This document shows, piece by piece, positions 1-64,000 of a DNA stretch of 64,000 nucleotides (position 1 is its first letter; every line of letters begins with the position of its first letter). The position numbers and the translations under genes were made by a program. Location: assembly GCF_003226535.1 (NCBI RefSeq), contig NZ_QKOB01000018.1, positions 1 through 64,000 of the forward strand, in the 5' to 3' direction. The DNA comes from Meiothermus sp. Pnk-1. GTDB taxonomy: Bacteria > Deinococcota > Deinococci > Deinococcales > Thermaceae. Under the pieces are notes generated by a model. It was not told where the DNA came from and did no database searches. It saw only the letters and a program-made list of their open reading frames with translations.

Positions 1-29
1 TTTCAATGTCCCCTAGCCGATTTCTCGGC

Positions 30-76
30 TTGCGCGAACCCCCCTGGGTTTTGGTGCTTGCTTGGGGTTCGCGCAA
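30..76. repeat. Inverted repeat with 13-bp perfect arms
   Basis: Arms TTGCGCGAACCCC (30-42) and GGGGTTCGCGCAA (64-76) are exact reverse complements around a 21-nt loop. It lies at the window edge, so its parent structure (terminator of an upstream gene, IS end or other repeat) cannot be decided. There is no T-run after it. Confidence 0.7.
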
Positions 77-119
77 CTTCAGACTACCAAAGGAACTCCG
101 GGAAACGCAGAGCCTCTAA

Positions 120-374
120 GAGGACGATCTCCTCTACGACTACAAACACCTCCTCAAGCTCTGGTGCAGACCTCGAGGAGCCAGCCCCCTCTTCCTGTTC
201 GCACCTGTGGTGAGCCTGCTCGGCGTGGGGCTGTTGTATCTGCTGCTCACCGATCTGCTCTTCGCGCTGGCGGTCCTGTACGCCCGGGCTTACTGCCAGG
301 TAACGGAGTTCGCTCCGTCGATCGAACTACCCGGGTGGGGGTTGACAAGGTATAGCTTGGGTGTTAGCGTTTGA
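120..374 (+). pseudogene. Start-less open frame, possible membrane-protein remnant
   Basis: After a TAA at 117-119 this frame stays open for 84 codons to TGA 372-374. It encodes a hydrophobic stretch (FAPVVSLLGVGLLYLLLTDL and following residues) typical of one or two membrane helices. There is no ATG; only internal GTG codons exist. The end runs through the lacI promoter, so it is most likely the decayed tail of a former gene. No family is recognised. Another frame (62-355) shows no coding character. Confidence 0.3.
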
Positions 375-391
375 GTTAACGTTAACTCAAA
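342..391 (+). promoter_or_regulatory. lacI-operon promoter with palindromic LacI-type operator
   Basis: A consensus -35 TTGACA sits at 342-347, followed after 16-17 nt by a weak -10 (TTAGCG/TAGCGT, 364-370). Directly downstream is a 22-bp perfect palindrome at 370-391 with core GAGTTAACGTTAACTC, an even-spaced LacI-family operator with a central CG. Its position over the start of transcription fits autorepression by the LacI regulator that begins at 422 and control of the whole pectin operon. Confidence 0.75.
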
Positions 392-421
392 AAGTTAATC
401 GCATAAGGACGAAACATCATT

Positions 422-1459
422 ATGTCTGACGAAAAGGTTACCCTGGCTCACGTCGCCCGCCTCGCCGGTGTCTCCATGATCACGGTGTCCAAGGTGCTCA
501 ACAACAAAGGGCGCATCTCCGAGGCGACCCGGGCGCGGGTTCTCCAGGCAGCCAGCCAACTCGGCTACGTAGCCAACACCGCCGCTCGCAGCTTGCGGGG
601 GCGCCCCACCCAGATCCTGGGGATGGTCATACCTGAACTGGTGAGCCCCTACTTTGCCGAGGTGGCACGGGCTGCGGCAGATGCGGCCAGCCAGATGGGC
701 TACGATCTGGCCGTCTTCACCACCTCGCGTGACCCGGAGCGCGAGCGCGAACGGGTGGGCACCCTGCTAGGGGGGCTGGCCGATGGGCTGGTGTTTGTGG
801 TTCCCATTGGAGCGGCGGGCTTTTTGGCTACCCTCGAGCGCAGCCGTGCCCCAGTAGTGCTGGTCAACCACTTCGGCCCCCCCACCCACCTCCCGGTGGT
901 GCGTGCCGATAGCTTTGAGGGCTCTTTGGCCGCTGTGCGGCACCTGATGAACCTGGGCCACCGGCGTATCGGCTTCGTTACGGGAGCGGCTCACTCCAGC
1001 CAGGCTGCCGAGCGCCTACGGGCCTACCGGGAGTGCATGATGGCCGCCGGGCTATGGGACGAGCGGTTGGTGCGGCCTGGGGACTTTACCCAGCAGCGAG
1101 GGGTGGAGGCGGGGCATGAACTCTTAAGCCTCGAGGACCCCCCCACAGCCATCTTCGCGGCCAGCGACCTCACCGCTTTTGGGGTCATTACCGCGGCGCG
1201 CTCCCGTGGGCTGCAAGTGCCCGAAGGCCTCTCGGTAGTCGGCTTCGACAATATCCCTGCCGCTGCCCATTCTCACCCCAGCCTGACCACCGTGGCCCAC
1301 CCCATTCCAGCAATGGCCCAGGCCGCTGTGGAGCTCATCGCCCGGGCGATGGCTGGGGAAAAACTGCAAGACGTGCTCATAGAGTTCCCCAGCGAGCTGG
1401 TGGTTCGGGGCTCGAGCGCCCCTCCCCCAGCGCCGAATAACCGGAGGAAAAGCCGATGA
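422..1459 (+). CDS. LacI-family transcriptional regulator of the oligogalacturonide operon
   Basis: 345 aa, usual LacI length. The N-terminus holds the LacI helix-turn-helix (VTLAHVARLAGVSMITVSKV, residues 6-25) and hinge helix region up to about residue 60, followed by a periplasmic-binding-protein-like sensor domain with a normal C-terminus (SVVGFDNIP near 270). It is the first gene of a unidirectional operon and overlaps the next permease gene by ATGA (1456-1459). The inducer is inferred to be a pathway intermediate such as 2-keto-3-deoxygluconate, because all following genes serve unsaturated uronate breakdown; this is not visible in the protein itself. Confidence 0.9.
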   Translation: MSDEKVTLAHVARLAGVSMITVSKVLNNKGRISEATRARVLQAASQLGYVANTAARSLRGRPTQILGMVIPELVSPYFAEVARAAADAASQMGYDLAVFTTSRDPERERERVGTLLGGLADGLVFVVPIGAAGFLATLERSRAPVVLVNHFGPPTHLPVVRADSFEGSLAAVRHLMNLGHRRIGFVTGAAHSSQAAERLRAYRECMMAAGLWDERLVRPGDFTQQRGVEAGHELLSLEDPPTAIFAASDLTAFGVITAARSRGLQVPEGLSVVGFDNIPAAAHSHPSLTTVAHPIPAMAQAAVELIARAMAGEKLQDVLIEFPSELVVRGSSAPPPAPNNRRKSR

Positions 1460-2409
1460 ATCCTGCCTACCCCAGCAACCCCGCCCCTCCACAACGCCCG
1501 GGCTTAAAGCGCCTGGCCCGCTTGGTTTGGCGCCACCGAATCCTCTACCTCATGCTTCTGCCCGGCCTACTGTATTTTCTTATTTTCCGCTACTGGCCGC
1601 TGTGGAACGCCCAGATCGCCTTCCGCGACTTCCAGCCCACCCTAGGGGTGTGGGGTAGCCCGTGGGTGGGGCTGCAACACTTCCTCGAGTTCTTCCGCTC
1701 CTACTATTTCGGCCAGCTCCTGGCCAATACCCTCGTCATCAGCCTGGCCAAGATCGCGCTGGGCATCCCCCCCGCGATCCTCTTGGCCATCGCCCTGCAC
1801 GAGACCGGCCGCCGTTTTCTCGCGCGGGTGGTACAGACCGTGAGTTACCTACCGCACTTTCTATCGTGGGTCATCGTCTACGGCATCTTGCTGGCCATGC
1901 TCTCGCCCAGCGAGGGGCTCGTCAACAGCGGGCTGCGGGCGCTGGGGCTCGAGCCGGTGCCCTTCCTCACCTCTACCGCCACCTTCCAGCCGGTGGTGGT
2001 GCTCTCGGAGGTTTGGAAGGAGACGGGGTGGAGCGCGATTTTGTTCCTGGCCGCCCTGCTCTCCATCAACCCTGCCCTCTACGAGGCTGCGGCCATCGAC
2101 GGAGCCTCACGCTGGCAGCAGGTGCGCCATATCTCCCTTCCCGGGATGATGGACGTGCTGGTGCTGGTGGTGTTGCTGAAAATCGGCAGCATCCTCGACG
2201 CGGGGTTTCAGCAGATCTTTGTGCTGTATTCACTGCCCGTCTATAGCGTGGGGGACATCATCGACACCTGGGTCTACCGACAGGGCATCCAGAATTTCCA
2301 GTTCAGCTTGGCCACGGCGGTGGGTCTGTTCAAGGGGGTCATCGGTCTGGTGCTGATTGTTGTGGCCAACCGCTTGGCGCGGCGCTTCGTAGGCAGCGGG
2401 TTGTACTAG
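1456..2409 (+). CDS. lplB: Sugar ABC transporter permease, LplB type
   Basis: 317 aa inner-membrane permease of the CUT1 carbohydrate family. A cytoplasmic N-terminus leads into about six membrane helices; the EAA loop that contacts the ATPase (EAAAIDGASRWQQVRHISLP) starts near residue 210. Sequence style (LplB/YteP-like, start of TM1 YLMLLPGLLYFLIF) matches permeases associated with di- or oligo-uronate uptake. It overlaps lacI by four bases and is followed by the second permease and a binding protein. No ATP-binding subunit is encoded here, so a shared MsmK/UgpC-type ATPase elsewhere is expected. Confidence 0.9.
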   Translation: MNPAYPSNPAPPQRPGLKRLARLVWRHRILYLMLLPGLLYFLIFRYWPLWNAQIAFRDFQPTLGVWGSPWVGLQHFLEFFRSYYFGQLLANTLVISLAKIALGIPPAILLAIALHETGRRFLARVVQTVSYLPHFLSWVIVYGILLAMLSPSEGLVNSGLRALGLEPVPFLTSTATFQPVVVLSEVWKETGWSAILFLAALLSINPALYEAAAIDGASRWQQVRHISLPGMMDVLVLVVLLKIGSILDAGFQQIFVLYSLPVYSVGDIIDTWVYRQGIQNFQFSLATAVGLFKGVIGLVLIVVANRLARRFVGSGLY

Positions 2410-2418
2410 GAGGAAGCT

Positions 2419-3285
2419 GTGAAAAGAGCGATCTCTCGCAGCGACCGTTTGTTCGAATGGGGAATCGACGCGTTCTTGATCGGGGTGCTGGCAGTGACCC
2501 TGATACCCATGTGGTACGTGGCGATGGTCTCGCTGCTGCCTTTTGGCAAAAGCCCCAGCCTGTTCCTGCCGCCGTGGGAATGGTCCTTTGCGGCCTATGC
2601 CCAACTCATCTTTCAACCGACCATCTGGCGAGCTGCTCTCAACAGCATCTTGCTGACCTTTGGCGGAGTGGCCATCAGCCTGACGCTCACCGTCATGGCC
2701 GCCTATCCACTTTCCCGGCGGGATTTGCCCGGTAGGGGCTTCATCGTGGGCCTGATCCTCTTCACCTTCTTGTTCAATGCCGGGTTGATCCCCACGTTCT
2801 TGGTGGTCAAGGATCTGGGGTTGCTCAACAGCTACTGGGCGGTACTGCTCAACGGAGCGGTGAGCGTCTACAACCTGCTGGTGATGAAAAGCTTCTTTCA
2901 GAGCCTGCCGGAGAGCCTCGAGGAGGCTGCCCGCATCGACGGGGCCAACGACTGGCAGATCCTGCGGCACGTGGTGTTGCCTTTATCTCGGCCCATCCTC
3001 CTGACCATCGGGCTGTTTTATGGCGTGGCCAACTGGAACAACTTCTTCGAGCCTATCCTCTTTCTCTCCGACCGTAACCTCATGCCCCTACCGGTGGTGC
3101 TGCGTGACATCCTTACCGGCCTCAACGTAGCGGAGTACGTCGAGGGTGGAGCGGCTCAGGCTGCTCCGGCGGAAGCTTTGAAGATGGCGGCTGTGGTCCT
3201 GATCACGCTGCCCATGCTCTTGGTGTACCCATGGATCCAGCGCTATTTCACCAAGGGCGTGCTCCTGGGCAGCGTGAAGGAATAG
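2419..3285 (+). CDS. lplC: Sugar ABC transporter permease, LplC/YtcP type
   Basis: 288 aa, second CUT1 permease. GTG start at 2419 preceded by AGGAGG at 2408-2413. Six predicted membrane helices; EAA loop (EEAARIDGANDWQILRHVVL) near residue 168. It forms the heterodimeric channel with the preceding permease and presumably imports unsaturated di- or oligogalacturonides delivered by the binding protein at 3295. Spacing to both neighbours is about 10 nt, consistent with one transcript. Confidence 0.9.
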   Translation: MKRAISRSDRLFEWGIDAFLIGVLAVTLIPMWYVAMVSLLPFGKSPSLFLPPWEWSFAAYAQLIFQPTIWRAALNSILLTFGGVAISLTLTVMAAYPLSRRDLPGRGFIVGLILFTFLFNAGLIPTFLVVKDLGLLNSYWAVLLNGAVSVYNLLVMKSFFQSLPESLEEAARIDGANDWQILRHVVLPLSRPILLTIGLFYGVANWNNFFEPILFLSDRNLMPLPVVLRDILTGLNVAEYVEGGAAQAAPAEALKMAAVVLITLPMLLVYPWIQRYFTKGVLLGSVKE

Positions 3286-3294
3286 GAGGTAGCG

Positions 3295-4827
3295 ATGCGC
3301 ATTGGTTTTAGGATCTTGCTTTCCTTGATAGCTTGCAGCGGCCTGGTACAGGCCCAGGCCAACCTCACCGACCTTAGTGTGGCCCTGTATGCGGCCAACC
3401 CCGAAGCGCCCGCCCCCCCGGCCAACTGGGAGGTCTACCGCACCGTGCGGGATAAGCTGGGCATCAACCTCAAGTTCACCATGCTGCCCACCGGGGCCGA
3501 CGGCGACAACCGCCTGGGGGCGCTGGCGGCGGCCAACGACCTGCCCGACCTCTTCGAGGTGCGCAGCCTGGCCCTCTTCGACCGCCTGGTGCAGCAGGGC
3601 CAGCTCGCCCCGGTGAATAGCCTCTTCCCCTTGATGCCCAAACGCGCCGCCGATCGCTACGGCGACGCCAAGCGTAACCTGCTGGTCACCAGCAACGGCC
3701 AGATCTACGGCTTTTTGGAACCCGTAACCCTGAGCCGCCAGTACGGCATCTGGGTACGCAAGGATTGGCTCGACAAGTTGGGACTCAAACCCCCCGCCAC
3801 CCTCGAGGAGTTCTTCGAGGTGGCCAAGGCTTTCACCGAGCGCGACCCTGACGGCAACGGACGCAACGACACCTACGGCTTTGGCGGGGTGATTGACTTC
3901 GATACCGCCGGCATCCTGCCGGGCCTGGGCCTGGGCAACCACTTCCAGTGGGTCTACGGCGCTTACGGCGTAGCGGGTACCTGGAACTATAACCCCAAGG
4001 CCTTTGCCGCCAACGTGCGCGAAGCCAATTTCCGCAAGGCCACCGAGTACATCCGGCGGCTTGTCGAGGCCAAGGTCATCGACCCGGACTGGGCCACCAT
4101 GCGCCGGGCCGACCTGCGCACCCGCTGGCAACAGGGCCGTTACGGGATGTTTTTCGAGAGTGTAGGCGGCCTGCAGGCGGGTTTGCAGAACTTCCATGCC
4201 AACAACCCCAACGCCGAACTGCTCCTGCTGCCGCCGCCTAAGGGCCCCGAGGGCAAGAGCTCCATGGGCACCTACTCCTCGGCGGGGTGGCTGTATGTGG
4301 TCTCCAAGCGGGCTATGGACGCTGGTAAGGGAGCGGCCATCGCCCGCTTCCTCGAGTGGGCCCATAGCGGTGAGGGCTACTTCCTGCTGGGCTGGGGCCG
4401 CTACAAGACCGACTACACCCTGCCCAACAACGTGCCTACCGTCAACACCCAGATCCCCATCAGCGTGCGCGGGAGCTACACCCAGATGCGCTGGTTGGCC
4501 TTCAACGGTAACCCCCTGGAGATGCGGGGCCGCTACCCCGAGATCAGCGTCGGCGGGCGCAAATACGTGATGTACCAGCTTATGGCCCAGGCCCAGCGCC
4601 AGGGCAACTGGATTGACCGCACCGGCGATCTCATCGTCAAGGCGGCCCCCAACCAAGCTGACCTCGAGCGTTACGTCTCGGAGAACCTGGTGCAGTTCGT
4701 CCTGGGTCAGCGGCCCATCAACGACTCGAGCTGGAACCAATTCCTGAGTGGCCTGCGCAATGTCCGTTTCGAGCAGTACGAGGCGGCAGCCGAGAAGGCG
4801 TTGCGGGAAAGCGGATACCTGAAGTGA
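3295..4827 (+). CDS. lplA: Extracellular solute-binding protein, LplA-like
   Basis: 510 aa, the long type of sugar-binding protein that accompanies LplB/LplC permeases. The N-terminus is a signal peptide; LIAC at residues 11-14 resembles a lipobox, so Cys14 may be lipid-anchored, while an AQA cleavage site near residue 20 is the alternative. A calcium-loop-like segment (ERDPDGNGRNDTYGFGG) near residues 182-198 is typical of this subfamily. Preceded by AGGAGGT (3285-3291). The ligand is inferred from context as an oligogalacturonide; the next gene begins at its stop. Confidence 0.88.
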   Translation: MRIGFRILLSLIACSGLVQAQANLTDLSVALYAANPEAPAPPANWEVYRTVRDKLGINLKFTMLPTGADGDNRLGALAAANDLPDLFEVRSLALFDRLVQQGQLAPVNSLFPLMPKRAADRYGDAKRNLLVTSNGQIYGFLEPVTLSRQYGIWVRKDWLDKLGLKPPATLEEFFEVAKAFTERDPDGNGRNDTYGFGGVIDFDTAGILPGLGLGNHFQWVYGAYGVAGTWNYNPKAFAANVREANFRKATEYIRRLVEAKVIDPDWATMRRADLRTRWQQGRYGMFFESVGGLQAGLQNFHANNPNAELLLLPPPKGPEGKSSMGTYSSAGWLYVVSKRAMDAGKGAAIARFLEWAHSGEGYFLLGWGRYKTDYTLPNNVPTVNTQIPISVRGSYTQMRWLAFNGNPLEMRGRYPEISVGGRKYVMYQLMAQAQRQGNWIDRTGDLIVKAAPNQADLERYVSENLVQFVLGQRPINDSSWNQFLSGLRNVRFEQYEAAAEKALRESGYLK

Positions 4828-4841
4828 AGCCGAGGTGCCTG

Positions 4842-5639
4842 ATGCGATACTTTCACACCATCCCCCAAGGTCCGGGCCTCCAGGTCCTAGCCGACGAGGC
4901 CTGCAAGCTTCTGGCTTTCGCCAAGCTCAACCTCGAGGCCGGCCAGAGCTACACCGGCCATACCGGCGGGCGCGAAGTGCTGCTGGTAGCCCTTTCCGGC
5001 CTGGCCGAGGTCGAGGTGGGGGGGCGGGTGTTCGCGCGGGTGGGGGGAAGGCCCAACGTATTCGCGGGCAACCCCCACAGCGTCTACCTGCCCAAGGGCC
5101 AGTCCTACACGGTGCGGGCCCATACCCGTTTCGAAGCCGCCCTGCCTTCAGCTCCCAGCGACCTCGAGACCGAGCCCTACGAGATTCGTCCGGAGCAGGT
5201 CAACACCGGAAAGTGGGGAACCCTGAACTTTACCCGCCACTTCCGCGAGATCCTGGTCGAGCCCGACGGACGCCCGGCCAGCCGCCTGATCGTGGGCGAA
5301 ACCCTCACCCCCAGCGGCAACTGGAGCACCTATCCCCCGCACAAGCACGAAGTCGCACAGGGGGGCGAGGTCTTCCACGAGGAGATGTACTACTTCCGCA
5401 TCTCTTCCCCGGAGGGCTGGGGACTCACCCGCCACTACAGCCCCGAGCGCGGCTACGACCAGACCTACGTGGTGAAGGATGAAACCCTGCTCTCCATCCC
5501 CCACGGCTACCACACCTACGCCAGCGCTCCCGGCTACACGGGCTACTACCTGTGGTTCCTGGCCGGTGACGGGCGGCGGCAGGGGGTGCGCTTCGACCCC
5601 GACCTGGCCTGGGTGCAGAAGACGGTAGGGATGGTTTAG
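4842..5639 (+). CDS. KduI/IolB-superfamily cupin isomerase, probable 5-keto-4-deoxyuronate isomerase
   Basis: 265 aa from ATG 4842, chosen over GTG 4824 because GAGG lies 6 nt upstream. Double cupin fold of the IolB (5-deoxyglucuronate isomerase) family, with metal-ligand candidates PPHKHE near residue 165, EEMYYFR just after, and GYHTYASAPGY near 223. No inositol genes are nearby; it sits between the uronate transporter and KduD, exactly where KduI is expected. I infer that it converts 5-keto-4-deoxyuronate to 2,5-diketo-3-deoxygluconate, so this may be an IolB-type protein doing KduI work. A true IolB role cannot be excluded from sequence. Confidence 0.75.
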   Translation: MRYFHTIPQGPGLQVLADEACKLLAFAKLNLEAGQSYTGHTGGREVLLVALSGLAEVEVGGRVFARVGGRPNVFAGNPHSVYLPKGQSYTVRAHTRFEAALPSAPSDLETEPYEIRPEQVNTGKWGTLNFTRHFREILVEPDGRPASRLIVGETLTPSGNWSTYPPHKHEVAQGGEVFHEEMYYFRISSPEGWGLTRHYSPERGYDQTYVVKDETLLSIPHGYHTYASAPGYTGYYLWFLAGDGRRQGVRFDPDLAWVQKTVGMV

Positions 5640-5680
5640 GGCACAACGTGGCCATCGGGCATAGCAGAGGAGGATTGAGG

Positions 5681-6436
5681 GTGGAGATGTTTTCGATCCA
5701 AGGTCAGGTGGCCCTGGTCACTGGCGGGGCGGTAGGCATCGGGCAGGCCATCGCCATCGGCCTGGCCCAGGCTGGGGCCGACGTGGCCATCGTCACCCCT
5801 ACGGCCGACGCCCACCAGACTCAGCAGGCGGTGGAGGCTGCCGGGCGACGTTTTCACGCCGTGCGTGCAGACTTGATGAAGCCGGAGTCGGCGGCGTGGG
5901 TGGTCGCCGAGGTCGAGGCTGCGCTGGGGCCCATCGGCATCCTGGTCAACAACGCCGGCATCATCCGGCGGGAGTGGGCCGAGTACTTTAGCGATACCGA
6001 CTGGCAAGACGTGATCGAGCTAAACCTCAACGCGGTGTGGCGTATGTCGCAGACCGTAGGCCGGGGGATGCTGGAGCGTGGAAGGGGCAAGATCATCAAC
6101 ATCGCCTCGCTCTTGTCCTTTCAAGGAGGCATCCGGGTACCCTCGTACACCGCCTCCAAGCACGCCGTGGCGGGCCTTACCAAGGCTCTGGCCAACGAGT
6201 GGGCGGCCAAAGGGGTCAACGTCAACGCCATTGCGCCGGGCTATATCGCCACCGACAACACCGCAGCCCTGCGGGCCGACCCCGAGCGCTCGAGGCAGAT
6301 CCTCGAGCGCATTCCCGCTGGCCGCTGGGGCGAGCCTTCGGACCTGGTAGGCGCGGCGGTCTTCCTGGCCTCGCCAGCTTCCGACTACGTCAACGGCCAC
6401 ATCCTGGTGGTGGACGGGGGGTGGATGGCCCGCTGA
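5681..6436 (+). CDS. kduD: 2-keto-3-deoxygluconate 5-dehydrogenase, SDR family
   Basis: 251 aa from GTG 5681, 7 nt after AGAGGAGGA (5666-5673); ATG 5687 is the alternative, and an upstream in-frame GTG at 5648 lacks a ribosome site. Classical short-chain dehydrogenase: NAD site TGGAVGIG near residue 14, NNAG, catalytic Ser in NIASLLSFQGG and YTASK. Glycine/asparagine pattern and size match KduD, which reduces 2,5-diketo-3-deoxygluconate to KDG. It follows the isomerase and precedes KDPG aldolase, the order expected for the pathway. Confidence 0.88.
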   Translation: MEMFSIQGQVALVTGGAVGIGQAIAIGLAQAGADVAIVTPTADAHQTQQAVEAAGRRFHAVRADLMKPESAAWVVAEVEAALGPIGILVNNAGIIRREWAEYFSDTDWQDVIELNLNAVWRMSQTVGRGMLERGRGKIINIASLLSFQGGIRVPSYTASKHAVAGLTKALANEWAAKGVNVNAIAPGYIATDNTAALRADPERSRQILERIPAGRWGEPSDLVGAAVFLASPASDYVNGHILVVDGGWMAR

Positions 6437-6444
6437 GGAGGAAG

Positions 6445-7086
6445 ATGGAGGTTCAGGGTTTTCGTCACGAGCTGGCTCGGGTACGGGTGGTGGGGGTGCT
6501 GCGGGCCCCGTCGGCCCAGGCCGCGGTGGAAGCCGCCCTGGCGGCGGTGCGAGGGGGCCTGCGGGCCATCGAGCTCACCTTCACCACGCCGGGGGCGCTC
6601 GAGGCCTTGCACGACCTGCGCGAACAACTGCCCAAGGGGGTGCTGCTGGGTGTGGGCACGGTGACGAACGCAGCGCAGGGGCGGGCTGCGCTCGAGGCGG
6701 GCGCGCAGTTCCTGGTCAGCCCCCATCTGGGTGAAGAGTTGCTGGAACTGGCGCGCGAAGCACGGGTACCCTACGTGCCGGGCGTGCTCACTCCCACCGA
6801 GATCGCGCGGGCTAGGAGCCTGGGGGCCGAGGTGATCAAGGTTTTTCCCGCGGGCTCGAGCGGGGGAATCCCCTACCTCAAGGACCTGCTGGGGCCTTTC
6901 CCCGACCTCCAGATCCTGGCCACTGGGGGGATTAAGCCCGGTGAAGTCCCGGCCTATCTCCAAGCCGGAGTGCTGGCGGTGGGCCTGGGCTCGAACCTCT
7001 TCCCCAGGGCCGCGCTCGAGGGCGGCGACTGGGAGGGTGTGGAGGTCGCCACCCGCCGGGCACTGGAGGAGGCGGGTGTGGCATGA
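6445..7086 (+). CDS. eda: 2-keto-3-deoxy-6-phosphogluconate aldolase
   Basis: 213 aa from ATG 6445, preceded by GAGGAGGA. Class I aldolase TIM barrel: Glu43 in AIELTFTTP and Schiff-base Lys132 in EVIKVFPAG, with a phosphate-binding glycine motif LATGGI near 175. It cleaves KDPG, produced by the kinase encoded next, to pyruvate and glyceraldehyde 3-phosphate. The stop overlaps the kinase start (ATGA, 7083-7086), so aldolase and kinase are translationally coupled. Confidence 0.93.
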   Translation: MEVQGFRHELARVRVVGVLRAPSAQAAVEAALAAVRGGLRAIELTFTTPGALEALHDLREQLPKGVLLGVGTVTNAAQGRAALEAGAQFLVSPHLGEELLELAREARVPYVPGVLTPTEIARARSLGAEVIKVFPAGSSGGIPYLKDLLGPFPDLQILATGGIKPGEVPAYLQAGVLAVGLGSNLFPRAALEGGDWEGVEVATRRALEEAGVA

Positions 7087-8021
7087 AGAAGCTGGATCTG
7101 ATCGGCCTGGGCGAGTGCATGGTGGAGTTCTTCGCCGAAGAGCCTTTGGCCCAAGCCCGCCGCTTTACCCGCTCCTTCGGCGGAGACGTGCTCAACGCCC
7201 TGGTAGCCGCTTCCCGGTTGGGCTCACGTGCCGGATTTGTCACCCGGGTGGGCAACGACCCTTTCGGATCCGGATTGCTAGCGGCCTGGCAGGCGGAGGG
7301 CATCGACACTTGCTGTGCTCCCCTGGTCGAGGGCGAAAACGGGGTCTACTTCATCAGCCTGACGGAGCAAGGCGAACGTGAGTTCACCTACCGACGCTGG
7401 GGCAGTGCCGCCTCTCGGATTACCCCCGAGGACCTCGAGCCCGAGTACCTGGCTTCGGCCGCCATGCTACTGCTTTCGGGAATTACCCAGGCTCTCTCGC
7501 CCTCGGCCCAGGCCACTGCGCTCCGAGCCGCCGAGCTGGCCCGCTCGAGCGGGGTCTTAGTGGCCTATGATCCCAACTACCGCCCGGCCTTGTGGGATAA
7601 GCGCGGCGGGCTGGAAGCCGCTCGACAAGCTTTCCTGGAACTTGTGCCTTACGTGGACGTGCTTCTGCCGAGCTTCCCCGCCGACATGGCGTTGTTGGAC
7701 ACGGAGTGCCTCGACCCTCTCGCAGCCCTACAGGCTCTGAGTCATCATGTTCCAAAGGTTGGGCTCAAAGTCGGCTCTGAAGGGGCCTGGCTGGGTTGGG
7801 CGGGCCAGTTCCTGCACGTTCCTCCGGCTTTACCCCGGCATGTCCGCGACACCACCGGGGCGGGGGATGCCTGGAATGGGGTCTTCCTGCACAACCTCTT
7901 GCAGGAAACCCCACCTTTTGAAGCCGCCGCCCGGGCCAACCGCCTGGCCGCGGCCAAGCTGGCCTACAGGGGGGCCATACCCCCTAAACCCTGGCCACTG
8001 GACACACAAAGCGTCAACTGA
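7083..8021 (+). CDS. kdgK: 2-keto-3-deoxygluconate kinase, PfkB family
   Basis: 312 aa ribokinase/PfkB sugar kinase. N-terminal GLGECMVEF and GGDVLNAL substrate region, DPNYRPALW near residue 162, and the PfkB signature DTTGAGDAWNG with catalytic Asp near residue 262. In this operon the substrate is KDG and the product KDPG feeds the aldolase immediately upstream. Cytoplasmic. Closest alternatives in the family (fructokinase) are unlikely given the neighbours. Confidence 0.9.
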   Translation: MKKLDLIGLGECMVEFFAEEPLAQARRFTRSFGGDVLNALVAASRLGSRAGFVTRVGNDPFGSGLLAAWQAEGIDTCCAPLVEGENGVYFISLTEQGEREFTYRRWGSAASRITPEDLEPEYLASAAMLLLSGITQALSPSAQATALRAAELARSSGVLVAYDPNYRPALWDKRGGLEAARQAFLELVPYVDVLLPSFPADMALLDTECLDPLAALQALSHHVPKVGLKVGSEGAWLGWAGQFLHVPPALPRHVRDTTGAGDAWNGVFLHNLLQETPPFEAAARANRLAAAKLAYRGAIPPKPWPLDTQSVN

Positions 8022-8030
8022 GGGGTTTGC

Positions 8031-8366
8031 ATGCAGTTCAACGGTGAATGGGAAACGGTTGGGCCAGGTGTCGAGCGTCGCCTGGTGGCCTTAGGTAAAC
8101 GTATGATGGCGGTGCGGGTTCGCTTCGCCAAAGGCGCAGTCGGCGCTCTACACGCGCACCCGCACGAGCAACTGACCCAGGTCCTGAGCGGACGCTTTCG
8201 CTTCCAGGTAGGGGAGGAGGTGCTCGAGGTTGCTGCCGGTGATCTCTTGTGCATTCCCGGTGGCCTCGAGCACGGCACTCAGGCGTTGGAGGCAGGGGAG
8301 TTGCTGGACATCTTCTCTCCCCTGCGCGAGGATTTGCTAGGTGGCCCTACCGCCAGCCCGGAGTAA
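8031..8366 (+). CDS. kdgF: KdgF-type cupin, unsaturated galacturonate linearising enzyme
   Basis: 111 aa, single small cupin of normal KdgF length. Metal ligands are visible in HAHPHEQ (about residues 41-47) and EHG (80-82); the C-terminal block LLDIFSPLREDLL closely matches the KdgF signature. KdgF converts the cyclic 4,5-unsaturated galacturonate released by oligogalacturonate lyase to linear 5-keto-4-deoxyuronate, the substrate of the isomerase encoded at 4842. It lies directly before the lyase gene. Confidence 0.88.
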   Translation: MQFNGEWETVGPGVERRLVALGKRMMAVRVRFAKGAVGALHAHPHEQLTQVLSGRFRFQVGEEVLEVAAGDLLCIPGGLEHGTQALEAGELLDIFSPLREDLLGGPTASPE

Positions 8367-8375
8367 GGAGACCAG

Positions 8376-9512
8376 ATGCGTCAGTTTCGCGATCCCCGAA
8401 CCGGCCGGCTCATCACCCAGCTCACCGACCGGGGCAACAACGTGCATCTCTACTTCACCGAGAACTCCTTCGACCTCACCCGTCCCGAGATCATCTTCCG
8501 CTCCGACCGGGCTTCTAAACACCAGCGTGCTCCGCACGAAAACCCCCATTACAACCTCTTCCGCCTCAACTACCACACCGGCGAAATCACCCAGCTTACC
8601 GACGAGGATTATCCCGTCGGCAGCGTTACCAAGACCCCCGACAGCGAGCTCGTGGTCTACCTCACCGCAGGGAAGGTCAAGCTCCTGGATACCCGTACCG
8701 GGAAAATCCGCGTGCTTTACGAGGACGACGGGGGCTACAACCTCTACTCCCCCTCGATCAGCCCCAACCGCCGCTACGTGGGCTTCGCCCGCAACGAGCG
8801 GGTGCAGGCCGTCAACACCAACGTCAACTACGGGGGCTTCAAGGAAAGCTTCTACCAGATTAAAGACGGGCGCATCACCCTAGCCCGCACCGACGGCTCG
8901 GGCTGGTTCGACGCCTACTGCGACACCCACTGGCTGGGGCACTTCCAGTTCTCTCCCGACGATCCTACCCTGGCCATGTTCTGCCACGAGGGTCCCTGGA
9001 ACCTGGTCACCCAACGCATCTGGCTGCTCGATCTAGTAGCCCGGCGGGTCCGGCCTATCTTCCGCCAGGATGAACCGGACTCGGTGGGCCACGAGTTCTG
9101 GACCCACGATGGACTCATCTTCTTCGATAACCGCGGGCCTGGTCATGACGGCACCATCACCTCGGGCAAAACCCAGGCGGTGGTGAGGGAGTCTACTCCG
9201 AGCGACTTCCGCCCCTATGTGGGCCTCGTAGACCGCGATGGACAGTTGGTACGCCAAATAGCGATGCCCTATTACTGCAACCACTACCACGCCAACCCCT
9301 CCAACACCTTGCTGGTCGGTGACGACGCGGATTGCTTGGTACTCATCGATATCTCTGGGGAGAAGGCGAGCCTGGAGGTGTTGTGTGAACACGGCACCTC
9401 CTGGTACACCCAGGCCAGCCACTGCCACCCCACCTTCAGTTGGGATGGGAAACGCATCCTCTACGCCTCTGACCGGGGCGGGCAGGTCAACCTGTACCTG
9501 CTCGAGCTTTGA
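8376..9512 (+). CDS. ogl: Oligogalacturonate lyase (polysaccharide lyase family 22)
   Basis: 378 aa, no signal peptide, so cytoplasmic. Seven-bladed propeller with repeats such as LFRLNYHTGEITQLTD, KVKLLDTRTGKIRVLY and the closing RILYASDRGGQVNLYLLEL. Conserved His-rich segments (CNHYHANPS, ASHCHPTF) supply the manganese ligands of PL22 enzymes. It splits imported oligogalacturonides, preferably unsaturated dimers, to unsaturated monomers. AAGGAGACC precedes the ATG. Last gene of the operon; no secreted pectate lyase is present in the window. Confidence 0.9.
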   Translation: MRQFRDPRTGRLITQLTDRGNNVHLYFTENSFDLTRPEIIFRSDRASKHQRAPHENPHYNLFRLNYHTGEITQLTDEDYPVGSVTKTPDSELVVYLTAGKVKLLDTRTGKIRVLYEDDGGYNLYSPSISPNRRYVGFARNERVQAVNTNVNYGGFKESFYQIKDGRITLARTDGSGWFDAYCDTHWLGHFQFSPDDPTLAMFCHEGPWNLVTQRIWLLDLVARRVRPIFRQDEPDSVGHEFWTHDGLIFFDNRGPGHDGTITSGKTQAVVRESTPSDFRPYVGLVDRDGQLVRQIAMPYYCNHYHANPSNTLLVGDDADCLVLIDISGEKASLEVLCEHGTSWYTQASHCHPTFSWDGKRILYASDRGGQVNLYLLEL

Positions 9513-9525
9513 GCACGCATCCCGC

Positions 9526-10116
9526 CTACCCTGCCCGGCGGTAGCGACACACCTGCGCGCCGGTGCTCGCCTGTTTGGCGGAAATGAGCTCAAACGGCAG
9601 CGGCTCGGCCATGGCCGGAAAGAGCTTCTTGCCGCTGCCGATGACCAGGGGCACGACCGTGAGCACCAGCTCGTCCACCAGATCGGCAGCCAGGAGCGAC
9701 TGCACCATCGTGGGGCTGCCGTAGACGTAAATGTATCCGCCCGGCTGCGCCCGCAGGTCGGCCACGGTCTGCAGAAAGTCCTTGCCGCGGATGATCGTCG
9801 TAGGGTGCCAGGTGATGTCTGCCTCGGTGAGCGTGTCGGAGACCACGTACTTTTGCACGCGGTTGATCCAGTCGGCGAAGGCGAATCCGGACTGGCCCGG
9901 CCACGCCGCAGCGGAGACGAGGTACGTGCGGCGTCCCTGCAAGAGCGCATCGCTCTGCGCCGCGAGCTCGCCGAACGTCCCACCCATGACCTCGGGGTCG
10001 AAGTACTTTCCCATCCAGCCGCCGTGGGCGAAGCCGCTTGCCGTGTCCTCCGGCGTCGGATTGGGCGCTTGAATGACCCCGTCGAGGCTGATGAATTCGG
10101 TAATGAGCGTTTTCAT
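9526..10116 (-). CDS. Dihydrofolate-reductase-like (RibD C-terminal domain) protein
   Basis: 196 aa of the YyaP/RibD-C family. N-terminus MKTLITEFISLDGVIQAP is the typical start; GRRTYLVSAAAW and a C-terminal segment YVYGSPTMVQSLLAADLVDE follow the family pattern. These proteins bind NAD(P)H and are of uncertain substrate; some are resistance or riboflavin-like reductases. Oriented against the pectin operon, ending 13 nt past the lyase stop. Together with the next two genes on the same strand it looks like an imported block. Confidence 0.8.
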   Translation of the reverse strand: MKTLITEFISLDGVIQAPNPTPEDTASGFAHGGWMGKYFDPEVMGGTFGELAAQSDALLQGRRTYLVSAAAWPGQSGFAFADWINRVQKYVVSDTLTEADITWHPTTIIRGKDFLQTVADLRAQPGGYIYVYGSPTMVQSLLAADLVDELVLTVVPLVIGSGKKLFPAMAEPLPFELISAKQASTGAQVCRYRRAG

Positions 10117-10213
10117 GATTTCTCCATGAGACTATGGGATCTGTGCCAGCTAACCCGTCTTAAGCCGCGTTACAAAGGCGCGCCAGATTGGGACTTGTTG
10201 TTTTGCCTTTGTC

Positions 10214-10729
10214 TTACGCAACAACACACCTTTTGACTGTCTCCCACGTGCGGGTGGTCTGTTCTTTGCCAAAGGTCTTTTCCAATAAACTCATGAATAC
10301 GGGTCCCTTGGGGTGAGGAACATAACTGGTAAATGCTTCCAGTCCCTGCACTTCGTGAATGGTGGCACCTTCATATTCTATGGGCAATTTCAGTTTTGCA
10401 TCTGCCGGCTTCCACAAAAACGTCACGACCCGTTTGGCGCCTGCACGAACCTTGTGCTTGCCGAACGGATCTGAAGCAAGCAAGTTTTGCAAATGCTCCA
10501 CCGACCGTACCGTAACCGGAAAACCGCGACCCATCTGCTGCTGAAGTTGTGCTTCAATTTCTTTTGCAATGGCTGCCTCATTACGGACAGAGGCATTGAA
10601 AGCCACGTTGCCGCTGGAAAGAATGGTTTTTACCTCCGTAAAGCCGGCAGATTCCATGCATCGCTTCAGGTCGGCCATCTTTAGGTTCATGGGGCTTACA
10701 CCCCGGAGAAAAGCTAGATATCTTGGCAT
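10214..10729 (-). CDS. DUF1697 family protein
   Basis: 171 aa from the ATG at 10729 (MPRYLAFLRGVSPMNLKMAD, the canonical DUF1697 opening); an in-frame ATG nine codons upstream is less likely. The fold is a small alpha/beta protein of unknown function; family members often carry LRGINVGG at the start and a C-terminal TxRNWxT, here TTRTWETV. Base composition is clearly poorer in GC than neighbours and lacks the CTCGAG habit, suggesting transfer from a lower-GC donor. Confidence 0.82.
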   Translation of the reverse strand: MPRYLAFLRGVSPMNLKMADLKRCMESAGFTEVKTILSSGNVAFNASVRNEAAIAKEIEAQLQQQMGRGFPVTVRSVEHLQNLLASDPFGKHKVRAGAKRVVTFLWKPADAKLKLPIEYEGATIHEVQGLEAFTSYVPHPKGPVFMSLLEKTFGKEQTTRTWETVKRCVVA

Positions 10730-10838
10730 AGCATCATTTTTATCTATGATAATCAATGCTCTTGGATTTCAAACAACAGGACTTTTGTTCAAAACTGCAT
10801 GTTTTTCAACCGTGTGCGCTGCGTGGTCATTCTCCGCA

Positions 10839-11513
10839 TTAGTGGATCGTCTTGACGAGGCCGCCGTCGATGATATAGTCCGAGCCGGTAATCATCGCGG
10901 CATGGTCGGAGGCCAGGAAGACGATCAGATGCGCGATTTCGTGCGGCTCGGCGAAGCGACCAAGCGAGATGCCGCGCTCCCTAGCGAACGCGCGCATGGC
11001 TTCCTCGCCTTCGGGCAGCCTCCCCACCCACATGTCGGTTCTCGTCGGTCCCGGCGACACGGTGTTGAAGCGCGCGCCCTGCGAAGCGTAGGCTTCGGCG
11101 AGGTTTTTCGTTAGATTCGTCACCGCGGCTTTCGCGGCGCTGTAGGCGATCAGATACGGGTTCGGCATGATCGCATTCATGGTGGATACATTGACGACAC
11201 TGCCGCCGTTCTTGCAAAGATGAGGCAGCGCCGCGCGTGTCACGCGAACCACGCTCATCAGGTTCACTTCAAGCATTTCGCGCCATTCGCTGTCCGTCAG
11301 CGCCGTAAAGCCGGCTCCCCTCGACGGGTCGATCGCGCCGATATTGTTCACAAGGATGTCCAGCTTGCCAAACCGGTCCACCGCTTCGGCGACCGCCTGT
11401 TCGGCTCCCGCTTCGGATGCCGCATTGACCGGAACGTGGACGACCCGCCAGGCAGACGACAGTTCATTCAGCCCATCCGACCTGCCGTGATCCAGCTCCC
11501 TAAACTTAGACAC
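10839..11513 (-). pseudogene. SDR-family oxidoreductase, 5' truncated next to the IS3 transposase
   Basis: The frame encodes the NNIG, catalytic Ser (NVSTMN) and YSAAK motifs and a complete SDR C-terminus (SDYIIDGG), but the N-terminal TGxxxGIG nucleotide-binding segment is missing. The upstream boundary is immediately beside the transposase stop at 11516, so the first 40-50 codons were probably removed with the IS insertion. The C-terminal half resembles 3-oxoacyl-ACP-reductase-like SDRs. Codon use matches the DUF1697 gene rather than the operons around it. Confidence 0.8.
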
Positions 11514-11515
11514 CT

Positions 11516-12481
11516 TTACCCTGCCTCCCGTGTGATGTCCTCAAGGTCTTTCCCCAGCGCCTCCTCCATCACCTCCCTCGGCGTCCGGTAGCCCAGCCCC
11601 GAGTGCAACCGGCTCCCGTGGTAGTAGCGTAGGCGCTCCTCTTGGTGTTTCCCTATCGGGGAAGCAGCCACCACCTCCTTTAGCTCTCCAAGGCTTTTGG
11701 CCTCCAAAAACTGGTCCCGCCCCTCCCCCTTGAACCGGGCAAAAAAGCTCTCCACCATCGGATTGCCCTTCGCCCCCCTAAGGCTGTAGGAAAGCCGCTG
11801 CCCGTCCCAGAGAAGAAGCGTCCCCACCCAGTCGTGGCTCAGAAAAGGACCCCCCTGGTCGTGGTGCACCAGGGCCTTAGGGAGCTCCCCCGTCACCTCC
11901 TGAATCCACGCCTTGGCCCGTTCCCAAACCCCTAAGGCCAGCTCCGCCGAAGGGGACGGCCCCAGACCAAAGGCCACCACCGTCCGCGTCCTGTGGTCCA
12001 GGATGGGCACGAACCAGGCCTTCCCTCCCCGGTAGGGCAGCAAGGTGAAGTCGGTGTACAGGAGTTCAAAAGGCTCCGGTTCCCTCTGCCTGAGAAGGAG
12101 GGCCCTCAGGTCTGCCCTGTCCCCGGCCAGAAGCACAATCTGCAGCAGGGGGTTGGGCTTGGGTCTCCGGGCGGTGCGCCTCAGGGAGAGGTGGAAGTCC
12201 TGCAACAGGCGGTGGACCCGTTTGTGGTTCACCGGGATGCCCTTCCTGTGGAGTTCCTGGGTGACCCGGCGGTAGCCGTACTCGGGGTGCTCCAGCAAGA
12301 TCTCTTCGATGGCCCTCTTGAGGCGGAGGTCTTCCTCCTCCCGCTTCCGGTCCGCCGCCACCTTCTGCTTCTGGTAGTAGTACCAGGTGGCCCGGGGGAT
12401 CTCCAGGGCGCTAAGGACGATGGGCAGGGGGGCCAAACCCTGGACCAGCGCCTCGCGGGCCAGGTTGCCCGGTTGGTCGAA
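11516..12481 (-). mobile_element. IS3-family transposase (OrfB part)
   Basis: The frame stays open to 12556, but its first 25 codons come from the neighbouring MFS gene; transposase-like sequence starts near 12481 (FDQPGNLAREALVQGL). It has the OrfB helix-turn-helix region (TWYYYQKQK, GYRRVTQELHRKG), and a DDE catalytic core: YTDFT, HHDQGGPFLS and NPMVESFFARFKGEG. No OrfA is present, so the element is incomplete or deleted at its left end. A mini-repeat at 11638-11668 adds AASPIGKHQE after the catalytic core. The element joins the MFS gene to the truncated SDR gene. Confidence 0.85.
11638..11668 (-). repeat. Mini-repeat family A, copy A1 (inside IS3 OrfB)
   Basis: 31 bp; in minus orientation GCTGCTTCCCCGATAGGG then AAACACCAAGAGG. 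It adds the in-frame residues AASPIGKHQE to the transposase where related proteins run straight through. Nearly identical to copy A3 at 63615 in an unrelated IS630 transposase. Confidence 0.75.
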
Positions 12482-13697
12482 CCTTCCGTACGCACAAGGC
12501 CGCCAGCAACGAAGCGGCGACCAGAACCCCCAGCACCGCGTCGTAGCTGCCTGCAACTCCGTGCAGCAGCCCTGCGCCGATAGGTCCCAGGCCCTGGGTG
12601 AGCGAGACCACCAGGCTGATGCCCCCGTTGATGCGCCCGTAGCTCTCGGAGCCGTAGAGCTCGGCGACGAGCCCGGCCCTGGCCAGGGTGCCCGCGCCGT
12701 TGCTCATGCCGTAAAGCAGCACGAAAGCCCACACCCCCAGCTCGCCGGGGACCAGCAGCAGGGCCAGCGAGCCCAAGGCCTGGCAGAGCATCACGCCCAG
12801 CGTGGCACCGTAGAGCGACCAGCGCTGGCTGCCGGGCAGGAAGAAGGCTCGCCCCAGGAGCTGTACCAGCCCGATCGAGCCTACCGCCGCCGCCGTGAAG
12901 GCTGGGCTGTAGCCGCGCTCGAGCAAGAGCGGCACCCCGTGCGCTCCAATGGCGGCAGTGGTCAGCCTTAAGAGGGTAAAGGCGGTGGCCAGCCACCAGA
13001 AGGTGGCACCTGCGAAAGCGGCCCGGGCGCTCACGCTGGCTTCGGGAAGCTTTACTCCGGGGTCGCTTTCGCCGTCGGGCCACTGACCCAGATCCTGGGG
13101 GCGGCGGCGCACGACGGCGTGCAGGGGCAGGGTGAATAGCCCGAAGATCAGGGCCAGGACCACCAGGGCACTACGCCAGCCCAGGTTTTCAACCAGCAGC
13201 GTTTCCAGCGGCACGAAGACGGTGCTGGCCAGCCCGGCCACCATGGTGATGACGAAGGTGGCCCGATGGCGCCAGCGGCGAAACCACACCGCAACCACCG
13301 TGAAGGCCACCTCGTAGAGCACCATGGCCATGGCCAGGCCCATCCCCACCCACACCCCATAGAGGGCGCCCAGGCTGTGCACCTGCGACCAGGCCAGCAG
13401 CATCAGGCTGCCCAAGAGCGAGCCCAGCAGCAAGAGGCTCCGCGCTCCCCGATGGTCCACCCAGTAGCCCACCGGGATCGCCATCAGCCCCGAGACCAAC
13501 AGCCCCAGCGAGTAGGCCCCCGAGGTCTGGGTCCGGCTCCAGCCCAGTTCGGCCTCCATCGGCTTGACCAGCACGCCGAAGCCGTAGTAGAGGATGCCGT
13601 AGGAAATGGTCGTGGTCAGGGCCAGCGCCCAGACGATCCTCCAGCCGTAGAAGCACCTGGGGGCTGCGTGGGGGAGCATGGAAGTGTTGTACCCCAT
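12411..13697 (-). CDS. MFS transporter of the arsR cluster, C-terminus fused to IS sequence
   Basis: About 405 residues of a 12-helix major facilitator protein from ATG 13697 (ATG 13679 alternative), opening FYGWRIVWALALTTTISYGI in the style of CynX/OFA-like MFS. Motif A-like GYWVDHRGAR lies near residue 80. The frame then runs about 24 codons into IS3 DNA and stops at 12411, so the native C-terminus has been replaced near CVRKVR. It follows arsR, a small Cys-rich gene and DUF6428 on the same strand, so an arsenical or metal efflux role is possible, but no substrate residue is recognised. Confidence 0.75.
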   Translation of the reverse strand: MGYNTSMLPHAAPRCFYGWRIVWALALTTTISYGILYYGFGVLVKPMEAELGWSRTQTSGAYSLGLLVSGLMAIPVGYWVDHRGARSLLLLGSLLGSLMLLAWSQVHSLGALYGVWVGMGLAMAMVLYEVAFTVVAVWFRRWRHRATFVITMVAGLASTVFVPLETLLVENLGWRSALVVLALIFGLFTLPLHAVVRRRPQDLGQWPDGESDPGVKLPEASVSARAAFAGATFWWLATAFTLLRLTTAAIGAHGVPLLLERGYSPAFTAAAVGSIGLVQLLGRAFFLPGSQRWSLYGATLGVMLCQALGSLALLLVPGELGVWAFVLLYGMSNGAGTLARAGLVAELYGSESYGRINGGISLVVSLTQGLGPIGAGLLHGVAGSYDAVLGVLVAASLLAALCVRKVRPTGQPGPRGAGPGFGPPAHRP

Positions 13698-13699
13698 AC

Positions 13700-14197
13700 T
13701 CAGCAGCAGCAGTCTCGAGCCGCCACCGGGAGTTCCTGGCTTGTCTCCACGGCTGGGCCACAACAGCCCGCTGCCCGTGCCCAGTCGGCAGCTTTGCAGG
13801 TCACGCCGGGCGGGGTGAGGCGCACTACCAGCTTCTCGCCCTCTACCTCGAGCCGCCCTACGTGGTAGCGCATGGCGGGGCGGGCTGGGTTGCCGTACTC
13901 GAAGCGCACCTCCGCCTCGCCCTCTACCGCCACCGAGGCCGCCACCCGGTTGTAGATGCTCAGGAACTTCTTCACCGGCATGAACTCGGGCTTGTCCTTG
14001 GGGCTGGGGTCCATCAGCTGCACTACCGTCTCGCGCCAGGCGTTGGCCTGCCCGCCGCAGTCCATGCTCTCGTAAGTAACGTTCATGATCTCGGTGACGT
14101 GGTAGCCGGGGGCTACGCGCTGGCCGGTGTCGTACTCGAAGACCAGGACCTTGTCGGGGTGCTGGGCGAGCTTTTGCAGAAACTCCTGGGTGTTCAT
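13700..14197 (-). CDS. DUF6428 family protein, Cys-rich tail
   Basis: 165 aa from ATG 14197 (RBS GAAGGAGGATGATCG upstream). N-terminal part (MNTQEFLQKLAQHPDKVLVF, FEYDTGQRVAPGYHVTEIMN) matches DUF6428 proteins that accompany arsR genes. The C-terminus contains GCCGPAVET and ends DCCC, a plausible As(III) or heavy-metal thiol site. Function is unknown. It sits between the small Cys-rich gene and the MFS transporter, ending 3 nt before the latter's start, and is presumably ArsR controlled. Confidence 0.75.
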   Translation of the reverse strand: MNTQEFLQKLAQHPDKVLVFEYDTGQRVAPGYHVTEIMNVTYESMDCGGQANAWRETVVQLMDPSPKDKPEFMPVKKFLSIYNRVAASVAVEGEAEVRFEYGNPARPAMRYHVGRLEVEGEKLVVRLTPPGVTCKAADWARAAGCCGPAVETSQELPVAARDCCC

Positions 14198-14214
14198 TAC
14201 GATCATCCTCCTTC

Positions 14215-14418
14215 TCAGGCCACGCAGCACGTAGCCTCAACGCAACACGCACCCCCAGCCGGGGTGGACTGGGCTCGAGACCCTGCAAAAGGCAGCTTCC
14301 CCAGCAGTACTGCCCAGAGCCTCTTTCCCTGGCGCGGTACGCCGCGCAGGCGGCAGACCTCCGCACACAGCTCCCGTTGCCGCTCTCTGACTAAGACCCA
14401 CATCACCTGCTCATTCAT
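14215..14418 (-). CDS. Small Cys-rich protein of the arsR cluster
   Basis: 67 aa. The start is well supported by TAAGGAGGAAGC immediately upstream of ATG 14418. The body is basic (VRERQRELCAEVCRLRG) and the tail reads ACCVEATCCVA, two adjacent Cys pairs resembling a thiol metal-binding hook. I do not recognise a family. Its position directly behind the second ArsR-type operator and ahead of DUF6428 suggests a role in metalloid binding or delivery. Confidence 0.6.
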   Translation of the reverse strand: MNEQVMWVLVRERQRELCAEVCRLRGVPRQGKRLWAVLLGKLPFAGSRAQSTPAGGACCVEATCCVA

Positions 14419-14439
14419 CCGCTTCCTCCTTAGATCGAA

Positions 14440-14459
14440 ACATCGAAATCTATCGATGT
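14440..14459. promoter_or_regulatory. Second ArsR-type operator
   Basis: Perfect inverted repeat ACATCGA (14440-14446), 6-nt centre, TCGATGT (14453-14459), between the arsR stop and the Cys-rich gene. The 6-nt centre equals that of the operator upstream of arsR, and there is no T-run to suggest a terminator. Confidence 0.6.
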
Positions 14460-14475
14460 GTCTGGATAAAAAAAT

Positions 14476-14832
14476 TCACCCTCCGATGCGGGGCAAGAAA
14501 GCCCGCAGCAGGGCGAAACCCTTGGGGTCGATACGGTAATACATCCACTTGCCGCGCTTTTCCCCGATCACCAGCCTGGCCGAGATCAGGCACTTCATGT
14601 GGTGGCTGACGGTGGGCTGGGAGAGCCCGGTGACGGCCTCGAGGTCGCAGGCGCAGACCCCGCCCTTGGGGCCGCAGCAAGGCCCGGTATCGTGGCTGGC
14701 CAGATAGGCTAGGATCTTGAGCCGGGCTGGGTCGCTGAGCGCTTTGAAGACCTGGGCTGCCGCCTCGATGCTGGCTTCCGGGGTGGGGGTGGGCTCGAGT
14801 TCGATTACCGGGGGCACCGTGCTCACAGTCAT
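14476..14832 (-). CDS. arsR: ArsR/SmtB-family metalloregulator
   Basis: 118 aa. Winged helix with recognition helix GLSQPTVSHHMKCL (69-82). Cys52, Cys53, Cys60 and Cys62 (PCCGPKGGVCACDLE) form an extended version of the ELCVCDL arsenite site at the start of helix 3. This supports As(III) or Sb(III) sensing, with an additional Cys pair that could widen the ligand range. Autoregulation is likely through the inverted repeat at 14843-14868 just upstream. Confidence 0.88.
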   Translation of the reverse strand: MTVSTVPPVIELEPTPTPEASIEAAAQVFKALSDPARLKILAYLASHDTGPCCGPKGGVCACDLEAVTGLSQPTVSHHMKCLISARLVIGEKRGKWMYYRIDPKGFALLRAFLPRIGG

Positions 14833-14842
14833 AGCCTAGAAC

Positions 14843-14868
14843 AACACATTGATAAATGTCAATATGTT
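14843..14868. promoter_or_regulatory. ArsR operator upstream of arsR
   Basis: Inverted repeat AACACATTGA (14843-14852), 6-nt centre, TCAATATGTT (14859-14868): 9 of 10 arm positions pair. It lies 11-36 bp upstream of the arsR start, the expected place for an ArsR/SmtB site. Confidence 0.7.
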
Positions 14869-14876
14869 GTAGTCGG

Positions 14877-15480
14877 TCAACACATCTGAGACTCCCTGGG
14901 GACCGACTCCTCTTGCCTCATAGCCAGGAACTCTAGGGGAGCCGGCCCGGTGGGGTCGCTCACGGTTGTAGTGGTCCAGGTAGGCCTCAAGCTCCCGCTG
15001 GAGCGCAGAAAGCTGGGCAGGCAAGGGGCGGGTGTAGAACTCCTCCCTGAAGGTCCGCTGCATCCGCACAAGGTACGCTAACGCGTGACCCACGTGCCCG
15101 TTGAGCCTGGGGCTTCTGGGCGGTAGCACAAAGAGCCGCACGCCCAGGCGTCAGCAGGTCTCCGCTCGGTGTTTCCCCCTCCGGGGGAAAGCAGCAAACT
15201 CGGCCATGAACTCGCTCCCGCCGTCCACCTAGATGGCTTTGACGGGGAAGGGGGCTTGCGCAACCGGGTGAGCACGCCAGGTTGGCCGTGGCTTTGGTGT
15301 GGACTTCCGGTCGACGGCCGAGAAGGGCTGGATCGTCTCCCCAGGGCCCAAGCTCACGGGGAGGGTATCTACTTGGACAAGATCCCCGGGGTGGTTCACC
15401 TCGTATCCTCTGGGCCTCCCCAAGGTACGGGCCTGGCCCGTGACTTGGGCGTAGGGGCGCCAGGTCTTCGGTTTTACGCA
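14877..15480 (-). pseudogene. Decayed IS481-type transposase
   Basis: Three frames together spell an integrase core: GDLVQVDTLPVSLGPG near 15390, GGSEFMAEF near 15215, then RLGVRLFVLPPRSPRLNGHV near 15120 and a normal C-terminal YNRERPHRA near 14960. Frameshifts and an internal stop make it inactive. A family A mini-repeat (15163-15195) interrupts it after SEFMAEF. Its 3' end lies just upstream of the arsR operator and its 5' end abuts the parB remnant. Confidence 0.8.
15163..15195 (-). repeat. Mini-repeat family A, copy A2 (inside IS481 relic)
   Basis: 33 bp with hairpin TTTCCCCC-GGA-GGGGGAAA; minus-strand translation AAFPRRGKHRA parallels AASPIGKHQE of copy A1. It separates SEFMAEF from the RLGVRLF segment of the transposase. 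Confidence 0.75.
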
Positions 15481-15744
15481 GGCGGCGACCGGCTAGCGCC
15501 AGCCGCGCCGCGCGCAGCCGCCGCTCCCCGTGCACCAGCTCGAACCCCTCCTGCGTCGGGCGCACCGGGGAAGGTGAGCAGCACGGCGGGATCGAAGTAG
15601 CGCCGGGCCTGGAAGGGCGAGGGGTGAATGGCCTCCAGCGGCGGCATCCGGTCGGCAGGGGAGGCCGGCTCGAGGGCCGCCTTGCGCTGGGCCAGCTGCA
15701 TGGCCTCGCGCAGGCTGGAGGTGTCGGGGTTGGGCTTGGCGCTC
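15481..15744 (-). pseudogene. parB remnant
   Basis: Minus-strand frames contain a ParB N-terminus (LEAIHPSPFQARRYFDP) and, after a deletion and frameshift, the ParB box EGFELVHGERRLRAARL. The central partner-binding and helix-turn-helix parts are gone; the sequence joins IS481 debris at about 15480. It follows the parA remnant as in a normal parAB pair. Confidence 0.75.
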
Positions 15745-16220
15745 ACGCGAGCGCCTCGACCTCCCGGGCCGCCGCCCGCCAGTTCCAGCCCCGGTAGAAC
15801 TGCACCGGCACGCCCAGCTCGGCCGCCCCCACGAAGGCGGTGGAGCTGGTCCACTCGGTGGCGAAGACCGGGATCTGCTCCTGGGTCATGGCCTCGCGCA
15901 CCTTCAGCGGCATGCCCGAGCCGGTGACCACCCGGTTGATCAGCACCGCGTAGAGCAGCCCGGGGTTGCGCCGCATGGCCCGGCGCACGCTCACCGCGGT
16001 GGCCTCGACCATGCGGCGTCACCGGGATGATGGCCAGGTCGGCAGCCACCAGCGCCGCCTCCATCAGCGGAGATCCCAGCGCGGGCGGCCCGTCGATCAC
16101 CACCCAGCGAGGGCTTGTTCTCCGGGGCCCGCATGACCCAGCCCACCGCCGAGGCCGCCAGGTTGACCGCGGCCGTGGTCTTGCCCACCCCGCCCTTTTG
16201 GTTGACGCCGTACCTCCCAT
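15743..16220 (-). pseudogene. parA remnant
   Basis: Fragments of a ParA ATPase: GKTTAAVNLAAS (near 16180), WVVIDGPPALGSPLMEAAL (near 16110, another frame) and a normal C-terminal third from about 16012 (YAVLINRVVTGSG to VQFYRGWNWRAA). Roughly 60 residues between Walker A and the DGPP motif are missing and two frame changes occur. The N-terminal start is not found. Together with the parB remnant it is the relic of a second partition system. Confidence 0.78.
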
Positions 16221-16257
16221 CGACGGGCCTATCTTGACACCCCTACGCCCCCTTTTT

Positions 16258-16758
16258 CTATAAGCGTCGCCGAGCCTGCTCGACGAGCCGCTCCAGGCGG
16301 CTGTCGAAGCTCAAGGGCTGGGGGTCCGACCAGGTGATGCGCGAGAAGTCAGGGTGCCCCGGGTTGAGCAGGTAGTGGAAGGCCCGGGGGACGACCACCG
16401 ACGGAACACGAAGCACCGCCGAGTCCCCGCCCTCGACCCAGGCGTCGCCCAAGTCCTGGGTGGAGGCCGGGTGAGGAAGGGCGTTCCAGTCCGAGGGCAG
16501 GGAGGAGGGATGGAGTTCGAGCACGGATTCGGGGGGTAGGTGGACTTCAAAGTAAACGTAGGGCTCGCCAGGGCGGGAGTTGAGGGCGTAGGCGAGCCAC
16601 TCCAGCATGGCCACTGCCAGGCTCTCGCTGGTGTAGACCACCCGGGTCCCGCGGCCGTTCCAGCGGCCAGGGTGCAGCGCAGCCCCCTCCCCCGAGAAGG
16701 CCGTGGCCGCGTGCTTGAGGGCGCTGACGCGCCAGACCACCAGCGGCGCGGCCATCAC
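16258..16758 (-). CDS. RES-domain toxin
   Basis: 166 aa from GTG 16758 (ATG 16755 alternative), overlapping the antitoxin stop by GTGA. RES fold features: VVWRVSALKH at the start, GRWNGRGTRVVYTSES near residue 32, a conserved Glu in MLEWLAYAL and RVPSVVVPRAFHYLLNPGHPDF toward the end. RES toxins deplete NAD+. The protein is full length and its key Arg, Glu and Ser positions seem present, so the module may be active despite the degraded surroundings. Confidence 0.88.
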   Translation of the reverse strand: MMAAPLVVWRVSALKHAATAFSGEGAALHPGRWNGRGTRVVYTSESLAVAMLEWLAYALNSRPGEPYVYFEVHLPPESVLELHPSSLPSDWNALPHPASTQDLGDAWVEGGDSAVLRVPSVVVPRAFHYLLNPGHPDFSRITWSDPQPLSFDSRLERLVEQARRRL

Positions 16759-17201
16759 TGGACGACGCCGTGCTCGAGCCCGCCCAGCAGGTCGAGCACC
16801 GCCTGGTTGCCGGCCTCAGTCCGTGCGCACTCGAGGGGCTTGGCCTGTCCCAGGGCGGGGTTGGGCGTGTCGAGCCAACGCACGGCAGCCTCCCGACTGC
16901 CGTGGAAGCGGATGGCGGCGTCAAGCAGGTTGGCGATGCGGAAGAGGTGGTCGCTGAGGGCAGGGGATAGGGTAGCCCCGGCGCGCTGCAAAGTGCGCAC
17001 GTTGACCCCCAGCAGCAGGGCTAGCTGCCGCTGGGGGAGCCCCAGGATCTCGCCGATGCGCTCGAGGGAGCGGCGGGGAAAGCCCTGGCGGGTGCGGTCG
17101 CTGAGGTCGGTCAGGCTGGAGGCCTCCAGGCTCAGCAGCTCAGCCACCGGGTGGTTGTGCCGCCGGTGGCGCGGGGGCGGGGTGTAGGTCGCGAAGGTCA
17201 T
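16755..17201 (-). CDS. Xre/MbcA/ParS-type antitoxin (DUF2384)
   Basis: 148 aa. An N-terminal Xre-like helix-turn-helix (LGLPQRQLALLLGVNVRTLQRA, residues about 53-74) is followed by the toxin-binding DUF2384 region (AVRWLDTPNPALGQAKPLEC and a leucine-rich end). It precedes and overlaps the RES toxin gene, the canonical order. It presumably neutralises the toxin and represses the promoter upstream of 17201. Confidence 0.87.
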   Translation of the reverse strand: MTFATYTPPPRHRRHNHPVAELLSLEASSLTDLSDRTRQGFPRRSLERIGEILGLPQRQLALLLGVNVRTLQRAGATLSPALSDHLFRIANLLDAAIRFHGSREAAVRWLDTPNPALGQAKPLECARTEAGNQAVLDLLGGLEHGVVQ

Positions 17202-17245
17202 GTGACAAGTGTCGCCTTAAAAGCGGCAAAGGTCAAGGCTCAGGG

Positions 17246-17780
17246 TCACGCAGGCGCGACCTCCTCCCACGCCCGCAGGGCCCGCTCCAGCGCGTCCGGC
17301 TCCCCCAGCGCCCAACGCGCCGCGTGCTGGAGCACCTCCACCACCGCCACGTCCTCGGGGAAGCCCACCTCGTTCCCCACGATGACCTGCGGGCCGTGGT
17401 TGGCCAGGGCCTCGAGGTAGGTGCGCGCCAGCATGGCCGGGAAGGTCTCCCCCGCCGCGTAGTCGGGCATGGGCACCTGCAACCGGCGTGCCGCGCCTAG
17501 CACCGGGTGGGGGACCAGCCCCTCCCCGCCGATCTCGTTGGAGGTGTCGACCACCACCACCTTGGGGCCGAGGTCCGCGGCCAGCTGGCGCACCACGTCG
17601 CGCAGGAAGGTGGTCTTGCCCACCCCCGGCGGGCCGATCACCAACACCCCGTCGGCCCGGCGCACGAAGGGCATCACCGCATCGGCCACCCCCTCCACCA
17701 CCCGCGGGTCAGCCCGGCCAGGGTGCGGTAGCGGTCGCGGATGGCGCTGATGCGGTGCAGGGTGCCGCGAACCGAAGCGC
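17246..17780 (-). pseudogene. P-loop ATPase fragment, SpoIIIAA/Ycf45-like
   Basis: 151 codons (17246-17701) hold Walker A IGPPGVGKTTFLRDV, VVVDTSNEIGGEG and VPHPVLGAARRLQVP, strongly like the SpoIIIAA/Ycf45 R3H-type ATPases. The start is out of frame: the preceding frame reads RISAIRDRYRTLAGLT, the normal upstream sequence, so a frameshift lies near 17700. The C-terminus after VIVGNEVGF departs from the family and ends early, and the R3H part is absent. A truncated relic is most likely. Confidence 0.65.
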
Positions 17781-17835
17781 GGCTCGAACCCGCCTGCATC
17801 TTAAAGGTGCCCCCGAATGAATTCGGGGGAGGACG

Positions 17836-19159
17836 TCACGTACTCGAGCGGGTCCCGACCCTTCGGCTCTCGGCGGCTTGCGCGGCCAGCTGCGCGGCCT
17901 GGCGGGCGCTGGCGAAGCTAGCATCGGCCAGGAAGCCCTCCGGCCCTACCCAGTCTCCGGCCAAGAAGAGGTTTTCTAGTCCCGCTACCCGTACGCCGGG
18001 CCGACCTGAAAAGCCCCCCGTTCGGGCGGTGGGTAGAGCCCCTATCGCTGCGATGCTGGGCAGGTACTGCCGTTTGAGCGTCACCCCGCGCCAGCCCGGC
18101 TGGGCCGCATCCAAGAGGCTTTCGAGCTCTTCTTCGTCGGCTTTAGGATCGCCCGGGCTGCGCGGGTCCAGCGGTTTGAAGGCGTAAACCAGCGCCCCAC
18201 CTGGCGGCGCGACCCTGGAGAATAGCGACTGCACGCTCATGAATAGCGGACGGGTGAGGTCTTGCACGACCGCGTGCAGGGAGTTGGGAAGGCGCTCGAG
18301 GGCCAGCGCCAGCGAGGCCGCCCGGGCGGGTAGCAGGGCGTCTGTGACCGCACGGAGCTCCGGCAGACCGCTTTCCTCCATCAGCTCAGCCGCTTCTTTA
18401 GGGCTGGTGGCGAGGATGATCGCGCCGACCCCCACCCGGACACCGCTTCGCAGCCGGATACCCTCCACCCGGTCTTTGCGGTGCTCGATAGCCTCCACGC
18501 GGGTACCGGTCATCACCGTGGCCCCAGCCGCTACGGCTTTTTGCCGCAGCCCGTTGACCAGGCTCTGCCAGCCGCCATCGATATACACCACTGGGTGTTT
18601 CAGCAAGCGTTGCAGCTTGTCGATCAACACCTCGGCGCTGACCAGATCCAAGGCCGCAGTGTAGACCAGGGGAATAGCCTGCGAAGCCAAAAACTGCCGC
18701 ACTCGAGGGCGTTTGGCGCTGCGGTCGATCCACTCCCGCACGCTCTCGGTCCGTCAGCGGTGGGCCTCGAGCCTAGGGAGCGAGCCCAACACCCTGAGCA
18801 GCTCGAGCTTGTCGGCGAGGCTGAGTAGTGGGCTGCTCAGCAAGGATAAGGGGTCTGCCGGCAGAGGGTGCAGCCGACCCTGGTCCAGCACGAAAATCCC
18901 CTGGGGCCTGTCCCCGCTGTACGCCACCCCCAGCTCCCGGAGCACCCGCGAGGCGGCCCCCCCCGGTGTAAAGGGCGTGGATACCCCGGTTGAAAAGGTA
19001 TCCCCCGCTGTCCGTTGAGGCCGACCGGCCCCCGAGTTCGGAGGCTTTCTCGAACAGGGCGACCCTGGCTCCGGCTCGGGCGAGATAGACAGCCGCCGTC
19101 AGGCCCGCTATGCCTCCGCCTACCACCGCTACGTCGGTTTGGGTAAGGTGTGCTTCCAT
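17836..19159 (-). pseudogene. FAD-dependent oxidoreductase (phytoene-desaturase-like), two frameshifts
   Basis: Three consecutive frames rebuild a protein of about 440 aa: VAVVGGGIAGLTAAVYLARAG (dinucleotide fold) from 19159, a middle part ending LGSLPRLEAHR at 18754, and a C-terminal two-thirds from about 18741 ending with GLENLFLAGDWVGPEGF (second FAD motif). Frame changes occur near 18955 and 18755. Either the gene is dead or the sequence has two indel errors. It follows the TetR gene by 18 nt, so TetR probably controls it. Confidence 0.8.
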
Positions 19160-19177
19160 CGCTCCTCCTTCCCTGCG

Positions 19178-19828
19178 CTAGGTGAGCGCGGCGATCAGAA
19201 CCCGCTTGAGGTGAGCCCGCCGGGCGGCCAAGAACTCGGGGCTGCGCACCTCCAGGCCCAGCGGGGTACCTAGCGTCTGGCGATAGACCAGGTGGGCGTA
19301 GCACAGCCCGATCACGCTCATCACCATCTGGCGTGGATCCTCCCCTACCGCCTTCCCCGGCAGCACGCTTTCGACGGCCCGGAGGGCCCGTGCAATGGCC
19401 TCTTGGTGAGCCTGCACCTCGCCGATCAGGGTGTTGCCCTGTAGCTCTGACCACTGGATCAGGCGGAAGAAGTCGGGGTTCTCCTCGGCGAATTCCAGGC
19501 ACGAATCCACCAGGGCCGCGATACGTTCACTCACCCCGGAAACCTCGGCCAGACGGGCCAGGGCGCGCGGTACGACCTCCATCGCGGCGCGGCTATACGC
19601 CTCTAGGACGGCTTTCCAAAGCCCCTCCTTGGAACCGAAAAAGTAGCTCGGGGTACCCCGGGAGACCCCGGCGGCGCTGGCGATCTGCGCCATGGTGGTC
19701 GCCTCATACCCCTGCCGGGCGAAGAGCCTGGAGGCGGCTTGCAGGATCGCTTCCCGGGTGCGATCGGCGTCCCTGGAGCGCGCTGTGGCCTGGCCACCTT
19801 GTTCGGGTTTTACTTGCTGAACGTTCAT
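19178..19828 (-). CDS. TetR-family regulator
   Basis: 216 aa. Helix-turn-helix at about residues 28-65 (TREAILQAASRLFARQGYEA, MAQIASAAGVSRGTPSYFF). The C-terminal ligand domain has a TetR_C pattern (DSCLEFAEENPDFFRLI). Transcribed just ahead of the broken FAD oxidoreductase; likely local repressor of that unit. The start codon lies inside an inverted repeat that is a plausible self-operator. Confidence 0.88.
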   Translation of the reverse strand: MNVQQVKPEQGGQATARSRDADRTREAILQAASRLFARQGYEATTMAQIASAAGVSRGTPSYFFGSKEGLWKAVLEAYSRAAMEVVPRALARLAEVSGVSERIAALVDSCLEFAEENPDFFRLIQWSELQGNTLIGEVQAHQEAIARALRAVESVLPGKAVGEDPRQMVMSVIGLCYAHLVYRQTLGTPLGLEVRSPEFLAARRAHLKRVLIAALT

Positions 19829-19837
19829 TTAGTAAAT
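19818..19837. promoter_or_regulatory. Overlapping palindromes at the tetR start
   Basis: TGAACGTTCA (19818-19827) and ATTTAGTAAAT (19827-19837) are adjacent palindromes covering the tetR start codon. Such an arrangement is typical of TetR self-repression. Confidence 0.45.
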
Positions 19838-20064
19838 AGCATAGGGCGGCGAGAGCCTCAAGTCAACTCCCCTGACGCCGCTTGCCCTTAGCAACCGAAG
19901 TCGGGTAGCTGCGCCCTCTGGGTGCGCAACGCGCTCCATGACCTTTGAAAGCCCGCGGGTGGCCTGCCCGGAGCACCGCCCCAACCCCTGTAGCTTGCGG
20001 GAGTTCGGCACAAACTTTCGATGCCGCGCTTGATTTTGCGCCGAACCCCAAGTAGCATCGGCGT

Positions 20065-21081
20065 ATGCCACAAAAACTCGTTCCCCTGACCGAGTACGCC
20101 GCGCAACAAGGCATCCCCGAGAGCACCCTGCGCTGGCAGATCAAGCAAGGCCAGCGGGAAGCAGTGCGTCATGGTCGCTACTGGTACATTCCAGTGGAGG
20201 TGGAAAAGCGCAGCCAAACCACCCAGGTCTTCACCCTCTTTACCCATGCCGGGGGCGCGGGCAAAACCAGCTTAGCCCGCGACTTGGGCTTTGCCCTCTC
20301 CACCCGTGGCTACCGGGTGTTGCTCATTGACGCCGATCCCCAAGCCAACCTCACCGCCTGGTTGGGGGTGGATCCCACCTCGGTAAGCAACCAGGAGACC
20401 CTGCTGACGGTGGTGGAAAACGACCAGCTTCTGCCCGCACCGCGCACCGGCTTGATCGGCGGCCTCGAGCTGATCCCCGCCAACATGAACCTGGCCCTGG
20501 CGGAGGTGATCATCCCCTCTAAAACCCTGGGGATGCTCCCCCTGCGAACTACCCTGCACGATATGGAGTGGTTCACCCACTATGACTACATCCTGATCGA
20601 TTCCCCGCCCTCCCTGGGTCCCCTGGCCGGCATGGCTGCCTTGGCCAGCCACGGCCTGATCGTTCCGGTGGAGACCAGCGCCAAGGGAATGCAGGCTTTG
20701 CGAGGGGTCGTCGAAATCGCCAGGGATTACGTGAAGAGGCTGGCCTCGGTTCGCTTCCTCTCTCCCAAGACCCAGTTTGTCCGCATGTTGGTGCCCACCA
20801 AGTACGATCCCCGCACCAACCAGGACCGCCAGGCCCAGCAACTCCTGGAGGAGGCAGCCCGGATCGCCCCGGTCTCCCCTCCCCTCTCCTACCGTCCCGC
20901 GCCGTACAAGGAGGCCATGGATCAGTGCCTACCCATCCAGGCGGTAGGGGACCAAAAACTCTTGGAGGAGATGGAGGCGGTTTGTGCTGCTTTCGTTCGC
21001 CAGACCCAGCCTGAGGAGATGCTTCTTTCGCCGCAAAGCGGGGAGACGTCTCCTTCGCCGCGCAGCGGGGGGGTGGCCTGA
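20065..21081 (+). CDS. parA: ParA partition ATPase with N-terminal DNA-binding segment
   Basis: 338 aa. Residues 8-45 form a MerR/excisionase-like helix-turn-helix (YAAQQGIPESTLRWQIKQGQ) as in plasmid ParA proteins that repress their own operon. The Walker A motif is HAGGAGKTS near residue 62: the second lysine is kept but the signature lysine of KGGxGKT is alanine. DADPQANLTAWLG and LIDSPPSLG follow normally. The C-terminal end contains two family B mini-repeats. It overlaps parB by one base (TGATG). Confidence 0.9.
   Translation: MPQKLVPLTEYAAQQGIPESTLRWQIKQGQREAVRHGRYWYIPVEVEKRSQTTQVFTLFTHAGGAGKTSLARDLGFALSTRGYRVLLIDADPQANLTAWLGVDPTSVSNQETLLTVVENDQLLPAPRTGLIGGLELIPANMNLALAEVIIPSKTLGMLPLRTTLHDMEWFTHYDYILIDSPPSLGPLAGMAALASHGLIVPVETSAKGMQALRGVVEIARDYVKRLASVRFLSPKTQFVRMLVPTKYDPRTNQDRQAQQLLEEAARIAPVSPPLSYRPAPYKEAMDQCLPIQAVGDQKLLEEMEAVCAAFVRQTQPEEMLLSPQSGETSPSPRSGGVA
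21015..21070 (+). repeat. Mini-repeat family B, tandem copies in parA
   Basis: Two overlapping 29-bp units (21015-21043 and 21042-21070) of the form GGAGAxGxTTCTTTCGCCGC + AGCGGGG, 6 mismatches between them, encoding LLSPQSGE and PSPRSGG at the ParA C-terminus. The junction GGAGACGTCTCC is a perfect 12-bp palindrome. Confidence 0.7.
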
Positions 21082-21956
21082 TGGGAACCATGGACAGGAT
21101 GTTCCAGCAAGCCCAGGGCTTGCTGGAAACCCCGCTTTCCGTAGAGAGCACCCTGCCCCTTAGCGCCCTCTCCCCCACTCCCCAGCCCCGCCGCCGTTTC
21201 GAGGGGCTGGAGGAGCTGGCGGCCTCCATCAAGGAACAGGGAGTTCTCCAGCCGCTCTTGGTGCGCCCAACCAAAGACGGGTACGCCATCATCGCCGGAG
21301 AGCGCCGCTACCGAGCGGCCCAGATGGTGGGGCTCAGCGAGGTGCCGGTGGTGATCCTGGAGGTGGATGAGGCCACGGCGAGCAAGGTGGCCCTCGTCGA
21401 GAACCTGCAACGGGAAGACCTCAACCCCTATGAGGAAACCCTGGGCATTCTCTCCCTGCTCGAAATGCGCCTGAACAAGGGTAGGGAAGAGGTGATAGGG
21501 CTGCTGCATCGGATGCGGAATGAGGCTAAAGGGAGAGTTACCCATAACGTTATGGGTAACTCGGAAGCCCGGGTGGTCGAGGAGACTTTCCAGGCGCTAG
21601 GCCGCCTTACCTGGGAGAGCTTCGTGCAAAATCGCCTCCCGTTGTTAAACCTGCCCGGGGACCTACGGGAGGCGCTCGAGGAGGGGAGCATTTCCTACAC
21701 CGCTGCCCTAGAGCTTAAGAAGCTCAGGGAGGAGGCAAAGCGGAAGGAACTGCTGGAGGAAGCCAAGAGCGGGCTTTCCCTGAGGGACCTCAAGGCTCGG
21801 GTACGGGAGGCCCTGAAGCGGGGGGCCTCCCCGGGGTCTTGGCACAAGGAGGTAGCGGCCAGACTCGCCAGGCTGGACCTCGAGGCCCTCCCCCTCGAGC
21901 GACGGAAGGAGCTTGAACGTCACCTCGAGGCCATCCGCCGGCTCTTGCAGGGATAA
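21081..21956 (+). CDS. parB: ParB partition protein
   Basis: 291 aa. ParB/Srx domain with FEGLEELAASIKEQGVLQPL, the CTP-binding GERRYRAAQ motif near residue 72 and VALVENLQREDLNPYEE. The following helix-turn-helix region (ALGRLTWESFVQNRLPLLNL) is slightly divergent. The C-terminal dimerisation part is rich in charged helices (LPLERRKELERHLEAI). A 28-bp perfect palindrome lies within the gene at 21535-21562 and codes for KGRVTHNVMGN. Segregation of the host replicon is the expected role. Confidence 0.9.
   Translation: MGTMDRMFQQAQGLLETPLSVESTLPLSALSPTPQPRRRFEGLEELAASIKEQGVLQPLLVRPTKDGYAIIAGERRYRAAQMVGLSEVPVVILEVDEATASKVALVENLQREDLNPYEETLGILSLLEMRLNKGREEVIGLLHRMRNEAKGRVTHNVMGNSEARVVEETFQALGRLTWESFVQNRLPLLNLPGDLREALEEGSISYTAALELKKLREEAKRKELLEEAKSGLSLRDLKARVREALKRGASPGSWHKEVAARLARLDLEALPLERRKELERHLEAIRRLLQG
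21535..21562. other. parS: Candidate parS centromere: 28-bp perfect palindrome inside parB
   Basis: Core CCCATAACGTTATGGG, extended on both sides so that 14 consecutive positions pair with their complement. No second copy was found by eye in the window. It codes in frame within parB, between the CTP-binding domain and helix-turn-helix. Perfect palindromy of this length without a T-run is typical of a protein-binding site such as parS. Confidence 0.65.
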
Positions 21957-22088
21957 GCGATGGATAGCGGCTAGCGCAGGCGATAGGTGGGGTGGGTCGC
22001 CCGCAGAGACAGCCTGGGGCTTGTCAAGGGGATGCCGGCGATGTAGTGTGGCCCCTGAGCCCGTTAGGGCAGGATAACCCGGCCCAAA

Positions 22089-22218
22089 GCCCTGGTGCTG
22101 CGGCGCGTAGTTGCAGCTTAAAGTGGGGAAACCGGTGAAGCAGCGGGCTGCGTATTCCGGTACTGTCGCGCAACGGTGAGGGCGGGTCGCCGCCTCGAGT
22201 CCGAATACCTGCCAGGGC
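22089..22218 (+). ncRNA. Cobalamin riboswitch
   Basis: The aptamer is closed by a perfect 7-bp P1 stem (GCCCTGG 22089-22095 with CCAGGGC 22212-22218). Inside are the class hallmarks GGGGAAACCGGTGAAG, TTCCGGTACTGTCGCGCAAC and GAGTCCGAATACCTGCC. It precedes the seven-gene cob operon. Adenosylcobalamin binding should reduce expression of the salvage genes. Confidence 0.88.
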
Positions 22219-22220
22219 GT

Positions 22221-22308
22221 CTCCCAACCCGATCTGGGAGCACCTCTCGCCTGAAGGGGGAGCACTCGGGGAACTGCCGCTTTGGATGCCCCTGCTCCCG
22301 CAGGGGCA
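22221..22308 (+). promoter_or_regulatory. Riboswitch expression platform: two hairpins
   Basis: CTCCCA/TGGGAG (22221-22240) follows the aptamer, then a 9-bp stem TGCCCCTGC-TCCC-GCAGGGGCA (22287-22308). There is no T-run, so the second stem may act as a structure-dependent terminator or as part of a translation switch; it lies 60 nt before the cobO start. Confidence 0.55.
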
Positions 22309-22368
22309 CCGTTCATGCCCTGGCCTTGGCGCGAGGGTGGGCCTGGGGCCTCGAGCGAGGACGGATCA

Positions 22369-22944
22369 ATGGGGCAGGCGTGCGAAACGGTCAAGACCGA
22401 AAAACCCTACCGCAAGCCCACCGGGGAGCGGCGGGGCCTGGTGGTCGTGTACACCGGCGACGGCAAGGGCAAGACCACCGCTGCGCTGGGGTTGGTGCTG
22501 CGGGCGGTGGGGCGCGGGTACGCCGCGCGCGTCTTCCAGTTCATGAAGCACGCCGGGGCGGCCTTCGGCGAGCACCGGGCGCTCGCCCGGCTGGGGGTGG
22601 AGATCGAGGGGCTGGGGGACGGCTTTAGCTGGACCTCGAAGGACCTCGAGCGCTCGGCGGCCCTGGCCTACGCGGGCTGGCAGCGGGCCAGGGAGGCCAT
22701 GCTGGGGGGAGGGTACTTCTTGGTGGTGCTCGACGAGATCACCTACCCCATCCGCTACGGCTGGATCCCGCTCGAGGAGGTCCTGGAGGCGCTGCGCCGG
22801 CGGCCTAAAAACCTCACAGTAGTCCTCACCGGGCGGGGCGCTCCGGAGCCCCTGATCGCGCTCGCCGACACGGTGAGCGAGGTCAGGAAGCTCAAGCACG
22901 CCTTCGACGCCGGGGTTCCGGCCCAGCGGGGGATCGAGCACTAG
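22369..22944 (+). CDS. cobO: Cob(I)yrinic acid a,c-diamide adenosyltransferase
   Basis: 191 aa from ATG 22369, preferred over an upstream in-frame TTG at 22282 that would overlap the switch hairpin. CobO/BtuR type: P-loop [31 protein letters not shown] and [13 protein letters not shown]. It adds the 5'-deoxyadenosyl ligand to corrinoids, an early step of salvage. First gene of the riboswitch-controlled operon. Confidence 0.92.
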
Positions 22945-22956
22945 GGGGGGGCGGAT

Positions 22957-23583
22957 ATGTGGCCGAAAACGACCCTGCGTCCTAAGGCCCTGATCGTGGA
23001 CCTGGGCGCCCTGCGGCGGGTGCTCTCGAGCGCTCCCTTCCGGGGCGGCCTCAGCTACAGCCGCTACCTGGTGAACCGCAGCGTACCCAGAGACTTCTGC
23101 CCTAAGGACGTGGAGGCCTCGGTCCGGGCCGAGCTGGAAGGGCTGGGCCTTCCCCCTGGGGCCTGTGTGGCCCACCTGACCGCGGTGGACGTGGCCGCCC
23201 ACGCCTACGCCGAGGCGGAAGAGCAGGGGGTGCGGGTCCAGGTCTGGCTCACCGCGGGGCTGGGCAACCTCGCCGCGCCGGGGCTTTCCCCCCTGGCCCC
23301 GGCCCTTCCGGGGACCATCAACGTGCTGGCGGTGCTCCACGCCGACCTGCGCGAGGCGGCCCTGGTGGAGGCGGTGCAGATCGTGAGCGAGGTCAAGGCC
23401 CGCAGCCTGCGGGGGCGCAGCACGCGGGAGGGCCACCCTGCCACCGGCACCAGCACCGACACCGTGAGCGTGGCCCTGCTGGTGGGGCCCCGGCAGAACT
23501 ATTGCGGGGCGGTGACCCCGGCGGGGCGGGCTTTGGGGCGGGCGGTGGACAGGGCCCTGTCGGCGGCTTTGGAGGGTGCGTGA
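22957..23583 (+). CDS. cbiZ: Adenosylcobinamide amidohydrolase
   Basis: 208 aa. Family signature LTAVDVAAHAYA, GTINVLAVLH and the C-terminal GTSTDTVSVALLVGPRQNYC with TPAGRALGRAVDRAL. CbiZ cleaves the aminopropanol side chain of scavenged cobinamides to adenosylcobyric acid, which is then rebuilt by the CbiB-type synthase encoded next. Its presence shows that foreign corrinoids are remodelled here. Overlaps cbiB by GTGA. Confidence 0.9.
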   Translation: MWPKTTLRPKALIVDLGALRRVLSSAPFRGGLSYSRYLVNRSVPRDFCPKDVEASVRAELEGLGLPPGACVAHLTAVDVAAHAYAEAEEQGVRVQVWLTAGLGNLAAPGLSPLAPALPGTINVLAVLHADLREAALVEAVQIVSEVKARSLRGRSTREGHPATGTSTDTVSVALLVGPRQNYCGAVTPAGRALGRAVDRALSAALEGA

Positions 23584-24482
23584 GCGTGCTGTTGGCGATG
23601 CTGCTGGACTGGCGCTTCGGCGAACCGCCCGCCGGGCTGCACCCCGTGGTCTGGATGGGCCACTACCTGCGCTGGGCGGGGCGGGGGCTCCCGGGGCAAC
23701 CTCCCCGTGCGGCCTTCGTCCTGGGGGCTTTGGGGTGGCTGCTGGGGGCCTCCTTGGTGGTCCTGGCCTACGGGGGCCTCGAGCGCCTGATCGCCCCGCT
23801 GCCCTTTTGGGCCGGGGCCCTTCTGGGCGCCCTGCTGCTCAAGCCGCTCTTCGCCTTCCGCATGCTGCTGGAGGAGGTCCGGCGCGTCGAGGAGGCCCTG
23901 GGGGAGGGCCTGGAGGCGGGGCGGCGGCGCTTGAGCCGCATCGTGAGCCGGGACACCCGGGGGCTCGACGAGGCCGAGGTGCGCGAGGGGGCGCTGGAGT
24001 CGCTGAGCGAGAACCTCTCGGATTCGCTGGTGGCCCCCCTGTTCTGGTTCGCCTTGTTGGGCCTGCCGGGGGCGGCGCTCTACCGCTTCGCCAACACCGC
24101 CGACGCCATGTGGGGTTACCGGGGTGCGTGGGAGTGGGCGGGCAAGTTCGCGGCCCGCGCCGACGACCTGCTGAGCTGGCTGCCCGCCCGCCTCACCGCC
24201 CTGATCTTGTGGTTATGCCGCCCTGCCTTTAGCCTGGCGGCCCTGCGGGAGCAGGCCCGCCAGACCCCCTCGCCCAACGCCGGCTGGCCCATGGCGGCCT
24301 TGGCGCTAGGGCTGGGGGTGCGGCTGGGCAAGCCCGGCGTGTACCTGCTCAACCCCAGGGGCCGCCGCCCCACGGCGGAGGATTTCGGCGCAGGCCTGGC
24401 CTGGGTGGCTCGAGCCGGCTGGATTGGGGTAGGGGCCACAGCGCTGCTCGAGCTGGGGCGTAACCTGGGAGGGATACCGTGA
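23580..24482 (+). CDS. cbiB: Adenosylcobinamide-phosphate synthase
   Basis: 300 aa from GTG 23580, overlapping the cbiZ stop. Integral membrane protein with several helices; family marks HPVVWMGHYL, RIVSRDTRGLDEAEV, ESLSENLSDSLVAPLFW and NTADAMWGYR. It joins aminopropanol phosphate to adenosylcobyric acid. The overlap with both cbiZ and the decarboxylase gene fits coupled synthesis. Also called CobD in the aerobic nomenclature. Confidence 0.92.
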   Translation: MSVLLAMLLDWRFGEPPAGLHPVVWMGHYLRWAGRGLPGQPPRAAFVLGALGWLLGASLVVLAYGGLERLIAPLPFWAGALLGALLLKPLFAFRMLLEEVRRVEEALGEGLEAGRRRLSRIVSRDTRGLDEAEVREGALESLSENLSDSLVAPLFWFALLGLPGAALYRFANTADAMWGYRGAWEWAGKFAARADDLLSWLPARLTALILWLCRPAFSLAALREQARQTPSPNAGWPMAALALGLGVRLGKPGVYLLNPRGRRPTAEDFGAGLAWVARAGWIGVGATALLELGRNLGGIP

Positions 24483-25474
24483 TCGACGACGTGCTCCGGC
24501 CCATCCACGGCGGCCCCGACGGCGGCCCCGAGCCCCGCTACGACTTCTCCACCAACGCCAACGCCCTGGGCCCCGACCCCTTTGCCCTGGAGGCCATCCG
24601 CGCCGCCGACCCCAGCCGCTACCCCGACCCGCTCTACACCCGCCTGCACGCCGAGCTGGCTGCCCATCACGGGGTAGGGGAGGGACAGGTGGCGGTGGGC
24701 TCGGGGAGCAGCGAGCTGATCCACCGCCTGGTCCGTTGGCGCTGGCTCAGGGGCCCCATGCTCATCCTGCCCCCCACCTTCTCCGAGTACGCCCGCGCGG
24801 CCCAGCCCGCCGAGCTGCCGCTGTTGCAGGCCCAAAGCCCGCGGGAGTTCCTCGAGCTCTTGCCCCGGGCCACCCTGGCCTTCCTGTGCGTGCCCAACAA
24901 CCCCACCGGGGAGGTCTACTCCTTCCTCGAGGAGGCCGCCCGCCGGGCTGAGCGGGGGAAGGTGGCCTTGGTGCTGGACCTGGCCTATCACGCCCTCACC
25001 CAGGACCCGCCCCCGCTGCCCGAGGGGACCTGGCGGCTGTACAGCCCCAACAAGGCCCACGGCCTGACCGGGGTGCGGGCGGCCTACCTGCTGGCTCCCC
25101 ACGACCTTGCCCACTTCCGCAACCTCGCGCCCTCCTGGGTGCTCTCGGTGCACGGCGAGGCCTTCTTGCGGGCGGCGATACAGCCGGCCTCGCAGGGCTG
25201 GCTCGAGGCCACCCGCCAGACTCTGTGGCGCTGGCGGGCTGAGCTGGCCGAGGGTTTGCGGGCGCTGGGCCTGGAGGTGCGCGAGGGGGCGGCCAACTTC
25301 CTCATGGTGCGGGTGGGGCAGGCCACCGCTGTGGCGCGGGCCCTGCGCCTGCGGGGCGTGCGGGTGCGCGACTGCACTTCCTTCGGGCTGCCCGAGTGGC
25401 TCAGGCTCTCCGCCCAGGCCCCCGAGGCCCGGCAGGCGCTGCTCGAAGGCTTGCGGGAGGTGCTCGATGGCTAA
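24479..25474 (+). CDS. cobC: Threonine-phosphate decarboxylase-like aminotransferase
   Basis: 331 aa class I/II PLP enzyme related to HisC. N-terminal DFSTNANALGP, GSGSSELIHRL, VPNNPTGEV and PLP lysine in LYSPNKAHGLTGVR near residue 188. In cob operons this protein produces (R)-1-amino-2-propanol phosphate from threonine phosphate for CbiB (CobD in Salmonella, CobC in Pseudomonas naming). GTG start overlaps the cbiB stop; its own end overlaps cobQ by 8 nt. Confidence 0.87.
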   Translation: MIDDVLRPIHGGPDGGPEPRYDFSTNANALGPDPFALEAIRAADPSRYPDPLYTRLHAELAAHHGVGEGQVAVGSGSSELIHRLVRWRWLRGPMLILPPTFSEYARAAQPAELPLLQAQSPREFLELLPRATLAFLCVPNNPTGEVYSFLEEAARRAERGKVALVLDLAYHALTQDPPPLPEGTWRLYSPNKAHGLTGVRAAYLLAPHDLAHFRNLAPSWVLSVHGEAFLRAAIQPASQGWLEATRQTLWRWRAELAEGLRALGLEVREGAANFLMVRVGQATAVARALRLRGVRVRDCTSFGLPEWLRLSAQAPEARQALLEGLREVLDG

Positions 25475-26894
25475 GGCCCTCATGGTCCAAGGCTGCACCA
25501 GCGGGGCGGGCAAGAGCTTTTTGGTCACCGCTTTGTGCCGCGCTTATGCCCGAAGGGGCCTCAGGGTCGCGCCCTTCAAGGCCCAGAACATGAGCAACCA
25601 CGCCCGGGTGGTAAAGGGGGGCGAGATGGGCAGCGCCCAGTACTTCCAGGCCCTGGCCGCGCGGGTGGAGCCGGAAGTGCGCATGAACCCCGTGCTCGTC
25701 AAGCCGGAGGCCGACACTAAAAGCCAGGTGGTGCTGTTGGGTCGGCCCGACCCGGCCCTCTCGAGGCTCTCCTGGACCGAGCGCAAGGAAAGGCTGTGGC
25801 CGGTGGTGCGCGAGGCCCTGCACTCGCTGCTTCGGGACTTCGACCTGGTCGTCCTCGAGGGGGCGGGCAGCCCGGCGGAGATCAACCTCAAGCCGGACCT
25901 CGTGAACATGCGGGTGGCCCAGGAGGCCGGGGCGCGGGTCCTGCTGGTGGCCGACATCGACCGGGGCGGCGCCTTTGCCCACCTCTACGGGACCTATGCC
26001 CTGCTGGAGCCCGAGGAGCGGGCTTTGCTGGCCGGGTTCGTGCTCAACAAGTTCCGGGGCGACCCGAGCCTGCTCCCTCCCGGGCCCCAGCGGCTGTTCG
26101 AGCTCACCGGGGTGAGGACCCTGGGGGTGCTGCCCTTCTGGAGCGGTCACGGCCTGCCCGAGGAGGACGGGGTGTTCGACGCGAGGCCACGGGGCGAGGG
26201 CTTCACGGTGGCGGTGCTGGCCTACCCCCGCGCCTCCAACCTCGACGAGTTCGAGCCCCTGAAGCACCTCGAGGGGGTGCGGCTGTTGTGGGTCAAAAGC
26301 GCGCGGGAACTGACCGGGGACGACAGAGCACGCTCCGCGCACCGGGGGGCCGATCTCTTGGTGCTGCCGGGCTCCAAGCACACCCGAGCCGACCTCGAGT
26401 GGCTGCGCGCAGAGGGCTTGGAGGAGGCCATCCAGGCCCACCACCGCGCGGGCTGCCCGATCCTGGGCATCTGCGGCGGCCTGCAGATGCTGGGCCGAGC
26501 CCTGCACGATCCGGAGGGCCTGGAGGGCGGGGGCTCGGTGCGGGGGCTGGGGCTTTTTCCCTACGAGACGGTGTGGGTGCGGGAGAAGGTCCAGCGCCAC
26601 ACCACCCTGCGCCTTCCCCGCCTCGAGGGCTTCTGGTCGGGGCTGTCGGGCCTCGAGGTCGAAGGTTACGAGCTCCGGCACGGGCGGACGGGTGAGGGCG
26701 GCCTGGTCTATACCCAGGGCAACCTGCTGGCCGTCTACCTTCACGGCCTGTTCGAGAATAGGAGCGTGCAGGAGCGCCTTTTCGGAGGTCGAGCCCCTAG
26801 GCTCGAGGAGGTCTTCGAGCGCCTGGCCGACTTCCTCGAGGCCCACCTGGAGCCCGGCGTGTTGGATAGGCTGGTTTCGGAGGGGGGCCTATGA
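25467..26894 (+). CDS. cobQ: Cobyric acid synthase
   Basis: 475 aa from ATG 25467. ATP-dependent amidase (MVQGCTSGAGKSFLVTAL, FKAQNMSNHARVV, EGAGSPAEINL) followed by a glutamine amidotransferase domain with CGGLQMLG nucleophile (ILGICGGLQMLG near 335) and a late His in AVYLHGLFEN. Converts adenosylcobyrinic acid diamide to cobyric acid using glutamine. Presence beside cbiZ implies both partial de novo use and salvage. Confidence 0.93.
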   Translation: MAKALMVQGCTSGAGKSFLVTALCRAYARRGLRVAPFKAQNMSNHARVVKGGEMGSAQYFQALAARVEPEVRMNPVLVKPEADTKSQVVLLGRPDPALSRLSWTERKERLWPVVREALHSLLRDFDLVVLEGAGSPAEINLKPDLVNMRVAQEAGARVLLVADIDRGGAFAHLYGTYALLEPEERALLAGFVLNKFRGDPSLLPPGPQRLFELTGVRTLGVLPFWSGHGLPEEDGVFDARPRGEGFTVAVLAYPRASNLDEFEPLKHLEGVRLLWVKSARELTGDDRARSAHRGADLLVLPGSKHTRADLEWLRAEGLEEAIQAHHRAGCPILGICGGLQMLGRALHDPEGLEGGGSVRGLGLFPYETVWVREKVQRHTTLRLPRLEGFWSGLSGLEVEGYELRHGRTGEGGLVYTQGNLLAVYLHGLFENRSVQERLFGGRAPRLEEVFERLADFLEAHLEPGVLDRLVSEGGL

Positions 26895-27442
26895 GCGTGG
26901 AAATCTGGCTGGTGCGCCACGGCGAGACCCTCTGGAACGCCGAGGGCCGGCTCACCGGCTGGAGCGACGTGGCCCTGAGCGCGCGGGGCGAGGCCCAGGC
27001 CAGGGCCCTGTTCCCCCTGCTCGCCGCCGAGCCCTTCGACAGCGTGGTATCCTCGGACCTCTCCCGGGCCGTCCAGACCGCCCGGCTGGCCTATGGCGAG
27101 CCCGGGCGGCGGCTTTGGGCGCTGCGCGAGCTGGACTTCGGCCGGCTCGAGGGCCGGAAGTGGGCCGAGCTGGCCGAATCCTATAAGGCCGCCCTGCTCG
27201 CTTTCGAGGGGTTTGAGGCCCCAGGAGGCGAGTCCACGGCGGAGCTACGCTCGAGGGTGTACGGCTTCCTCGCGGGGCTTCCCCCGGGGCGGCACCTGGC
27301 CTTCACCCATGGTGGCGTGTTACGGTTGGTGCTGCGGGATTTCGACCGGGACCGCTTCCTGCCGCCCTGTGCGGTGGTGAGGCTCGATTGGACGGGGCGT
27401 AGGGTGCGGTTTGTGCGGGGCGAGGAGGGTTCGGATGGTTGA
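26891..27442 (+). CDS. Histidine phosphatase, probable alpha-ribazole phosphatase
   Basis: 183 aa phosphoglycerate-mutase superfamily: catalytic LVRHGETLWNAEGRLTGWSD at residues 7-26, SSDLSRAVQTA, ELDFGRLEGRKW and second catalytic His in FTHGGVLRLVL. By position between cobQ and cobU it is the CobC-type phosphatase acting on alpha-ribazole phosphate or adenosylcobalamin phosphate. ATGA overlap with cobQ. Confidence 0.82.
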   Translation: MSVEIWLVRHGETLWNAEGRLTGWSDVALSARGEAQARALFPLLAAEPFDSVVSSDLSRAVQTARLAYGEPGRRLWALRELDFGRLEGRKWAELAESYKAALLAFEGFEAPGGESTAELRSRVYGFLAGLPPGRHLAFTHGGVLRLVLRDFDRDRFLPPCAVVRLDWTGRRVRFVRGEEGSDG

Positions 27443-28013
27443 CGGAGTCCCCGCGCCAGCGGTTGACGAAGTCCCCGCACCAGCGGAGGCTAGGCTCATC
27501 CTGGTCACGGGCGGGGCGCGCTCGGGCAAGAGCGCCTTCGCCCAGGAAGAGGCCCAGAGGCTGGGCGGCGATGGGGTGAGCTTCATCGCCACCGCCCAGG
27601 CCCTCGATGCGGAGATGAACGAGCGCATCGCGGCGCACCGAGCCCAGCGCCCGCGGGAGTGGCAGACCCTCGAGGAGCCCTTGAACGTGAGCGCTGCCCT
27701 ACGCCAGGCCCGCCACGAGGTGGTGCTCTTGGACTGCCTCGCCTTGTGGGTCTCCAACCTGCTCTTGCGCCAGCCGGACCCGGTGGAGAGGCTAGAAGCC
27801 CTCATCCCCCACCTCGAGGCGCTGCTGGAGGCCTGGCGGGACACGGGTAAGCGCCTCTTGGTAGTGACCAACGAGGTGGGCCTGGGCATCGTCCCCGAGA
27901 ACCCTTTGGCCCGGCGCTACCGCGACCTCTTGGGCTTTGCCAACGCCCGCCTAGCCCGCGAGGCCGGCGCGGTGTACCTGATGGTCGCGGGCCTTCCCCT
28001 GAGGCTGAAATAA
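27435..28013 (+). CDS. cobU: Adenosylcobinamide kinase/guanylyltransferase
   Basis: 192 aa from ATG 27435. P-loop VTGGARSGKSAFAQ, AQALDAEMNERIAAHRAQRP with the guanylylated His, LLDCLALWVSNLL and VVTNEVGLGIVPENPLARRYRDLLG. It phosphorylates cobinamide and activates it as GDP derivative. The N-terminus is extended by a 24-bp tandem duplication (VDGVPAPA, VDEVPAPA). It is the last cob gene: an IS630 relic follows within 40 nt, and cobS/cobT are absent. Confidence 0.92.
   Translation: MVDGVPAPAVDEVPAPAEARLILVTGGARSGKSAFAQEEAQRLGGDGVSFIATAQALDAEMNERIAAHRAQRPREWQTLEEPLNVSAALRQARHEVVLLDCLALWVSNLLLRQPDPVERLEALIPHLEALLEAWRDTGKRLLVVTNEVGLGIVPENPLARRYRDLLGFANARLAREAGAVYLMVAGLPLRLK
27438..27485 (+). 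repeat. 24-bp tandem duplication in the cobU N-terminus
   Basis: Two 24-bp units (27438-27461, 27462-27485) differing at two positions, GTTGACGGAGTCCCCGCGCC vs GTTGACGAAGTCCCCGCACC at their starts. They encode VDGVPAPA-VDEVPAPA ahead of the conserved P-loop domain. Confidence 0.85.
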
Positions 28014-28051
28014 CGCCCCCCCGTTCTGCGTTGCGCCACGGCGTGGGGTTA

Positions 28052-28405
28052 ATACCCTTTCCTGCTGTATCCTTCGGCTATGACCGCAGCCGATAACTCC
28101 GGCGGAGGGTCAAGAGGGCTTCCGCTTCCCGGCCATCTACCACGCCCAGCGGGGCCTCACCGCCAAGATCGCCCTGAACTCTCCCTGCCGGGTGCAGGAG
28201 ACCGTGCGGGGCTACAACCAGAAAGGCCCCGGGGCCCTGAAGGACCGGCGGTATCAGGTTCTCCGTCCCCGGCACCGACGGGCCGATGCCGAGGTCCGCG
28301 GAGGGTGAGGCTTCTGGCTTACGACGAGCACCGCCGCCGGTGTACCGGCGGCGGAAGCGGCCCTTGGCGGTGGGGGCGCACCGGTACCGCTTTGTGGAGC
28401 CTCAT
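28052..28405 (+). pseudogene. IS630-family transposase remnant 1
   Basis: 28052-28253 is nearly identical to the reverse complement of 59953-60156 and encodes the N-terminal helix-turn-helix region ([20 protein letters not shown]). After a deletion, 28300-28405 encodes part of the DDE domain ([11 protein letters not shown]) with another internal deletion. The element has lost both the middle and the C-terminal half and abuts hsdM sequence at about 28410. Confidence 0.8.
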
Positions 28406-28410
28406 GCCCT

Positions 28411-29465
<1,055 letters not shown>

Positions 29466-30462
29466 GCGGCCGGCCTACCCGCTCCCATTGGCGTTCCTCC
29501 TGTACCCCCAGGTAGACCAGCCGGTGCAGGGGCAGCCGGGTGTCGGCCTCACAGGCAAAGGTTCGAGCCGTCAGCCGGGCCCGCTCCTGGCTCTCCACCA
29601 ACAGCCAGCGCTGCCGCACACCCCCGTACTCGCTCTCCACCTCCAGCCCCCGGTAGCCGGGCAGCAGGGGCCTCCAGGCCTCCTGGGACAACTCCTTGTG
29701 TAGCAGGGCCCGGGCCTCCTTGAGGGTGGCCGGCGCCCGCATGACCCAGGAGAACCCCTGCAGGGCCCCCAGGTTCTCCTGGCTGTAGCTGGCTCCGTCC
29801 AGCACCACCCCCTCCCCCAGTTCCAGGCTCTGGCGGTAGCGGGCCAGCAGGGGAACCAAAGCCTCCTGATCCGACGGGTTCCCATCCCCAGGAGCATAGA
29901 GCAGGGGAATCCCCCCGGTATCGGCGCAGATCAGGTTCATCCCCCACTGCCGCAGGTCAGGGCGGTGATCGCGGGAATAGCCGTGGGTGAGGCGGATGGC
30001 CAGGGCTTCATCCCCCGCATCGGCCGTCTGGCCTTCTTCCCCGCTCCCGTACACCCCGTGGACATGGAAGCTGGTGGTGTCCACGTGCAAAGCCCGCACG
30101 GGAAAGGGGAAGGCCTTTCGGGCCGCCTGGGCAATCCCCAGGGGCTACCTTGAAGACCTCCGTGACCCCGGCCTCCGACCCATGCGGTCGTCGTTGAGGA
30201 ACTCGGGGGTGACTCCCGGTCCTAAAAGAAGTTCGGTGGGTTTTCCTTGGAAAAAGTGGCTGAACAGGTAGAGGGGGGAGGTGACGAAGCCCAGGGCATT
30301 CAGCACCGCCGCCTTCAGGGCCATGCCAGTGGAGACCTTTTCGCCCGGCCTTGGGCCCACGAACTGGTCTACGGTCTGTACCAGTTCTATCTGATCCAGG
30401 ATACTGGCCACCAGGCTCAGGTGGCCCAGGTCGTACACCTGGAGCGCAGGTGTGCTTTCCAT
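29466..30462 (-). pseudogene. IS1634-type transposase, frameshifted and truncated
   Basis: The N-terminal half (30462-30150) reads YDLGHLSLVASILDQIELVQ, STGMALKAAVLNALGF and LNDDRMGR; the remainder resumes in another frame at RALHVDTTSFHVHG near 30095 and continues through ICADTGGIPLLYAPGDGNPS and GVVLDGASYSQENLG. A small insertion/deletion near 30150-30170 breaks the frame, and the C-terminus stops at the hsdM junction near 29470. Confidence 0.8.
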
Positions 30463-30642
30463 CCCAAAATCCTAAGGCCAGGGGGGAGGGGTGCGGAATG
30501 TCGGTTCCAGTACTTCATGTGGGTCCGCCTGGTGGTGCTTGAGGGCAGGGTCTTGGTGCTCAACCTATCCCCGCACCATGAGGTGGTGGTGCGGCTTCTG
30601 GGGGTGGAGCGATATTACCTGCTCACCTGAAAGAGGTGCGGA
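30463..30642. other. Noncoding stretch upstream of the IS1634 relic
   Basis: Contains two copies of GGTGCGGAATGT (30488 and 30633 regions) 145 bp apart and a short open frame (ATG 30517 to TGA 30630, 37 codons, hydrophobic) of unknown meaning. Probably the IS end plus flank. Confidence 0.3.
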
Positions 30643-31062
30643 ATGTGGGTGGAGGGAAGGGCGGGGCCTTTCCCCTTCCAGGTCCCCTGGGAGGCGCGAG
30701 GACCCCTGGTCCTGGAGGTGGAGGGGGAGGGGGGAAAGCGGGCCTACCTCCTCTCCGTGGACCCCACGAAGCCCCTCCTCAGCCTCCGCTTCCAGCCGCC
30801 CAGGGCCGCCTGGGGGGAGGAGGTGGAGGTGTCTTTGGAGGCCCTCTTCCCCGCCGAGGAGGCCTTCCTCCTCCTCCCCGGCGGGCGGGCTTTGCCCCTG
30901 GCCAAAGAAGGCGGGGCCTTCCGGGGACGCTTCCGCCTGGAGGAGGCCTGGGCGGGGCAGGCGGTGGACCTGGGGCCCGTCCTCGGGCTTCCCCTCCCCG
31001 CCTTCGCCCGCCAGGGGGAGAGGCGGGTGGAGGCGCAGGCGAGGCTCCTGGTGGCCCGCTAG
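30643..31062 (+). CDS. Hypothetical protein, 139 aa
   Basis: Unrecognised protein with the high-GC codon habit of the host. It is soluble, with beta-strand-like alternation (RGPLVLEVEGEGGKRAYLLS, RAAWGEEVEVSLEALFP) suggesting one immunoglobulin-like or beta-sandwich domain, and no signal peptide. GAAAGAGGTGCGG before the ATG gives a poor ribosome site, so it may be the tail of a longer gene cut by the adjacent transposon. Confidence 0.45.
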   Translation: MWVEGRAGPFPFQVPWEARGPLVLEVEGEGGKRAYLLSVDPTKPLLSLRFQPPRAAWGEEVEVSLEALFPAEEAFLLLPGGRALPLAKEGGAFRGRFRLEEAWAGQAVDLGPVLGLPLPAFARQGERRVEAQARLLVAR

Positions 31063-31298
31063 CGGCGGGCCGGCCCTCCGGTCTGTCCCTGGACACATTC
31101 CGTGTAGGAACAACGTCCGGGACGGGCTCGAGACCGCCGACCGCGTAAAACGAAAGATAAGGCCCCTCCGGCGAGGGGCTAGGGTGAAGGCCTTGGGCGG
31201 CGGGGGGCTCGAAGCAGTCCGTCTTTGCCCGCGCCTCTTTCTGTTTCGGTCTTCAAGCCCCTGAGCAGGGCATTGCGACCTGAGGGCGCTGTAAGGTG
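31063..31298. other. Intergenic region, no gene seen
   Basis: Holds a short hairpin GCCCCT-CCGGCG-AGGGGC (about 31162-31180). It marks the change from host-like high-GC DNA to the lower-GC defence block on its right. Confidence 0.4.
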
Positions 31299-32081
31299 TC
31301 ATGATCCACCTCCCTTCGCCGCTGGCAGGCTTTCCGTGCGGAGCATGATCAAGTCCTGGTCAAGGCCGTGTCGCAGCACATCGAGCCGCCCGGAGACCGC
31401 AACCAGGTGATCTGCGGATATTGGGCTGAGACGGAACGGGAATAGGGTCGGGGAATCGAGGACCGTTCTCAGAGCGGTCGAACTGCCCCGATAAGCGTGC
31501 AAGAAGGCCTCGGCCAACCAAGCGATGACCTCCACCTGAGCGATGGCGGGTGAAAGCCCAGCGGTATAGATGCCTTTTTCCGATGTTTCCTTCAGAACCC
31601 CCCAATCGACGAAGCTCCGCAGCACCCGTCGTGTCGCTCTGGATACCGTGTCGCGTTCCCCATATTGCTCCCGCACACGGCGCTGTACCTGGCTGGCTGC
31701 GGCCGTTCCCTGGAGCCTGAGCAGTCGTCCCACATGGGCCGCAACATTTCCCCAGAAGGGATAAACCGCCATCGCCATACCCCAGTGGACCGCGATATGG
31801 TCTTCACGGGGCAGGAGTGAGAGCAGCTCGAGACCTTCCTGCTGAAGGGGATGGAGGTTGCGCGGGGGGCGAACCCAGATATTCATCAGGATGGTGATCA
31901 CCTTCTCCCGATTGCCGCGTTTGGCATTCCCGCCGACAGACAGCTTGTCTTCGAGCAGCTCTTGGAGGGCGCCCTCGATGGACGCCTCGTCGTTTCCGGC
32001 AAGCACCAGGTTGGCCGTTCTCTCCAGCCATTCAAGACGGACCCGCTGGCTGAAACCGATCTGGGTCAGGCGACTGTTCAT
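31299..32081 (-). CDS. BREX-associated BrxA-like protein (tentative)
   Basis: 260 aa, soluble and helical. The central part (SQVQRRVREQYGERDTVSRA, RRVLRSFVDWGVL) looks like a winged helix; an N-terminal helical bundle (EWLERTANLVLAGND) precedes it and the end reads LDQDLIMLRTESLP. Size, helical layout and position behind pglZ recall BrxA (DUF1819) of BREX-3 operons, but I am not certain of the family. Its ATG overlaps the pglZ stop (32078-32081), so the two proteins are co-produced. Confidence 0.5.
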   Translation of the reverse strand: MNSRLTQIGFSQRVRLEWLERTANLVLAGNDEASIEGALQELLEDKLSVGGNAKRGNREKVITILMNIWVRPPRNLHPLQQEGLELLSLLPREDHIAVHWGMAMAVYPFWGNVAAHVGRLLRLQGTAAASQVQRRVREQYGERDTVSRATRRVLRSFVDWGVLKETSEKGIYTAGLSPAIAQVEVIAWLAEAFLHAYRGSSTALRTVLDSPTLFPFRLSPISADHLVAVSGRLDVLRHGLDQDLIMLRTESLPAAKGGGS

Positions 32082-34084
32082 CGGTCCCTCCTATCGATCT
32101 GGACAAGGGGGACGAGCAACTCCTCGACACTAATGCCTCCATGACCGACGAGGGTTTTACCCTTCGGTACGAATGCCGCCCCGGGCGGCGCGATGAGGGC
32201 GAGGTAGTCCGCCGGCAGCCCCACCGGGGGCCACTCCAAGGACTCCGGGAATCGCGCCTTGATTTGAGCCCTGAGCCTGGGATCGGAGTAGACCCGCACG
32301 CGCTCGCCGCGCAAGTCGGCAACAGCACCCTCAAGTGGCTTCCCTATGCCGCTTGCCTCGATGTTGCCGTGGTCCGAGGCAAGGTAGACCTGAAAACCTT
32401 GGGTCTGAAGCAGGCCGAGAAGGTCCCGCATGAAACCCTGCCTGGCCCATTGCCGAACCTGGTTGTGCATCCCCGCCGCACCCAGCTCCATGCCGTGCAT
32501 GATCCGGTCGACCTTGTCGATGATCAGTCCGACGACACGTAGCTTGGGCTGGGAGAGGCGCTCGGAGAGCTCGCTGAGGTCCCCATCGCCCAGCCCCTTG
32601 GCGTAAGCCACCTCGTTTGCGTTGAGCCCCTGATCGACCCAGAACTGCGTCCAAAGGGCCGGCTCCTTGTCTGTGGTATGGATACTCGTTGGGAAGTAGA
32701 TCGGCGGCTTGCCGGCAAAGGCGGCCTGCCGGGAAACCGAGGTGATGGTGGGAATCCAAGCAAAAATGGCGTTCTCACGGAAACGCAGCGTCGAATCCTG
32801 CTCCCGGAGCACGTCGCGCAAGGCGATCCATTGATCCAGGGCGAGACCGTCCACCAGCAAAAAAGCGATCTTCGAGCCCGGCTCATCGGCAAGGCTTCGG
32901 GCGAGGAACCGAGGGATGTGATGCACCATCACCGGTGGCACGGGCGGAAGGGTGATCAGGCTCGCGTAGCGCTTCACCACCCAACCGGTGAGTGCAGAAT
33001 CGATTCGGGATCTCAGTGTCTGAAAGCGCTCCTGGTATTCTTCGGGCAGGGTGGTGTCCGGCTCCAGCGCCAAGGCGACGAGCTCCGCCCACCGGTAGGC
33101 GAAATGGAGCCACTCCCCATGACGCGCTTCCACCGTGGGGATCGTCTTCTCGATGGCATCCAGCAGCCCCACCATGCGGCGGCGACGGTGCTCCCCGGGG
33201 GAGACTTTGATGCCGTAAGCCACCCAGGTCTTGGCGAGCGCATGTGATTGCTCGTGAGCAACCGGCTGGAGCAGGCCCTCGAGGAAAAGGTTGTCGAGGT
33301 AAATGCGAACATCGGGGTGGTCGAAAGGCAAAAGCCTCGGTCCTGGAAACGCAAAGCCGTAGTTCGCCGCGTCCTCTTGGACAGCGTCGTCCTTCGGCAT
33401 TGCGAGCGAATCCAGGAACACCGGCCAGCGCTCCTGCAGGAACGCAAAGAATGCTTGCGCGTTGGGGATGATGGCTTCCAGAGGCCAATCCTCGAACAGA
33501 GCTTTGTGACGAAGAATCTTGAGGAAATGCTCATCGAGGATGGCCGGAATGCTCATGTTCCGGTAATGGCGGCGCAGCAAGACCCGGAGCAGGTCCTTAG
33601 GCTCTTTGATGAGTTCCGGCGCGATCTCGAACACATGACGAAGGACGAACTCCTTCGTCGCGTTGTCACCGAGCTGCCCCGGCGCGTGCCTCATCTGCGC
33701 TTCGTAAAGGGCGTCCAAATAGCCTCGGTCCAGCGCTGCGACCACCGGATAGCTGAGATTCGGGAAGAGATCGCTTAAGGAGAACGAGAGCTTGCGGCCA
33801 GCCTGCAGCAGGTCGTAAGGCAAGGCATCGAGATCGTGTGAGGCCGATCTTAGCACCACCACCAGATCGGTTTCCTCGCCACGGTCCCAGCGGGAGCGGA
33901 ACTTGGATTCGTAGGCATAACGAAAGACAATAGGATCCTCGAACGGGATCAGCTCAAAGCCCCGTTCCCGGATCCCTGCAAGGAGACCTTCTTCAAGGAG
34001 AAGGCCATCCGGATCGGCGACCAGGGTAAGCCGGGCGACCTGGGGTGTGAACTCACTCAGAATTTGGTCGCGCCAAGTACCCAT
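32078..34084 (-). CDS. pglZ: PglZ-domain phosphatase-like protein, BREX-3 type
   Basis: 668 aa. The C-terminal third is the alkaline-phosphatase-like PglZ core: FLLVDGLALDQWIALRD with Asp412, IIDKVDRIMHGMEL near 521, LASDHGNIEASGIG with Asp571/His572, and GHGGISVEELLVPLV near the end. The N-terminal two-thirds is helical (MGTWRDQILSEFTPQVARLT) as in BREX PglZ. None of brxF, brxC, pglX or brxHII is present in the window. It starts 10 nt after the SIR2 gene, with GAGGAGAGAAG between. Confidence 0.85.
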   Translation of the reverse strand: MGTWRDQILSEFTPQVARLTLVADPDGLLLEEGLLAGIRERGFELIPFEDPIVFRYAYESKFRSRWDRGEETDLVVVLRSASHDLDALPYDLLQAGRKLSFSLSDLFPNLSYPVVAALDRGYLDALYEAQMRHAPGQLGDNATKEFVLRHVFEIAPELIKEPKDLLRVLLRRHYRNMSIPAILDEHFLKILRHKALFEDWPLEAIIPNAQAFFAFLQERWPVFLDSLAMPKDDAVQEDAANYGFAFPGPRLLPFDHPDVRIYLDNLFLEGLLQPVAHEQSHALAKTWVAYGIKVSPGEHRRRRMVGLLDAIEKTIPTVEARHGEWLHFAYRWAELVALALEPDTTLPEEYQERFQTLRSRIDSALTGWVVKRYASLITLPPVPPVMVHHIPRFLARSLADEPGSKIAFLLVDGLALDQWIALRDVLREQDSTLRFRENAIFAWIPTITSVSRQAAFAGKPPIYFPTSIHTTDKEPALWTQFWVDQGLNANEVAYAKGLGDGDLSELSERLSQPKLRVVGLIIDKVDRIMHGMELGAAGMHNQVRQWARQGFMRDLLGLLQTQGFQVYLASDHGNIEASGIGKPLEGAVADLRGERVRVYSDPRLRAQIKARFPESLEWPPVGLPADYLALIAPPGAAFVPKGKTLVGHGGISVEELLVPLVQIDRRDR

Positions 34085-34094
34085 TCTTCTCTCC

Positions 34095-37000
34095 TCACTT
34101 CATGACACCCTGCCGCCTGGCGTATTCTGCTAACCGTTGGTACCGGGGATCTTGGAGCAGTTCCGGCGAGGCTTGCGAAATGGCATTCAAGCATGCCCCG
34201 AGTTCCCTAGGGGGCCACGGCTGGTTGTCGATTACAGTATCCAGCAAGCGCAGAGCGTCCTTCGGAAATTGTTTTACCAGGGCGGATTCATGCAGCCGGT
34301 GTACAACGAAATGGGGATGTTCGACTGGACTAATCCAGTCAATTACAGCGGACAGCGCAGAGGGGAACTCCCCTCGTGCAGCTATGGTTAGGAGTGCAAG
34401 TGACTCTGCAATACTATTCGAAGCCAGACTACGAGACTTAGGCCATATATCATGCCAGAAAGACTGTATCCGATTCCTCCAATACTCTTCTTGCAGTTCT
34501 CCCGCTGCCTCTAAAGCTTGTACGAGGGCTCGCGCAACTTCATTCAGTCCTTCTTGCGGCAGTGCTCCTATCGCCGTTCGAAAATCTTGTGCCGTATAGC
34601 TATCCAGGGGATTCAATGCAGCGTAAGCCAGAAACGCCGCGTATTGTCGAGCGAATTCGCCGAGTTCCGCGTAGTGACTGGCCGTGGCAAGAAACGGTTC
34701 TTTGATGGCGATCAACAGCGGTTGGTACAGCCGTGGGGACCACAAGAACCCTTGCCATACCACCTTGGCTTCGATGGGATCGCGTGTCCAGTCGAACAGT
34801 GGTAGGAGATGGGTTTCCGTCCAAGATCTGTCAACGCGGAATAACGCGATCAGGCGCGACGCCAGCAACACACGACCATGGCGGAACTGCTCTTTCTGGG
34901 TATCACAAAGCTGGGTGAAGAGCGACTTGATGTCGTCCGGCAAGCCATCATTGTCACTCGGTTTCCGATTAAACCAGATATTCAGCAGTGCCTCTGTGAC
35001 ATGCCCGACAGGGTGATTGATGGCGCGAGTTACAGGATCTCCATTACCTCCTTCCGGTTCATATGATAGTGCCAAAATACGGCGGCACAGATCTATAAAG
35101 ATGTCTTCGTTCGAATCGATTGTTTCGGATACCTTTCTGAGCCACCATGTCAGAGCGTGCGCTAGCTTCTCAAGCTTGTCTTCGGGCATGGCCTGCACAA
35201 GAGGCGCGACGCAACGCCATGTGCGTTTAGCAAGGCGGCCCGATTCAGCCCATGCGTAAAAAACATCATTCCACCGGTCGATCGGCCAAATACCTTCTTG
35301 TGCGAGGTCACCCAAAGCTGCACCAGCGTTGGCGAAGTGTTTTTTGCACGTCTCGCGCCACGTATCCTCACGGAATGGTCTTTGTGGCGGTGGTGAGTGC
35401 TTGAGCCATTCGACTAGTTCCTTTCGCTTGCGTGGAGCGATGTCTACTTGCCGGCTTTCCTCAAAATCTGGATCACCGGTTCCGCTCATCCAGTGTGAAA
35501 ACTCCTCCCGTTCGTGTTTCGACAGCTTCCATTCAGGATGAGCCTCCGTCAGTTCATTGAATCTTGTGAGTGCGGCATCTCCCAGTTGGCATCCACCTTG
35601 ATTCAGTTTGGCCAAGCGAAGCCAAACTGAATGCTCCACAAGAGACTGCCACTCATCCGGTTTGAGATCATCGCGGAACATATGGCGAGGCGGGCCGGTT
35701 AGGATAGCGGCCTCCAGTTTTGTTCTGGCCTCCGGTGTGAGTGAGGTGCCCTGTAGCACCAGCAAACGCATGGTCTCGCGCCGCGTTTCCACCGACCACA
35801 GCCACCACGCGTCATCAATTGTCAACCAATCCACCCACTGTTCGGGCGCGATGCAGCCGTCTTGGCTCGCTGCGAACAGGGCCAGGCGTTTGAAAGTTGG
35901 ATAGGGAAGGGCGAACCAATCCTGCGCAACCCGGCGTGCACGCGCTGGATCGGTGCTGCGTACAGACAGCCAGGCATCGCGGACGAGTTCGATCAACGTC
36001 ACCCAATCGGGGAAACCCCGGTTCTGCCAATGTGGGCTGATCGATGGGAGGTACAAGAAGGAGCGGTCGCTGCGGTCGCCGGCCTCGCCCAGCTCGCGCA
36101 GCAAGTCCAGCGCGTCGCGCAGCAACTGCTGAAAATCGTCGAGCAACATAGGCAACGCGCGGCTCCAGTGGTCGGTTTCCAACAGATTACGCAGCGAGGA
36201 ATAGGCATTATCGACGGCGAGGACCAGCTCCCAATCGACCAGTTGTCTCAAGCGCTGCGGTGCGGCGGCTTCGTCTCGATCCTCGTCACCCCAGCGGAAG
36301 GGTTTGCGCAGCATGACCTTGGGTGCCAGCAGGTCACGCAGCTCCAGGCGCAGCGTGGCGGTCAGACCATCGCGCCTAAACCGATCCTTCCAGCGGTACA
36401 AACCCAGGTCTTTGCTCAGCGACTTGATACGACCGGTCAGCAGTAGGCGCCACAGGATACGCATTAGCGGTCTCGGGATAGCATTGGGCGCGTTGGCGCG
36501 GATTGCATCCAGCTCGGCCGTCTTGCCTTCTCTCTCCAGACGCGCCAGGCGCCCCAGCTCGTCCTCGATCAGCCAATGCCAGCGGTCGTGCAATTGACCA
36601 CCGTGCTGCGCTACCCAAAGAATCAAGGCGGGGTCATTCAGGTGACGTGTAAGCCAGCGGGCCAACTGGAACATCACATCGTCCCAGCTGCTGCCCGTGG
36701 TGATTGTAGATAGCAGCGACATCCACGGCGCATGGGTGTAAGGGGCAGGGCGGTGGATCAGACTGAATGCAAGCTTGTTGTCGGCATCCGCGCGCGACAG
36801 CACACCGAAACGGGCGAGGTCCGCGTGCCGATAGCGATCATCCGAGAAGGCTTTTAGCCAATCTAGTGAGGGGACGGGATCGAACTCCGCGAAGCGCTTG
36901 GCTGGTAGGCCTGATGGATCTGACAGCGCCCACAACATTCGGCCTACGAAATCGTCTTGTTGGGTACTGGCCGATGGGCGTGCAAGGGCATGATTCACGA

Positions 37001-37913
37001 CGATGCGCTCCTTCCCAAGAACTCCGTCACGATAGGTGTCAGCCCAGGCTTTGAGGGTGCGTTGCAATGCAGCGTGTCCGTTTGCCGGGTCGTAGAGGAT
37101 CGGCGTGACGCCTTTCGCCTCCCACTCAATGGTTTTGGCCCTTTCCTGACCGGGTGGACAATCGCCGAAGGCATAAGCTTGGGGGAGCATTTCGCCCAAC
37201 ATCCGGTCGGCAGCCAGGGCATCCATCATGTAGCGCATTACCGGGTCATTAATGCTGTAGCCGACAAAGCAAACGATATAGTTTCGGAACAGTTCGCTGA
37301 CGAAGCGCGCCGCCCAGCGTTCGGTGAGGTAGGCCAGGCCGAAATCGCCGCTAGTCAGCACCAACTGATTCAGTGCAGCCTCGTCATTCCTGTCTGTTGG
37401 CAGCCGCCCATGTAGATACACAAGTCCATTCCATCGGCTCCTTTTCGGGATCGGCAGCATAGGCGCAACAAAGGCGTTTAATGACAGCTTGTTCGTCCTG
37501 CGTCGAGCAACATGTTCAAAGATAAGATCAAAATTGGTAGTCACTAAACGTAGTGCGTTTCCGCGGTCCTTAGCTAGTTGTAACAAGGCTTCATGGGTAT
37601 AGGTAGCGCCTTTACGGCGCAGTTTTGGTTTTAGAATATCGTGCAACACCCGCCGCATCGCCAAGCGCTGGCCTGGCAACCGTCGCTCCAGCAAATCCAA
37701 CGTGGCATCATATTGCCCGCGTTGATACGTCTCGTCTTCTAGGTGGGTTCGAGTAGTCCCCACGAAGTGATAAATCTTATCCACCAGTCCTTTGAACCCA
37801 GGCAAGCCTGCTGGATAAGAGACGCCAGCACCACAAAAGAACACGACACGCCCTTCCTCATGCGCATCCAACAGGGCTTCAGGTATGTCAGGACCGTTGG
37901 CTATGAACTGCAT
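34095..37913 (-). CDS. Giant SIR2-domain antiphage protein, Dsr1-like
   Basis: 1272 aa. The N-terminal SIR2 domain (residues 1-300) has VVFFCGAGVSYPAGLPGF (GAG 28-30), TTNFD (125-129), a catalytic His candidate in YLHG (167-169) and FVGYSINDPVMRYMMDAL. The remaining ~950 residues are Trp-rich helical repeats with no other recognisable enzyme, as in Dsr1-type defence sirtuins (C-terminus possibly DUF4020). Such SIR2 domains degrade NAD+ on phage sensing. Codon use and GC are unlike the Thermaceae-style neighbours. First gene of the dsr1-pglZ-brxA-like transcript. Confidence 0.82.
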   Translation of the reverse strand: MQFIANGPDIPEALLDAHEEGRVVFFCGAGVSYPAGLPGFKGLVDKIYHFVGTTRTHLEDETYQRGQYDATLDLLERRLPGQRLAMRRVLHDILKPKLRRKGATYTHEALLQLAKDRGNALRLVTTNFDLIFEHVARRRTNKLSLNAFVAPMLPIPKRSRWNGLVYLHGRLPTDRNDEAALNQLVLTSGDFGLAYLTERWAARFVSELFRNYIVCFVGYSINDPVMRYMMDALAADRMLGEMLPQAYAFGDCPPGQERAKTIEWEAKGVTPILYDPANGHAALQRTLKAWADTYRDGVLGKERIVVNHALARPSASTQQDDFVGRMLWALSDPSGLPAKRFAEFDPVPSLDWLKAFSDDRYRHADLARFGVLSRADADNKLAFSLIHRPAPYTHAPWMSLLSTITTGSSWDDVMFQLARWLTRHLNDPALILWVAQHGGQLHDRWHWLIEDELGRLARLEREGKTAELDAIRANAPNAIPRPLMRILWRLLLTGRIKSLSKDLGLYRWKDRFRRDGLTATLRLELRDLLAPKVMLRKPFRWGDEDRDEAAAPQRLRQLVDWELVLAVDNAYSSLRNLLETDHWSRALPMLLDDFQQLLRDALDLLRELGEAGDRSDRSFLYLPSISPHWQNRGFPDWVTLIELVRDAWLSVRSTDPARARRVAQDWFALPYPTFKRLALFAASQDGCIAPEQWVDWLTIDDAWWLWSVETRRETMRLLVLQGTSLTPEARTKLEAAILTGPPRHMFRDDLKPDEWQSLVEHSVWLRLAKLNQGGCQLGDAALTRFNELTEAHPEWKLSKHEREEFSHWMSGTGDPDFEESRQVDIAPRKRKELVEWLKHSPPPQRPFREDTWRETCKKHFANAGAALGDLAQEGIWPIDRWNDVFYAWAESGRLAKRTWRCVAPLVQAMPEDKLEKLAHALTWWLRKVSETIDSNEDIFIDLCRRILALSYEPEGGNGDPVTRAINHPVGHVTEALLNIWFNRKPSDNDGLPDDIKSLFTQLCDTQKEQFRHGRVLLASRLIALFRVDRSWTETHLLPLFDWTRDPIEAKVVWQGFLWSPRLYQPLLIAIKEPFLATASHYAELGEFARQYAAFLAYAALNPLDSYTAQDFRTAIGALPQEGLNEVARALVQALEAAGELQEEYWRNRIQSFWHDIWPKSRSLASNSIAESLALLTIAARGEFPSALSAVIDWISPVEHPHFVVHRLHESALVKQFPKDALRLLDTVIDNQPWPPRELGACLNAISQASPELLQDPRYQRLAEYARRQGVMK

Positions 37914-37944
37914 TTTTTATTCCTCTCAAACCCTTTTTTGCCCA

Positions 37945-38097
37945 CTTCAACACGAAGTACCAGTATTGGTTGAAGTGCCGGCAAGATCTGGGCCCTGCGC
38001 TCGAGTTCTTCCCTGAAACGTTCTTCCTCCTCTTCGAGAAGACGCAAGCGATGGTTCCTGAGGTAGTGTCCCGAATTTTGTTGTACGCCCCCACCTA
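37945..38097. other. Short open stretches between the SIR2 gene and the IS256 relic
   Basis: On the plus strand a frame reads FFPETFFLLFEKTQAMVPEV to a TAA; on the minus strand another reads EEEEERFREELERRAQIL, a coiled-coil-like tail. Neither has a clear start and I cannot assign a family; one is probably the cut end of a former defence gene. Confidence 0.3.
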
Positions 38098-38493
38098 AGC
38101 ACGGGGGTACCTGAGATCAAAGATAGCACGGAGCTCATCCTCTGCCTGCTGAAAGCCCCGGAGCTTTCTCCCCTGAAACCGCGCCTCGTAGCCCTCGGCC
38201 ACAAAGTAGATCACCTTGAGCACGGCATCGGGCGTGGGAAAGGTGTTGTCCCGCGTTTTGGTGGCCCTCTTCACCTCCTTGATCATCCGCTCAAGCAGGT
38301 TGGTGCTCTTGATCACCGGCTGCAAAGCCTTCGGGTACTCAAAGAAGCTTAGAGCGCCGCAGAGTGCTGCACCCAACCGGCCATCACCTGAGGGTACTTA
38401 TCCGCCCAGCGCCCCTTGAAGGCCTCCAGCGCCCTCAAGGCCTCGCTCCGGTCGGAAGCCCGCACCACGGACAAGAGGTCCCGAAGCACCGCC
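38095..38493 (-). pseudogene. IS256-family (mutator) transposase C-terminal fragment
   Basis: LRALEAFKGRWADKYPQVMA (about 38440) continues after a frameshift into SFFEYPKALQPVIKSTNLLE and the family hallmark LLERMIKEVKRATKTRDNTF, ending ELRAIFDLRYPRA. Only the last ~130 residues remain; the 5' side is cut exactly at the left end of the IS3 element (38494). Confidence 0.85.
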
Positions 38494-38563
38494 TGAAGTG
38501 CTGCCCCAAATTTGGACCACCCCAAGAGAGAGACCGAGGGGTGTAGCCTGAAGGGGTAGCGAG

Positions 38564-38917
38564 ATGCGCAGGTGGTCAGCGAAGGAAAAGGTAAAAATTG
38601 TGTTGGAGGTCTTGTCGGGTCAAAGGACCGTGGCCGAAGCCTGCCGAGCTCACGAGGTCGCAGAGTCCGTGCTCTACAGGTGGCAACGGGAATTCTTGGA
38701 TAACGCCCATGCCGCCTTCTCCCATAGCTGCGCAGAACAAGAGGCCCGCGTCCGCGAACTGGAACGCTTGGTCGGCCAGATGGCCCTGGAGCTGGAGGTC
38801 CTAAAAAAAGCCTCGGGACTCTACCGGCAAAGGAAAGGCGGGAGCTGGGGCCTACCCCCTCCGCCTGCTGGGCCGGGCCCTTGGGGTGCCCCGGAGCACC
38901 CTCTACTACCGGCCTAA
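38564..38917 (+). CDS. IS3 OrfA
   Basis: 117 aa. Helix-turn-helix (KIVLEVLSGQRTVAEACRAH) plus leucine-zipper-like helix (RVRELERLVGQMALELEVLK). The run CTAAAAAAAG at 38800-38809 is the usual site for programmed frameshifting that yields OrfAB; the tail after it is out-of-frame filler overlapping orfB. Confidence 0.88.
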   Translation: MRRWSAKEKVKIVLEVLSGQRTVAEACRAHEVAESVLYRWQREFLDNAHAAFSHSCAEQEARVRELERLVGQMALELEVLKKASGLYRQRKGGSWGLPPPPAGPGPWGAPEHPLLPA

Positions 38918-39694
38918 GGGTCCCAATCCCGAGGAGGCGGTCCTCCGAGGCCGCTTGCGGGAGCTGGCGGGGGCCTGGCCCCGGTATGGATACCGGCGCC
39001 TCGCCGCTCTCTTGCGGGGGGAGGGCTTCGGGGTGGGGGAGAAGCGGGTGCGCTCCCTGATGCGGAGGGAAGGCCTGCTCCTTACCCGGAAGCCCCTCAA
39101 GCCCAGGACCACTCTCCCGGAAGAGCTTCTCCCGGAGGGGGTGCCCAACCTTCTGCTGGGGCTTGAGGTGACCGGCTTCCACCAGGTGTGGGGGGCGGAC
39201 CTGAGCTACGTGCTCCTGGGGGAGGGGGTGGCCTACCTGGCGGTGGTGATGGACCTCCACACCCGCAAGATCCTGGGGGTGGCCCTGGGGCCGAGGCTGT
39301 CCCAGGGGCTTGCTCTTGCGGCGCTGGAGATGGCCCTTAGGGAGGGATGCCCCGAGGTGCACCATTCGGACCGGGGGGTGCAGTACACCTCCAGGGCCTA
39401 TGTGGAGCGGCTTTTGGGGCTAGGGGTGAGGCTGAGCTACGCGGGGACGGGGAGGCCCTGGGAGAACGGGCACGCGGAGCGGCTGATCCGGACCGTCAAG
39501 GAGGAGTGGGTGGACCTGCGGGAGTACCGGACTCTGGAGGAGAGGCTTCTTTCGGCGTAAGCCGTGGCGCGGGCGTCGGTGGAGGCGTTCGTCTTTGAGG
39601 TGTACAACCGCAAGCGTCCGCACTCGGCCTTGGGGTACCTGACGCCTGAAGCTTTTGTGGACAGCCTGTTGAAAGGGGGTGGGAGCCCTGACTA
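38850..39694 (+). pseudogene. IS3 OrfB transposase with in-frame stop from a mini-repeat
   Basis: The frame contains YPLRLLGRALGVPRSTLYYR, catalytic HQVWGADLSY, HHSDRGVQYTS and ENGHAERLIRTVKEEW. At 39543-39566 a 24-bp family B mini-repeat follows TLEE and introduces TAA at 39558. After it the frame resumes unchanged (ARASVEAFVFEVYNRKRPHS ... GGGSPD), so the only lesion is the mini-repeat. The catalytic triad is before the stop, but the C-terminal segment is lost. Confidence 0.85.
39543..39566 (+). repeat. Mini-repeat family B, copy in IS3 orfB
   Basis: 24 bp: AGGCTTCTTTCGGCGTAAGC + CGTG. Removing it restores TLEE-ARASVEAF, the expected IS3 sequence. 22 of 24 bases of the core match the copy at 61558-61596. 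Confidence 0.8.
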
Positions 39695-39735
39695 AACTGA
39701 CCGGTGAGGTGGTGCAAATTTAGGGGCGCAGTACA

Positions 39736-39911
39736 GATGTACATCCTCTCTTTCAACGCGGCCTGGTTCTGCTTGAGCGCCAATCTGGGGGGAAGCGCGC
39801 GTCTTGAGCCGGGGACCCGGCCGGGGGGGCCTCTTCGAGTCCAAGCAGGGCTGAGGCGGCGGCACGGGTTTGGAACCGCTAAGATGGGATCAGTAGAAAA
39901 CGGGTGCCATC
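39736..39911. other. Spacer between IS3 and the MNT gene
   Basis: No gene seen. GC-rich with a run of C/G near 39815; probable promoter region of the MNT-HEPN pair. Confidence 0.3.
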
Positions 39912-40235
39912 ATGGCAACGAAGGTCAAGGAAAAAGGGCGGCCGAAGACGCTGGCGGAGATCCGCCGGATCTTGAAAGCGCACAAGGCAGAGCTTGCAGC
40001 CCAATACGGCGTGCAGCGGATCGCCGTCTTTGGCTCTTACGCCCGTGGGGAAGCCACGCCCGAGAGCGATTTAGACCTTCTGGTGGAGTTCTCCCCCTCT
40101 CCGGGGTTGCTCAAGTTTGTCGAGCTTGAGCGCCGCTTGAGCGAGCTTTTGGGCGTAAAGGTTGAGCTGGTCACGCCAAAAGCCATAAAGCCCCATATCG
40201 GCGAGCGGGTCCTCGAGGAGATCATCGAGGTGTGA
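39912..40235 (+). CDS. mntA: MNT-type nucleotidyltransferase (antitoxin)
   Basis: 107 aa. Minimal nucleotidyltransferase with FGSYARGEATPESDLDLLVE (GS-x10-DxD) near residue 46. In MNT-HEPN modules it AMPylates and silences the HEPN RNase. N-terminal basic segment (MATKVKEKGRPKTLAEIRRI). It precedes the HEPN gene by a few bases, the classical antitoxin-first order. Confidence 0.88.
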   Translation: MATKVKEKGRPKTLAEIRRILKAHKAELAAQYGVQRIAVFGSYARGEATPESDLDLLVEFSPSPGLLKFVELERRLSELLGVKVELVTPKAIKPHIGERVLEEIIEV

Positions 40236-40614
40236 AGCGTACCGTCTTGGATTAGAAGATATGCGGGCCTCCGCCCTGGAAGTGCTGGACTTCACCCGCG
40301 GGATGACCTTTGAGGCGTTCCTGCAGGACCGCAAGACGATCAACGCGGTCATCCGCTCGCTGGAGGTCTTTCCGCAGAACGTTCGGGTCAGACACTCTGA
40401 CATCCCCTGGCGAGACGTCGCGGGGATGCGGGACAAGCTCATCCACGAGTACCACGGCGTGGACCTGGAAATCGTCTGGAGGACGGTTCAAGAGGACGTC
40501 CCCGCGCTGCTCCCGCGGATTGAGAAGGTGCTTGCCGAGGAAAGAGCGAGGGAAAGAGTGAGGAGGGAGGGCGATGGTGCTTCCGGCGGGGAGAAAGGGG
40601 GCGATCCCGTGTGA
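40232..40614 (+). pseudogene. hepT: HEPN (HepT-like) toxin, frameshift near its start
   Basis: The likely start is GTG 40232 overlapping the mntA stop: it reads VKRTVLD, then TAG. One base shift later the frame LEDMRASALEVLDFTRGMTF runs on to 40614, so the expected opening VKRTVLDYLEDM is broken by a small indel near 40252. The body is otherwise intact, with HEPN catalytic RDKLIHEYHGVD and a charged tail. Reinitiation at ATG 40261 would give a 117-aa protein lacking about 10 residues; activity is uncertain. Confidence 0.75.
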
Positions 40615-40680
40615 AGTGCTGCCCCAAATAAATTTGGACCATCCCAGGAGAGAGGCCGAGGGGTGTAGTGTAAAGCCAAA
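40612..40680 (+). mobile_element. Solo left end of an IS3-type element
   Basis: TGAAGTGCTGCCCCAAATA followed by AATTTGGACCATCCCAGGAG and GAGGCCGAGGGGTGTAG repeats the first ~70 bp of the IS at 38494 with a 3-bp insertion. No transposase follows; it is a deletion relic. Confidence 0.75.
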
Positions 40681-40905
40681 AGGACCTGGGTTTACCCGTG
40701 GGAAGAGGGGACCTCGAGTACCCGCGGCGTTACCGGGCGGTATCCTATCACCAAATGCAATAGCGGCTAGCGTTCCCACGGCCGAATCACAGTGGCTACA
40801 ACCGCGGTAAACAAGCAGCAAACGCCCACCGACCTTCCTGCAGGAGGCGCCGCCGAAGCAGCAGCGCGTCGTTCCAGCAAAGAGGTCCCGGGGGCCCCTT
40901 GCGCT
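40681..40905. other. Noncoding region, nothing recognised
   Basis: Between the IS relic and the TlpA gene. No open frame with coding character and no notable repeat seen. Confidence 0.4.
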
Positions 40906-41415
40906 TCAAGGCGTAGCCCCCCGATACCCTGCCAGGGCCAGGTCGTCCTTGATCGCCTCCACCTCCACCTGACCGGCGTAGAGGTTGACGATCCGGCCTT
41001 CGCCATCTAAGACGAAAGTCCAAGGCTGACCCAGCACCTTGAAGCGGTTGGCGACGGTGGCCGGAGTATCCCCTCCCGGAGCAGCCACCAGGGGCAAGAA
41101 GGCGGGGTATGCCTTCATGTAAGAAAGCACTACCTGGGTGCTGTCACGGGGCTCGCGGCTGATGACCACGAAAGGAATCTGGTACTCCTGGGCCAGCCGG
41201 TGCAACTTGGGGAACTCTGCCTTACACACTGGACACCAGCTCGCCCAAAAAGTAATGACCACCGGTTTGCCCTGGAAGCTCGCCAAGGTGTAGGTGGTAC
41301 CTCTCGCATCGGCCAGACGAAAGTCCGGGGCCTTCTCGCCAGGTTTAGCCGCCAAAGCCATCAGCATGGCCCCTGCCAAAACCACACCGGCGAATTTCCA
41401 CCACATACTCTTCAC
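40906..41415 (-). CDS. TlpA-like thioredoxin, membrane-anchored
   Basis: 169 aa from GTG 41415 (ATG 41406 alternative). One N-terminal signal-anchor, then a thioredoxin fold with active site WASWCPVCKAEF near residue 59 and a cis-Pro region LGQPWTFVLD. Faces the periplasm. Divergent from the sox operon, so it probably serves redox control or cytochrome/SoxY maturation (SoxS/SoxW-like role) together with CcdA at 51882. Confidence 0.85.
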   Translation of the reverse strand: MKSMWWKFAGVVLAGAMLMALAAKPGEKAPDFRLADARGTTYTLASFQGKPVVITFWASWCPVCKAEFPKLHRLAQEYQIPFVVISREPRDSTQVVLSYMKAYPAFLPLVAAPGGDTPATVANRFKVLGQPWTFVLDGEGRIVNLYAGQVEVEAIKDDLALAGYRGATP

Positions 41416-41431
41416 ATCTCCTGTCAGGCAA

Positions 41432-41485
41432 ATTATACCCCAATCGGCTACGGGTTCGTGGATTTTTAATTACCCGTATAGGGTA
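41432..41485 (-). promoter_or_regulatory. tlpA promoter with nearby inverted repeat
   Basis: On the minus strand TATAAT (41437-41432) lies about 17 nt upstream of the GTG start, with no good -35. TACCC-GTATA-GGGTA (41471-41485) just upstream is a possible regulator site shared with the divergent sox operon. Confidence 0.5.
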
Positions 41486-41638
41486 TAAAGGCAAGCCCAC
41501 CCTGCTGAAAATTTCCCCTTCAAAAGGCGATTCTGGCATATGCCCGCTCCGCTAAGGCACCGGCCGATCGGGTCCTTCCGGCGCCCTCGAGGTAGGCGTT
41601 TATGCGCTCTTTGGGGGAAATAAATCACAAAATAACCC

Positions 41639-41667
41639 TTGACCCATATACCCCCAGGTGCTATAAA
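41639..41667 (+). promoter_or_regulatory. sox operon promoter
   Basis: TTGACC (41639-41644), 17-nt spacer, TATAAA (41662-41667). Transcription would begin about 41674, practically on ATG 41672, so the first gene is either leaderless or starts at ATG 41693. Confidence 0.75.
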
Positions 41668-41671
41668 GCGT

Positions 41672-42139
41672 ATGTACACAGGTACACCGGCTATGCGACT
41701 TGTGCGAGCGGGCATCCTCGGGCTCATCGGTGTTGCGTACCTCTGGCTCACCGCGGCGCTGGCGGTGGATTTCAGCCGCTGGTACGCCTACTCCGAGGCC
41801 GGCCAGCTAGCCCGGCAGGAGGGGCGTATCCTGATGGTCTACTTCTGGAGCCACGGCTGCCCCTACTGCGAGCAGATGAACACCTTTGTGCTCTCCGACC
41901 CGGCGGTGTTGCAGGTGCTGGAGCGCTGCTTCGTGGTGGCCAGCGTGGACAGCCAAAGCCCGGAGGGGATCCCCTTGGCCCGCCAGTTGCGGGCGCTGGG
42001 GACCCCCACGTTCGTGTTCTTGGTGTACGGCGAGGGCAGTTGGAAGGAGACCGGACGGCTTTTCGGCAGCCGTCCTCGGGCGCAGTTTCTGAAGGAGTTG
42101 CAGCGGGTTTCTGCCCAAGGAGGTAGCGGTTGTGGATAG
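41672..42139 (+). CDS. soxW: SoxW-like periplasmic thioredoxin
   Basis: 155 aa from ATG 41672 (ATG 41693 possible). One N-terminal membrane helix (ILGLIGVAYLWLTAALAV), then a thioredoxin fold with FWSHGCPYCEQM and cis-Pro TPTFVFLV. Heads the sox operon and presumably keeps SoxY or other Sox cysteines reduced, fed by CcdA. An ATG 11 codons upstream (41639) is inside the promoter and is rejected. No ribosome site precedes either start. Confidence 0.82.
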   Translation: MYTGTPAMRLVRAGILGLIGVAYLWLTAALAVDFSRWYAYSEAGQLARQEGRILMVYFWSHGCPYCEQMNTFVLSDPAVLQVLERCFVVASVDSQSPEGIPLARQLRALGTPTFVFLVYGEGSWKETGRLFGSRPRAQFLKELQRVSAQGGSGCG

Positions 42140-42587
42140 GAGAAGGTTTCTCAAAATAGCAGGTGTGGTCGCCGGGGCCTGGCTGGCTCCCAAGCTGGCC
42201 TTGGCCCAGGGGGGTGGGCTCGAGGGAGAGGATGTCGCCCATTTAGAGCCTGCCTTGCAAAAGGTTTTGGGCAAAGGGTTCAAGGATCTCACCCCCTCAG
42301 GCCAGGTGAAGCTCACCATGCCCACCATCGCCGAGTCTGGGGCCAACGTACCCTTCGAGATCGAGGTCAACCTGCCCAAAGAGCAGGTAAAGGCCATTCA
42401 CCTCTTCGTGGACAAAAACCCCTCGCCCCACATCGTCAAGGTGGAGGTGGGACAGGCCATGCCCTACTACGCCTCCCGCACCCGCATGGCCGAGACCTCG
42501 GCGGTGCGGGCGGTGGTGGAGACCCAAGACGGCAAGCTGCTCCTGGCTTCAGCCAGCACCCGCGTCACCGTGGGCGGGTGCGGCTAG
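42132..42587 (+). CDS. soxY: Thiosulfate oxidation carrier protein SoxY
   Basis: 151 aa, GTG start overlapping soxW. Twin-arginine signal (DRRRFLKIAGVVAGAWLAP) and the diagnostic C-terminal VGGCG, whose Cys carries the sulfur intermediates. Forms the heterodimer with SoxZ encoded 16 nt downstream. Exported folded, probably with SoxZ. Confidence 0.95.
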   Translation: MDRRRFLKIAGVVAGAWLAPKLALAQGGGLEGEDVAHLEPALQKVLGKGFKDLTPSGQVKLTMPTIAESGANVPFEIEVNLPKEQVKAIHLFVDKNPSPHIVKVEVGQAMPYYASRTRMAETSAVRAVVETQDGKLLLASASTRVTVGGCG

Positions 42588-42603
42588 CGGAGGTGGATAC
42601 CCC

Positions 42604-42930
42604 ATGGCCATTCGTACCTTAGCCCGCCTGACCCCCCCCAAGCCCAAAACGGGGGAAACCTTCAAGCTACAGGTGGTCGCCCAGCACCCCATGGAGCCGG
42701 GCACCCGCAAGGACGAGAAGGGTAACCTCATCCCCGCCTACTACATTGACCAGGTAGAGGTGTACTTCGAAGGGCAGAAGGTAGCGAGCATCCTGCCCGA
42801 ACCCGGGGTGAGCGCCAACCCGCTCTTCAGCCTGGCCTTCCAGGCCGGGCAACCGGGTACCTTCACCGTCAAGCTCAAGGACAACAAGGGGGATACCGGG
42901 GAGGCCTCCGTCAAGCTGGAGCTGGCCTAG
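42604..42930 (+). CDS. soxZ: Sulfur carrier partner SoxZ
   Basis: 108 aa, no signal peptide, consistent with hitch-hiking export with SoxY. Immunoglobulin-like strands with the HPMEPGTRKDEKGNLIPAYY stretch typical of SoxZ and the end GEASVKLELA. Usual length. Start ATG 42604 after GGAGGTG. Confidence 0.95.
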   Translation: MAIRTLARLTPPKPKTGETFKLQVVAQHPMEPGTRKDEKGNLIPAYYIDQVEVYFEGQKVASILPEPGVSANPLFSLAFQAGQPGTFTVKLKDNKGDTGEASVKLELA

Positions 42931-42954
42931 CGGAGCGCCTCTAAAGGAGGCCAC

Positions 42955-43737
42955 ATGTGGAGATGGATCTGGCTGCTGTCGCTGCTCCCGCTGGCGCTGG
43001 TGCTGGCCCAAGGGGACAGCGCCCAAAGCGCCAAGGAGGAACTGGCCCGGCAAAAAGAACTCCTGCGTCAGACCATGGGGATTCTGCCCACCGAGCTGGT
43101 CACCGAGCAGGGCAAGGAGGTCTTCTTCCGCAAAGGACCCAGCGGCAAGAGCATGGAGGCCTGCGATTTCGGCCTGGGCGCGGGGGTGATCAAAGGGGCC
43201 ATGGCCCGGCTCCCCCGCTACTTCCCCGATACCCAGCGGGTGGACGACCTGGACACCCGCATCGTCTACTGCATGACCCAGGTGCAAGGGTACAAGCCGG
43301 AGGAAGCCAAGCGCCCCGATGTGGTGGCGGTGGCGTTTTACCTGGCCAGCCAGTCTCAGGGGGAGCAGGTGCAGGTGGCGCTCTCCACCCCCCAGGAGCA
43401 AACCCTGTACGCCCTTGGGGAAAAGCTCTTCTACGCCCGCAGCGGCAGCCGGGATATGGGCTGCGCAGCCTGCCACGTGGACTACGTGGGCCGGCGGGCG
43501 GGCCCCCTGTTCTATGCCGATGTGCTGGGAGAGGACCGCTCCTGGACCCACTGGCCCGCCTACCGCTACTCCAACGACCAGAGCTGGACCATGGAGGACC
43601 GCATCCGCGCCTGTTATGGCAACCTAGGCCATCCGCGCCCCGATTTCTACTCGGTCCCCATCATCGCCCTCGAGCTGTTCATGGCCCACAAGACCAACGG
43701 GGCCAAGCTCGAGGAGTCCCCCGCCTTCGTGCGCTGA
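42955..43737 (+). CDS. soxA: SoxA cytochrome, first copy
   Basis: 260 aa with signal peptide (IWLLSLLPLALVLA). Heme site CAACH near residue 179 and a conserved ACYGNLG near 222 holding the probable Cys heme ligand/persulfide. ACDFGLGAGVIKG and AMARLPRYFPDTQRVDDLDT are SoxA family blocks. With SoxX at 43747 it couples thiosulfate to the SoxY cysteine. AAAGGAGGCC precedes the ATG. A paralogue lies at 46589. Confidence 0.92.
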   Translation: MWRWIWLLSLLPLALVLAQGDSAQSAKEELARQKELLRQTMGILPTELVTEQGKEVFFRKGPSGKSMEACDFGLGAGVIKGAMARLPRYFPDTQRVDDLDTRIVYCMTQVQGYKPEEAKRPDVVAVAFYLASQSQGEQVQVALSTPQEQTLYALGEKLFYARSGSRDMGCAACHVDYVGRRAGPLFYADVLGEDRSWTHWPAYRYSNDQSWTMEDRIRACYGNLGHPRPDFYSVPIIALELFMAHKTNGAKLEESPAFVR

Positions 43738-43746
43738 GGAGCAGCC

Positions 43747-44319
43747 ATGCGCAAAATCGTCCTGGCGCTGTTGGGCTTTTCGCTGCTGCTGGCCCTGGGG
43801 CAAAGCGGCAGCCCCTTCACCCCGGAGGAGCAAAAGCTTCTCCAGGGCGCGGGCCGGGAGTTCTACCTGGCCCTGGCCGAGCAACCCAAGGATCAGGCCC
43901 TCTGCTCGCTGTACAAGGATAAGCTCCCCGCGGATCAGCTCCCCGGGTTCTTGCAGGAGCAGAAGGCCCGCATCAAATACCCCGCGAAGCTCATGGGGGA
44001 TTGGAAAAAGGGCGGGGCCATCTTCAACGACATGGCCAAGGCCAACTGCTTCAGCTGCCACTTTGGCTCCCCGGTGTACTGGGGAGGGAACGTGGGCCCC
44101 AGCCTGGAGAAGTACGGGCAGCGGGGCCAGTCCGAGGCCATCCAGCGCTATACCTACGAGGTGGTCTACAACTCCTGGGCCTACTTCCCCTGCACGGTGA
44201 TGTACCGCTTCGGGGTGCACGGCCTCCTCACCCCGGAGGAGATCGCCGACGTGGTGGCGTACCTGTTGGATCCCGCCTCGGACTTCAACACCAAGCCCGC
44301 CGCCACCGGGAGCAGATGA
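43747..44319 (+). CDS. soxX: SoxX cytochrome, first copy
   Basis: 190 aa with signal peptide. Single heme CFSCH near residue 101 and distal Met candidate in VMYRFGVHGLLTPEEIADVV. N-terminal region longer than small SoxX proteins (LCSLYKDKLPADQLPGFL), the type found in Thermus. Pairs with SoxA immediately upstream. The stop overlaps soxB (ATGATGA). Confidence 0.92.
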   Translation: MRKIVLALLGFSLLLALGQSGSPFTPEEQKLLQGAGREFYLALAEQPKDQALCSLYKDKLPADQLPGFLQEQKARIKYPAKLMGDWKKGGAIFNDMAKANCFSCHFGSPVYWGGNVGPSLEKYGQRGQSEAIQRYTYEVVYNSWAYFPCTVMYRFGVHGLLTPEEIADVVAYLLDPASDFNTKPAATGSR

Positions 44320-46028
44320 TGACCCGACGCGAGCTCATCGGCCTGCTCCTGGCCCTGGGGCTTTCCTCGCCCAAAGCCCTGGCCCAGGCCCTGGAGAAGC
44401 CGGAGGGCCTGTACGACCTCCCCCCTTACGGAGACTTCACCCTGCTGTACCTTACCGACCTGCACGGCCAGCTCCGGCCGCACCACTACATGGAACCGCC
44501 CAACCTCCTCGCGCCCCGGCCCCTGCTGGGGCAGCCCGGCTACCTGAGCGGCATGGCCTTCCTGCGCTACTACGGCATCCAGCCGGGTAGCCCTTTGGCC
44601 TACCTGGGCAGCTACGTGGACTTAGCGGCCCTGGCCGAGCGCTTCGGCCCCATCGGGGGCGCTCCGCAGATCACCCAGCTCATCCGCAGCCAAAAGGAGG
44701 CCGCGCAGGGGCCGGTGCTGGTGCTGGACGGGGGCGACAACTGGACCAACTCCGGCCCCTCCTTGCGCACCCGGGGCGAGGCGTTGGTGGACTGGATGAA
44801 CCTCAGCGGTTTCCAGCACATGGTCTACCACTGGGAGTACACCCTGGGGCGGGCCCGGGTGGAGGAGCTGGAGAAGAAGCTCAAGGCCCAGGTCCTGAGC
44901 TACAACACCACCGACGACGCCTTCGGGGATCCCGTGTATCCGGCTTACGCCCTTTACCCGGCGGGGCGCTACACCGTGGGGGTGATCGGGCTCACCTACC
45001 CCTATATCAAAGTTTCCCATCCAGAGGAATTCTCCGAAGGCCTTTCCTTCGGCATCAAAGAGCAAGCGTTACAGAAAACCGTGGACGAGCTCAGGGCCAA
45101 GAAAGTGGACGCGGTGGTCTTGCTCTCCCATGGGGGATTGCCGCTGGATATGGCCCTGGCCCAGCGCATCCGGGGCATCGACCTGATCCTCTCGGGCCAC
45201 ACCCATGACCTCACCCCCGTACGCCTCCGGGTGGGAAAGACCTTTATCGTCGCGGGGGGGTCGGGGGGCAAGGTGCTCTCCCGGATTGACCTGGCCCTCG
45301 TGCGCGGGGGGATAGCCAACCTCCGGCTCCGGCTTCTCCCGGTGTTCTCCCGGGTGCTGCCCGAAGATCCCGAGGCCAAGGCCCTGGTCGAGCGGGTCTA
45401 CCGGGAGAACCCCGACCTGCTCGAGCCCATCGCCCAGGTGGAGAGCCTGCTCTACAAGCGCGACACCCTGTACTCCACCCTAGACGAGCTGGCCTGCCGG
45501 GCCATCGAGGCGCACTACCCAGAGGCCGAGGTGATCTTCAGCCCCGGCACCCGCTGGGGCACCACCCTGCTGCCGGGGGAGGCGCTGACCCTGGACCGCA
45601 TCCTGGCCTATACCGGCTTCACCTACCCCGAGGTGTACGTGTTCAAGCTCCGGGGGGAGCAGATCAAGGGCCTCCTCGAGGACGTGGCGGCCAACGTCTT
45701 TACCCCCGACCCCTTCTATCAACAAGGCGGGGACATGAGCCGGACGTATGGGATCAGCTATACCCTGGACATCGACGCCCCTCTGGGAAAGCGGATCCGG
45801 GAGCTCGAGGTCCGGGGCCGCCCGCTCGAGCCGAGCCGGGAGTACCGGGTGGCCGCTTACGGGGGCCGGCTCCAGCGGCTGGGCACGCCGGTAGAAGGGC
45901 TCACCCCGCGACCTGTCTACGAACTGATCGTGGAGTACGCCGGACAAACGGGCCGGGTGCACCTACCCCCGAGGCCCAACGTGCGCGTACCGGAGCGCAA
46001 CTACCACCTTCCCGGAGGGAGCGGATGA
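44316..46028 (+). CDS. soxB: SoxB sulfate thiohydrolase
   Basis: 570 aa from ATG 44316 (44319 possible). Signal peptide with RR; dimanganese phosphoesterase motifs LLYLTDLHGQLRPHHY, LDGGDNWTNSG, ILSGHTHDLTPV and 5'-nucleotidase-like C-terminal domain (FTYPEVYVFKLRGEQIKGLL). Releases sulfate from SoxY-bound S-sulfonate. Normal length. Overlaps both soxX and the next gene (ATGA). Confidence 0.95.
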   Translation: MMTRRELIGLLLALGLSSPKALAQALEKPEGLYDLPPYGDFTLLYLTDLHGQLRPHHYMEPPNLLAPRPLLGQPGYLSGMAFLRYYGIQPGSPLAYLGSYVDLAALAERFGPIGGAPQITQLIRSQKEAAQGPVLVLDGGDNWTNSGPSLRTRGEALVDWMNLSGFQHMVYHWEYTLGRARVEELEKKLKAQVLSYNTTDDAFGDPVYPAYALYPAGRYTVGVIGLTYPYIKVSHPEEFSEGLSFGIKEQALQKTVDELRAKKVDAVVLLSHGGLPLDMALAQRIRGIDLILSGHTHDLTPVRLRVGKTFIVAGGSGGKVLSRIDLALVRGGIANLRLRLLPVFSRVLPEDPEAKALVERVYRENPDLLEPIAQVESLLYKRDTLYSTLDELACRAIEAHYPEAEVIFSPGTRWGTTLLPGEALTLDRILAYTGFTYPEVYVFKLRGEQIKGLLEDVAANVFTPDPFYQQGGDMSRTYGISYTLDIDAPLGKRIRELEVRGRPLEPSREYRVAAYGGRLQRLGTPVEGLTPRPVYELIVEYAGQTGRVHLPPRPNVRVPERNYHLPGGSG

Positions 46029-46585
46029 AGCACAGAGTGATCCTGATCGGCGTCCTAACCTTTTTGGGGCTGGCCACTTCCCAGCCGAGCCCTTTCAAGA
46101 CCCGCCTCGAGGGTGCGATCCGCTCCGGCGGGGATTCCTACGCCCAGGTGCTCCTGGCCCAGGACCCGGCCCAGCGGCTGTGCACCCAGTACCGCGGCCA
46201 GCTTCCCGGCGCGCTGTTGCCGCAGTTCCTCCAGGAGCAGAAGGCCCTCATCCAATACCCCGCGGGGGGAAAACTGCTGGGGGATTGGCGCAACGGGGAA
46301 CAGGTGTTCACCGACCCCAAGCGGGGCAACTGCTACGCCTGCCACCAGGGCGACCCCAAGCAACTGGCCTACGGAACCATGGGTCCGAGCTTGACCGGCT
46401 ACGGATCCCGGGGCGCCTCGGAAGCGGTGCTGCGCTATACCTATGAGAAGATCTACAACTCCTGGGCCTACGTACCCTGCTCGCTGATGTACCGCGGCGG
46501 GGTGCACGGGCTCTTCACCCCCGAGGAGACCGCCGATTTGGTGGCGTTCCTGGTCGACCCCCACTCCCCCATCAACCAGAGGTGA
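46025..46585 (+). CDS. soxX2: SoxX cytochrome, second copy
   Basis: 186 aa paralogue of the protein at 43747: signal peptide, LCTQYRGQLPGALLPQFLQE, heme CYACH near residue 104 and SLMYRGGVHGLFTPEET with the distal Met. Overlaps the soxB stop by 4 nt and is followed by a second soxA, giving X2-A2 order, the reverse of the first pair. It could form a second SoxAX with other substrate or partner preference. Confidence 0.9.
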   Translation: MKHRVILIGVLTFLGLATSQPSPFKTRLEGAIRSGGDSYAQVLLAQDPAQRLCTQYRGQLPGALLPQFLQEQKALIQYPAGGKLLGDWRNGEQVFTDPKRGNCYACHQGDPKQLAYGTMGPSLTGYGSRGASEAVLRYTYEKIYNSWAYVPCSLMYRGGVHGLFTPEETADLVAFLVDPHSPINQR

Positions 46586-46588
46586 GCG

Positions 46589-47383
46589 ATGCGCAAGCGC
46601 ATGACCCTGACCCTTCTGCTCATGGCCACGGCGACGCTATTCGCCCTGTCCCAGCAGGAAAAACCCCTCGACCCCTTCGAGGAGGCCATGAAACAGCGCC
46701 AGCAGTACCTGCAAAGCTTTGGCCTCCTCCCCGGGGATCTCTTCGCCGCACAGGGAGAGGAGCTGTTCCATACCCAGCGGGGCCCCAAAGGGAAGAGCCT
46801 GGAGGGGTGTGACTTCGGCCTCGGGCCGGGCAAGCTCGAGGGGGCCTATGCCCGCCTCCCCCGCTACTTCCCCGATACCGGCAAGGTGGAGGACCTGGAG
46901 ACGCGCATCGTGAGCTGCATGGAACGCCTCCAGGGCTTCAGGCCGGAGGAGATCAAGCGCGACGAGGTGGTGGCGCTGACCACCTTTGTGGCTTCCAAAT
47001 CCAGCCAGGCCAAGATGGCGGTCCGCCCCCAGCACCCGGCCGAACTGGCCATGTACAACCTGGGCCGCGAGCTTTGGTACACCCGCGCCGGGCCTCGGGA
47101 CATGAGCTGCGCGGTCTGCCACGACAGCTACGCCGGGAAGCGGGTGCGGCTCTCCCCGGTGATGAGCCCCAAGCAGGGCTTAGGGGGGGAGTGGCCGGCC
47201 TATCGCTTCGAGGAAGACCGGATGTACACCTTCGAAAACCGCATCCAGTTCTGCTACACCTCGGTGGGCATCCCGGCCCCGGCGTTCTACTCGGAGCCGC
47301 AGATCGCCCTCACCATGTACATCCTGGCCGAGGCCAGCAAGGCCGGGCACAGCTTCCAGGAGCTGCCTTTCTTCACCCGCTAG
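46589..47383 (+). CDS. soxA2: SoxA cytochrome, second copy
   Basis: 264 aa, signal peptide, heme CAVCH near residue 175 and FCYTSVGIPAPAFYSEPQIA near 225 with the Cys heme-ligand candidate. Clear paralogue of the SoxA at 42955 (ARLPRYFPDTGKVEDLETR). Retains all positions needed for heme and the Cys ligand, so it is probably functional rather than a dead duplicate. Confidence 0.9.
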   Translation: MRKRMTLTLLLMATATLFALSQQEKPLDPFEEAMKQRQQYLQSFGLLPGDLFAAQGEELFHTQRGPKGKSLEGCDFGLGPGKLEGAYARLPRYFPDTGKVEDLETRIVSCMERLQGFRPEEIKRDEVVALTTFVASKSSQAKMAVRPQHPAELAMYNLGRELWYTRAGPRDMSCAVCHDSYAGKRVRLSPVMSPKQGLGGEWPAYRFEEDRMYTFENRIQFCYTSVGIPAPAFYSEPQIALTMYILAEASKAGHSFQELPFFTR

Positions 47384-47385
47384 CC

Positions 47386-47868
47386 ATGCTCTCCCGCAGA
47401 CGGCTCCTGGCCCTCCTTCCCTTGCTTCCCGTGGACGATCTCCTTCGGGACCGGGCCAGCCCGGTACACCGGTGGGCAAGGGCCCAGGGCCGGTGTGAGG
47501 GCTGGACGGCGTGTTTTGGCGATTTCATCCGGCGGGTCCCCCCGGCCAGCTACCTGGTCTACCCCACCGAGGCGCGCGACCTGCTGCTATTCGACCCCTT
47601 TGTCCTGGACGTGCGCACCCGCGAGGAGCGGCAGCGGGGGTATATCCCGGGCTCGGTGCACATCTACGCCGGGGAGGTACCCGACCGGCTTTCCGAGCTG
47701 CCCCAGGACCACGGCGCCCTGATCCTGGTCTACTGCGGCAGCGGCAGCGTGAGCGCGGTGATCGCGGCTTACCTGCAGGCGTTGGGCTACGCCAACGCCA
47801 AGAACATCGCCCACGGCTTCAAAGGCTGGCTGGACGCCGGCCTACCTGTGGAAGGAGAGGGACCATGA
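47386..47868 (+). CDS. Exported rhodanese-domain protein
   Basis: 160 aa from ATG 47386. Basic N-terminus MLSRRRLLALLPLLP resembles a signal. Rhodanese domain: VLDVRTREERQRGYIPGSVH and catalytic Cys in VYCGSGSVSAVIA (CxGxxS loop). It can move sulfane sulfur between SoxY products, DUF302 protein or flavocytochrome. In the middle of the sox operon, start 2 nt after soxA2, end overlapping the DUF302 gene. Confidence 0.87.
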   Translation: MLSRRRLLALLPLLPVDDLLRDRASPVHRWARAQGRCEGWTACFGDFIRRVPPASYLVYPTEARDLLLFDPFVLDVRTREERQRGYIPGSVHIYAGEVPDRLSELPQDHGALILVYCGSGSVSAVIAAYLQALGYANAKNIAHGFKGWLDAGLPVEGEGP

Positions 47869-48719
47869 AAAGCCTCTGGATTTTGGGAGTGGGGTTGGGC
47901 TTGGCCTGGGCGCAGTCGGTCCAGGTAGAGGTGAAGGGGGAGCTGGCCCAGGTCGAGGCGCAGGCCCTGGCCGCTTTGAAGGCCAACGGCCTCGAGCCCG
48001 ACCGCGTCTTGAACCTGGGGGAGCAGATCCGGCAGGTCACCGGGGCCTCGTTCCCCGAGTACCACCTGGTGGTGCTCAAGCCCGAGGCCGGAAGCCTGGC
48101 CGCCGCCGCCAAAAACCCCATGGCGGCCATCGTCCTCCCCCCCACCGTCTACCTCCACGCGGCCAAGGCCGGGGTGACCACGGTGGGGACCTTCGACGGA
48201 CGGCTGCTGTTCAACCTGCTGGGCGTCGCCGGTCCCGAAACCGACGCGCTCGTCTCGCGGCTCGAGGCCAGCCTGGGCCGGTTGGGCCAGCTCGAGCGCA
48301 TCGCTCCGGCCGTGATGCCCGATCCCCAGTCGGGGATGAGGCCGGCCCTGCTCTACTTCGTGAGCGGGGCCAAGGCCGAGGACATGGTCCTCCTGCTCGA
48401 GGGCGAGCTCACCGCCCGCGGCCTCAACCTCACCCCCAACCTCAAGGTCGGGCCGGTCACGGTGATCCTGCCCTGCAAGAGCGAGTGGGCCCGGATCATG
48501 TTCAGCGCCCAACCCGCCGGGGGCTTTGCCGCCCCCTGCCGCTTCTTCGCCGTGGATGTACCCGGCGGAGCGCTGGTGGGGGCCATCGAGCCCATGCTCA
48601 TGACCATCATGCCCGGGGTGATGGGCTCGCCCGCGGTGGCCATGCTCCAGGAGGCCAAGAAGACCATCACCGAGGTGCTGGAGAGCACCGGAGGGGTACC
48701 GTACCGTCCGGGACAGTAA
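47865..48719 (+). CDS. Exported DUF302-domain protein of the sox operon
   Basis: 284 aa from ATG 47865, with a signal peptide (SLWILGVGLGLAWA). Two similar halves, as expected for two DUF302-like domains (FPEYHLVVLKPEAGSL; FAAPCRFFAVDVPGGALVGA). A Cys pair (LPCKSEW, AAPCRFF) lies in the second half. Function unknown; family members often sit beside sulfur oxidation genes. Lies between the rhodanese and the flavoprotein. Confidence 0.75.
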   Translation: MKSLWILGVGLGLAWAQSVQVEVKGELAQVEAQALAALKANGLEPDRVLNLGEQIRQVTGASFPEYHLVVLKPEAGSLAAAAKNPMAAIVLPPTVYLHAAKAGVTTVGTFDGRLLFNLLGVAGPETDALVSRLEASLGRLGQLERIAPAVMPDPQSGMRPALLYFVSGAKAEDMVLLLEGELTARGLNLTPNLKVGPVTVILPCKSEWARIMFSAQPAGGFAAPCRFFAVDVPGGALVGAIEPMLMTIMPGVMGSPAVAMLQEAKKTITEVLESTGGVPYRPGQ

Positions 48720-48735
48720 AGAAAGGAGGATAAGG

Positions 48736-50031
48736 ATGTCCAAGCTCAACCGCCGCCAGCTGCTCAAAGCAGGGGCCGCCCTCACCGCGGCCAGCGCCCT
48801 AGGCAACGGAGCCAAAGCCCAGCAGGAGTTCTACGCCACTCCCCCCACCCTGCTCCCGGCCCGCCGCACGGCCCGGGTGGTGGTGGTGGGCGGGGGCTGG
48901 GCGGGCACCACCGTGGCCCGCAAGCTCAAGCAGCAGCGCCCTGAGGCCGAGGTGGTGCTCGTCGAGCCGAAGCCCCTGTTCATGTCCTGCCCCATGTCCA
49001 ACCTCTTCCTGGCGGGGATCAAGCCCCTGGAGTTTTTGGTCTTCGACTACACCCAAGTGGTCAAGGATGGGGTGGTCTTCATCCAGGAGCGGGTGCTGGA
49101 CATCAACCGCGACCGGCGGCTGGTCCGGACCACGGGCGGCTACCTGGCCTATGACTTTTTGGTCCTGGCCCCGGGGATCGCCTACATGTACGAGGCCATC
49201 CCCGGCTACGCCGAGGTGAGCCACCTCCTGCCGGTGGGGTTCAAGCCCTTCGAGCACGTGGCCCTGCGCCGCATGCTGGACCAGTTCGACGAGACCGGCG
49301 GGGAGCTGGTCATGTACATCCCCAACCCCCCCTACCGCTGCCCCCCCGGGCCCTACGAGCGGGCGGCCATGCTGGCCTGGCGGCTCAAAACCAAAGGGGT
49401 AAAGGGCAAGGTCATCGTGCTGGACGCCAACCCCCAGCCCATCTCCAAGGCCCCCGGCTTCCTCGCGGCCTACAACGACCTCTACAAGGAGTATTTGGAG
49501 TACATCCCCAACACCCGCGTCACCGGCCTGGACTACGGGAAGAAGCTGGTGAAGACCGAGCTGGGGGAGGTGCCTTTTACCCTGGCCGACCTGATCCCCC
49601 CCATGAAGGCCGCGGAGATCGTGCGGCAGGTGGGGCTGGGCGAGCGCTGGGCCAACGTGCAACTCCCCTACTTCCTCTCCGAGAAGGACGAGCGGGTCTA
49701 TTTGGTGGGGGACATCACCGGCAACACCCCTTACCCCAAGAGCGGCATGATCGCCTACGTCTCCGGCAACATCGTAGCCCGGCACATCGGCCAGCGGCTG
49801 GGGGGCAAGGCCCTGGCCGAGATCCCTCCGGAGCTGCCCACCAACATCTGCTACTCCTTTGTCGACTCCGAGGAGGCCATCTGGGTCTCGGCCAACTACT
49901 CCTGGGACCAGGCGGCCCAGCAGATCAAGTCCCAAAGCAGCGTGGACAACCAGCGCTCCGCGGCCAACGGCAGCGCCGCCTACGGCTGGGCCCAGAGCCT
50001 GTGGCAGGACATGTTCGGTCCGCGGGCGTGA
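48736..50031 (+). CDS. soxF: Flavocytochrome c sulfide dehydrogenase flavoprotein (SoxF/FccB)
   Basis: 431 aa. Tat signal NRRQLLKAGAALTAASALG; FAD fold VVVVGGGWAGTTVARKL; redox Cys residues in LFMSCPMSNLF and PYRCPPGPYERA; C-terminal FCSD domain (NICYSFVDSEEAIWVSANYS). Oxidises sulfide to sulfur or polysulfide. AAAGGAGGATAAGG before the start. No separate FccA cytochrome gene is adjacent, so a SoxE/SoxD-like cytochrome must serve. Confidence 0.92.
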   Translation: MSKLNRRQLLKAGAALTAASALGNGAKAQQEFYATPPTLLPARRTARVVVVGGGWAGTTVARKLKQQRPEAEVVLVEPKPLFMSCPMSNLFLAGIKPLEFLVFDYTQVVKDGVVFIQERVLDINRDRRLVRTTGGYLAYDFLVLAPGIAYMYEAIPGYAEVSHLLPVGFKPFEHVALRRMLDQFDETGGELVMYIPNPPYRCPPGPYERAAMLAWRLKTKGVKGKVIVLDANPQPISKAPGFLAAYNDLYKEYLEYIPNTRVTGLDYGKKLVKTELGEVPFTLADLIPPMKAAEIVRQVGLGERWANVQLPYFLSEKDERVYLVGDITGNTPYPKSGMIAYVSGNIVARHIGQRLGGKALAEIPPELPTNICYSFVDSEEAIWVSANYSWDQAAQQIKSQSSVDNQRSAANGSAAYGWAQSLWQDMFGPRA

Positions 50032-50040
50032 GGAGGTGGA

Positions 50041-51327
50041 ATGGACCGGAGGAAGTTCTTCCGGCTGCTGGGGGGAGGGATGCTCCTCTCCCCCCTTCTC
50101 AAGGCCCAAGCCCAGCCCAGAGCCTGGGAGGAGAAGACCCTCGAGCCCATGAAAACCCTGGGGTCTCCCCTCTCCGAGTACGGGGAGCGCTCCCCCTTCG
50201 AGGCCGAGGTGGTGCGCTACATCTCCCCCAACCTGCGCACCCGCACCAGCGGGGCCGACTTTGCCCCGCTGGAGCGCCTCAGCGGGGTGATCACCCCCAA
50301 CGGCCTGCACTTCGAGCGGCACCACGGGGGGGTGCCCCAGGTGGACCCCCAGAGCTACCGCTTGGTGATCCACGGCCTGGTGGAAACCCCCCTGGCCTTC
50401 ACCCTGGAAGAGCTCAAGCGCTTTCCCTCGCTGACCCGCACCTACTTCATCGAGTGCGCGGGCAACGGGCAGAACGGCTACCGCAACCCCCCCGACCCCA
50501 GCCTCACCGCCACCCGCAGCCGGGGGCTGGCCTCCAACGCCAGCTGGACCGGGGTGCCCCTGGCCCTGCTCCTCAAGGAGGCGGGGGTAAAGCCGCAGGC
50601 CCGCTGGCTCATCCCCGAGGGCCTGGACGCGGTGGCCTACACCCGCAGCCTGCCCCTGGACAAGGCCATGGAGGACGTATTGGTGGCCTACGCGCAAAAC
50701 GGCGAGGCGCTGCGCCCCGAGCAGGGCTACCCGGTGCGGCTGGTGGTGCCGGGGTGGGAGGGGAGCATCCAGGTGAAGTGGCTCCGGCGCATCCTGGTCA
50801 CCGACCTGCCCACCATGAGCAAGGACGAGACCAGCGAGTACACCGACGTGATGGCCGACGGCAAGGTCCGGGCCTTCACCTGGATCATGGACCCCGAGTC
50901 GATCATCACCTACCCCTCGGGGCTGCAGCAGATCAAACCGGGCTTTCACGAGATCCGGGGCCTGGCCTGGAGCGGGTACGGGCGCATCGCCAAGGTGGAG
51001 CTCTCCTTCGACGAGGGCCGGTCGTGGCGGCAGGCTTCGCTCGAGCCCCCCATAGAGCGCCGGGCCTTCGTGCGCTTCAAGCTGCCCTGGTACTGGCGGG
51101 GCGAGGAGGTGGTCCTCTGGAGCCGGGCCTGGGACGAGGAGGGAAATGTCCAGCCCACCCGGGAGGAGTTCTTTCAGAAGTGGGGCAGGAACAACCGCTA
51201 CCACTACAACGCCATCCAGGCCTGGCGGATCGCCCCCGACGGCCGGGTGACGAACGGCGACCGCCCCCTGGGCGGGGCCGCGCAGCGCCCGGCGGGCGGC
51301 TGTGGCGGGGAGGTGTTCGATGTATAG
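50041..51327 (+). CDS. soxC: Sulfane dehydrogenase SoxC (molybdoprotein)
   Basis: 428 aa. Signal MDRRKFFRLLGGGMLLSP (Tat-like); molybdenum ligand Cys139 in TYFIECAGNGQNGYR; SoxC/SorA dimer domain at the C-terminus (GLAWSGYGRIAKVELSFDEG). Oxidises the SoxY-bound sulfane sulfur. AGGAGGTG precedes the start. The 3' end overlaps soxD by 8 nt. Confidence 0.93.
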   Translation: MDRRKFFRLLGGGMLLSPLLKAQAQPRAWEEKTLEPMKTLGSPLSEYGERSPFEAEVVRYISPNLRTRTSGADFAPLERLSGVITPNGLHFERHHGGVPQVDPQSYRLVIHGLVETPLAFTLEELKRFPSLTRTYFIECAGNGQNGYRNPPDPSLTATRSRGLASNASWTGVPLALLLKEAGVKPQARWLIPEGLDAVAYTRSLPLDKAMEDVLVAYAQNGEALRPEQGYPVRLVVPGWEGSIQVKWLRRILVTDLPTMSKDETSEYTDVMADGKVRAFTWIMDPESIITYPSGLQQIKPGFHEIRGLAWSGYGRIAKVELSFDEGRSWRQASLEPPIERRAFVRFKLPWYWRGEEVVLWSRAWDEEGNVQPTREEFFQKWGRNNRYHYNAIQAWRIAPDGRVTNGDRPLGGAAQRPAGGCGGEVFDV

Positions 51328-51871
51328 GCGATGGGTAGGGCTCGGCGTGGCCCTGCTGGCCCTGGGCCTGGCCTCCCGCTACCAGCTGGGCACCCCCCTC
51401 AGCCCGGAAGAGGTGGCCTCGTACGACCTGCGCCCGGTGGTGCTGCCGGATGGCCGCGGCCTGCCCCCGGGCCAGGGAGGGGTGGAGGAAGGGGGGAGGA
51501 TCTACGCGGAGAAGTGCGCCAGCTGCCACGGGCAGAGCGGGGAGGGTTACCCCTTCAACCGCCTGGTGGCCGAGCCTTTCCCCATCACCCCCGAGACCGA
51601 AGCCACCCAGTTCGCCATCGGCAACTACTGGCAGTACCCCACCACCCTCTTCGACTACATACGCCGGGCCATGCCCTACGGCAATGCCGGCAGCCTGAGC
51701 GCCGACGAGGTCTACGCCGTGGTGGCCTGGCTGCTCTACCAAAACGGCATCACCGACGGCAGCCAGCCCATGAACGCCCAGACCCTGCCCAAGGTGGCGA
51801 TGCCGGCTCGAGCCCTGCTCCAGCTCGACCCCGAGACCCACAAGCGCTTCCCCTGGCTCGAGCTGCCCTAG
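51320..51871 (+). CDS. soxD: SoxD-like cytochrome c
   Basis: 183 aa from ATG 51320, overlapping soxC. N-terminal membrane/signal helix, heme CASCHGQSGEG near residue 73 and axial Met in RRAMPYGNAGSLSADEVYAV. Only one heme, shorter than the diheme SoxD of Paracoccus but typical of Thermus. Accepts electrons from SoxC and passes them to the respiratory chain. Confidence 0.9.
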   Translation: MYRRWVGLGVALLALGLASRYQLGTPLSPEEVASYDLRPVVLPDGRGLPPGQGGVEEGGRIYAEKCASCHGQSGEGYPFNRLVAEPFPITPETEATQFAIGNYWQYPTTLFDYIRRAMPYGNAGSLSADEVYAVVAWLLYQNGITDGSQPMNAQTLPKVAMPARALLQLDPETHKRFPWLELP

Positions 51872-51881
51872 GGATGAGCCC

Positions 51882-52547
51882 ATGCTGAGCCTGCCCATCG
51901 CCCTCCTCGCGGGGATGCTCTCCTTCCTCTCGCCCTGCGTGTTGCCTTTGGTCCCCACCTACCTGCTCTACCTCGGGGGCCAGCGGGGCCGCCCGCTGGC
52001 CAACGCGGTGTTTTTCGTGCTGGGCTTCTCGGCGGTCTTCTTGGCGCTGGGGCTCCCCTTCACCCTGCTGGGGGGCCTGTTGTTCGACCACCGCGAGCTC
52101 CTGAGCCGGGTGGGGGGAGGGTTCATGGTGTGGATGGGGGCCTATATGCTAGGCCTCAGGCCGCGCTGGGGAATACACCTGCGCTACGAAGGCGATACCG
52201 CCCGCCCCTGGGGGGCTTTCCTCCTCGGGGCTGCGCTGGGGCTGGGCTGGACCCCCTGCATCGGCCCGGTCCTGGGGGGGATCCTGACCCTCACCGCCAC
52301 GGGGGGCGGGCTGGGCCTGTTGCTGGCCTACATCCTGGGGCTGGCCCTGCCCTTCCTCCTGGTGGTGGCCTTCACCGACCGGGTCCGGCCCCTGCTGCGC
52401 CGGGCCGCCCGCCTCTCCCACGGGGCGGAAGTGGCCGCGGGAGTCGTGCTCATCGGGGTAGGGCTGCTGCTCCTGAGCGGGACCTACTCCGCCCTCAACG
52501 CCCTCTTCCTCAAAATCACCCCATCCTGGCTGCAGGATCGGCTCTAG
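51882..52547 (+). CDS. ccdA: CcdA/SoxV-type thiol-disulfide membrane transporter
   Basis: 221 aa, six membrane helices. Redox Cys in LSFLSPCVLPLVPTYL (TM1) and GLGWTPCIGPVLGGIL (TM4). Transfers reducing power from cytoplasmic thioredoxin to periplasmic SoxW/TlpA, keeping Sox proteins active. Last gene of the sox operon; a 48-nt gap separates it from the BTAD regulator. Confidence 0.9.
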   Translation: MLSLPIALLAGMLSFLSPCVLPLVPTYLLYLGGQRGRPLANAVFFVLGFSAVFLALGLPFTLLGGLLFDHRELLSRVGGGFMVWMGAYMLGLRPRWGIHLRYEGDTARPWGAFLLGAALGLGWTPCIGPVLGGILTLTATGGGLGLLLAYILGLALPFLLVVAFTDRVRPLLRRAARLSHGAEVAAGVVLIGVGLLLLSGTYSALNALFLKITPSWLQDRL

Positions 52548-52595
52548 CCGTCACCGCCCCTCTCCAGGCGATCGGTTAGACTGAACACCGAAGCC

Positions 52596-54278
52596 ATGCT
52601 GCGCACCCTGGGAGCGTTGTCACTGGAGGGGTTTCGCAAGAGGAAGCCCCTGCTGCTGCTGACCTACCTGCTTTTGGAAGGCCCCCGCTCGCGCCGCCAC
52701 CTGGCGGAGCTCTTCTGGCCGGGGGCCAGCGACGGCCTCAACAGCCTCTCGGTGGCCCTGACCCAGCTGCGGGCGGCGGGGGTGAGGGTGGAGGGCGAGG
52801 AGGTGCTGCGGGCCGAGGCGGCCTGCGACGCCCTCCTCCTGCAAAGCGCCCTGGAACGGGGGGAGTTGGCCGAAGCCCGCCGCCTCTACCGGGGCCGGTT
52901 TCTGGAGGGGGCCGACGACGGGCTTCCGGTGGAGCTGGAGGAGTGGGTCTGGTCCAGGCGCGAGGCCCTGGCCGAGGGGGTGTGGGCGGCCCACCGCCGC
53001 CAGGCCGAGGCCCTCTTCGGCCTGGGGTGGCCCGAGGAGGCCCAGGCCCTGCTGCGCGAGGCCCGGGCCCTGCCCGGGGTGGCCGAGGTGGTAGAGGCCG
53101 AGCCGGAGCTTCGGGCCTTCCCGCCGGAGGTGCAGCGGGCCTTCTTCGCCGTAGAGCTCGCGGGCCTGCCCCGGGCGGTGGAGCTTCTGGACCTGGGGGC
53201 CGAGGCGCTGGACTTCCTGGTGGAGCGGGGCCTGCTGGACCCCCAGGGACAGCCTGCCCTCCAGGTCCCCCTGAGCCCCGAGGGTCGCCGGGTGGCCCTA
53301 GAGCTGGCCCGCAGGCTCCCCCTCCTCGAGGCCGCCCCCCTCTACCGGCTGGCCCGGCCCCACTGGACGGAGGCCGACTTTGCCCGGGGCCGCCTGGCCC
53401 TCCTGCGCCTGGCCCGAAGCCGGGTGGAGGAGGAGCCCCAGGAGGCCCAGGCCCTGCTGGCCGAGCTGGCCCCGGACCCCGAGGTCCTGCTCCTCAGGGC
53501 CCGGGCCCTGGAGCGGCTGGGCCGCTACCGGGAGGCCCTGGACCTCCTGGAAGAGCTCTCCCCAAGCCCCGAACGAAGCGCCCTTAGGGGGAGCGTCCTC
53601 CTGCGCCTGGGCCACTTCGCCGAGGCCGAGGCCGAAGCCGAGGCCGCCCTCCTGGGCGGGGTCTACCCCCAGGCCGAGGCCCTGAACCTCAAGGGGATGA
53701 TGCTTTTGGGCCAGGGCCGCTTCCAGGAGGCCGCCGAGGCCTTCAGCCGGGCGGCGGTGCGCTTTTTGATGGCCGGGGAGGAGGTGCGCCACCTGGGGGC
53801 CCTGGGCAACCGGGCGGTGGCCCTGGCCGAGCTGGGCCAGGGGGAGGGGGCTTTTGCCGAGGTGCTGGAGGCCATCGGGGAGCGCAAGGCCCTCCGGGCC
53901 CGGGTCTGCCTCAACCTGGGGGTGGTGCGGGAGCGGCAGGGGGACCCCCAGGAGGCGGAGAGGCTCTACCGGGAGTCGCTGGCCCTGGCCCAGGGCAACC
54001 TCGAGGCCATGGGCCGGGCCTGGAACAACCTGGGGGCCCTCTACCACCGCCAGGGGCGGCTGGCCGAGGCCAAGGCCGCCTACCAGGAGGCCTTGCGCCT
54101 GGCCAAGGCCGGGCAGGAGTGGGTGCTCACCGCGGCGGTGCTGGCCAACCTGGCCGAGCTCGAGGGGGAGCGGGCCAGCCTGGAGGAGGCCATCGCCCTC
54201 TTGGAGGAGGCCCGCTACACGGTGCTGGCCGAGCGCTACCGGAGCCGGCTCCGGTCCTTCGGGGCCGGCCAGCCTTAG
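52596..54278 (+). CDS. SARP/BTAD-type regulator with TPR array
   Basis: 560 aa. The N-terminal 70 residues resemble the winged-helix domain of SARP/LAL regulators (RKRKPLLLLTYLLLEGPRSR ... SDGLNSLSVALTQLRAA), residues 70-165 the BTAD helices (CDALLLQSALERGELAEARR, LEEWVWSRREALAEGVW). The remainder is TPR repeats (e.g. LCLNLGVV-like, GNLEAMGRAWNNLGALYHRQ). No ATPase domain. Two nearby promoters carry 11-bp phased TTCAG repeats, the type of site SARP proteins use, so it is the best local candidate regulator for them; this link is inference. Confidence 0.78.
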   Translation: MLRTLGALSLEGFRKRKPLLLLTYLLLEGPRSRRHLAELFWPGASDGLNSLSVALTQLRAAGVRVEGEEVLRAEAACDALLLQSALERGELAEARRLYRGRFLEGADDGLPVELEEWVWSRREALAEGVWAAHRRQAEALFGLGWPEEAQALLREARALPGVAEVVEAEPELRAFPPEVQRAFFAVELAGLPRAVELLDLGAEALDFLVERGLLDPQGQPALQVPLSPEGRRVALELARRLPLLEAAPLYRLARPHWTEADFARGRLALLRLARSRVEEEPQEAQALLAELAPDPEVLLLRARALERLGRYREALDLLEELSPSPERSALRGSVLLRLGHFAEAEAEAEAALLGGVYPQAEALNLKGMMLLGQGRFQEAAEAFSRAAVRFLMAGEEVRHLGALGNRAVALAELGQGEGAFAEVLEAIGERKALRARVCLNLGVVRERQGDPQEAERLYRESLALAQGNLEAMGRAWNNLGALYHRQGRLAEAKAAYQEALRLAKAGQEWVLTAAVLANLAELEGERASLEEAIALLEEARYTVLAERYRSRLRSFGAGQP

Positions 54279-54287
54279 AATAGGAAC

Positions 54288-54671
54288 ATGAACCGGGCCC
54301 AGGACTGGCTCGAGCAGGCCAGGTGGAACCTTCGCCACGCCGAAGGGAGCTTGGGGCTAGGGGATTACGCCTGGGCCTGCTTCGCCGCCCAGCAAGCCGC
54401 CAAAGCGGCGCTCAAGGGCCTCCACCTATCCCAGGGCCAGGTGGCCTGGGGACATTCCATCCTGGACCTCTTGGCGGGGCTTCCCCAGGACGTGGAGGTG
54501 CCCCAAGCGCTGATGGAGGCGGCGAAGGTCCTGGACAAGTACTATATCCCCACCCGCTACCCCGACGCCCACCCCGCAGGCCCTGCCGCCCGGCACTACA
54601 CCCGGGGCGAGGCCGAGGAGGCCCTCCGTCTGGCCCAGGCGACCCTGGCCTTCGCCGAGGGGAAAGCATGA
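54288..54671 (+). CDS. HEPN-domain protein
   Basis: 127 aa. HEPN fold: AQDWLEQARWNLRHAEGSLG, YAWACFAAQQAAKAALKGLH and KVLDKYYIPTRYPDA near residue 86. The last block replaces the RxxxxH RNase motif, so this may be a non-toxic or differently acting HEPN. Adjacent nucleotidyltransferase gene overlaps its stop by 4 nt. Order HEPN then MNT, opposite to the pair at 39912. Confidence 0.85.
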   Translation: MNRAQDWLEQARWNLRHAEGSLGLGDYAWACFAAQQAAKAALKGLHLSQGQVAWGHSILDLLAGLPQDVEVPQALMEAAKVLDKYYIPTRYPDAHPAGPAARHYTRGEAEEALRLAQATLAFAEGKA

Positions 54672-54868
54672 CCCGGATCTTCCGCTTCGACCCCCAAGCG
54701 AGGCTCGAGGAGTTGGAGAGGGCCGCCCAGGCCCTGGGAAAAAGGCCCGAGGTGCTGGCGGTGGTCCTCTTCGGCTCCCTGGCCCAAGGCCGGGCCACCG
54801 CCATGAGCGACGCCGACCTCCTGGTGCTCCTGGAGCGCCGGGGAGCCTGGACCGCCTTCAGGGGTTAG
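54668..54868 (+). CDS. Short MNT-type nucleotidyltransferase, C-terminus missing
   Basis: 66 aa. LFGSLAQGRATAMSDADLLV has the GS-x10-DxD motif, but the protein ends after GAWTAFRG, while typical partners continue another 40-60 residues including the third acidic position. It may be truncated by the following promoter region or mutated. Overlaps the HEPN gene by ATGA. Confidence 0.75.
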   Translation: MTRIFRFDPQARLEELERAAQALGKRPEVLAVVLFGSLAQGRATAMSDADLLVLLERRGAWTAFRG

Positions 54869-54873
54869 CCGGG

Positions 54874-54908
54874 CGTTCAGACCCCGTTCAGACCCCCCCG
54901 CCTACACT
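54874..54908 (+). promoter_or_regulatory. Phased TTCAG direct repeats and promoter of the 54929 lipoprotein
   Basis: CGTTCAGACCC occurs twice in tandem (54874-54884, 54885-54895), an exact 11-bp period; 16 nt from the last TTCAG to the -10-like TACACT (54903-54908). No -35 hexamer. Same geometry as 57600-57643. Confidence 0.7.
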
Positions 54909-54928
54909 GCCCCCAAAGGAGGTAGCCT

Positions 54929-56194
54929 ATGGTTAAACCGATCTGGCTCCTGGCAGTCCCCTTGACCCTCTTCCTGGCCGCCTGCGGCGGGGGCGCTTCG
55001 CCGCCTCCGGGGAGCGTTACTCTTACCGTAGTAGACGGTCAGAACGTGGGCTATGCGGCGGCTTACCAAGTAGGTAGCGGCTCGTGGACGGCTTTCACCC
55101 CTAGCAGCGGTAACACATACACCTTCAGCCTGGGTGGCAGCACCACCTACGGGGTGGCGGTGCGCTGCAACTCCACCATCCCCGGCAACCCGCCGGAGGT
55201 CTACGTGATCCAGGCGACCCCTTCCGAACTCGCCAACCCCAAGGTCACCTGCAGCGAGGCCAACCCCGGCTTGGTTTCCTATACCCTAAACGTGGACGTC
55301 TCGGCGGTGCCCGGCGTAGCTTCGGGTGATCTGGTAAGGGTGAGCGGAAGGGGCTTTGGCGCAGGGGGCACCGTGATGAGCGTGACTACCCCGGTGGCCG
55401 TCAACCTGATGGCCCCCGCAGGCACCCAGGACCTTCTGGTCACCGTGAGTGCCTCGGGCAACCCCGTCAACTTCAAGGCGGCCAAGGTGTTGCGGGGGGT
55501 GAGCGTCACCAGCGGGGGTACAGGCCCCCTGGTTTTTGCGGCAGCGGATGCCCTGAGCCCGGCCAGCGTCACGGTGAGCCCTCCAAGCGGATTCACCCCG
55601 AGCTTCGCCGTGGCCAACGTGAACTACGTTAGTAACGACAACAAAGGCTCCGGTCAGGTGGGGTATGCCTCGGGTACGGCGGCCGCCAGTTTCCTCTACC
55701 GACCCGTAAGCGGGTTTGGGTCTGGGGACCGCTACGTGGTTTTTGCCACGGCGGGAGATAGCGCCAACGTGCTAGAACGCTTCCTGGGCACCAACGGCGG
55801 GCCTATGGTTCTGGCCTTGCCGAACCCCTGGCCCTCCGGCAGCCTGAGCGTATCCGCCCTGGCCCACCCTGTGGTCTCAGGCCTTAGCTACAGCAACTCC
55901 AACGTGCGCGCCTACGAGGTCCACCTGGAGGACTCCACCCTGATCTACCAGATAACGCTGAGCAAAGGCTGGCTGAGCGGCAGTAGCTATACTGTTCCTG
56001 ACCTTTCCGCCCAGCTCGGCTACACCCCCTTTGCGGGCAGCGTCTATGTTTCGGTTAGCGCGCTCCTTTCGCCCGTCCCCGTGCTAAGCTTGGATCCAAA
56101 CGACCCCGCCTCCTTCACGGCCACCAGCGATATCAGCTTGGTCCACGCCACGGGCAGCTACGCCGTGGGTGGCGGAACCCTCACCCTCCCCTAG
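54929..56194 (+). CDS. Hypothetical lipoprotein with beta-rich body
   Basis: 421 aa. Lipobox LFLAAC near residues 15-20 (Cys20) followed by GGGASPPPG linker. The body is rich in Gly, Ser, Thr and Val and predicted all-beta with adhesin-like repetition; two Cys (VRCNS, KVTCSEA) may form a disulfide. No family recognised. Ribosome site AAAGGAGGTAGCC. Driven by the phased TTCAG promoter; codon use typical of host. Confidence 0.7.
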   Translation: MVKPIWLLAVPLTLFLAACGGGASPPPGSVTLTVVDGQNVGYAAAYQVGSGSWTAFTPSSGNTYTFSLGGSTTYGVAVRCNSTIPGNPPEVYVIQATPSELANPKVTCSEANPGLVSYTLNVDVSAVPGVASGDLVRVSGRGFGAGGTVMSVTTPVAVNLMAPAGTQDLLVTVSASGNPVNFKAAKVLRGVSVTSGGTGPLVFAAADALSPASVTVSPPSGFTPSFAVANVNYVSNDNKGSGQVGYASGTAAASFLYRPVSGFGSGDRYVVFATAGDSANVLERFLGTNGGPMVLALPNPWPSGSLSVSALAHPVVSGLSYSNSNVRAYEVHLEDSTLIYQITLSKGWLSGSSYTVPDLSAQLGYTPFAGSVYVSVSALLSPVPVLSLDPNDPASFTATSDISLVHATGSYAVGGGTLTLP

Positions 56195-56257
56195 CCATGC
56201 CCGCCTGGCTGCTGGACCTAAGCGGGTGTAGCGTCCTCTATAGCGATGAGGTGCCCC

Positions 56258-57553
56258 ATGCGGAAATGGTTGTGGATCGTCTTACTCCTTTCGGCCTGCG
56301 CCCCGGCAGGCCCCACCCTCACCCTTTCCCCCGGCCGGGCGGCCCTGGGGGAGGAGGTGGAGGCCAGGCTCCAGGGGATGAGCATAGAGGGGGCCCGGGT
56401 CTTCGTGGCCGGGGCCGAGGCCGAGGTGACCCTCCGTGAGGGGAACCGGCTCCGCTTCCGGGTGCCCAGTGTCCCCGGCGGTCCCCAGCCCGTGCGGGTG
56501 GTGGCCGGGGAGCGGGAGGCCAGGGGGAGCCTGGGCGTTTTGGGCAACGTGGACCGGAGCCGGGCCCTGTTGCGGCTCCCCCTGGGCCAGACCCCTAGGT
56601 TACCTGCAGGCTTCACCCTCCTAAGGCGGGATGACCTCCAGGGCTGCGGCTTCGCCCTGGCCGAGCTGGGCTACAGCGGGGAAACCTTGGGCAAGGCCCT
56701 GGAGGAGCTCGAGGCCCAGGACCCCAGCTACAAGGCCGACCCGGAAAGCCTCTGGAGCCTCTCCAGCTGGGGGAGTGAGGCCATCGGGGCGCCTTTGGCC
56801 CAAAGCCGGGGCCACGGGGGAAACGGGGTGCGGGTGGCGGTGCTGGACACCGGGGTGGACGGGGCGGTTCCCCAGCTCCCGGGCTACGACTTCGTGGAGG
56901 AGGACGCCACCCCCCAAGACGCCTTCCCCGGCGGCCACGGCACCGGGGCGGCGGGGCTGGTGAGGGAGGTGGCCCCCGGAGCAGGGATCCTCCCGGTGCG
57001 GGTCTGCGACGGGAGCGGGGTCTGCCGGGCCAGCCGGGTGGTGCGGGGGGTGTGCTATGTGGTGGCAAACCGCCAGGGCCCCACTGTCCTCAACCTGAGC
57101 CTGGGCGGGGACACCCCGGTGGAGGCTTTGAAGCTCGCCCTTCAGGCCGCCCTGAACCAGGGCATCCCGGTGGCTGCTGCCGCCGGCAACCAGGGCAACC
57201 AGGGAAGCCCCGCCCACTACCCCGCGGCCTTGGACCTGCCGGGCCTGGTGGCGGTGGGGGCTTTGGAGAAAAACCTCACCCCGGCTCCCTACAGCACCCG
57301 CGGGGCCTACGTGGACCTGGCCGCCCCGGGCACGGCCCTGGAGTGCGTGACCCCGGGAGGAGGGCTTGGCACCTGCACCGGCACCTCCTTCGCCACGCCC
57401 CTGGTGGCGGGGGCCATGGCGGTGTGGCTCTCGGCCCAGCCCACTCTCACCCCGGCCCAGCTCCAGCAGAACCTGGAACACCACGCCAGGCCCTTGCCCT
57501 TCGCCCCTCAGGAGGTGGGGAAAGGAATGGTGGACCTCTCCCAGGCCCCCTAA
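56258..57553 (+). CDS. Subtilisin-like serine protease lipoprotein
   Basis: 431 aa from ATG 56258 (GAGG 6 nt upstream; ATG 56246 alternative). Lipobox LLSAC, then an IPT/TIG-like domain (LSPGRAALGEEVEARLQGMS) to about residue 95. S8 catalytic triad: Asp in VAVLDTGVDG, His in GGHGTGAAGL, Ser in CTGTSFATPLVAG. Four extra Cys (VCDGSGVC, ECVTP, GTC) suggest disulfides. Cell-surface protease; 63 nt after the preceding lipoprotein, perhaps same transcript. A terminator follows at 57572. Confidence 0.9.
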   Translation: MRKWLWIVLLLSACAPAGPTLTLSPGRAALGEEVEARLQGMSIEGARVFVAGAEAEVTLREGNRLRFRVPSVPGGPQPVRVVAGEREARGSLGVLGNVDRSRALLRLPLGQTPRLPAGFTLLRRDDLQGCGFALAELGYSGETLGKALEELEAQDPSYKADPESLWSLSSWGSEAIGAPLAQSRGHGGNGVRVAVLDTGVDGAVPQLPGYDFVEEDATPQDAFPGGHGTGAAGLVREVAPGAGILPVRVCDGSGVCRASRVVRGVCYVVANRQGPTVLNLSLGGDTPVEALKLALQAALNQGIPVAAAAGNQGNQGSPAHYPAALDLPGLVAVGALEKNLTPAPYSTRGAYVDLAAPGTALECVTPGGGLGTCTGTSFATPLVAGAMAVWLSAQPTLTPAQLQQNLEHHARPLPFAPQEVGKGMVDLSQAP

Positions 57554-57571
57554 GGCCCCTTCCCCTCCATG

Positions 57572-57595
57572 CCCCCCGCCCGGCGCGGGGGGTTT
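57572..57595 (+). terminator. Intrinsic terminator after the subtilase gene
   Basis: Stem CCCCCCGC-CCGGC-GCGGGGGG (57572-57592) followed by TTT. Ends the 54.9-57.5 kb unit just before the next TTCAG promoter. Confidence 0.8.
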
Positions 57596-57599
57596 GGCG

Positions 57600-57643
57600 T
57601 TCAGGAAGCGTTCAGAGGGAATTCAGACCCCTCTTGCTACCCT
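57600..57643 (+). promoter_or_regulatory. Three phased TTCAG repeats and promoter of the 57674 lipoprotein
   Basis: TTCAG at 57600, 57611 and 57622, spaced exactly 11 bp; the last is 16 nt before a TACCCT -10-like element (57638-57643), the same distance as at 54887/54903. No -35 hexamer. Indicates activation by a direct-repeat-binding regulator such as the SARP-like protein at 52596. Confidence 0.72.
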
Positions 57644-57673
57644 GCCCTCGGGTAAAGGCCCAAAGGAGGAACC

Positions 57674-58786
57674 ATGATCCTGAGGAAAAAGCTGTTGGCA
57701 TTGGTGGGCCTGGCGGCCCTCTTCCTAGCGGGGTGCAGCAGTGGCCTGCGCGACCCCCTGGCCGAGGTGCCCCAGGCCGAGGAGGACTTCAAGGCCCAGC
57801 TCCTGCCCCTGTTTGACGAGGCGGAGGGCCTGCTGGGCGACCTCATGCCCACCCGGGTGGGGGCTCAGTCCACCTTCCCCCGCTCGCTCACCGTGGCGAG
57901 CGACGATGAGGGCATCGTTCTCATCACCTCCCCGCGCAGCTGGACCCCTCCGACCAGCATCGAAGAGCTTAACGGCAAGCCCCTCTTCATCAAGATCCGC
58001 TGCACTTCCACCGGGAAGTGCCACGTCTGGCTAGGCGAGCTGATGAGCGACGGCCAGCAGGGGTACCGCATGACCTGGTATGGCGACAAGGACAGCTCCG
58101 GGCGGCGGTTGCGCACGACGACCGAGGCCCAGGTGGAGGTCGGGCAGAGCAAGCCGCCCATTCCGCCCTGCAAGTTCTACCCCTGCTACAGCAAGAAATG
58201 GGTGAAGTTCCCCAACGGCCAGTGGGGTTGGGTCTACGACATACTGATTTGGCCAAATAACCCCACATTCATAGCCCACATCCTGGCCCCCTTCCCCTCC
58301 GACCTGCCGGGCCAGCCCCTGCAGGGTACCCTGAACACCGATCCTTTGGTCGGGAAGCTGCGCGGGGTGGTGGACAACCTCCGCAAGCCCTACGAGGTGG
58401 AGTGGCCCCCGGCCATCCTTCTGCGCGAGGACAAGGCCCTGGCCTTCGCGCCTTACAAGAACCCCAAGCTGAGCCAGGCCCAGAAGCCCGAGGAGCTCCT
58501 GAACCAGGACTTGGGCCTCCTCTACCTGCGCCTGGGTGACGCGACCCGGGTGTTGAGCCTGAAGCTGGTGCAGGACGGGGAGGAGTACTTCCTGGCCGCC
58601 ACCGACCTGAAGAACCCCAGCCAAGGAGCGCGCTTCAAGGTGGGGCAGGTCAGCATGCCCTGTCCTCCCTTTGAGTGCTACGCTCCCTCCCCTCTTTTCC
58701 TCGGCATCGAGGACCACCTCCAGGCCTCGCCAACGTTCCAGCTGGGGGTGGGGGAACTCCTCCTCGACCTGATCGAGATTCCCTAG
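57674..58786 (+). CDS. Hypothetical lipoprotein
   Basis: 370 aa. Lipobox LFLAGC with Cys21 and SSG linker. Six further Cys in close pairs (IRCTSTGKC, PCKFYPC, PCPPFEC) suggest disulfide or metal sites. Mixed alpha/beta pattern; Trp- and Tyr-rich WGWVYDILIWPNNPTFIA. No family recognised. AAAGGAGGAACC ribosome site. Shares the phased TTCAG promoter type with the lipoprotein at 54929 and ends at a strong terminator. Confidence 0.7.
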   Translation: MILRKKLLALVGLAALFLAGCSSGLRDPLAEVPQAEEDFKAQLLPLFDEAEGLLGDLMPTRVGAQSTFPRSLTVASDDEGIVLITSPRSWTPPTSIEELNGKPLFIKIRCTSTGKCHVWLGELMSDGQQGYRMTWYGDKDSSGRRLRTTTEAQVEVGQSKPPIPPCKFYPCYSKKWVKFPNGQWGWVYDILIWPNNPTFIAHILAPFPSDLPGQPLQGTLNTDPLVGKLRGVVDNLRKPYEVEWPPAILLREDKALAFAPYKNPKLSQAQKPEELLNQDLGLLYLRLGDATRVLSLKLVQDGEEYFLAATDLKNPSQGARFKVGQVSMPCPPFECYAPSPLFLGIEDHLQASPTFQLGVGELLLDLIEIP

Positions 58787-58806
58787 TCCTCCCCGGTCGG
58801 ACCCGA

Positions 58807-58832
58807 CCCCCGCGGAAGCCGCGGGGGTTTTT
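58807..58832 (+). terminator. Intrinsic terminator
   Basis: Perfect 9-bp stem CCCCCGCGG-AAG-CCGCGGGGG then TTTTT (58828-58832), 20 nt after the lipoprotein stop. Confidence 0.92.
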
Positions 58833-58840
58833 CTATCAGT

Positions 58841-59372
58841 TTGTGGGAGCGTTGAAGCTTCTCATTATCTTAATACTTTTTTGGGGGGAGATCCCTTGGG
58901 TTTTTTGAAAATCTTTCAATAAAAGGCTAAGGGCTCTCATAAAAGGGGTTATAAAGGCGTATATTCTCATTTACTTAATACCTAGCCCCCCCTTCTTTTA
59001 CTTTGTCGCGAGAAAGCTCTTCTTACCCCGGTGCCGCCCCGAGAACCCCACCCTAGCTTTTGCGGTGGCATATCTTTTTTGGGCGAACCCTACCCTCCCC
59101 CCGCCCCCCCATACAAAAAAACACTCTTTTCCGGGGAGAACCCTCAAAAAAAGAACCCCCTTCTTCGTTGACGGTCTTGCGGTCTGGCTTTGCCGTGGCC
59201 CTGGAGGAGCAAGAAGAGGAGGGCTTTGAGGGACGCTTGGAGGTGGGGGCTTTCATCAGACGGGAAAACCCCAGCCCTTTTCAAATGCCCCGGTTGCATA
59301 GAGTTGAGGGGGAATGGATAAGTGCAAGTTTTGAGACCATCAACCCCAGCTTCAGCACCCAGTGATACCCTT
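58841..59372. other. AT-richer noncoding stretch
   Basis: About 530 bp with homopolymer runs (TTTTTTGGGGGG, AAAAAAA, CCCCCC) and a local drop in GC. No convincing open frame; short frames on either strand lack start signals. It may be decayed transposon flank. Confidence 0.4.
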
Positions 59373-60156
59373 TCATGCAGATTCCTTCATCCCAGGCCAC
59401 CAGTGGAAGAGGGTGTGCCGCCTTAGAGTCTCCGGGTCTCCCTCCAGCCCCCGGCACCGCTCGGCTACCACCTCCAGGTCCTAGAGGTGTTTCGCTCCGC
59501 GAAAGCACGGGAAACACCGCCTCGTCCGTTCCGCTGGCCGCAGCTCGGGACTAAAGACCAGCCGTATCCCCGCCGGCACCTCCATCCGCCCGGTCCGGCA
59601 CCACCCACCCCTCCTCCCCTCAGGCTCTCCCCCGTAAAACCAGGGGTACCGGTGCATACATCCGCCGGTGCACGGGCCTAAGCCCCAGCCGGTGGCCAAG
59701 TGACCGTCGCAGGCCAATAGCCTCACCCTCCGCCCCGGTCTGTTGGACCTCGGCGCTGCTTTGCGCAGCAAACACCGAGCGGAGTTTTTTTGAACATCTC
59801 CTGCGCCTCAGCATCGGCCCCTAGCTCCCGCTCCACCCAGTCCCGCAGCTTGGGTCCCGTCCACAGGCCCCCATCGGGGGGAGGACCCTTGAGGGCTTCC
59901 AGAACCCTCTCCTGTTCTTGGGGGGTGAGCTTGGGCTTCTGTCCCGGGTTCTGGTGCCGCCGGTCCTTCAGGGCCCCGGGGCCTTTCTGGTTGTAGCCCC
60001 GCACGGTCTCCTGCACCCGGCAGGGAGGGTTCAGGGCGATCTTGGCGGTGAGGCCCCGCTGGGCGTGGTAGACGGCCGGGAAGCGGAAGCCCTCTTGACC
60101 CTCCGCCGGAGTTATCGGCTGCGGTCATGGCCGAAGGATACAGCAGGAAAGGGTAT
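59373..60156 (-). pseudogene. IS630-family transposase remnant 2
   Basis: N-terminal part (60130-59810) encodes [40 protein letters not shown]; the middle is deleted; a later frame gives VPAGIRLVFSPELRPAERT, then a family A mini-repeat (59484-59518), then DLEVVAERCRGLEGDPETLR and the usual end RRHTLFHWWPG before TGA at 59373. Its first 200 bp match remnant 1 at 28052-28253 in inverted orientation. Confidence 0.82.
59484..59518 (-). repeat. Mini-repeat family A, copy A4 (inside IS630 relic)
   Basis: GGTGTTTCGCTCCGCGAAAG at 59486 onward with hairpin TTTCGC/GCGAAA, closed by a second GAAACACC at 59511-59518. Minus translation CFRGAKHL parallels FPRRGKHRA of A2. It lies between LRPAERT and DLEVVAERC. 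Confidence 0.65.
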
Positions 60157-60250
60157 CATGCACCCTCCGGTCGACCTCCTGGGGGTTGGGGCAGCCGTGG
60201 CCCATCCCCCCGGGGCCCCGCGCCCGTGGCCCGGGGACTGGGCATCCCCC

Positions 60251-61438
60251 TCAGCTTAGGGGATCTGGGGCCTCGCTGCCCTCCTGCAGAGCCCGCATCA
60301 GGGAGAGAAGGGGGGTGGCCCAGATCCCCTCCCGCAGGGGGAAGACCTCCTTCCCCGGGTAGACCACGTAGGACCTCCGGGGTCGGAGGTCCTCCAGGGC
60401 CTGGTGGAATCCCCGGGAGGGCCTGGGGGTCAGGCTGCGCTTCACCTCCACCGCCAGGACCTCCTCCCCGGGCAGGACGGCCACCAGATCCACCTCCGCC
60501 CCCGCCCGGGTGCGGTAGAAGAAGGCCGCTGCCCCCTCGGGCAGGACCCGTAGGAGGTTCTCCAGAACGAAGCCCTCGTAGCTCGCCCCCACCACGGGGT
60601 GGGCCAGGAGGGCTTCCAGGTCGGCCAGGCCCAGGAGCGCGTGGACCAGGCCGCTGTCCCGCAGGTAGAGCTTGGGGCTCCTGACCAGGCGCTTGCCCAG
60701 GTTGGCCTCCAGGGGCGGGAGGCGCCGCAGCAGGTAGAGGTCGGCCAGGAGGTCCAGGTAGCGGGCCACGGTCCGCCCGTCCAGGCCCAGGTTGCGGGCC
60801 AAGGTCGAGAGGTTGAGGAGCTCCCCCTGGAGGTGCGCCAGCATGGTCAGGAAGCGGCGCAGCGTCTCCCCGGGAAGCTTTCCCCCCAGAAGCGGGATCT
60901 CCCGCTCCACGTAAGCCCGGAGGAAGTCCCGCCGCCAGCGGAGGCTCGCCCGATCGTCCGGGGCCAGGAAGCTCTCCGGGAACCCCCCCCGGAGCCAGAG
61001 GGCCTCCTCCCCCTGGGGGCCCACCTCCAGGAGGTCAAAGGGGGCGAGTTCCAGGTAGCTGGCCCGTCCCGCCAGGCTCTCCCCCGCCTGCCGGGAGACC
61101 TCCGGGGAGAGGGAGCCTAGGAGGAGGTAGAGGCCCGTCCGCCTTCCCCGCCGGCGGGCCCGGTCCACCAGGCTCCGCAGGAGGGGAAAGAGGTCGGGCG
61201 TGCGGTGCACCTCGTCCAGGATCACCAGGCGGTCCAGATGGGCCTCCAGGTAGAGCTCGGGGGCAGCGAGCCGGGCCCGGTCGGCCTCCGACTCCAGGTC
61301 GAGGTACAGGGCCCCCCAGGCCTCCCCTACCTCCAGGGCCAGGGTGGTCTTCCCCGCCTGCCGGGGCCCGGTGAGGACCGCCACGGGGGAGGTCCGGAGG
61401 CGTTCCTCCAGGGCGGGGCGGAGGCGGCGGGGAATCAT
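60251..61438 (-). CDS. AAA ATPase with DUF4143 domain
   Basis: 395 aa. Walker A VLTGPRQAGKTTLALE near residue 20, Walker B VILDEVHRTPDLFPLL near 71, sensor LYLLLGSLSPEV, then a winged helix (LSTLARNLGLDGRTVARYLD) and a C-terminal DUF4143 nuclease-like domain (FFYRTRAGAEVDLVAVLPG, LAVEVKRSL with D..ExK-like residues). Such proteins are common, of unknown role, perhaps defence or DNA processing. Intact; the start ATG 61438 has no strong ribosome site. Confidence 0.88.
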   Translation of the reverse strand: MIPRRLRPALEERLRTSPVAVLTGPRQAGKTTLALEVGEAWGALYLDLESEADRARLAAPELYLEAHLDRLVILDEVHRTPDLFPLLRSLVDRARRRGRRTGLYLLLGSLSPEVSRQAGESLAGRASYLELAPFDLLEVGPQGEEALWLRGGFPESFLAPDDRASLRWRRDFLRAYVEREIPLLGGKLPGETLRRFLTMLAHLQGELLNLSTLARNLGLDGRTVARYLDLLADLYLLRRLPPLEANLGKRLVRSPKLYLRDSGLVHALLGLADLEALLAHPVVGASYEGFVLENLLRVLPEGAAAFFYRTRAGAEVDLVAVLPGEEVLAVEVKRSLTPRPSRGFHQALEDLRPRRSYVVYPGKEVFPLREGIWATPLLSLMRALQEGSEAPDPLS

Positions 61439-61492
61439 GCTTGCTAAACTAACATGATAATGTCAAAAAAACAAGGATTTTGGTGACCTCCC

Positions 61493-61516
61493 GATGTTCC
61501 CCTTTTGGGGGAGCTC
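61493..61516 (-). repeat. Mini-repeat family A, copy A5
   Basis: ATGTTCCCCTTTTGGGGGAG; minus translation APPKGEHRE matches AASPIGKHQE of the family. Hairpin TCCCC/GGGGGA. Confidence 0.6.
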
Positions 61517-61557
61517 GCGCCGAGGACGATCCCCTACCCCGCCTACCGGCGGTGAAG

Positions 61558-61596
61558 GAGACGCTTCTTTCGACATAAGCCGTGGGGTAGCGTCTC
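61558..61596 (+). repeat. Mini-repeat family B, copy with terminal inverted repeats
   Basis: 39 bp bounded by GAGACGCT (61558-61565) and AGCGTCTC (61589-61596). The inner CTTCTTTCGACATAAGCCGT differs from the IS3 copy at 39546 by two bases. The perfect 8-bp ends suggest this is the full-length unit. Confidence 0.7.
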
Positions 61597-61717
61597 GGGA
61601 CGGAGTAGGCTCCGTACACCGGGTAGCCGCTGCCCTCGGTGGCTACCCGGATCGCCCCGACGGCGTCGGCCCCGGGCAGGATCGGTGTCGTGCTCTTGCC
61701 GAACAGCCCCAGTCAGG

Positions 61718-62143
61718 TCAGGACCGTCCACCCTCCCAGGGGTTGAGCAAGCGGATAGGCAGGCCCCGGAAGTGGGCGGTGTTGCGGCTGACCAGGATGA
61801 GCCCGTGGCGCAGGGCGGTGGCAGCCAGCAGGGCGTCCAGCGGAGAGAGGGGGCGGCCTTCGTTCAGGGCCTCGCCGGTGAGCGCGCCCCAGGTCTCCAT
61901 GACCTCCAGGTCCAGCGGCAGAATCTGCCCGGCGAAGCGGCGCTCGAGGTCCGCGATCCACCGCTCCAGCACCGGCTTGCGCGCCTCAGGGGCGCGGACG
62001 GCCCCCTGCACCAGTTCTCCCAGCGTCAGCACCGAAAGGTAGGCCTCCCGCTGCGGGAGCCCTTCCAGCCAGGCCACGACCCTGGGGTTGGGCTGGCGCC
62101 GGGCAGCCTCGGATACCACATTGGTGTCCAGCAGGTAGCTCAG
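61718..62143 (-). CDS. vapC: VapC-type PIN-domain toxin, unusual start
   Basis: PIN RNase: the first acidic residue lies in YLLDTNVVSE, Glu in SVLTLGELVQG, Asp in LSPLDALLAATA and the end SRNTAHFRG. To include the essential first Asp, translation must begin upstream of GTG 62119; the only codon available before the antitoxin stop is CTG 62143-62141 (LSYLLDTN), overlapping TGA 62142-62140 by two bases. Thus either a CTG start or translational coupling with reinitiation. About 141 aa. Confidence 0.85.
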   Translation of the reverse strand: MSYLLDTNVVSEAARRQPNPRVVAWLEGLPQREAYLSVLTLGELVQGAVRAPEARKPVLERWIADLERRFAGQILPLDLEVMETWGALTGEALNEGRPLSPLDALLAATALRHGLILVSRNTAHFRGLPIRLLNPWEGGRS

Positions 62144-62400
62144 AAGCCCACCTCCCGGTAGCCCGTTTGCGGGCGGTTGGCGAGGGCCTCGGCTTCTTCG
62201 TCGGAGAGGGGTTCTGAGGGACGCAGCGCCTCGAGGAGGGAGACATCCTTGCCGCGGAGGCGGGTGTAGGTGGCCCAGTCAAGCACCACCACCGCAGGCC
62301 GACCCCGCCGGGTCACGGTCTGGGGCTCGCCCTTCAGGGCCCGCTCCACCACCTCGGAGAAGCGGGCCTTGGCCTCCTGTAACTGCCAGGTACGTTTCAC
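62140..62400 (-). CDS. Phd/YefM-family antitoxin
   Basis: 86 aa. N-terminal DNA-binding fold MKRTWQLQEAKARFSEVVER and GRPAVVVLDWATYTRL, acidic C-terminal toxin-binding tail (EPLSDEEAEALANRP). Directly upstream of and overlapping vapC. Probable autorepression through the palindrome at 62409-62423. Confidence 0.88.
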   Translation of the reverse strand: MKRTWQLQEAKARFSEVVERALKGEPQTVTRRGRPAVVVLDWATYTRLRGKDVSLLEALRPSEPLSDEEAEALANRPQTGYREVGF

Positions 62401-62408
62401 CCTAACAG

Positions 62409-62423
62409 TCTAGTCTGACTAGA
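62409..62423. promoter_or_regulatory. Operator of the phd-vapC module
   Basis: Perfect palindrome TCTAGTC-T-GACTAGA, 9 bp upstream of the antitoxin start codon; typical position for an autoregulatory site. Confidence 0.7.
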
Positions 62424-62431
62424 TGATTGGA

Positions 62432-62800
62432 TCAAGCCAGAGGCCAGGAGTTTACCCACAACCCCTCAGAGCAAAGCAACCTTTCCCGCTTCGCGCGCTC
62501 CAGATGCTCCTGGGTTACCTGGCGGTTTAGCAAGCGAAAGCCCCCCCTTTCGCCAACAAGCCCTAGCTTGCCCCCAAGCTCCAGCAAAAACCCTTGAAAG
62601 GCCCCACCGGCAGGCTGGTCAAAAGCCACCACGAACCCCGCCTCCCCAGCGCCGGTACCCGGCTGACCACCGAGGAAAGCCGTCGCCCCTCCACCGCTAC
62701 CTCCGTCCACCCAAAGTGGAGCTCCACCCACCGGTACGGCCCCCTACCTTCATCTCCCACCCCCACGGAAGGGAAGGGGCAAAGAGGCCACCGGGGAGTA
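62432..62800 (-). pseudogene. Frameshifted hypothetical gene
   Basis: Minus-strand frames encode GPYRWVELHFGWTEVAVEGR and RRLSSVVSRVPALGRRG, then, in another frame from about 62640, FVVAFDQPAGGAFQGFLLEL and HLERAKRERLLCSEG to a stop near 62432. The switch without loss of coding style suggests one frameshift in an unrecognised gene of about 115 codons. Confidence 0.35.
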
Positions 62801-62920
62801 GGGGAAAAATTGTGTAAATAGGGACGGCCAATTGGTAGCCCTGCCACAGCTCCCACGCGACCAAGGCGGAGACTGCCACTGCTTGCTGGCGTTCGCACTA
62901 GCCGGATCACACAATTGCGA

Positions 62921-63295
62921 TCAGGGCAGGGTTATGGCGGGGCAACCGTCGAGTTGGATAGTTTTGGAGGCAGCGGGGGTAAAGACGCGGCACTCTCCCC
63001 CACTGCACACTTCTTCGGTGGCCTTCACGATCATGCCACCGTCGTAGCTGACCCGGAGGGTTTCAGCGGTTCCACTCACCTTCAGGCGCAACTCTCGGGT
63101 GCTGGCGGTAGCTTCGCTGATGTGGGCGTGACAGCTGTCGATGCGAGCCTGGAGTTGGGGTAAAGGGGCTTGGGTCGCCTGGGGGATAGTCTCAGACGGG
63201 TTTTTGGTCGGTAGGCGCAGACTGATGGAGGCAAAGTAGAGGGCTATGGAGACCAGCAAGGCTAGCCGCAAGGGATTTAGTTTCCGGTCATCCAT
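62921..63295 (-). CDS. Hypothetical membrane-anchored protein
   Basis: 124 aa from ATG 63295 (GGAGACA upstream; an ATG 15 codons earlier lacks one). One N-terminal membrane helix (LRLALLVSIALYFASISL), then an extracytoplasmic part with three Cys (RIDSCHAHI, EVCSGGECRVF, LDGCPAI) that could form two disulfides. Gln/Pro-rich linker. No family recognised; looks like a pilin-like or small envelope protein by layout only. Confidence 0.55.
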   Translation of the reverse strand: MDDRKLNPLRLALLVSIALYFASISLRLPTKNPSETIPQATQAPLPQLQARIDSCHAHISEATASTRELRLKVSGTAETLRVSYDGGMIVKATEEVCSGGECRVFTPAASKTIQLDGCPAITLP

Positions 63296-63614
63296 GTATT
63301 GTCTCCTGTATTTCACTATAGCCGCAGTACCTGGTTTCAATCCTCGGCATCATCCGGACAACCTGCACGCCCTCTACCGGGAAAGCGAAGACCCCCTGGA
63401 GCGGGCCCGCTGGCACGCCAAAACTCTTCTTCCCCGCTCTCCTGGCTCTGGCTGGAGCTCTGGGCATTGGATGAGCCTCGCCTGGGGCTGAAGCTGGTGT
63501 ACCGACGGGTGACGCCCTTGGCCTGGGTGCGGCCGCGGTACCGCTGGCTGTACGTGTACGGCAGGGGAGAGCGAGTTTTGGCTGCTGCCCACGGTGGACG
63601 CCGAAGCCTTCTCG

Positions 63615-63645
63615 GCTGCTTCCTCGACAGGGGAACACCAAGAGG
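63615..63645 (+). repeat. Mini-repeat family A, copy A3 (inside IS630 relic 3)
   Basis: 31 bp: GCTGCTTCCTCGACAGGGGA + ACACCAAGAGG; differs from copy A1 at 11638-11668 in only four positions, though the host genes are unrelated transposases. Confidence 0.78.
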
Positions 63646-63719
63646 TGCTAAGGCGCTTTGCCCGGTTGCGGGGATCTGGGGAGAGGAGGCTTTTGCGGGT
63701 AGTGCAGCCGGCGGAGAGG

Positions 63720-63746
63720 CTTCTTTCGCCGCGCAGCAGGGCGCGG
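63720..63746 (+). repeat. Mini-repeat family B, copy in IS630 relic 3
   Basis: 27 bp: CTTCTTTCGCCGCGCAGCAG + GGCGCGG, in frame between QPAER and VWPLVA of the transposase, adding LLSPRSRAR. Same core as the parA copies. Confidence 0.75.
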
Positions 63747-63890
63747 GTATGGCCTCTGGTGGCCAACGGGCGGGTGGACACGGAGGAGGAGCTTTGGGCG
63801 AAGGTGGAGGCCCGTTACGCCTACCTGCAGACCCAGCCGGACCTCATTCGTAGCCATACCCTCTTCCATTGGTGGCCGGGAGGGTGCTGA

Positions 63891-64000
63891 GGGAATGAAT
63901 CAGTGGGATTTCTTATGACTGGCCGCCGCTTTTAGTCGACACGGCGCAATGCCGACCGCCTTCGCTCCAGGTGGGCACCGCCCCCGCCCTGAAGCGGCCC
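63891..64000. other. Window end, nothing recognised
   Basis: 110 bp after the IS630 relic with no complete gene or repeat visible. Confidence 0.3.

Follow-up and report, generated by a model that had tools for sequence, protein, structure and literature searches.

A parB gene that carries a long, perfect palindrome within its own coding sequence raises the question of what that palindrome is for and, in particular, whether it is the centromere that the encoded protein reads. The gene lies in the window, the 64-kb stretch of DNA analysed here, with which a 99,333-bp contig begins. A sequence-only reading had put forward the 28-bp palindrome as a candidate intragenic parS, and the present analysis supports that proposal through the symmetry of the site at the DNA level, its co-variation with the recognition helix of ParB and the existence of an extragenic site in a sister family. 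With a probability of roughly 0.92, we regard the palindrome as the predicted parS (centromere) of the window replicon, read by the ParB of the same gene, a prediction made from sequence comparisons. Physical binding of ParB, its loading and spreading, and a role for the site in partition are what we infer from the ParABS family and from Thermus thermophilus HB27.

The host gene forms a two-gene operon with parA, the stop codon of which overlaps the parB start (Table 1). The ParB protein matches the Pfam ParB_N (E 3.9e-27) and HTH_ParB (E 4.1e-07) models, has ParB, Spo0J and Noc as its top structural (PDB) and profile matches and possesses the GERRxR motif of CTP-binding ParBs, GERR being invariant among its relatives. 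Several features of a ParABS system are seen at the locus: a palindromic site, a parA gene linked to a parB gene that encodes ParB_N and HTH domains, and a site located within or close to the par operon. In the ParA protein, HAGGAGKTS takes the place of the usual KGGxGK[ST] of the deviant Walker A motif, such that the signature lysine is missing, as it also is in the ParA of locus L261 (NQAGGVGKTT), and a DNA-binding-like N-terminal segment lies ahead of the Walker A motif.

Table 1. Features of the parAB locus in the window; arm positions are counted from the dyad
Feature	Position	Strand	Basis or remark
parA, ParA-type ATPase, 338 aa	20065..21081	+	ORF; Pfam AAA_31 E 1.2e-26, also ParA and CbiA matches
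parB, 291 aa, ParB_N and ParB HTH with insertion inside HTH	21081..21956	+	ORF; Pfam
First helix of split HTH, codons 135-149	21483..21527	+	Predicted model; includes residues 139 and 143, linked by co-variation to arm positions 8-10
Loop hosting site (HTH insertion), codons 150-159	21528..21557	+	Predicted model, pLDDT dip to 75
Predicted parS (ParB-binding centromere), 28-bp perfect palindrome	21535..21562	.	Symmetry, recoding, co-variation, extragenic counterpart in sister family
Site core, 20 bp (arm positions 1-10)	21539..21558	.	Part kept symmetric family-wide, 111 distinct sites
Recognition helix, codons 178-190	21612..21650	+	Predicted model and co-variation
Residue 183, Gln	21627-21629	+	Co-varies with arm position 5
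Residue 184, Asn	21630-21632	+	Co-varies with arm position 4

The palindrome (GAGTTACCCATAAC/GTTATGGGTAACTC) comprises two 14-nt arms that are 100% complementary, with a spacer of 0 nt, and spans parB codons 152-161 (RVTHNVMGNS), so that, as first described, it is perfect and encodes VTHNVMGN in frame. It is the longest of all perfect even palindromes in the window, the runner-up having an arm of 11 nt, and from base composition an arm of at least 14 nt is expected ~0.0009 times in 64 kb. Synonymous recoding of the gene, using its own codon usage with all residues unchanged, gave an arm of at least 14 nt in none of 1000 trials (best arm 11 nt). The original observation is thereby confirmed. 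The T-run expected of an intrinsic terminator was looked for 3' of the palindrome and none is present, again as first reported. Further copies were also sought, and a pattern search allowing up to 3 mismatches in 24 found the palindrome once only in the 3.51-Mb assembly. Over the site, ten of ten codons are shared with the closest relative, pMESIL01, as against 70% of codons for unchanged residues across the gene as a whole.

Two other inverted repeats lie nearby. One, at 21102-21128, is near-perfect, with 13-nt arms and a 1-nt spacer, covers the first parB codons (FQQAQGLLE) and has an RNA fold z of -2.7. It was considered as a second site and rejected, being degenerate in pMESIL01 and having no AACGTT centre; it is perhaps a translation-control hairpin or a product of chance. 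The other, at 19809-19836, has an 18-nt arm (83%) and is probably the operator of a TetR-type gene (19178-19828, minus strand), the start of which it overlaps.

Where in the protein does the palindrome fall? An AlphaFold2 model of ParB (pLDDT 90, from a 45-row alignment) places loop 150-159 between a helix formed by residues 135-149 and another formed by residues 160-173, ahead of the recognition helix, indicating that the site is written in an insertion that splits the HTH. The Pfam HTH model detects the protein only from residue 180 onward. The loop is of variable length, greatly so in cyanobacteria, where it can hold arrays of sites.

The sequence-only reading had suggested that the palindrome might be a trait shared by the parB genes of Thermaceae plasmids, and that a lack of conservation among homologues would refute the candidate parS. 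Genome collections, plasmids and whole genomes yielded 153 distinct related parB genes for comparison. Eighteen of these form a single Deinococcota sister family (f5) with no palindrome at the loop, and the remaining 135 were scored. In 131 of the 135, the loop holds a palindrome whose codon phase matches that of the window site and whose dyad always falls between the two codons of an Asn-Val-type pair. The carriers are found not only in Thermaceae but also in cyanobacteria, in a Methylohalobius MAG and in a Rubrobacter MAG. The two MAG genes are probably transfers or mis-binned contigs, since no further close relatives were found among the genomes sampled from the class of the former and the phylum of the latter. 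Four genes depart from this pattern: L105, which is truncated, L187, L204 and L223; in the first three the site is decayed or short. Almost no ParB relatives of the window type were found in a viral contig collection. The arms themselves are widely divergent in sequence (CCCATAACGTTATGGG, CCCCCAACGTTGGGGG, CCCGCAACGTTGCGGG, TTGACGGATAACGTTATCCGTCAA, TTGGAGGAAAACGTTTTCCTCCAA, AATTGGGACAAAACGTTTTGTCCCAATT and GTTGTCCCACGACGTCGTGGGACAAC) and in 113 of 127 genes the palindrome is reproduced in no more than 1% of synonymous recodings; it is thus conserved well beyond the needs of the codons.

In the 131 related genes, changes in the site go hand in hand with changes in the amino acids predicted to read it. 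Co-variation was measured between the site and protein columns outside the loop, with 300 permutations made within clades; the statistics rest on related sequences but are clade-controlled. The strongest protein-DNA pair joins residue 184 and arm position 4 (z 12.8), with a mutual information of 0.89 compared with a permuted mean of 0.30 and a maximum of 0.44 in 300 permutations. Asparagine at residue 184 goes with T at position 4 in 72 of 73 cases, histidine with C in 25 of 25, and serine, threonine, alanine or valine with A in 31 of 32. Residue 183 is likewise linked to position 5 (z 5.5; arginine with G in 13 of 14) and residue 143 to position 8 (z 7.9), residues 143 and 139 tracking positions 8-10. 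With columns 143, 183 and 184 left out of the tree, residue 184 and position 4 both change 33 times; amongst 15 independent pairs on well-supported branches, 13-15 changed in the same direction and none in the opposite direction (p 6e-5). The code learned in the main Thermaceae clade, where it accounts for 45 of 46 genes, correctly predicts 83 of 85 genes elsewhere. Residue 184 lies 27 codons from the dyad, and the co-variation is therefore not a coding artefact. Via the gapless motif VxNxLxLLxLP, residue 184 aligns with N178 of Caulobacter crescentus ParB, a residue that is reported to contact parS and to be conserved in ParB and Noc (PMC7383237). Canonical parS has T at position 4, in agreement with what the code predicts for asparagine.

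The eighteen sister-family genes provide a further line of evidence. At 17 of the 18 loci, GCCATAACGTTATGGC or a close form of it is found outside the gene but beside parAB, normally just upstream of parA and at some loci downstream too. None of the 36 exact copies of GCCATAACGTTATGGC in the sister-family genomes falls inside parB; 32 are situated no more than 5 kb from the gene, and two further contigs hold the remaining four. Four of the Thermaceae genomes searched also have this 16-mer, in each case at the parB loop. On the parAB contig of one Thermaceae MAG, the site in parB is accompanied by a 32-bp palindrome that is intergenic, has the same 24-bp core and adjoins a primase-helicase gene. 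Amongst cyanobacterial genes, those with long loops hold two to four exact copies of one palindrome in the loop. The complete plasmids pVV8 and pNOS7524.01 have exactly one copy each, within parB.

Could the site instead be an operator, at which binding of ParB (or ParA) chiefly autoregulates the par operon rather than marking a centromere? The sister-family copy just upstream of parA is in the place expected of an operator, and many ParB systems combine operator and centromere roles. The window site, however, is ~450 bp into the second gene of the operon, the sister family has extra copies downstream of parB and the cyanobacterial arrays are within parB. Furthermore, were the sole copies on the two complete plasmids operators only, those plasmids would be left without a centromere of this kind. 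We consider an operator role of this sort unlikely in the extreme and favour the reading of the site as a centromere.

A number of additional copies were seen in the course of this survey. In seven cyanobacterial parB genes (L229, L224, L225, L227, L230, L228 and L218) the loop is expanded to repeats, forming an intragenic array of sites; in L229, the palindromes are often 81 nt (27 codons) apart. At L145 and L146, one sister-family copy, situated downstream of parB at a distance of ~0.7 kb, forms part of a longer, 44-bp perfect palindrome (CGGCTGAGGGGTCTGCCATAACGTTATGGCAGACCCCTCAGCCG). Partial copies of parB that keep the palindrome are found beside the full gene at L234 (from 3889; HB8 pTT27) and L163 (from 3094; a cyanobacterium), and others, of the Thermus brockianus type, at L101 (from 3071) and L118/L127, as if extra centromere copies had arisen via partial gene duplication. 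A decayed parB fragment in a 2.15-Mb chromosome-sized contig (L262:3001, G070) retains a perfect CCCATAACGTTATGGG core. The 16-mer CCCATAACGTTATGGG also occurs in twelve viral stretches, with many dispersed copies in two contigs. The viral contigs (L245, L246, L248, L249, L251 and L254-L256; IMGVR_UViG_3300031228_000003, IMGVR_UViG_3300027636_000007 and related) have copies that are mostly intergenic, often read GCCCATAACGTTATGGGC and share the core of the window site, and no ParB of the window family was detected in the viral stretches bearing CCCATAACGTTATGGG that were examined.

The pattern of symmetry within the arms indicates the level at which the site is constrained. Among 111 distinct sites, the two arms form Watson-Crick pairs in 95-100% of cases at positions 1-9 and in 82% at position 10, with a fall to chance level at positions 13-14. 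At position 9, 109 of 111 sites are matched (44.7 expected) with all four pair types in use, evidence of massive compensatory change. G-U pairs are nearly absent, with none at position 4 (10.2 expected) and none at position 9 (14.7 expected). The centres of the palindromes vary (GACGTC and AGCGCT, for example) and yet the four middle bases stay self-complementary. That the arms diverge yet remain symmetric, with almost no G-U pairs, argues that the constraint acts on DNA, not on RNA or protein.

These observations bear directly on the idea that the palindrome is accounted for by an RNA hairpin in the parA-parB mRNA, serving as an attenuator, pause or processing site. The RNA strand does fold to a 12-bp stem (z -4.06), but G-U pairs, which RNA stems tolerate, are those that the sites shun, and the four central bases remain self-complementary even though they would form an unpaired loop in RNA. 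Neither the co-variation of the arms with the ParB recognition helix nor the intergenic location of the sister-family site, upstream of parA or downstream of parB, fits such a hairpin, and its probability is smaller still than that of an operator. There is next to no chance that the site is a mobile palindromic element inserting in frame, like those of Rickettsia: the loop tolerates insertions and some cyanobacteria have tandem copies, but the palindrome is single-copy in the window genome, pVV8 and pNOS7524.01, nearly all copies in 111 Deinococcota genomes are in or beside parB, and arms that co-vary with ParB residues are not expected of a mobile element. Equally hard to credit is that protein constraint alone, a need for VTHNVMGN in ParB folding or function, has given a palindrome by accident, for whilst the central Asn-Val is near-universal among palindrome-bearing genes, the residues vary (THNVMG, TDNVIR, EENVFL, RHNVMP, GQNVLS) with the DNA still palindromic, recoding rarely yields a palindrome, the sister-family loop lacks Asn-Val and the site is also found outside genes.

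If the palindrome is indeed a centromere, it may work as follows. A ParB dimer would place one recognition helix on each arm; counting outward from the dyad, residue 184 would lie at base pair 4 and residue 183 at base pair 5. ParB would load at the palindrome, as its GERRxR motif suggests, and the neighbouring ParA would then move the loaded ParB such that the plasmid reaches each daughter cell. The site can be accommodated inside a gene because it is located in the variable loop inserted into the HTH, where the amino-acid content is of little importance, and it is this latitude that enables the palindrome to change along with the recognition helix. The loop sequence of ParB appears to be set by the DNA site rather than by the protein.

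A close point of reference for the window site is the megaplasmid pTT27 of T. thermophilus HB27, the ParB of which is 62% identical to that of the window and for which a parS, parSm, has been reported inside parB (PMC4409726, PMC10085754). ParBm-GFP forms foci in E. coli with the parBm gene alone, and the gene must therefore contain its own site (PMC4409726). The published parSm is a palindrome located 3' in parBm, supported by EMSA with competitors in which 200 pmol protein and 18-bp probes were used at 25 C (PMC4409726). Unlike the window site, however, this sequence (AAGGACGCGTCCTT) starts near codon 219, outside the HTH loop. Nearly all other parB genes examined lack it, T. parvatiensis has a broken form (AAAGACGCGTCCTT) and, at the aligned place, the window parB reads AGGGAGGAGGCAAAG instead. 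Its arm position 4 is G, where C is expected from His184. The HB27 loop, by comparison, holds a near-palindrome (TAGGGACAACGTTGTTCCTA; also given as TTAGGGACAACGTTGTTCCTAC) with one core mismatch and with C at position 4, fitting His184, although 49 of 1000 synonymous recodings match its symmetry, which is not significant. As it is neither conserved nor consistent with the residue-to-base code, the published parSm may be misassigned.

These results also allow a broader proposal, which we judge to be probable, if well short of assured: that in a plasmid ParB lineage, found in Thermaceae, cyanobacteria and a few others, the centromere has been taken into the codons for the DNA-binding domain that reads it, with the HTH-splitting loop as a landing pad whose sequence the DNA site dictates, and that HB27 parSm is misassigned. 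If so, reader and site would form one unit, hardly separable by recombination, and plasmid specificity (incompatibility) would diversify via joint changes at residues 183, 184 and 143 and in the arms. For a large set of plasmids from Thermus, Meiothermus and cyanobacteria, the centromere could then be read from the parB sequence alone, and the code would predict whether two plasmids have the same partition specificity or not. The parS assigned to the HB27 megaplasmid is called into question. The more than 100 matched protein-site pairs represent a natural data set for studying joint change in a DNA-binding protein and its site, and complement earlier work on ParB and Noc (PMC7383237).

How does the window site compare with other known systems? 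In the literature searched, mostly papers not behind subscription, we found neither the loop site nor the cyanobacterial arrays nor the residue-to-base code described, and nothing relevant on cyanobacterial parS of the window kind or on the core ATAACGTTAT. In B. subtilis, parS-359 is one of several chromosomal parS sites and has the fixed canonical sequence. It lies within the parB (spo0J) gene (PMC4442127) and, with parSm of HB27 (PMC4409726), qualifies the earlier view of an intragenic centromere as unusual: intragenic parS is already known, and the loop site is a variant of it. The window site resembles parS-359 in being located within parB and, as predicted, read by that ParB, but the sites of its family vary with ParB and are the only copy on the plasmids checked. 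In the repABC replicons of Alphaproteobacteria, parS is inside the partition operon, in some cases at the 5' end of repB (PMC9040568), and is in that respect like the plasmid site described here; the repABC site, however, is not in the HTH of its reader and is not universal to the gene family. The window site (TTACCCATAACGTTATGGGTAA) does not match the 16-bp consensus of canonical chromosomal parS (the Spo0J box, TGTTNCACGTGAAACA), agreement being limited to the ACGT centre and T at position 4. With canonical parS (TGTTTCACGTGAAACA) and the Noc site NBS (PMC7383237) it nevertheless shares its dyad geometry, T being at position 4 in both, with the contacting asparagine (N178) at the position that aligns with residue 184, and with canonical parS it also shares the ACGT centre. 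The arm sequence differs from both and, unlike the conserved N178 of ParB and Noc, residue 184 varies (N, H, S, T, A), giving rise to several specificities.
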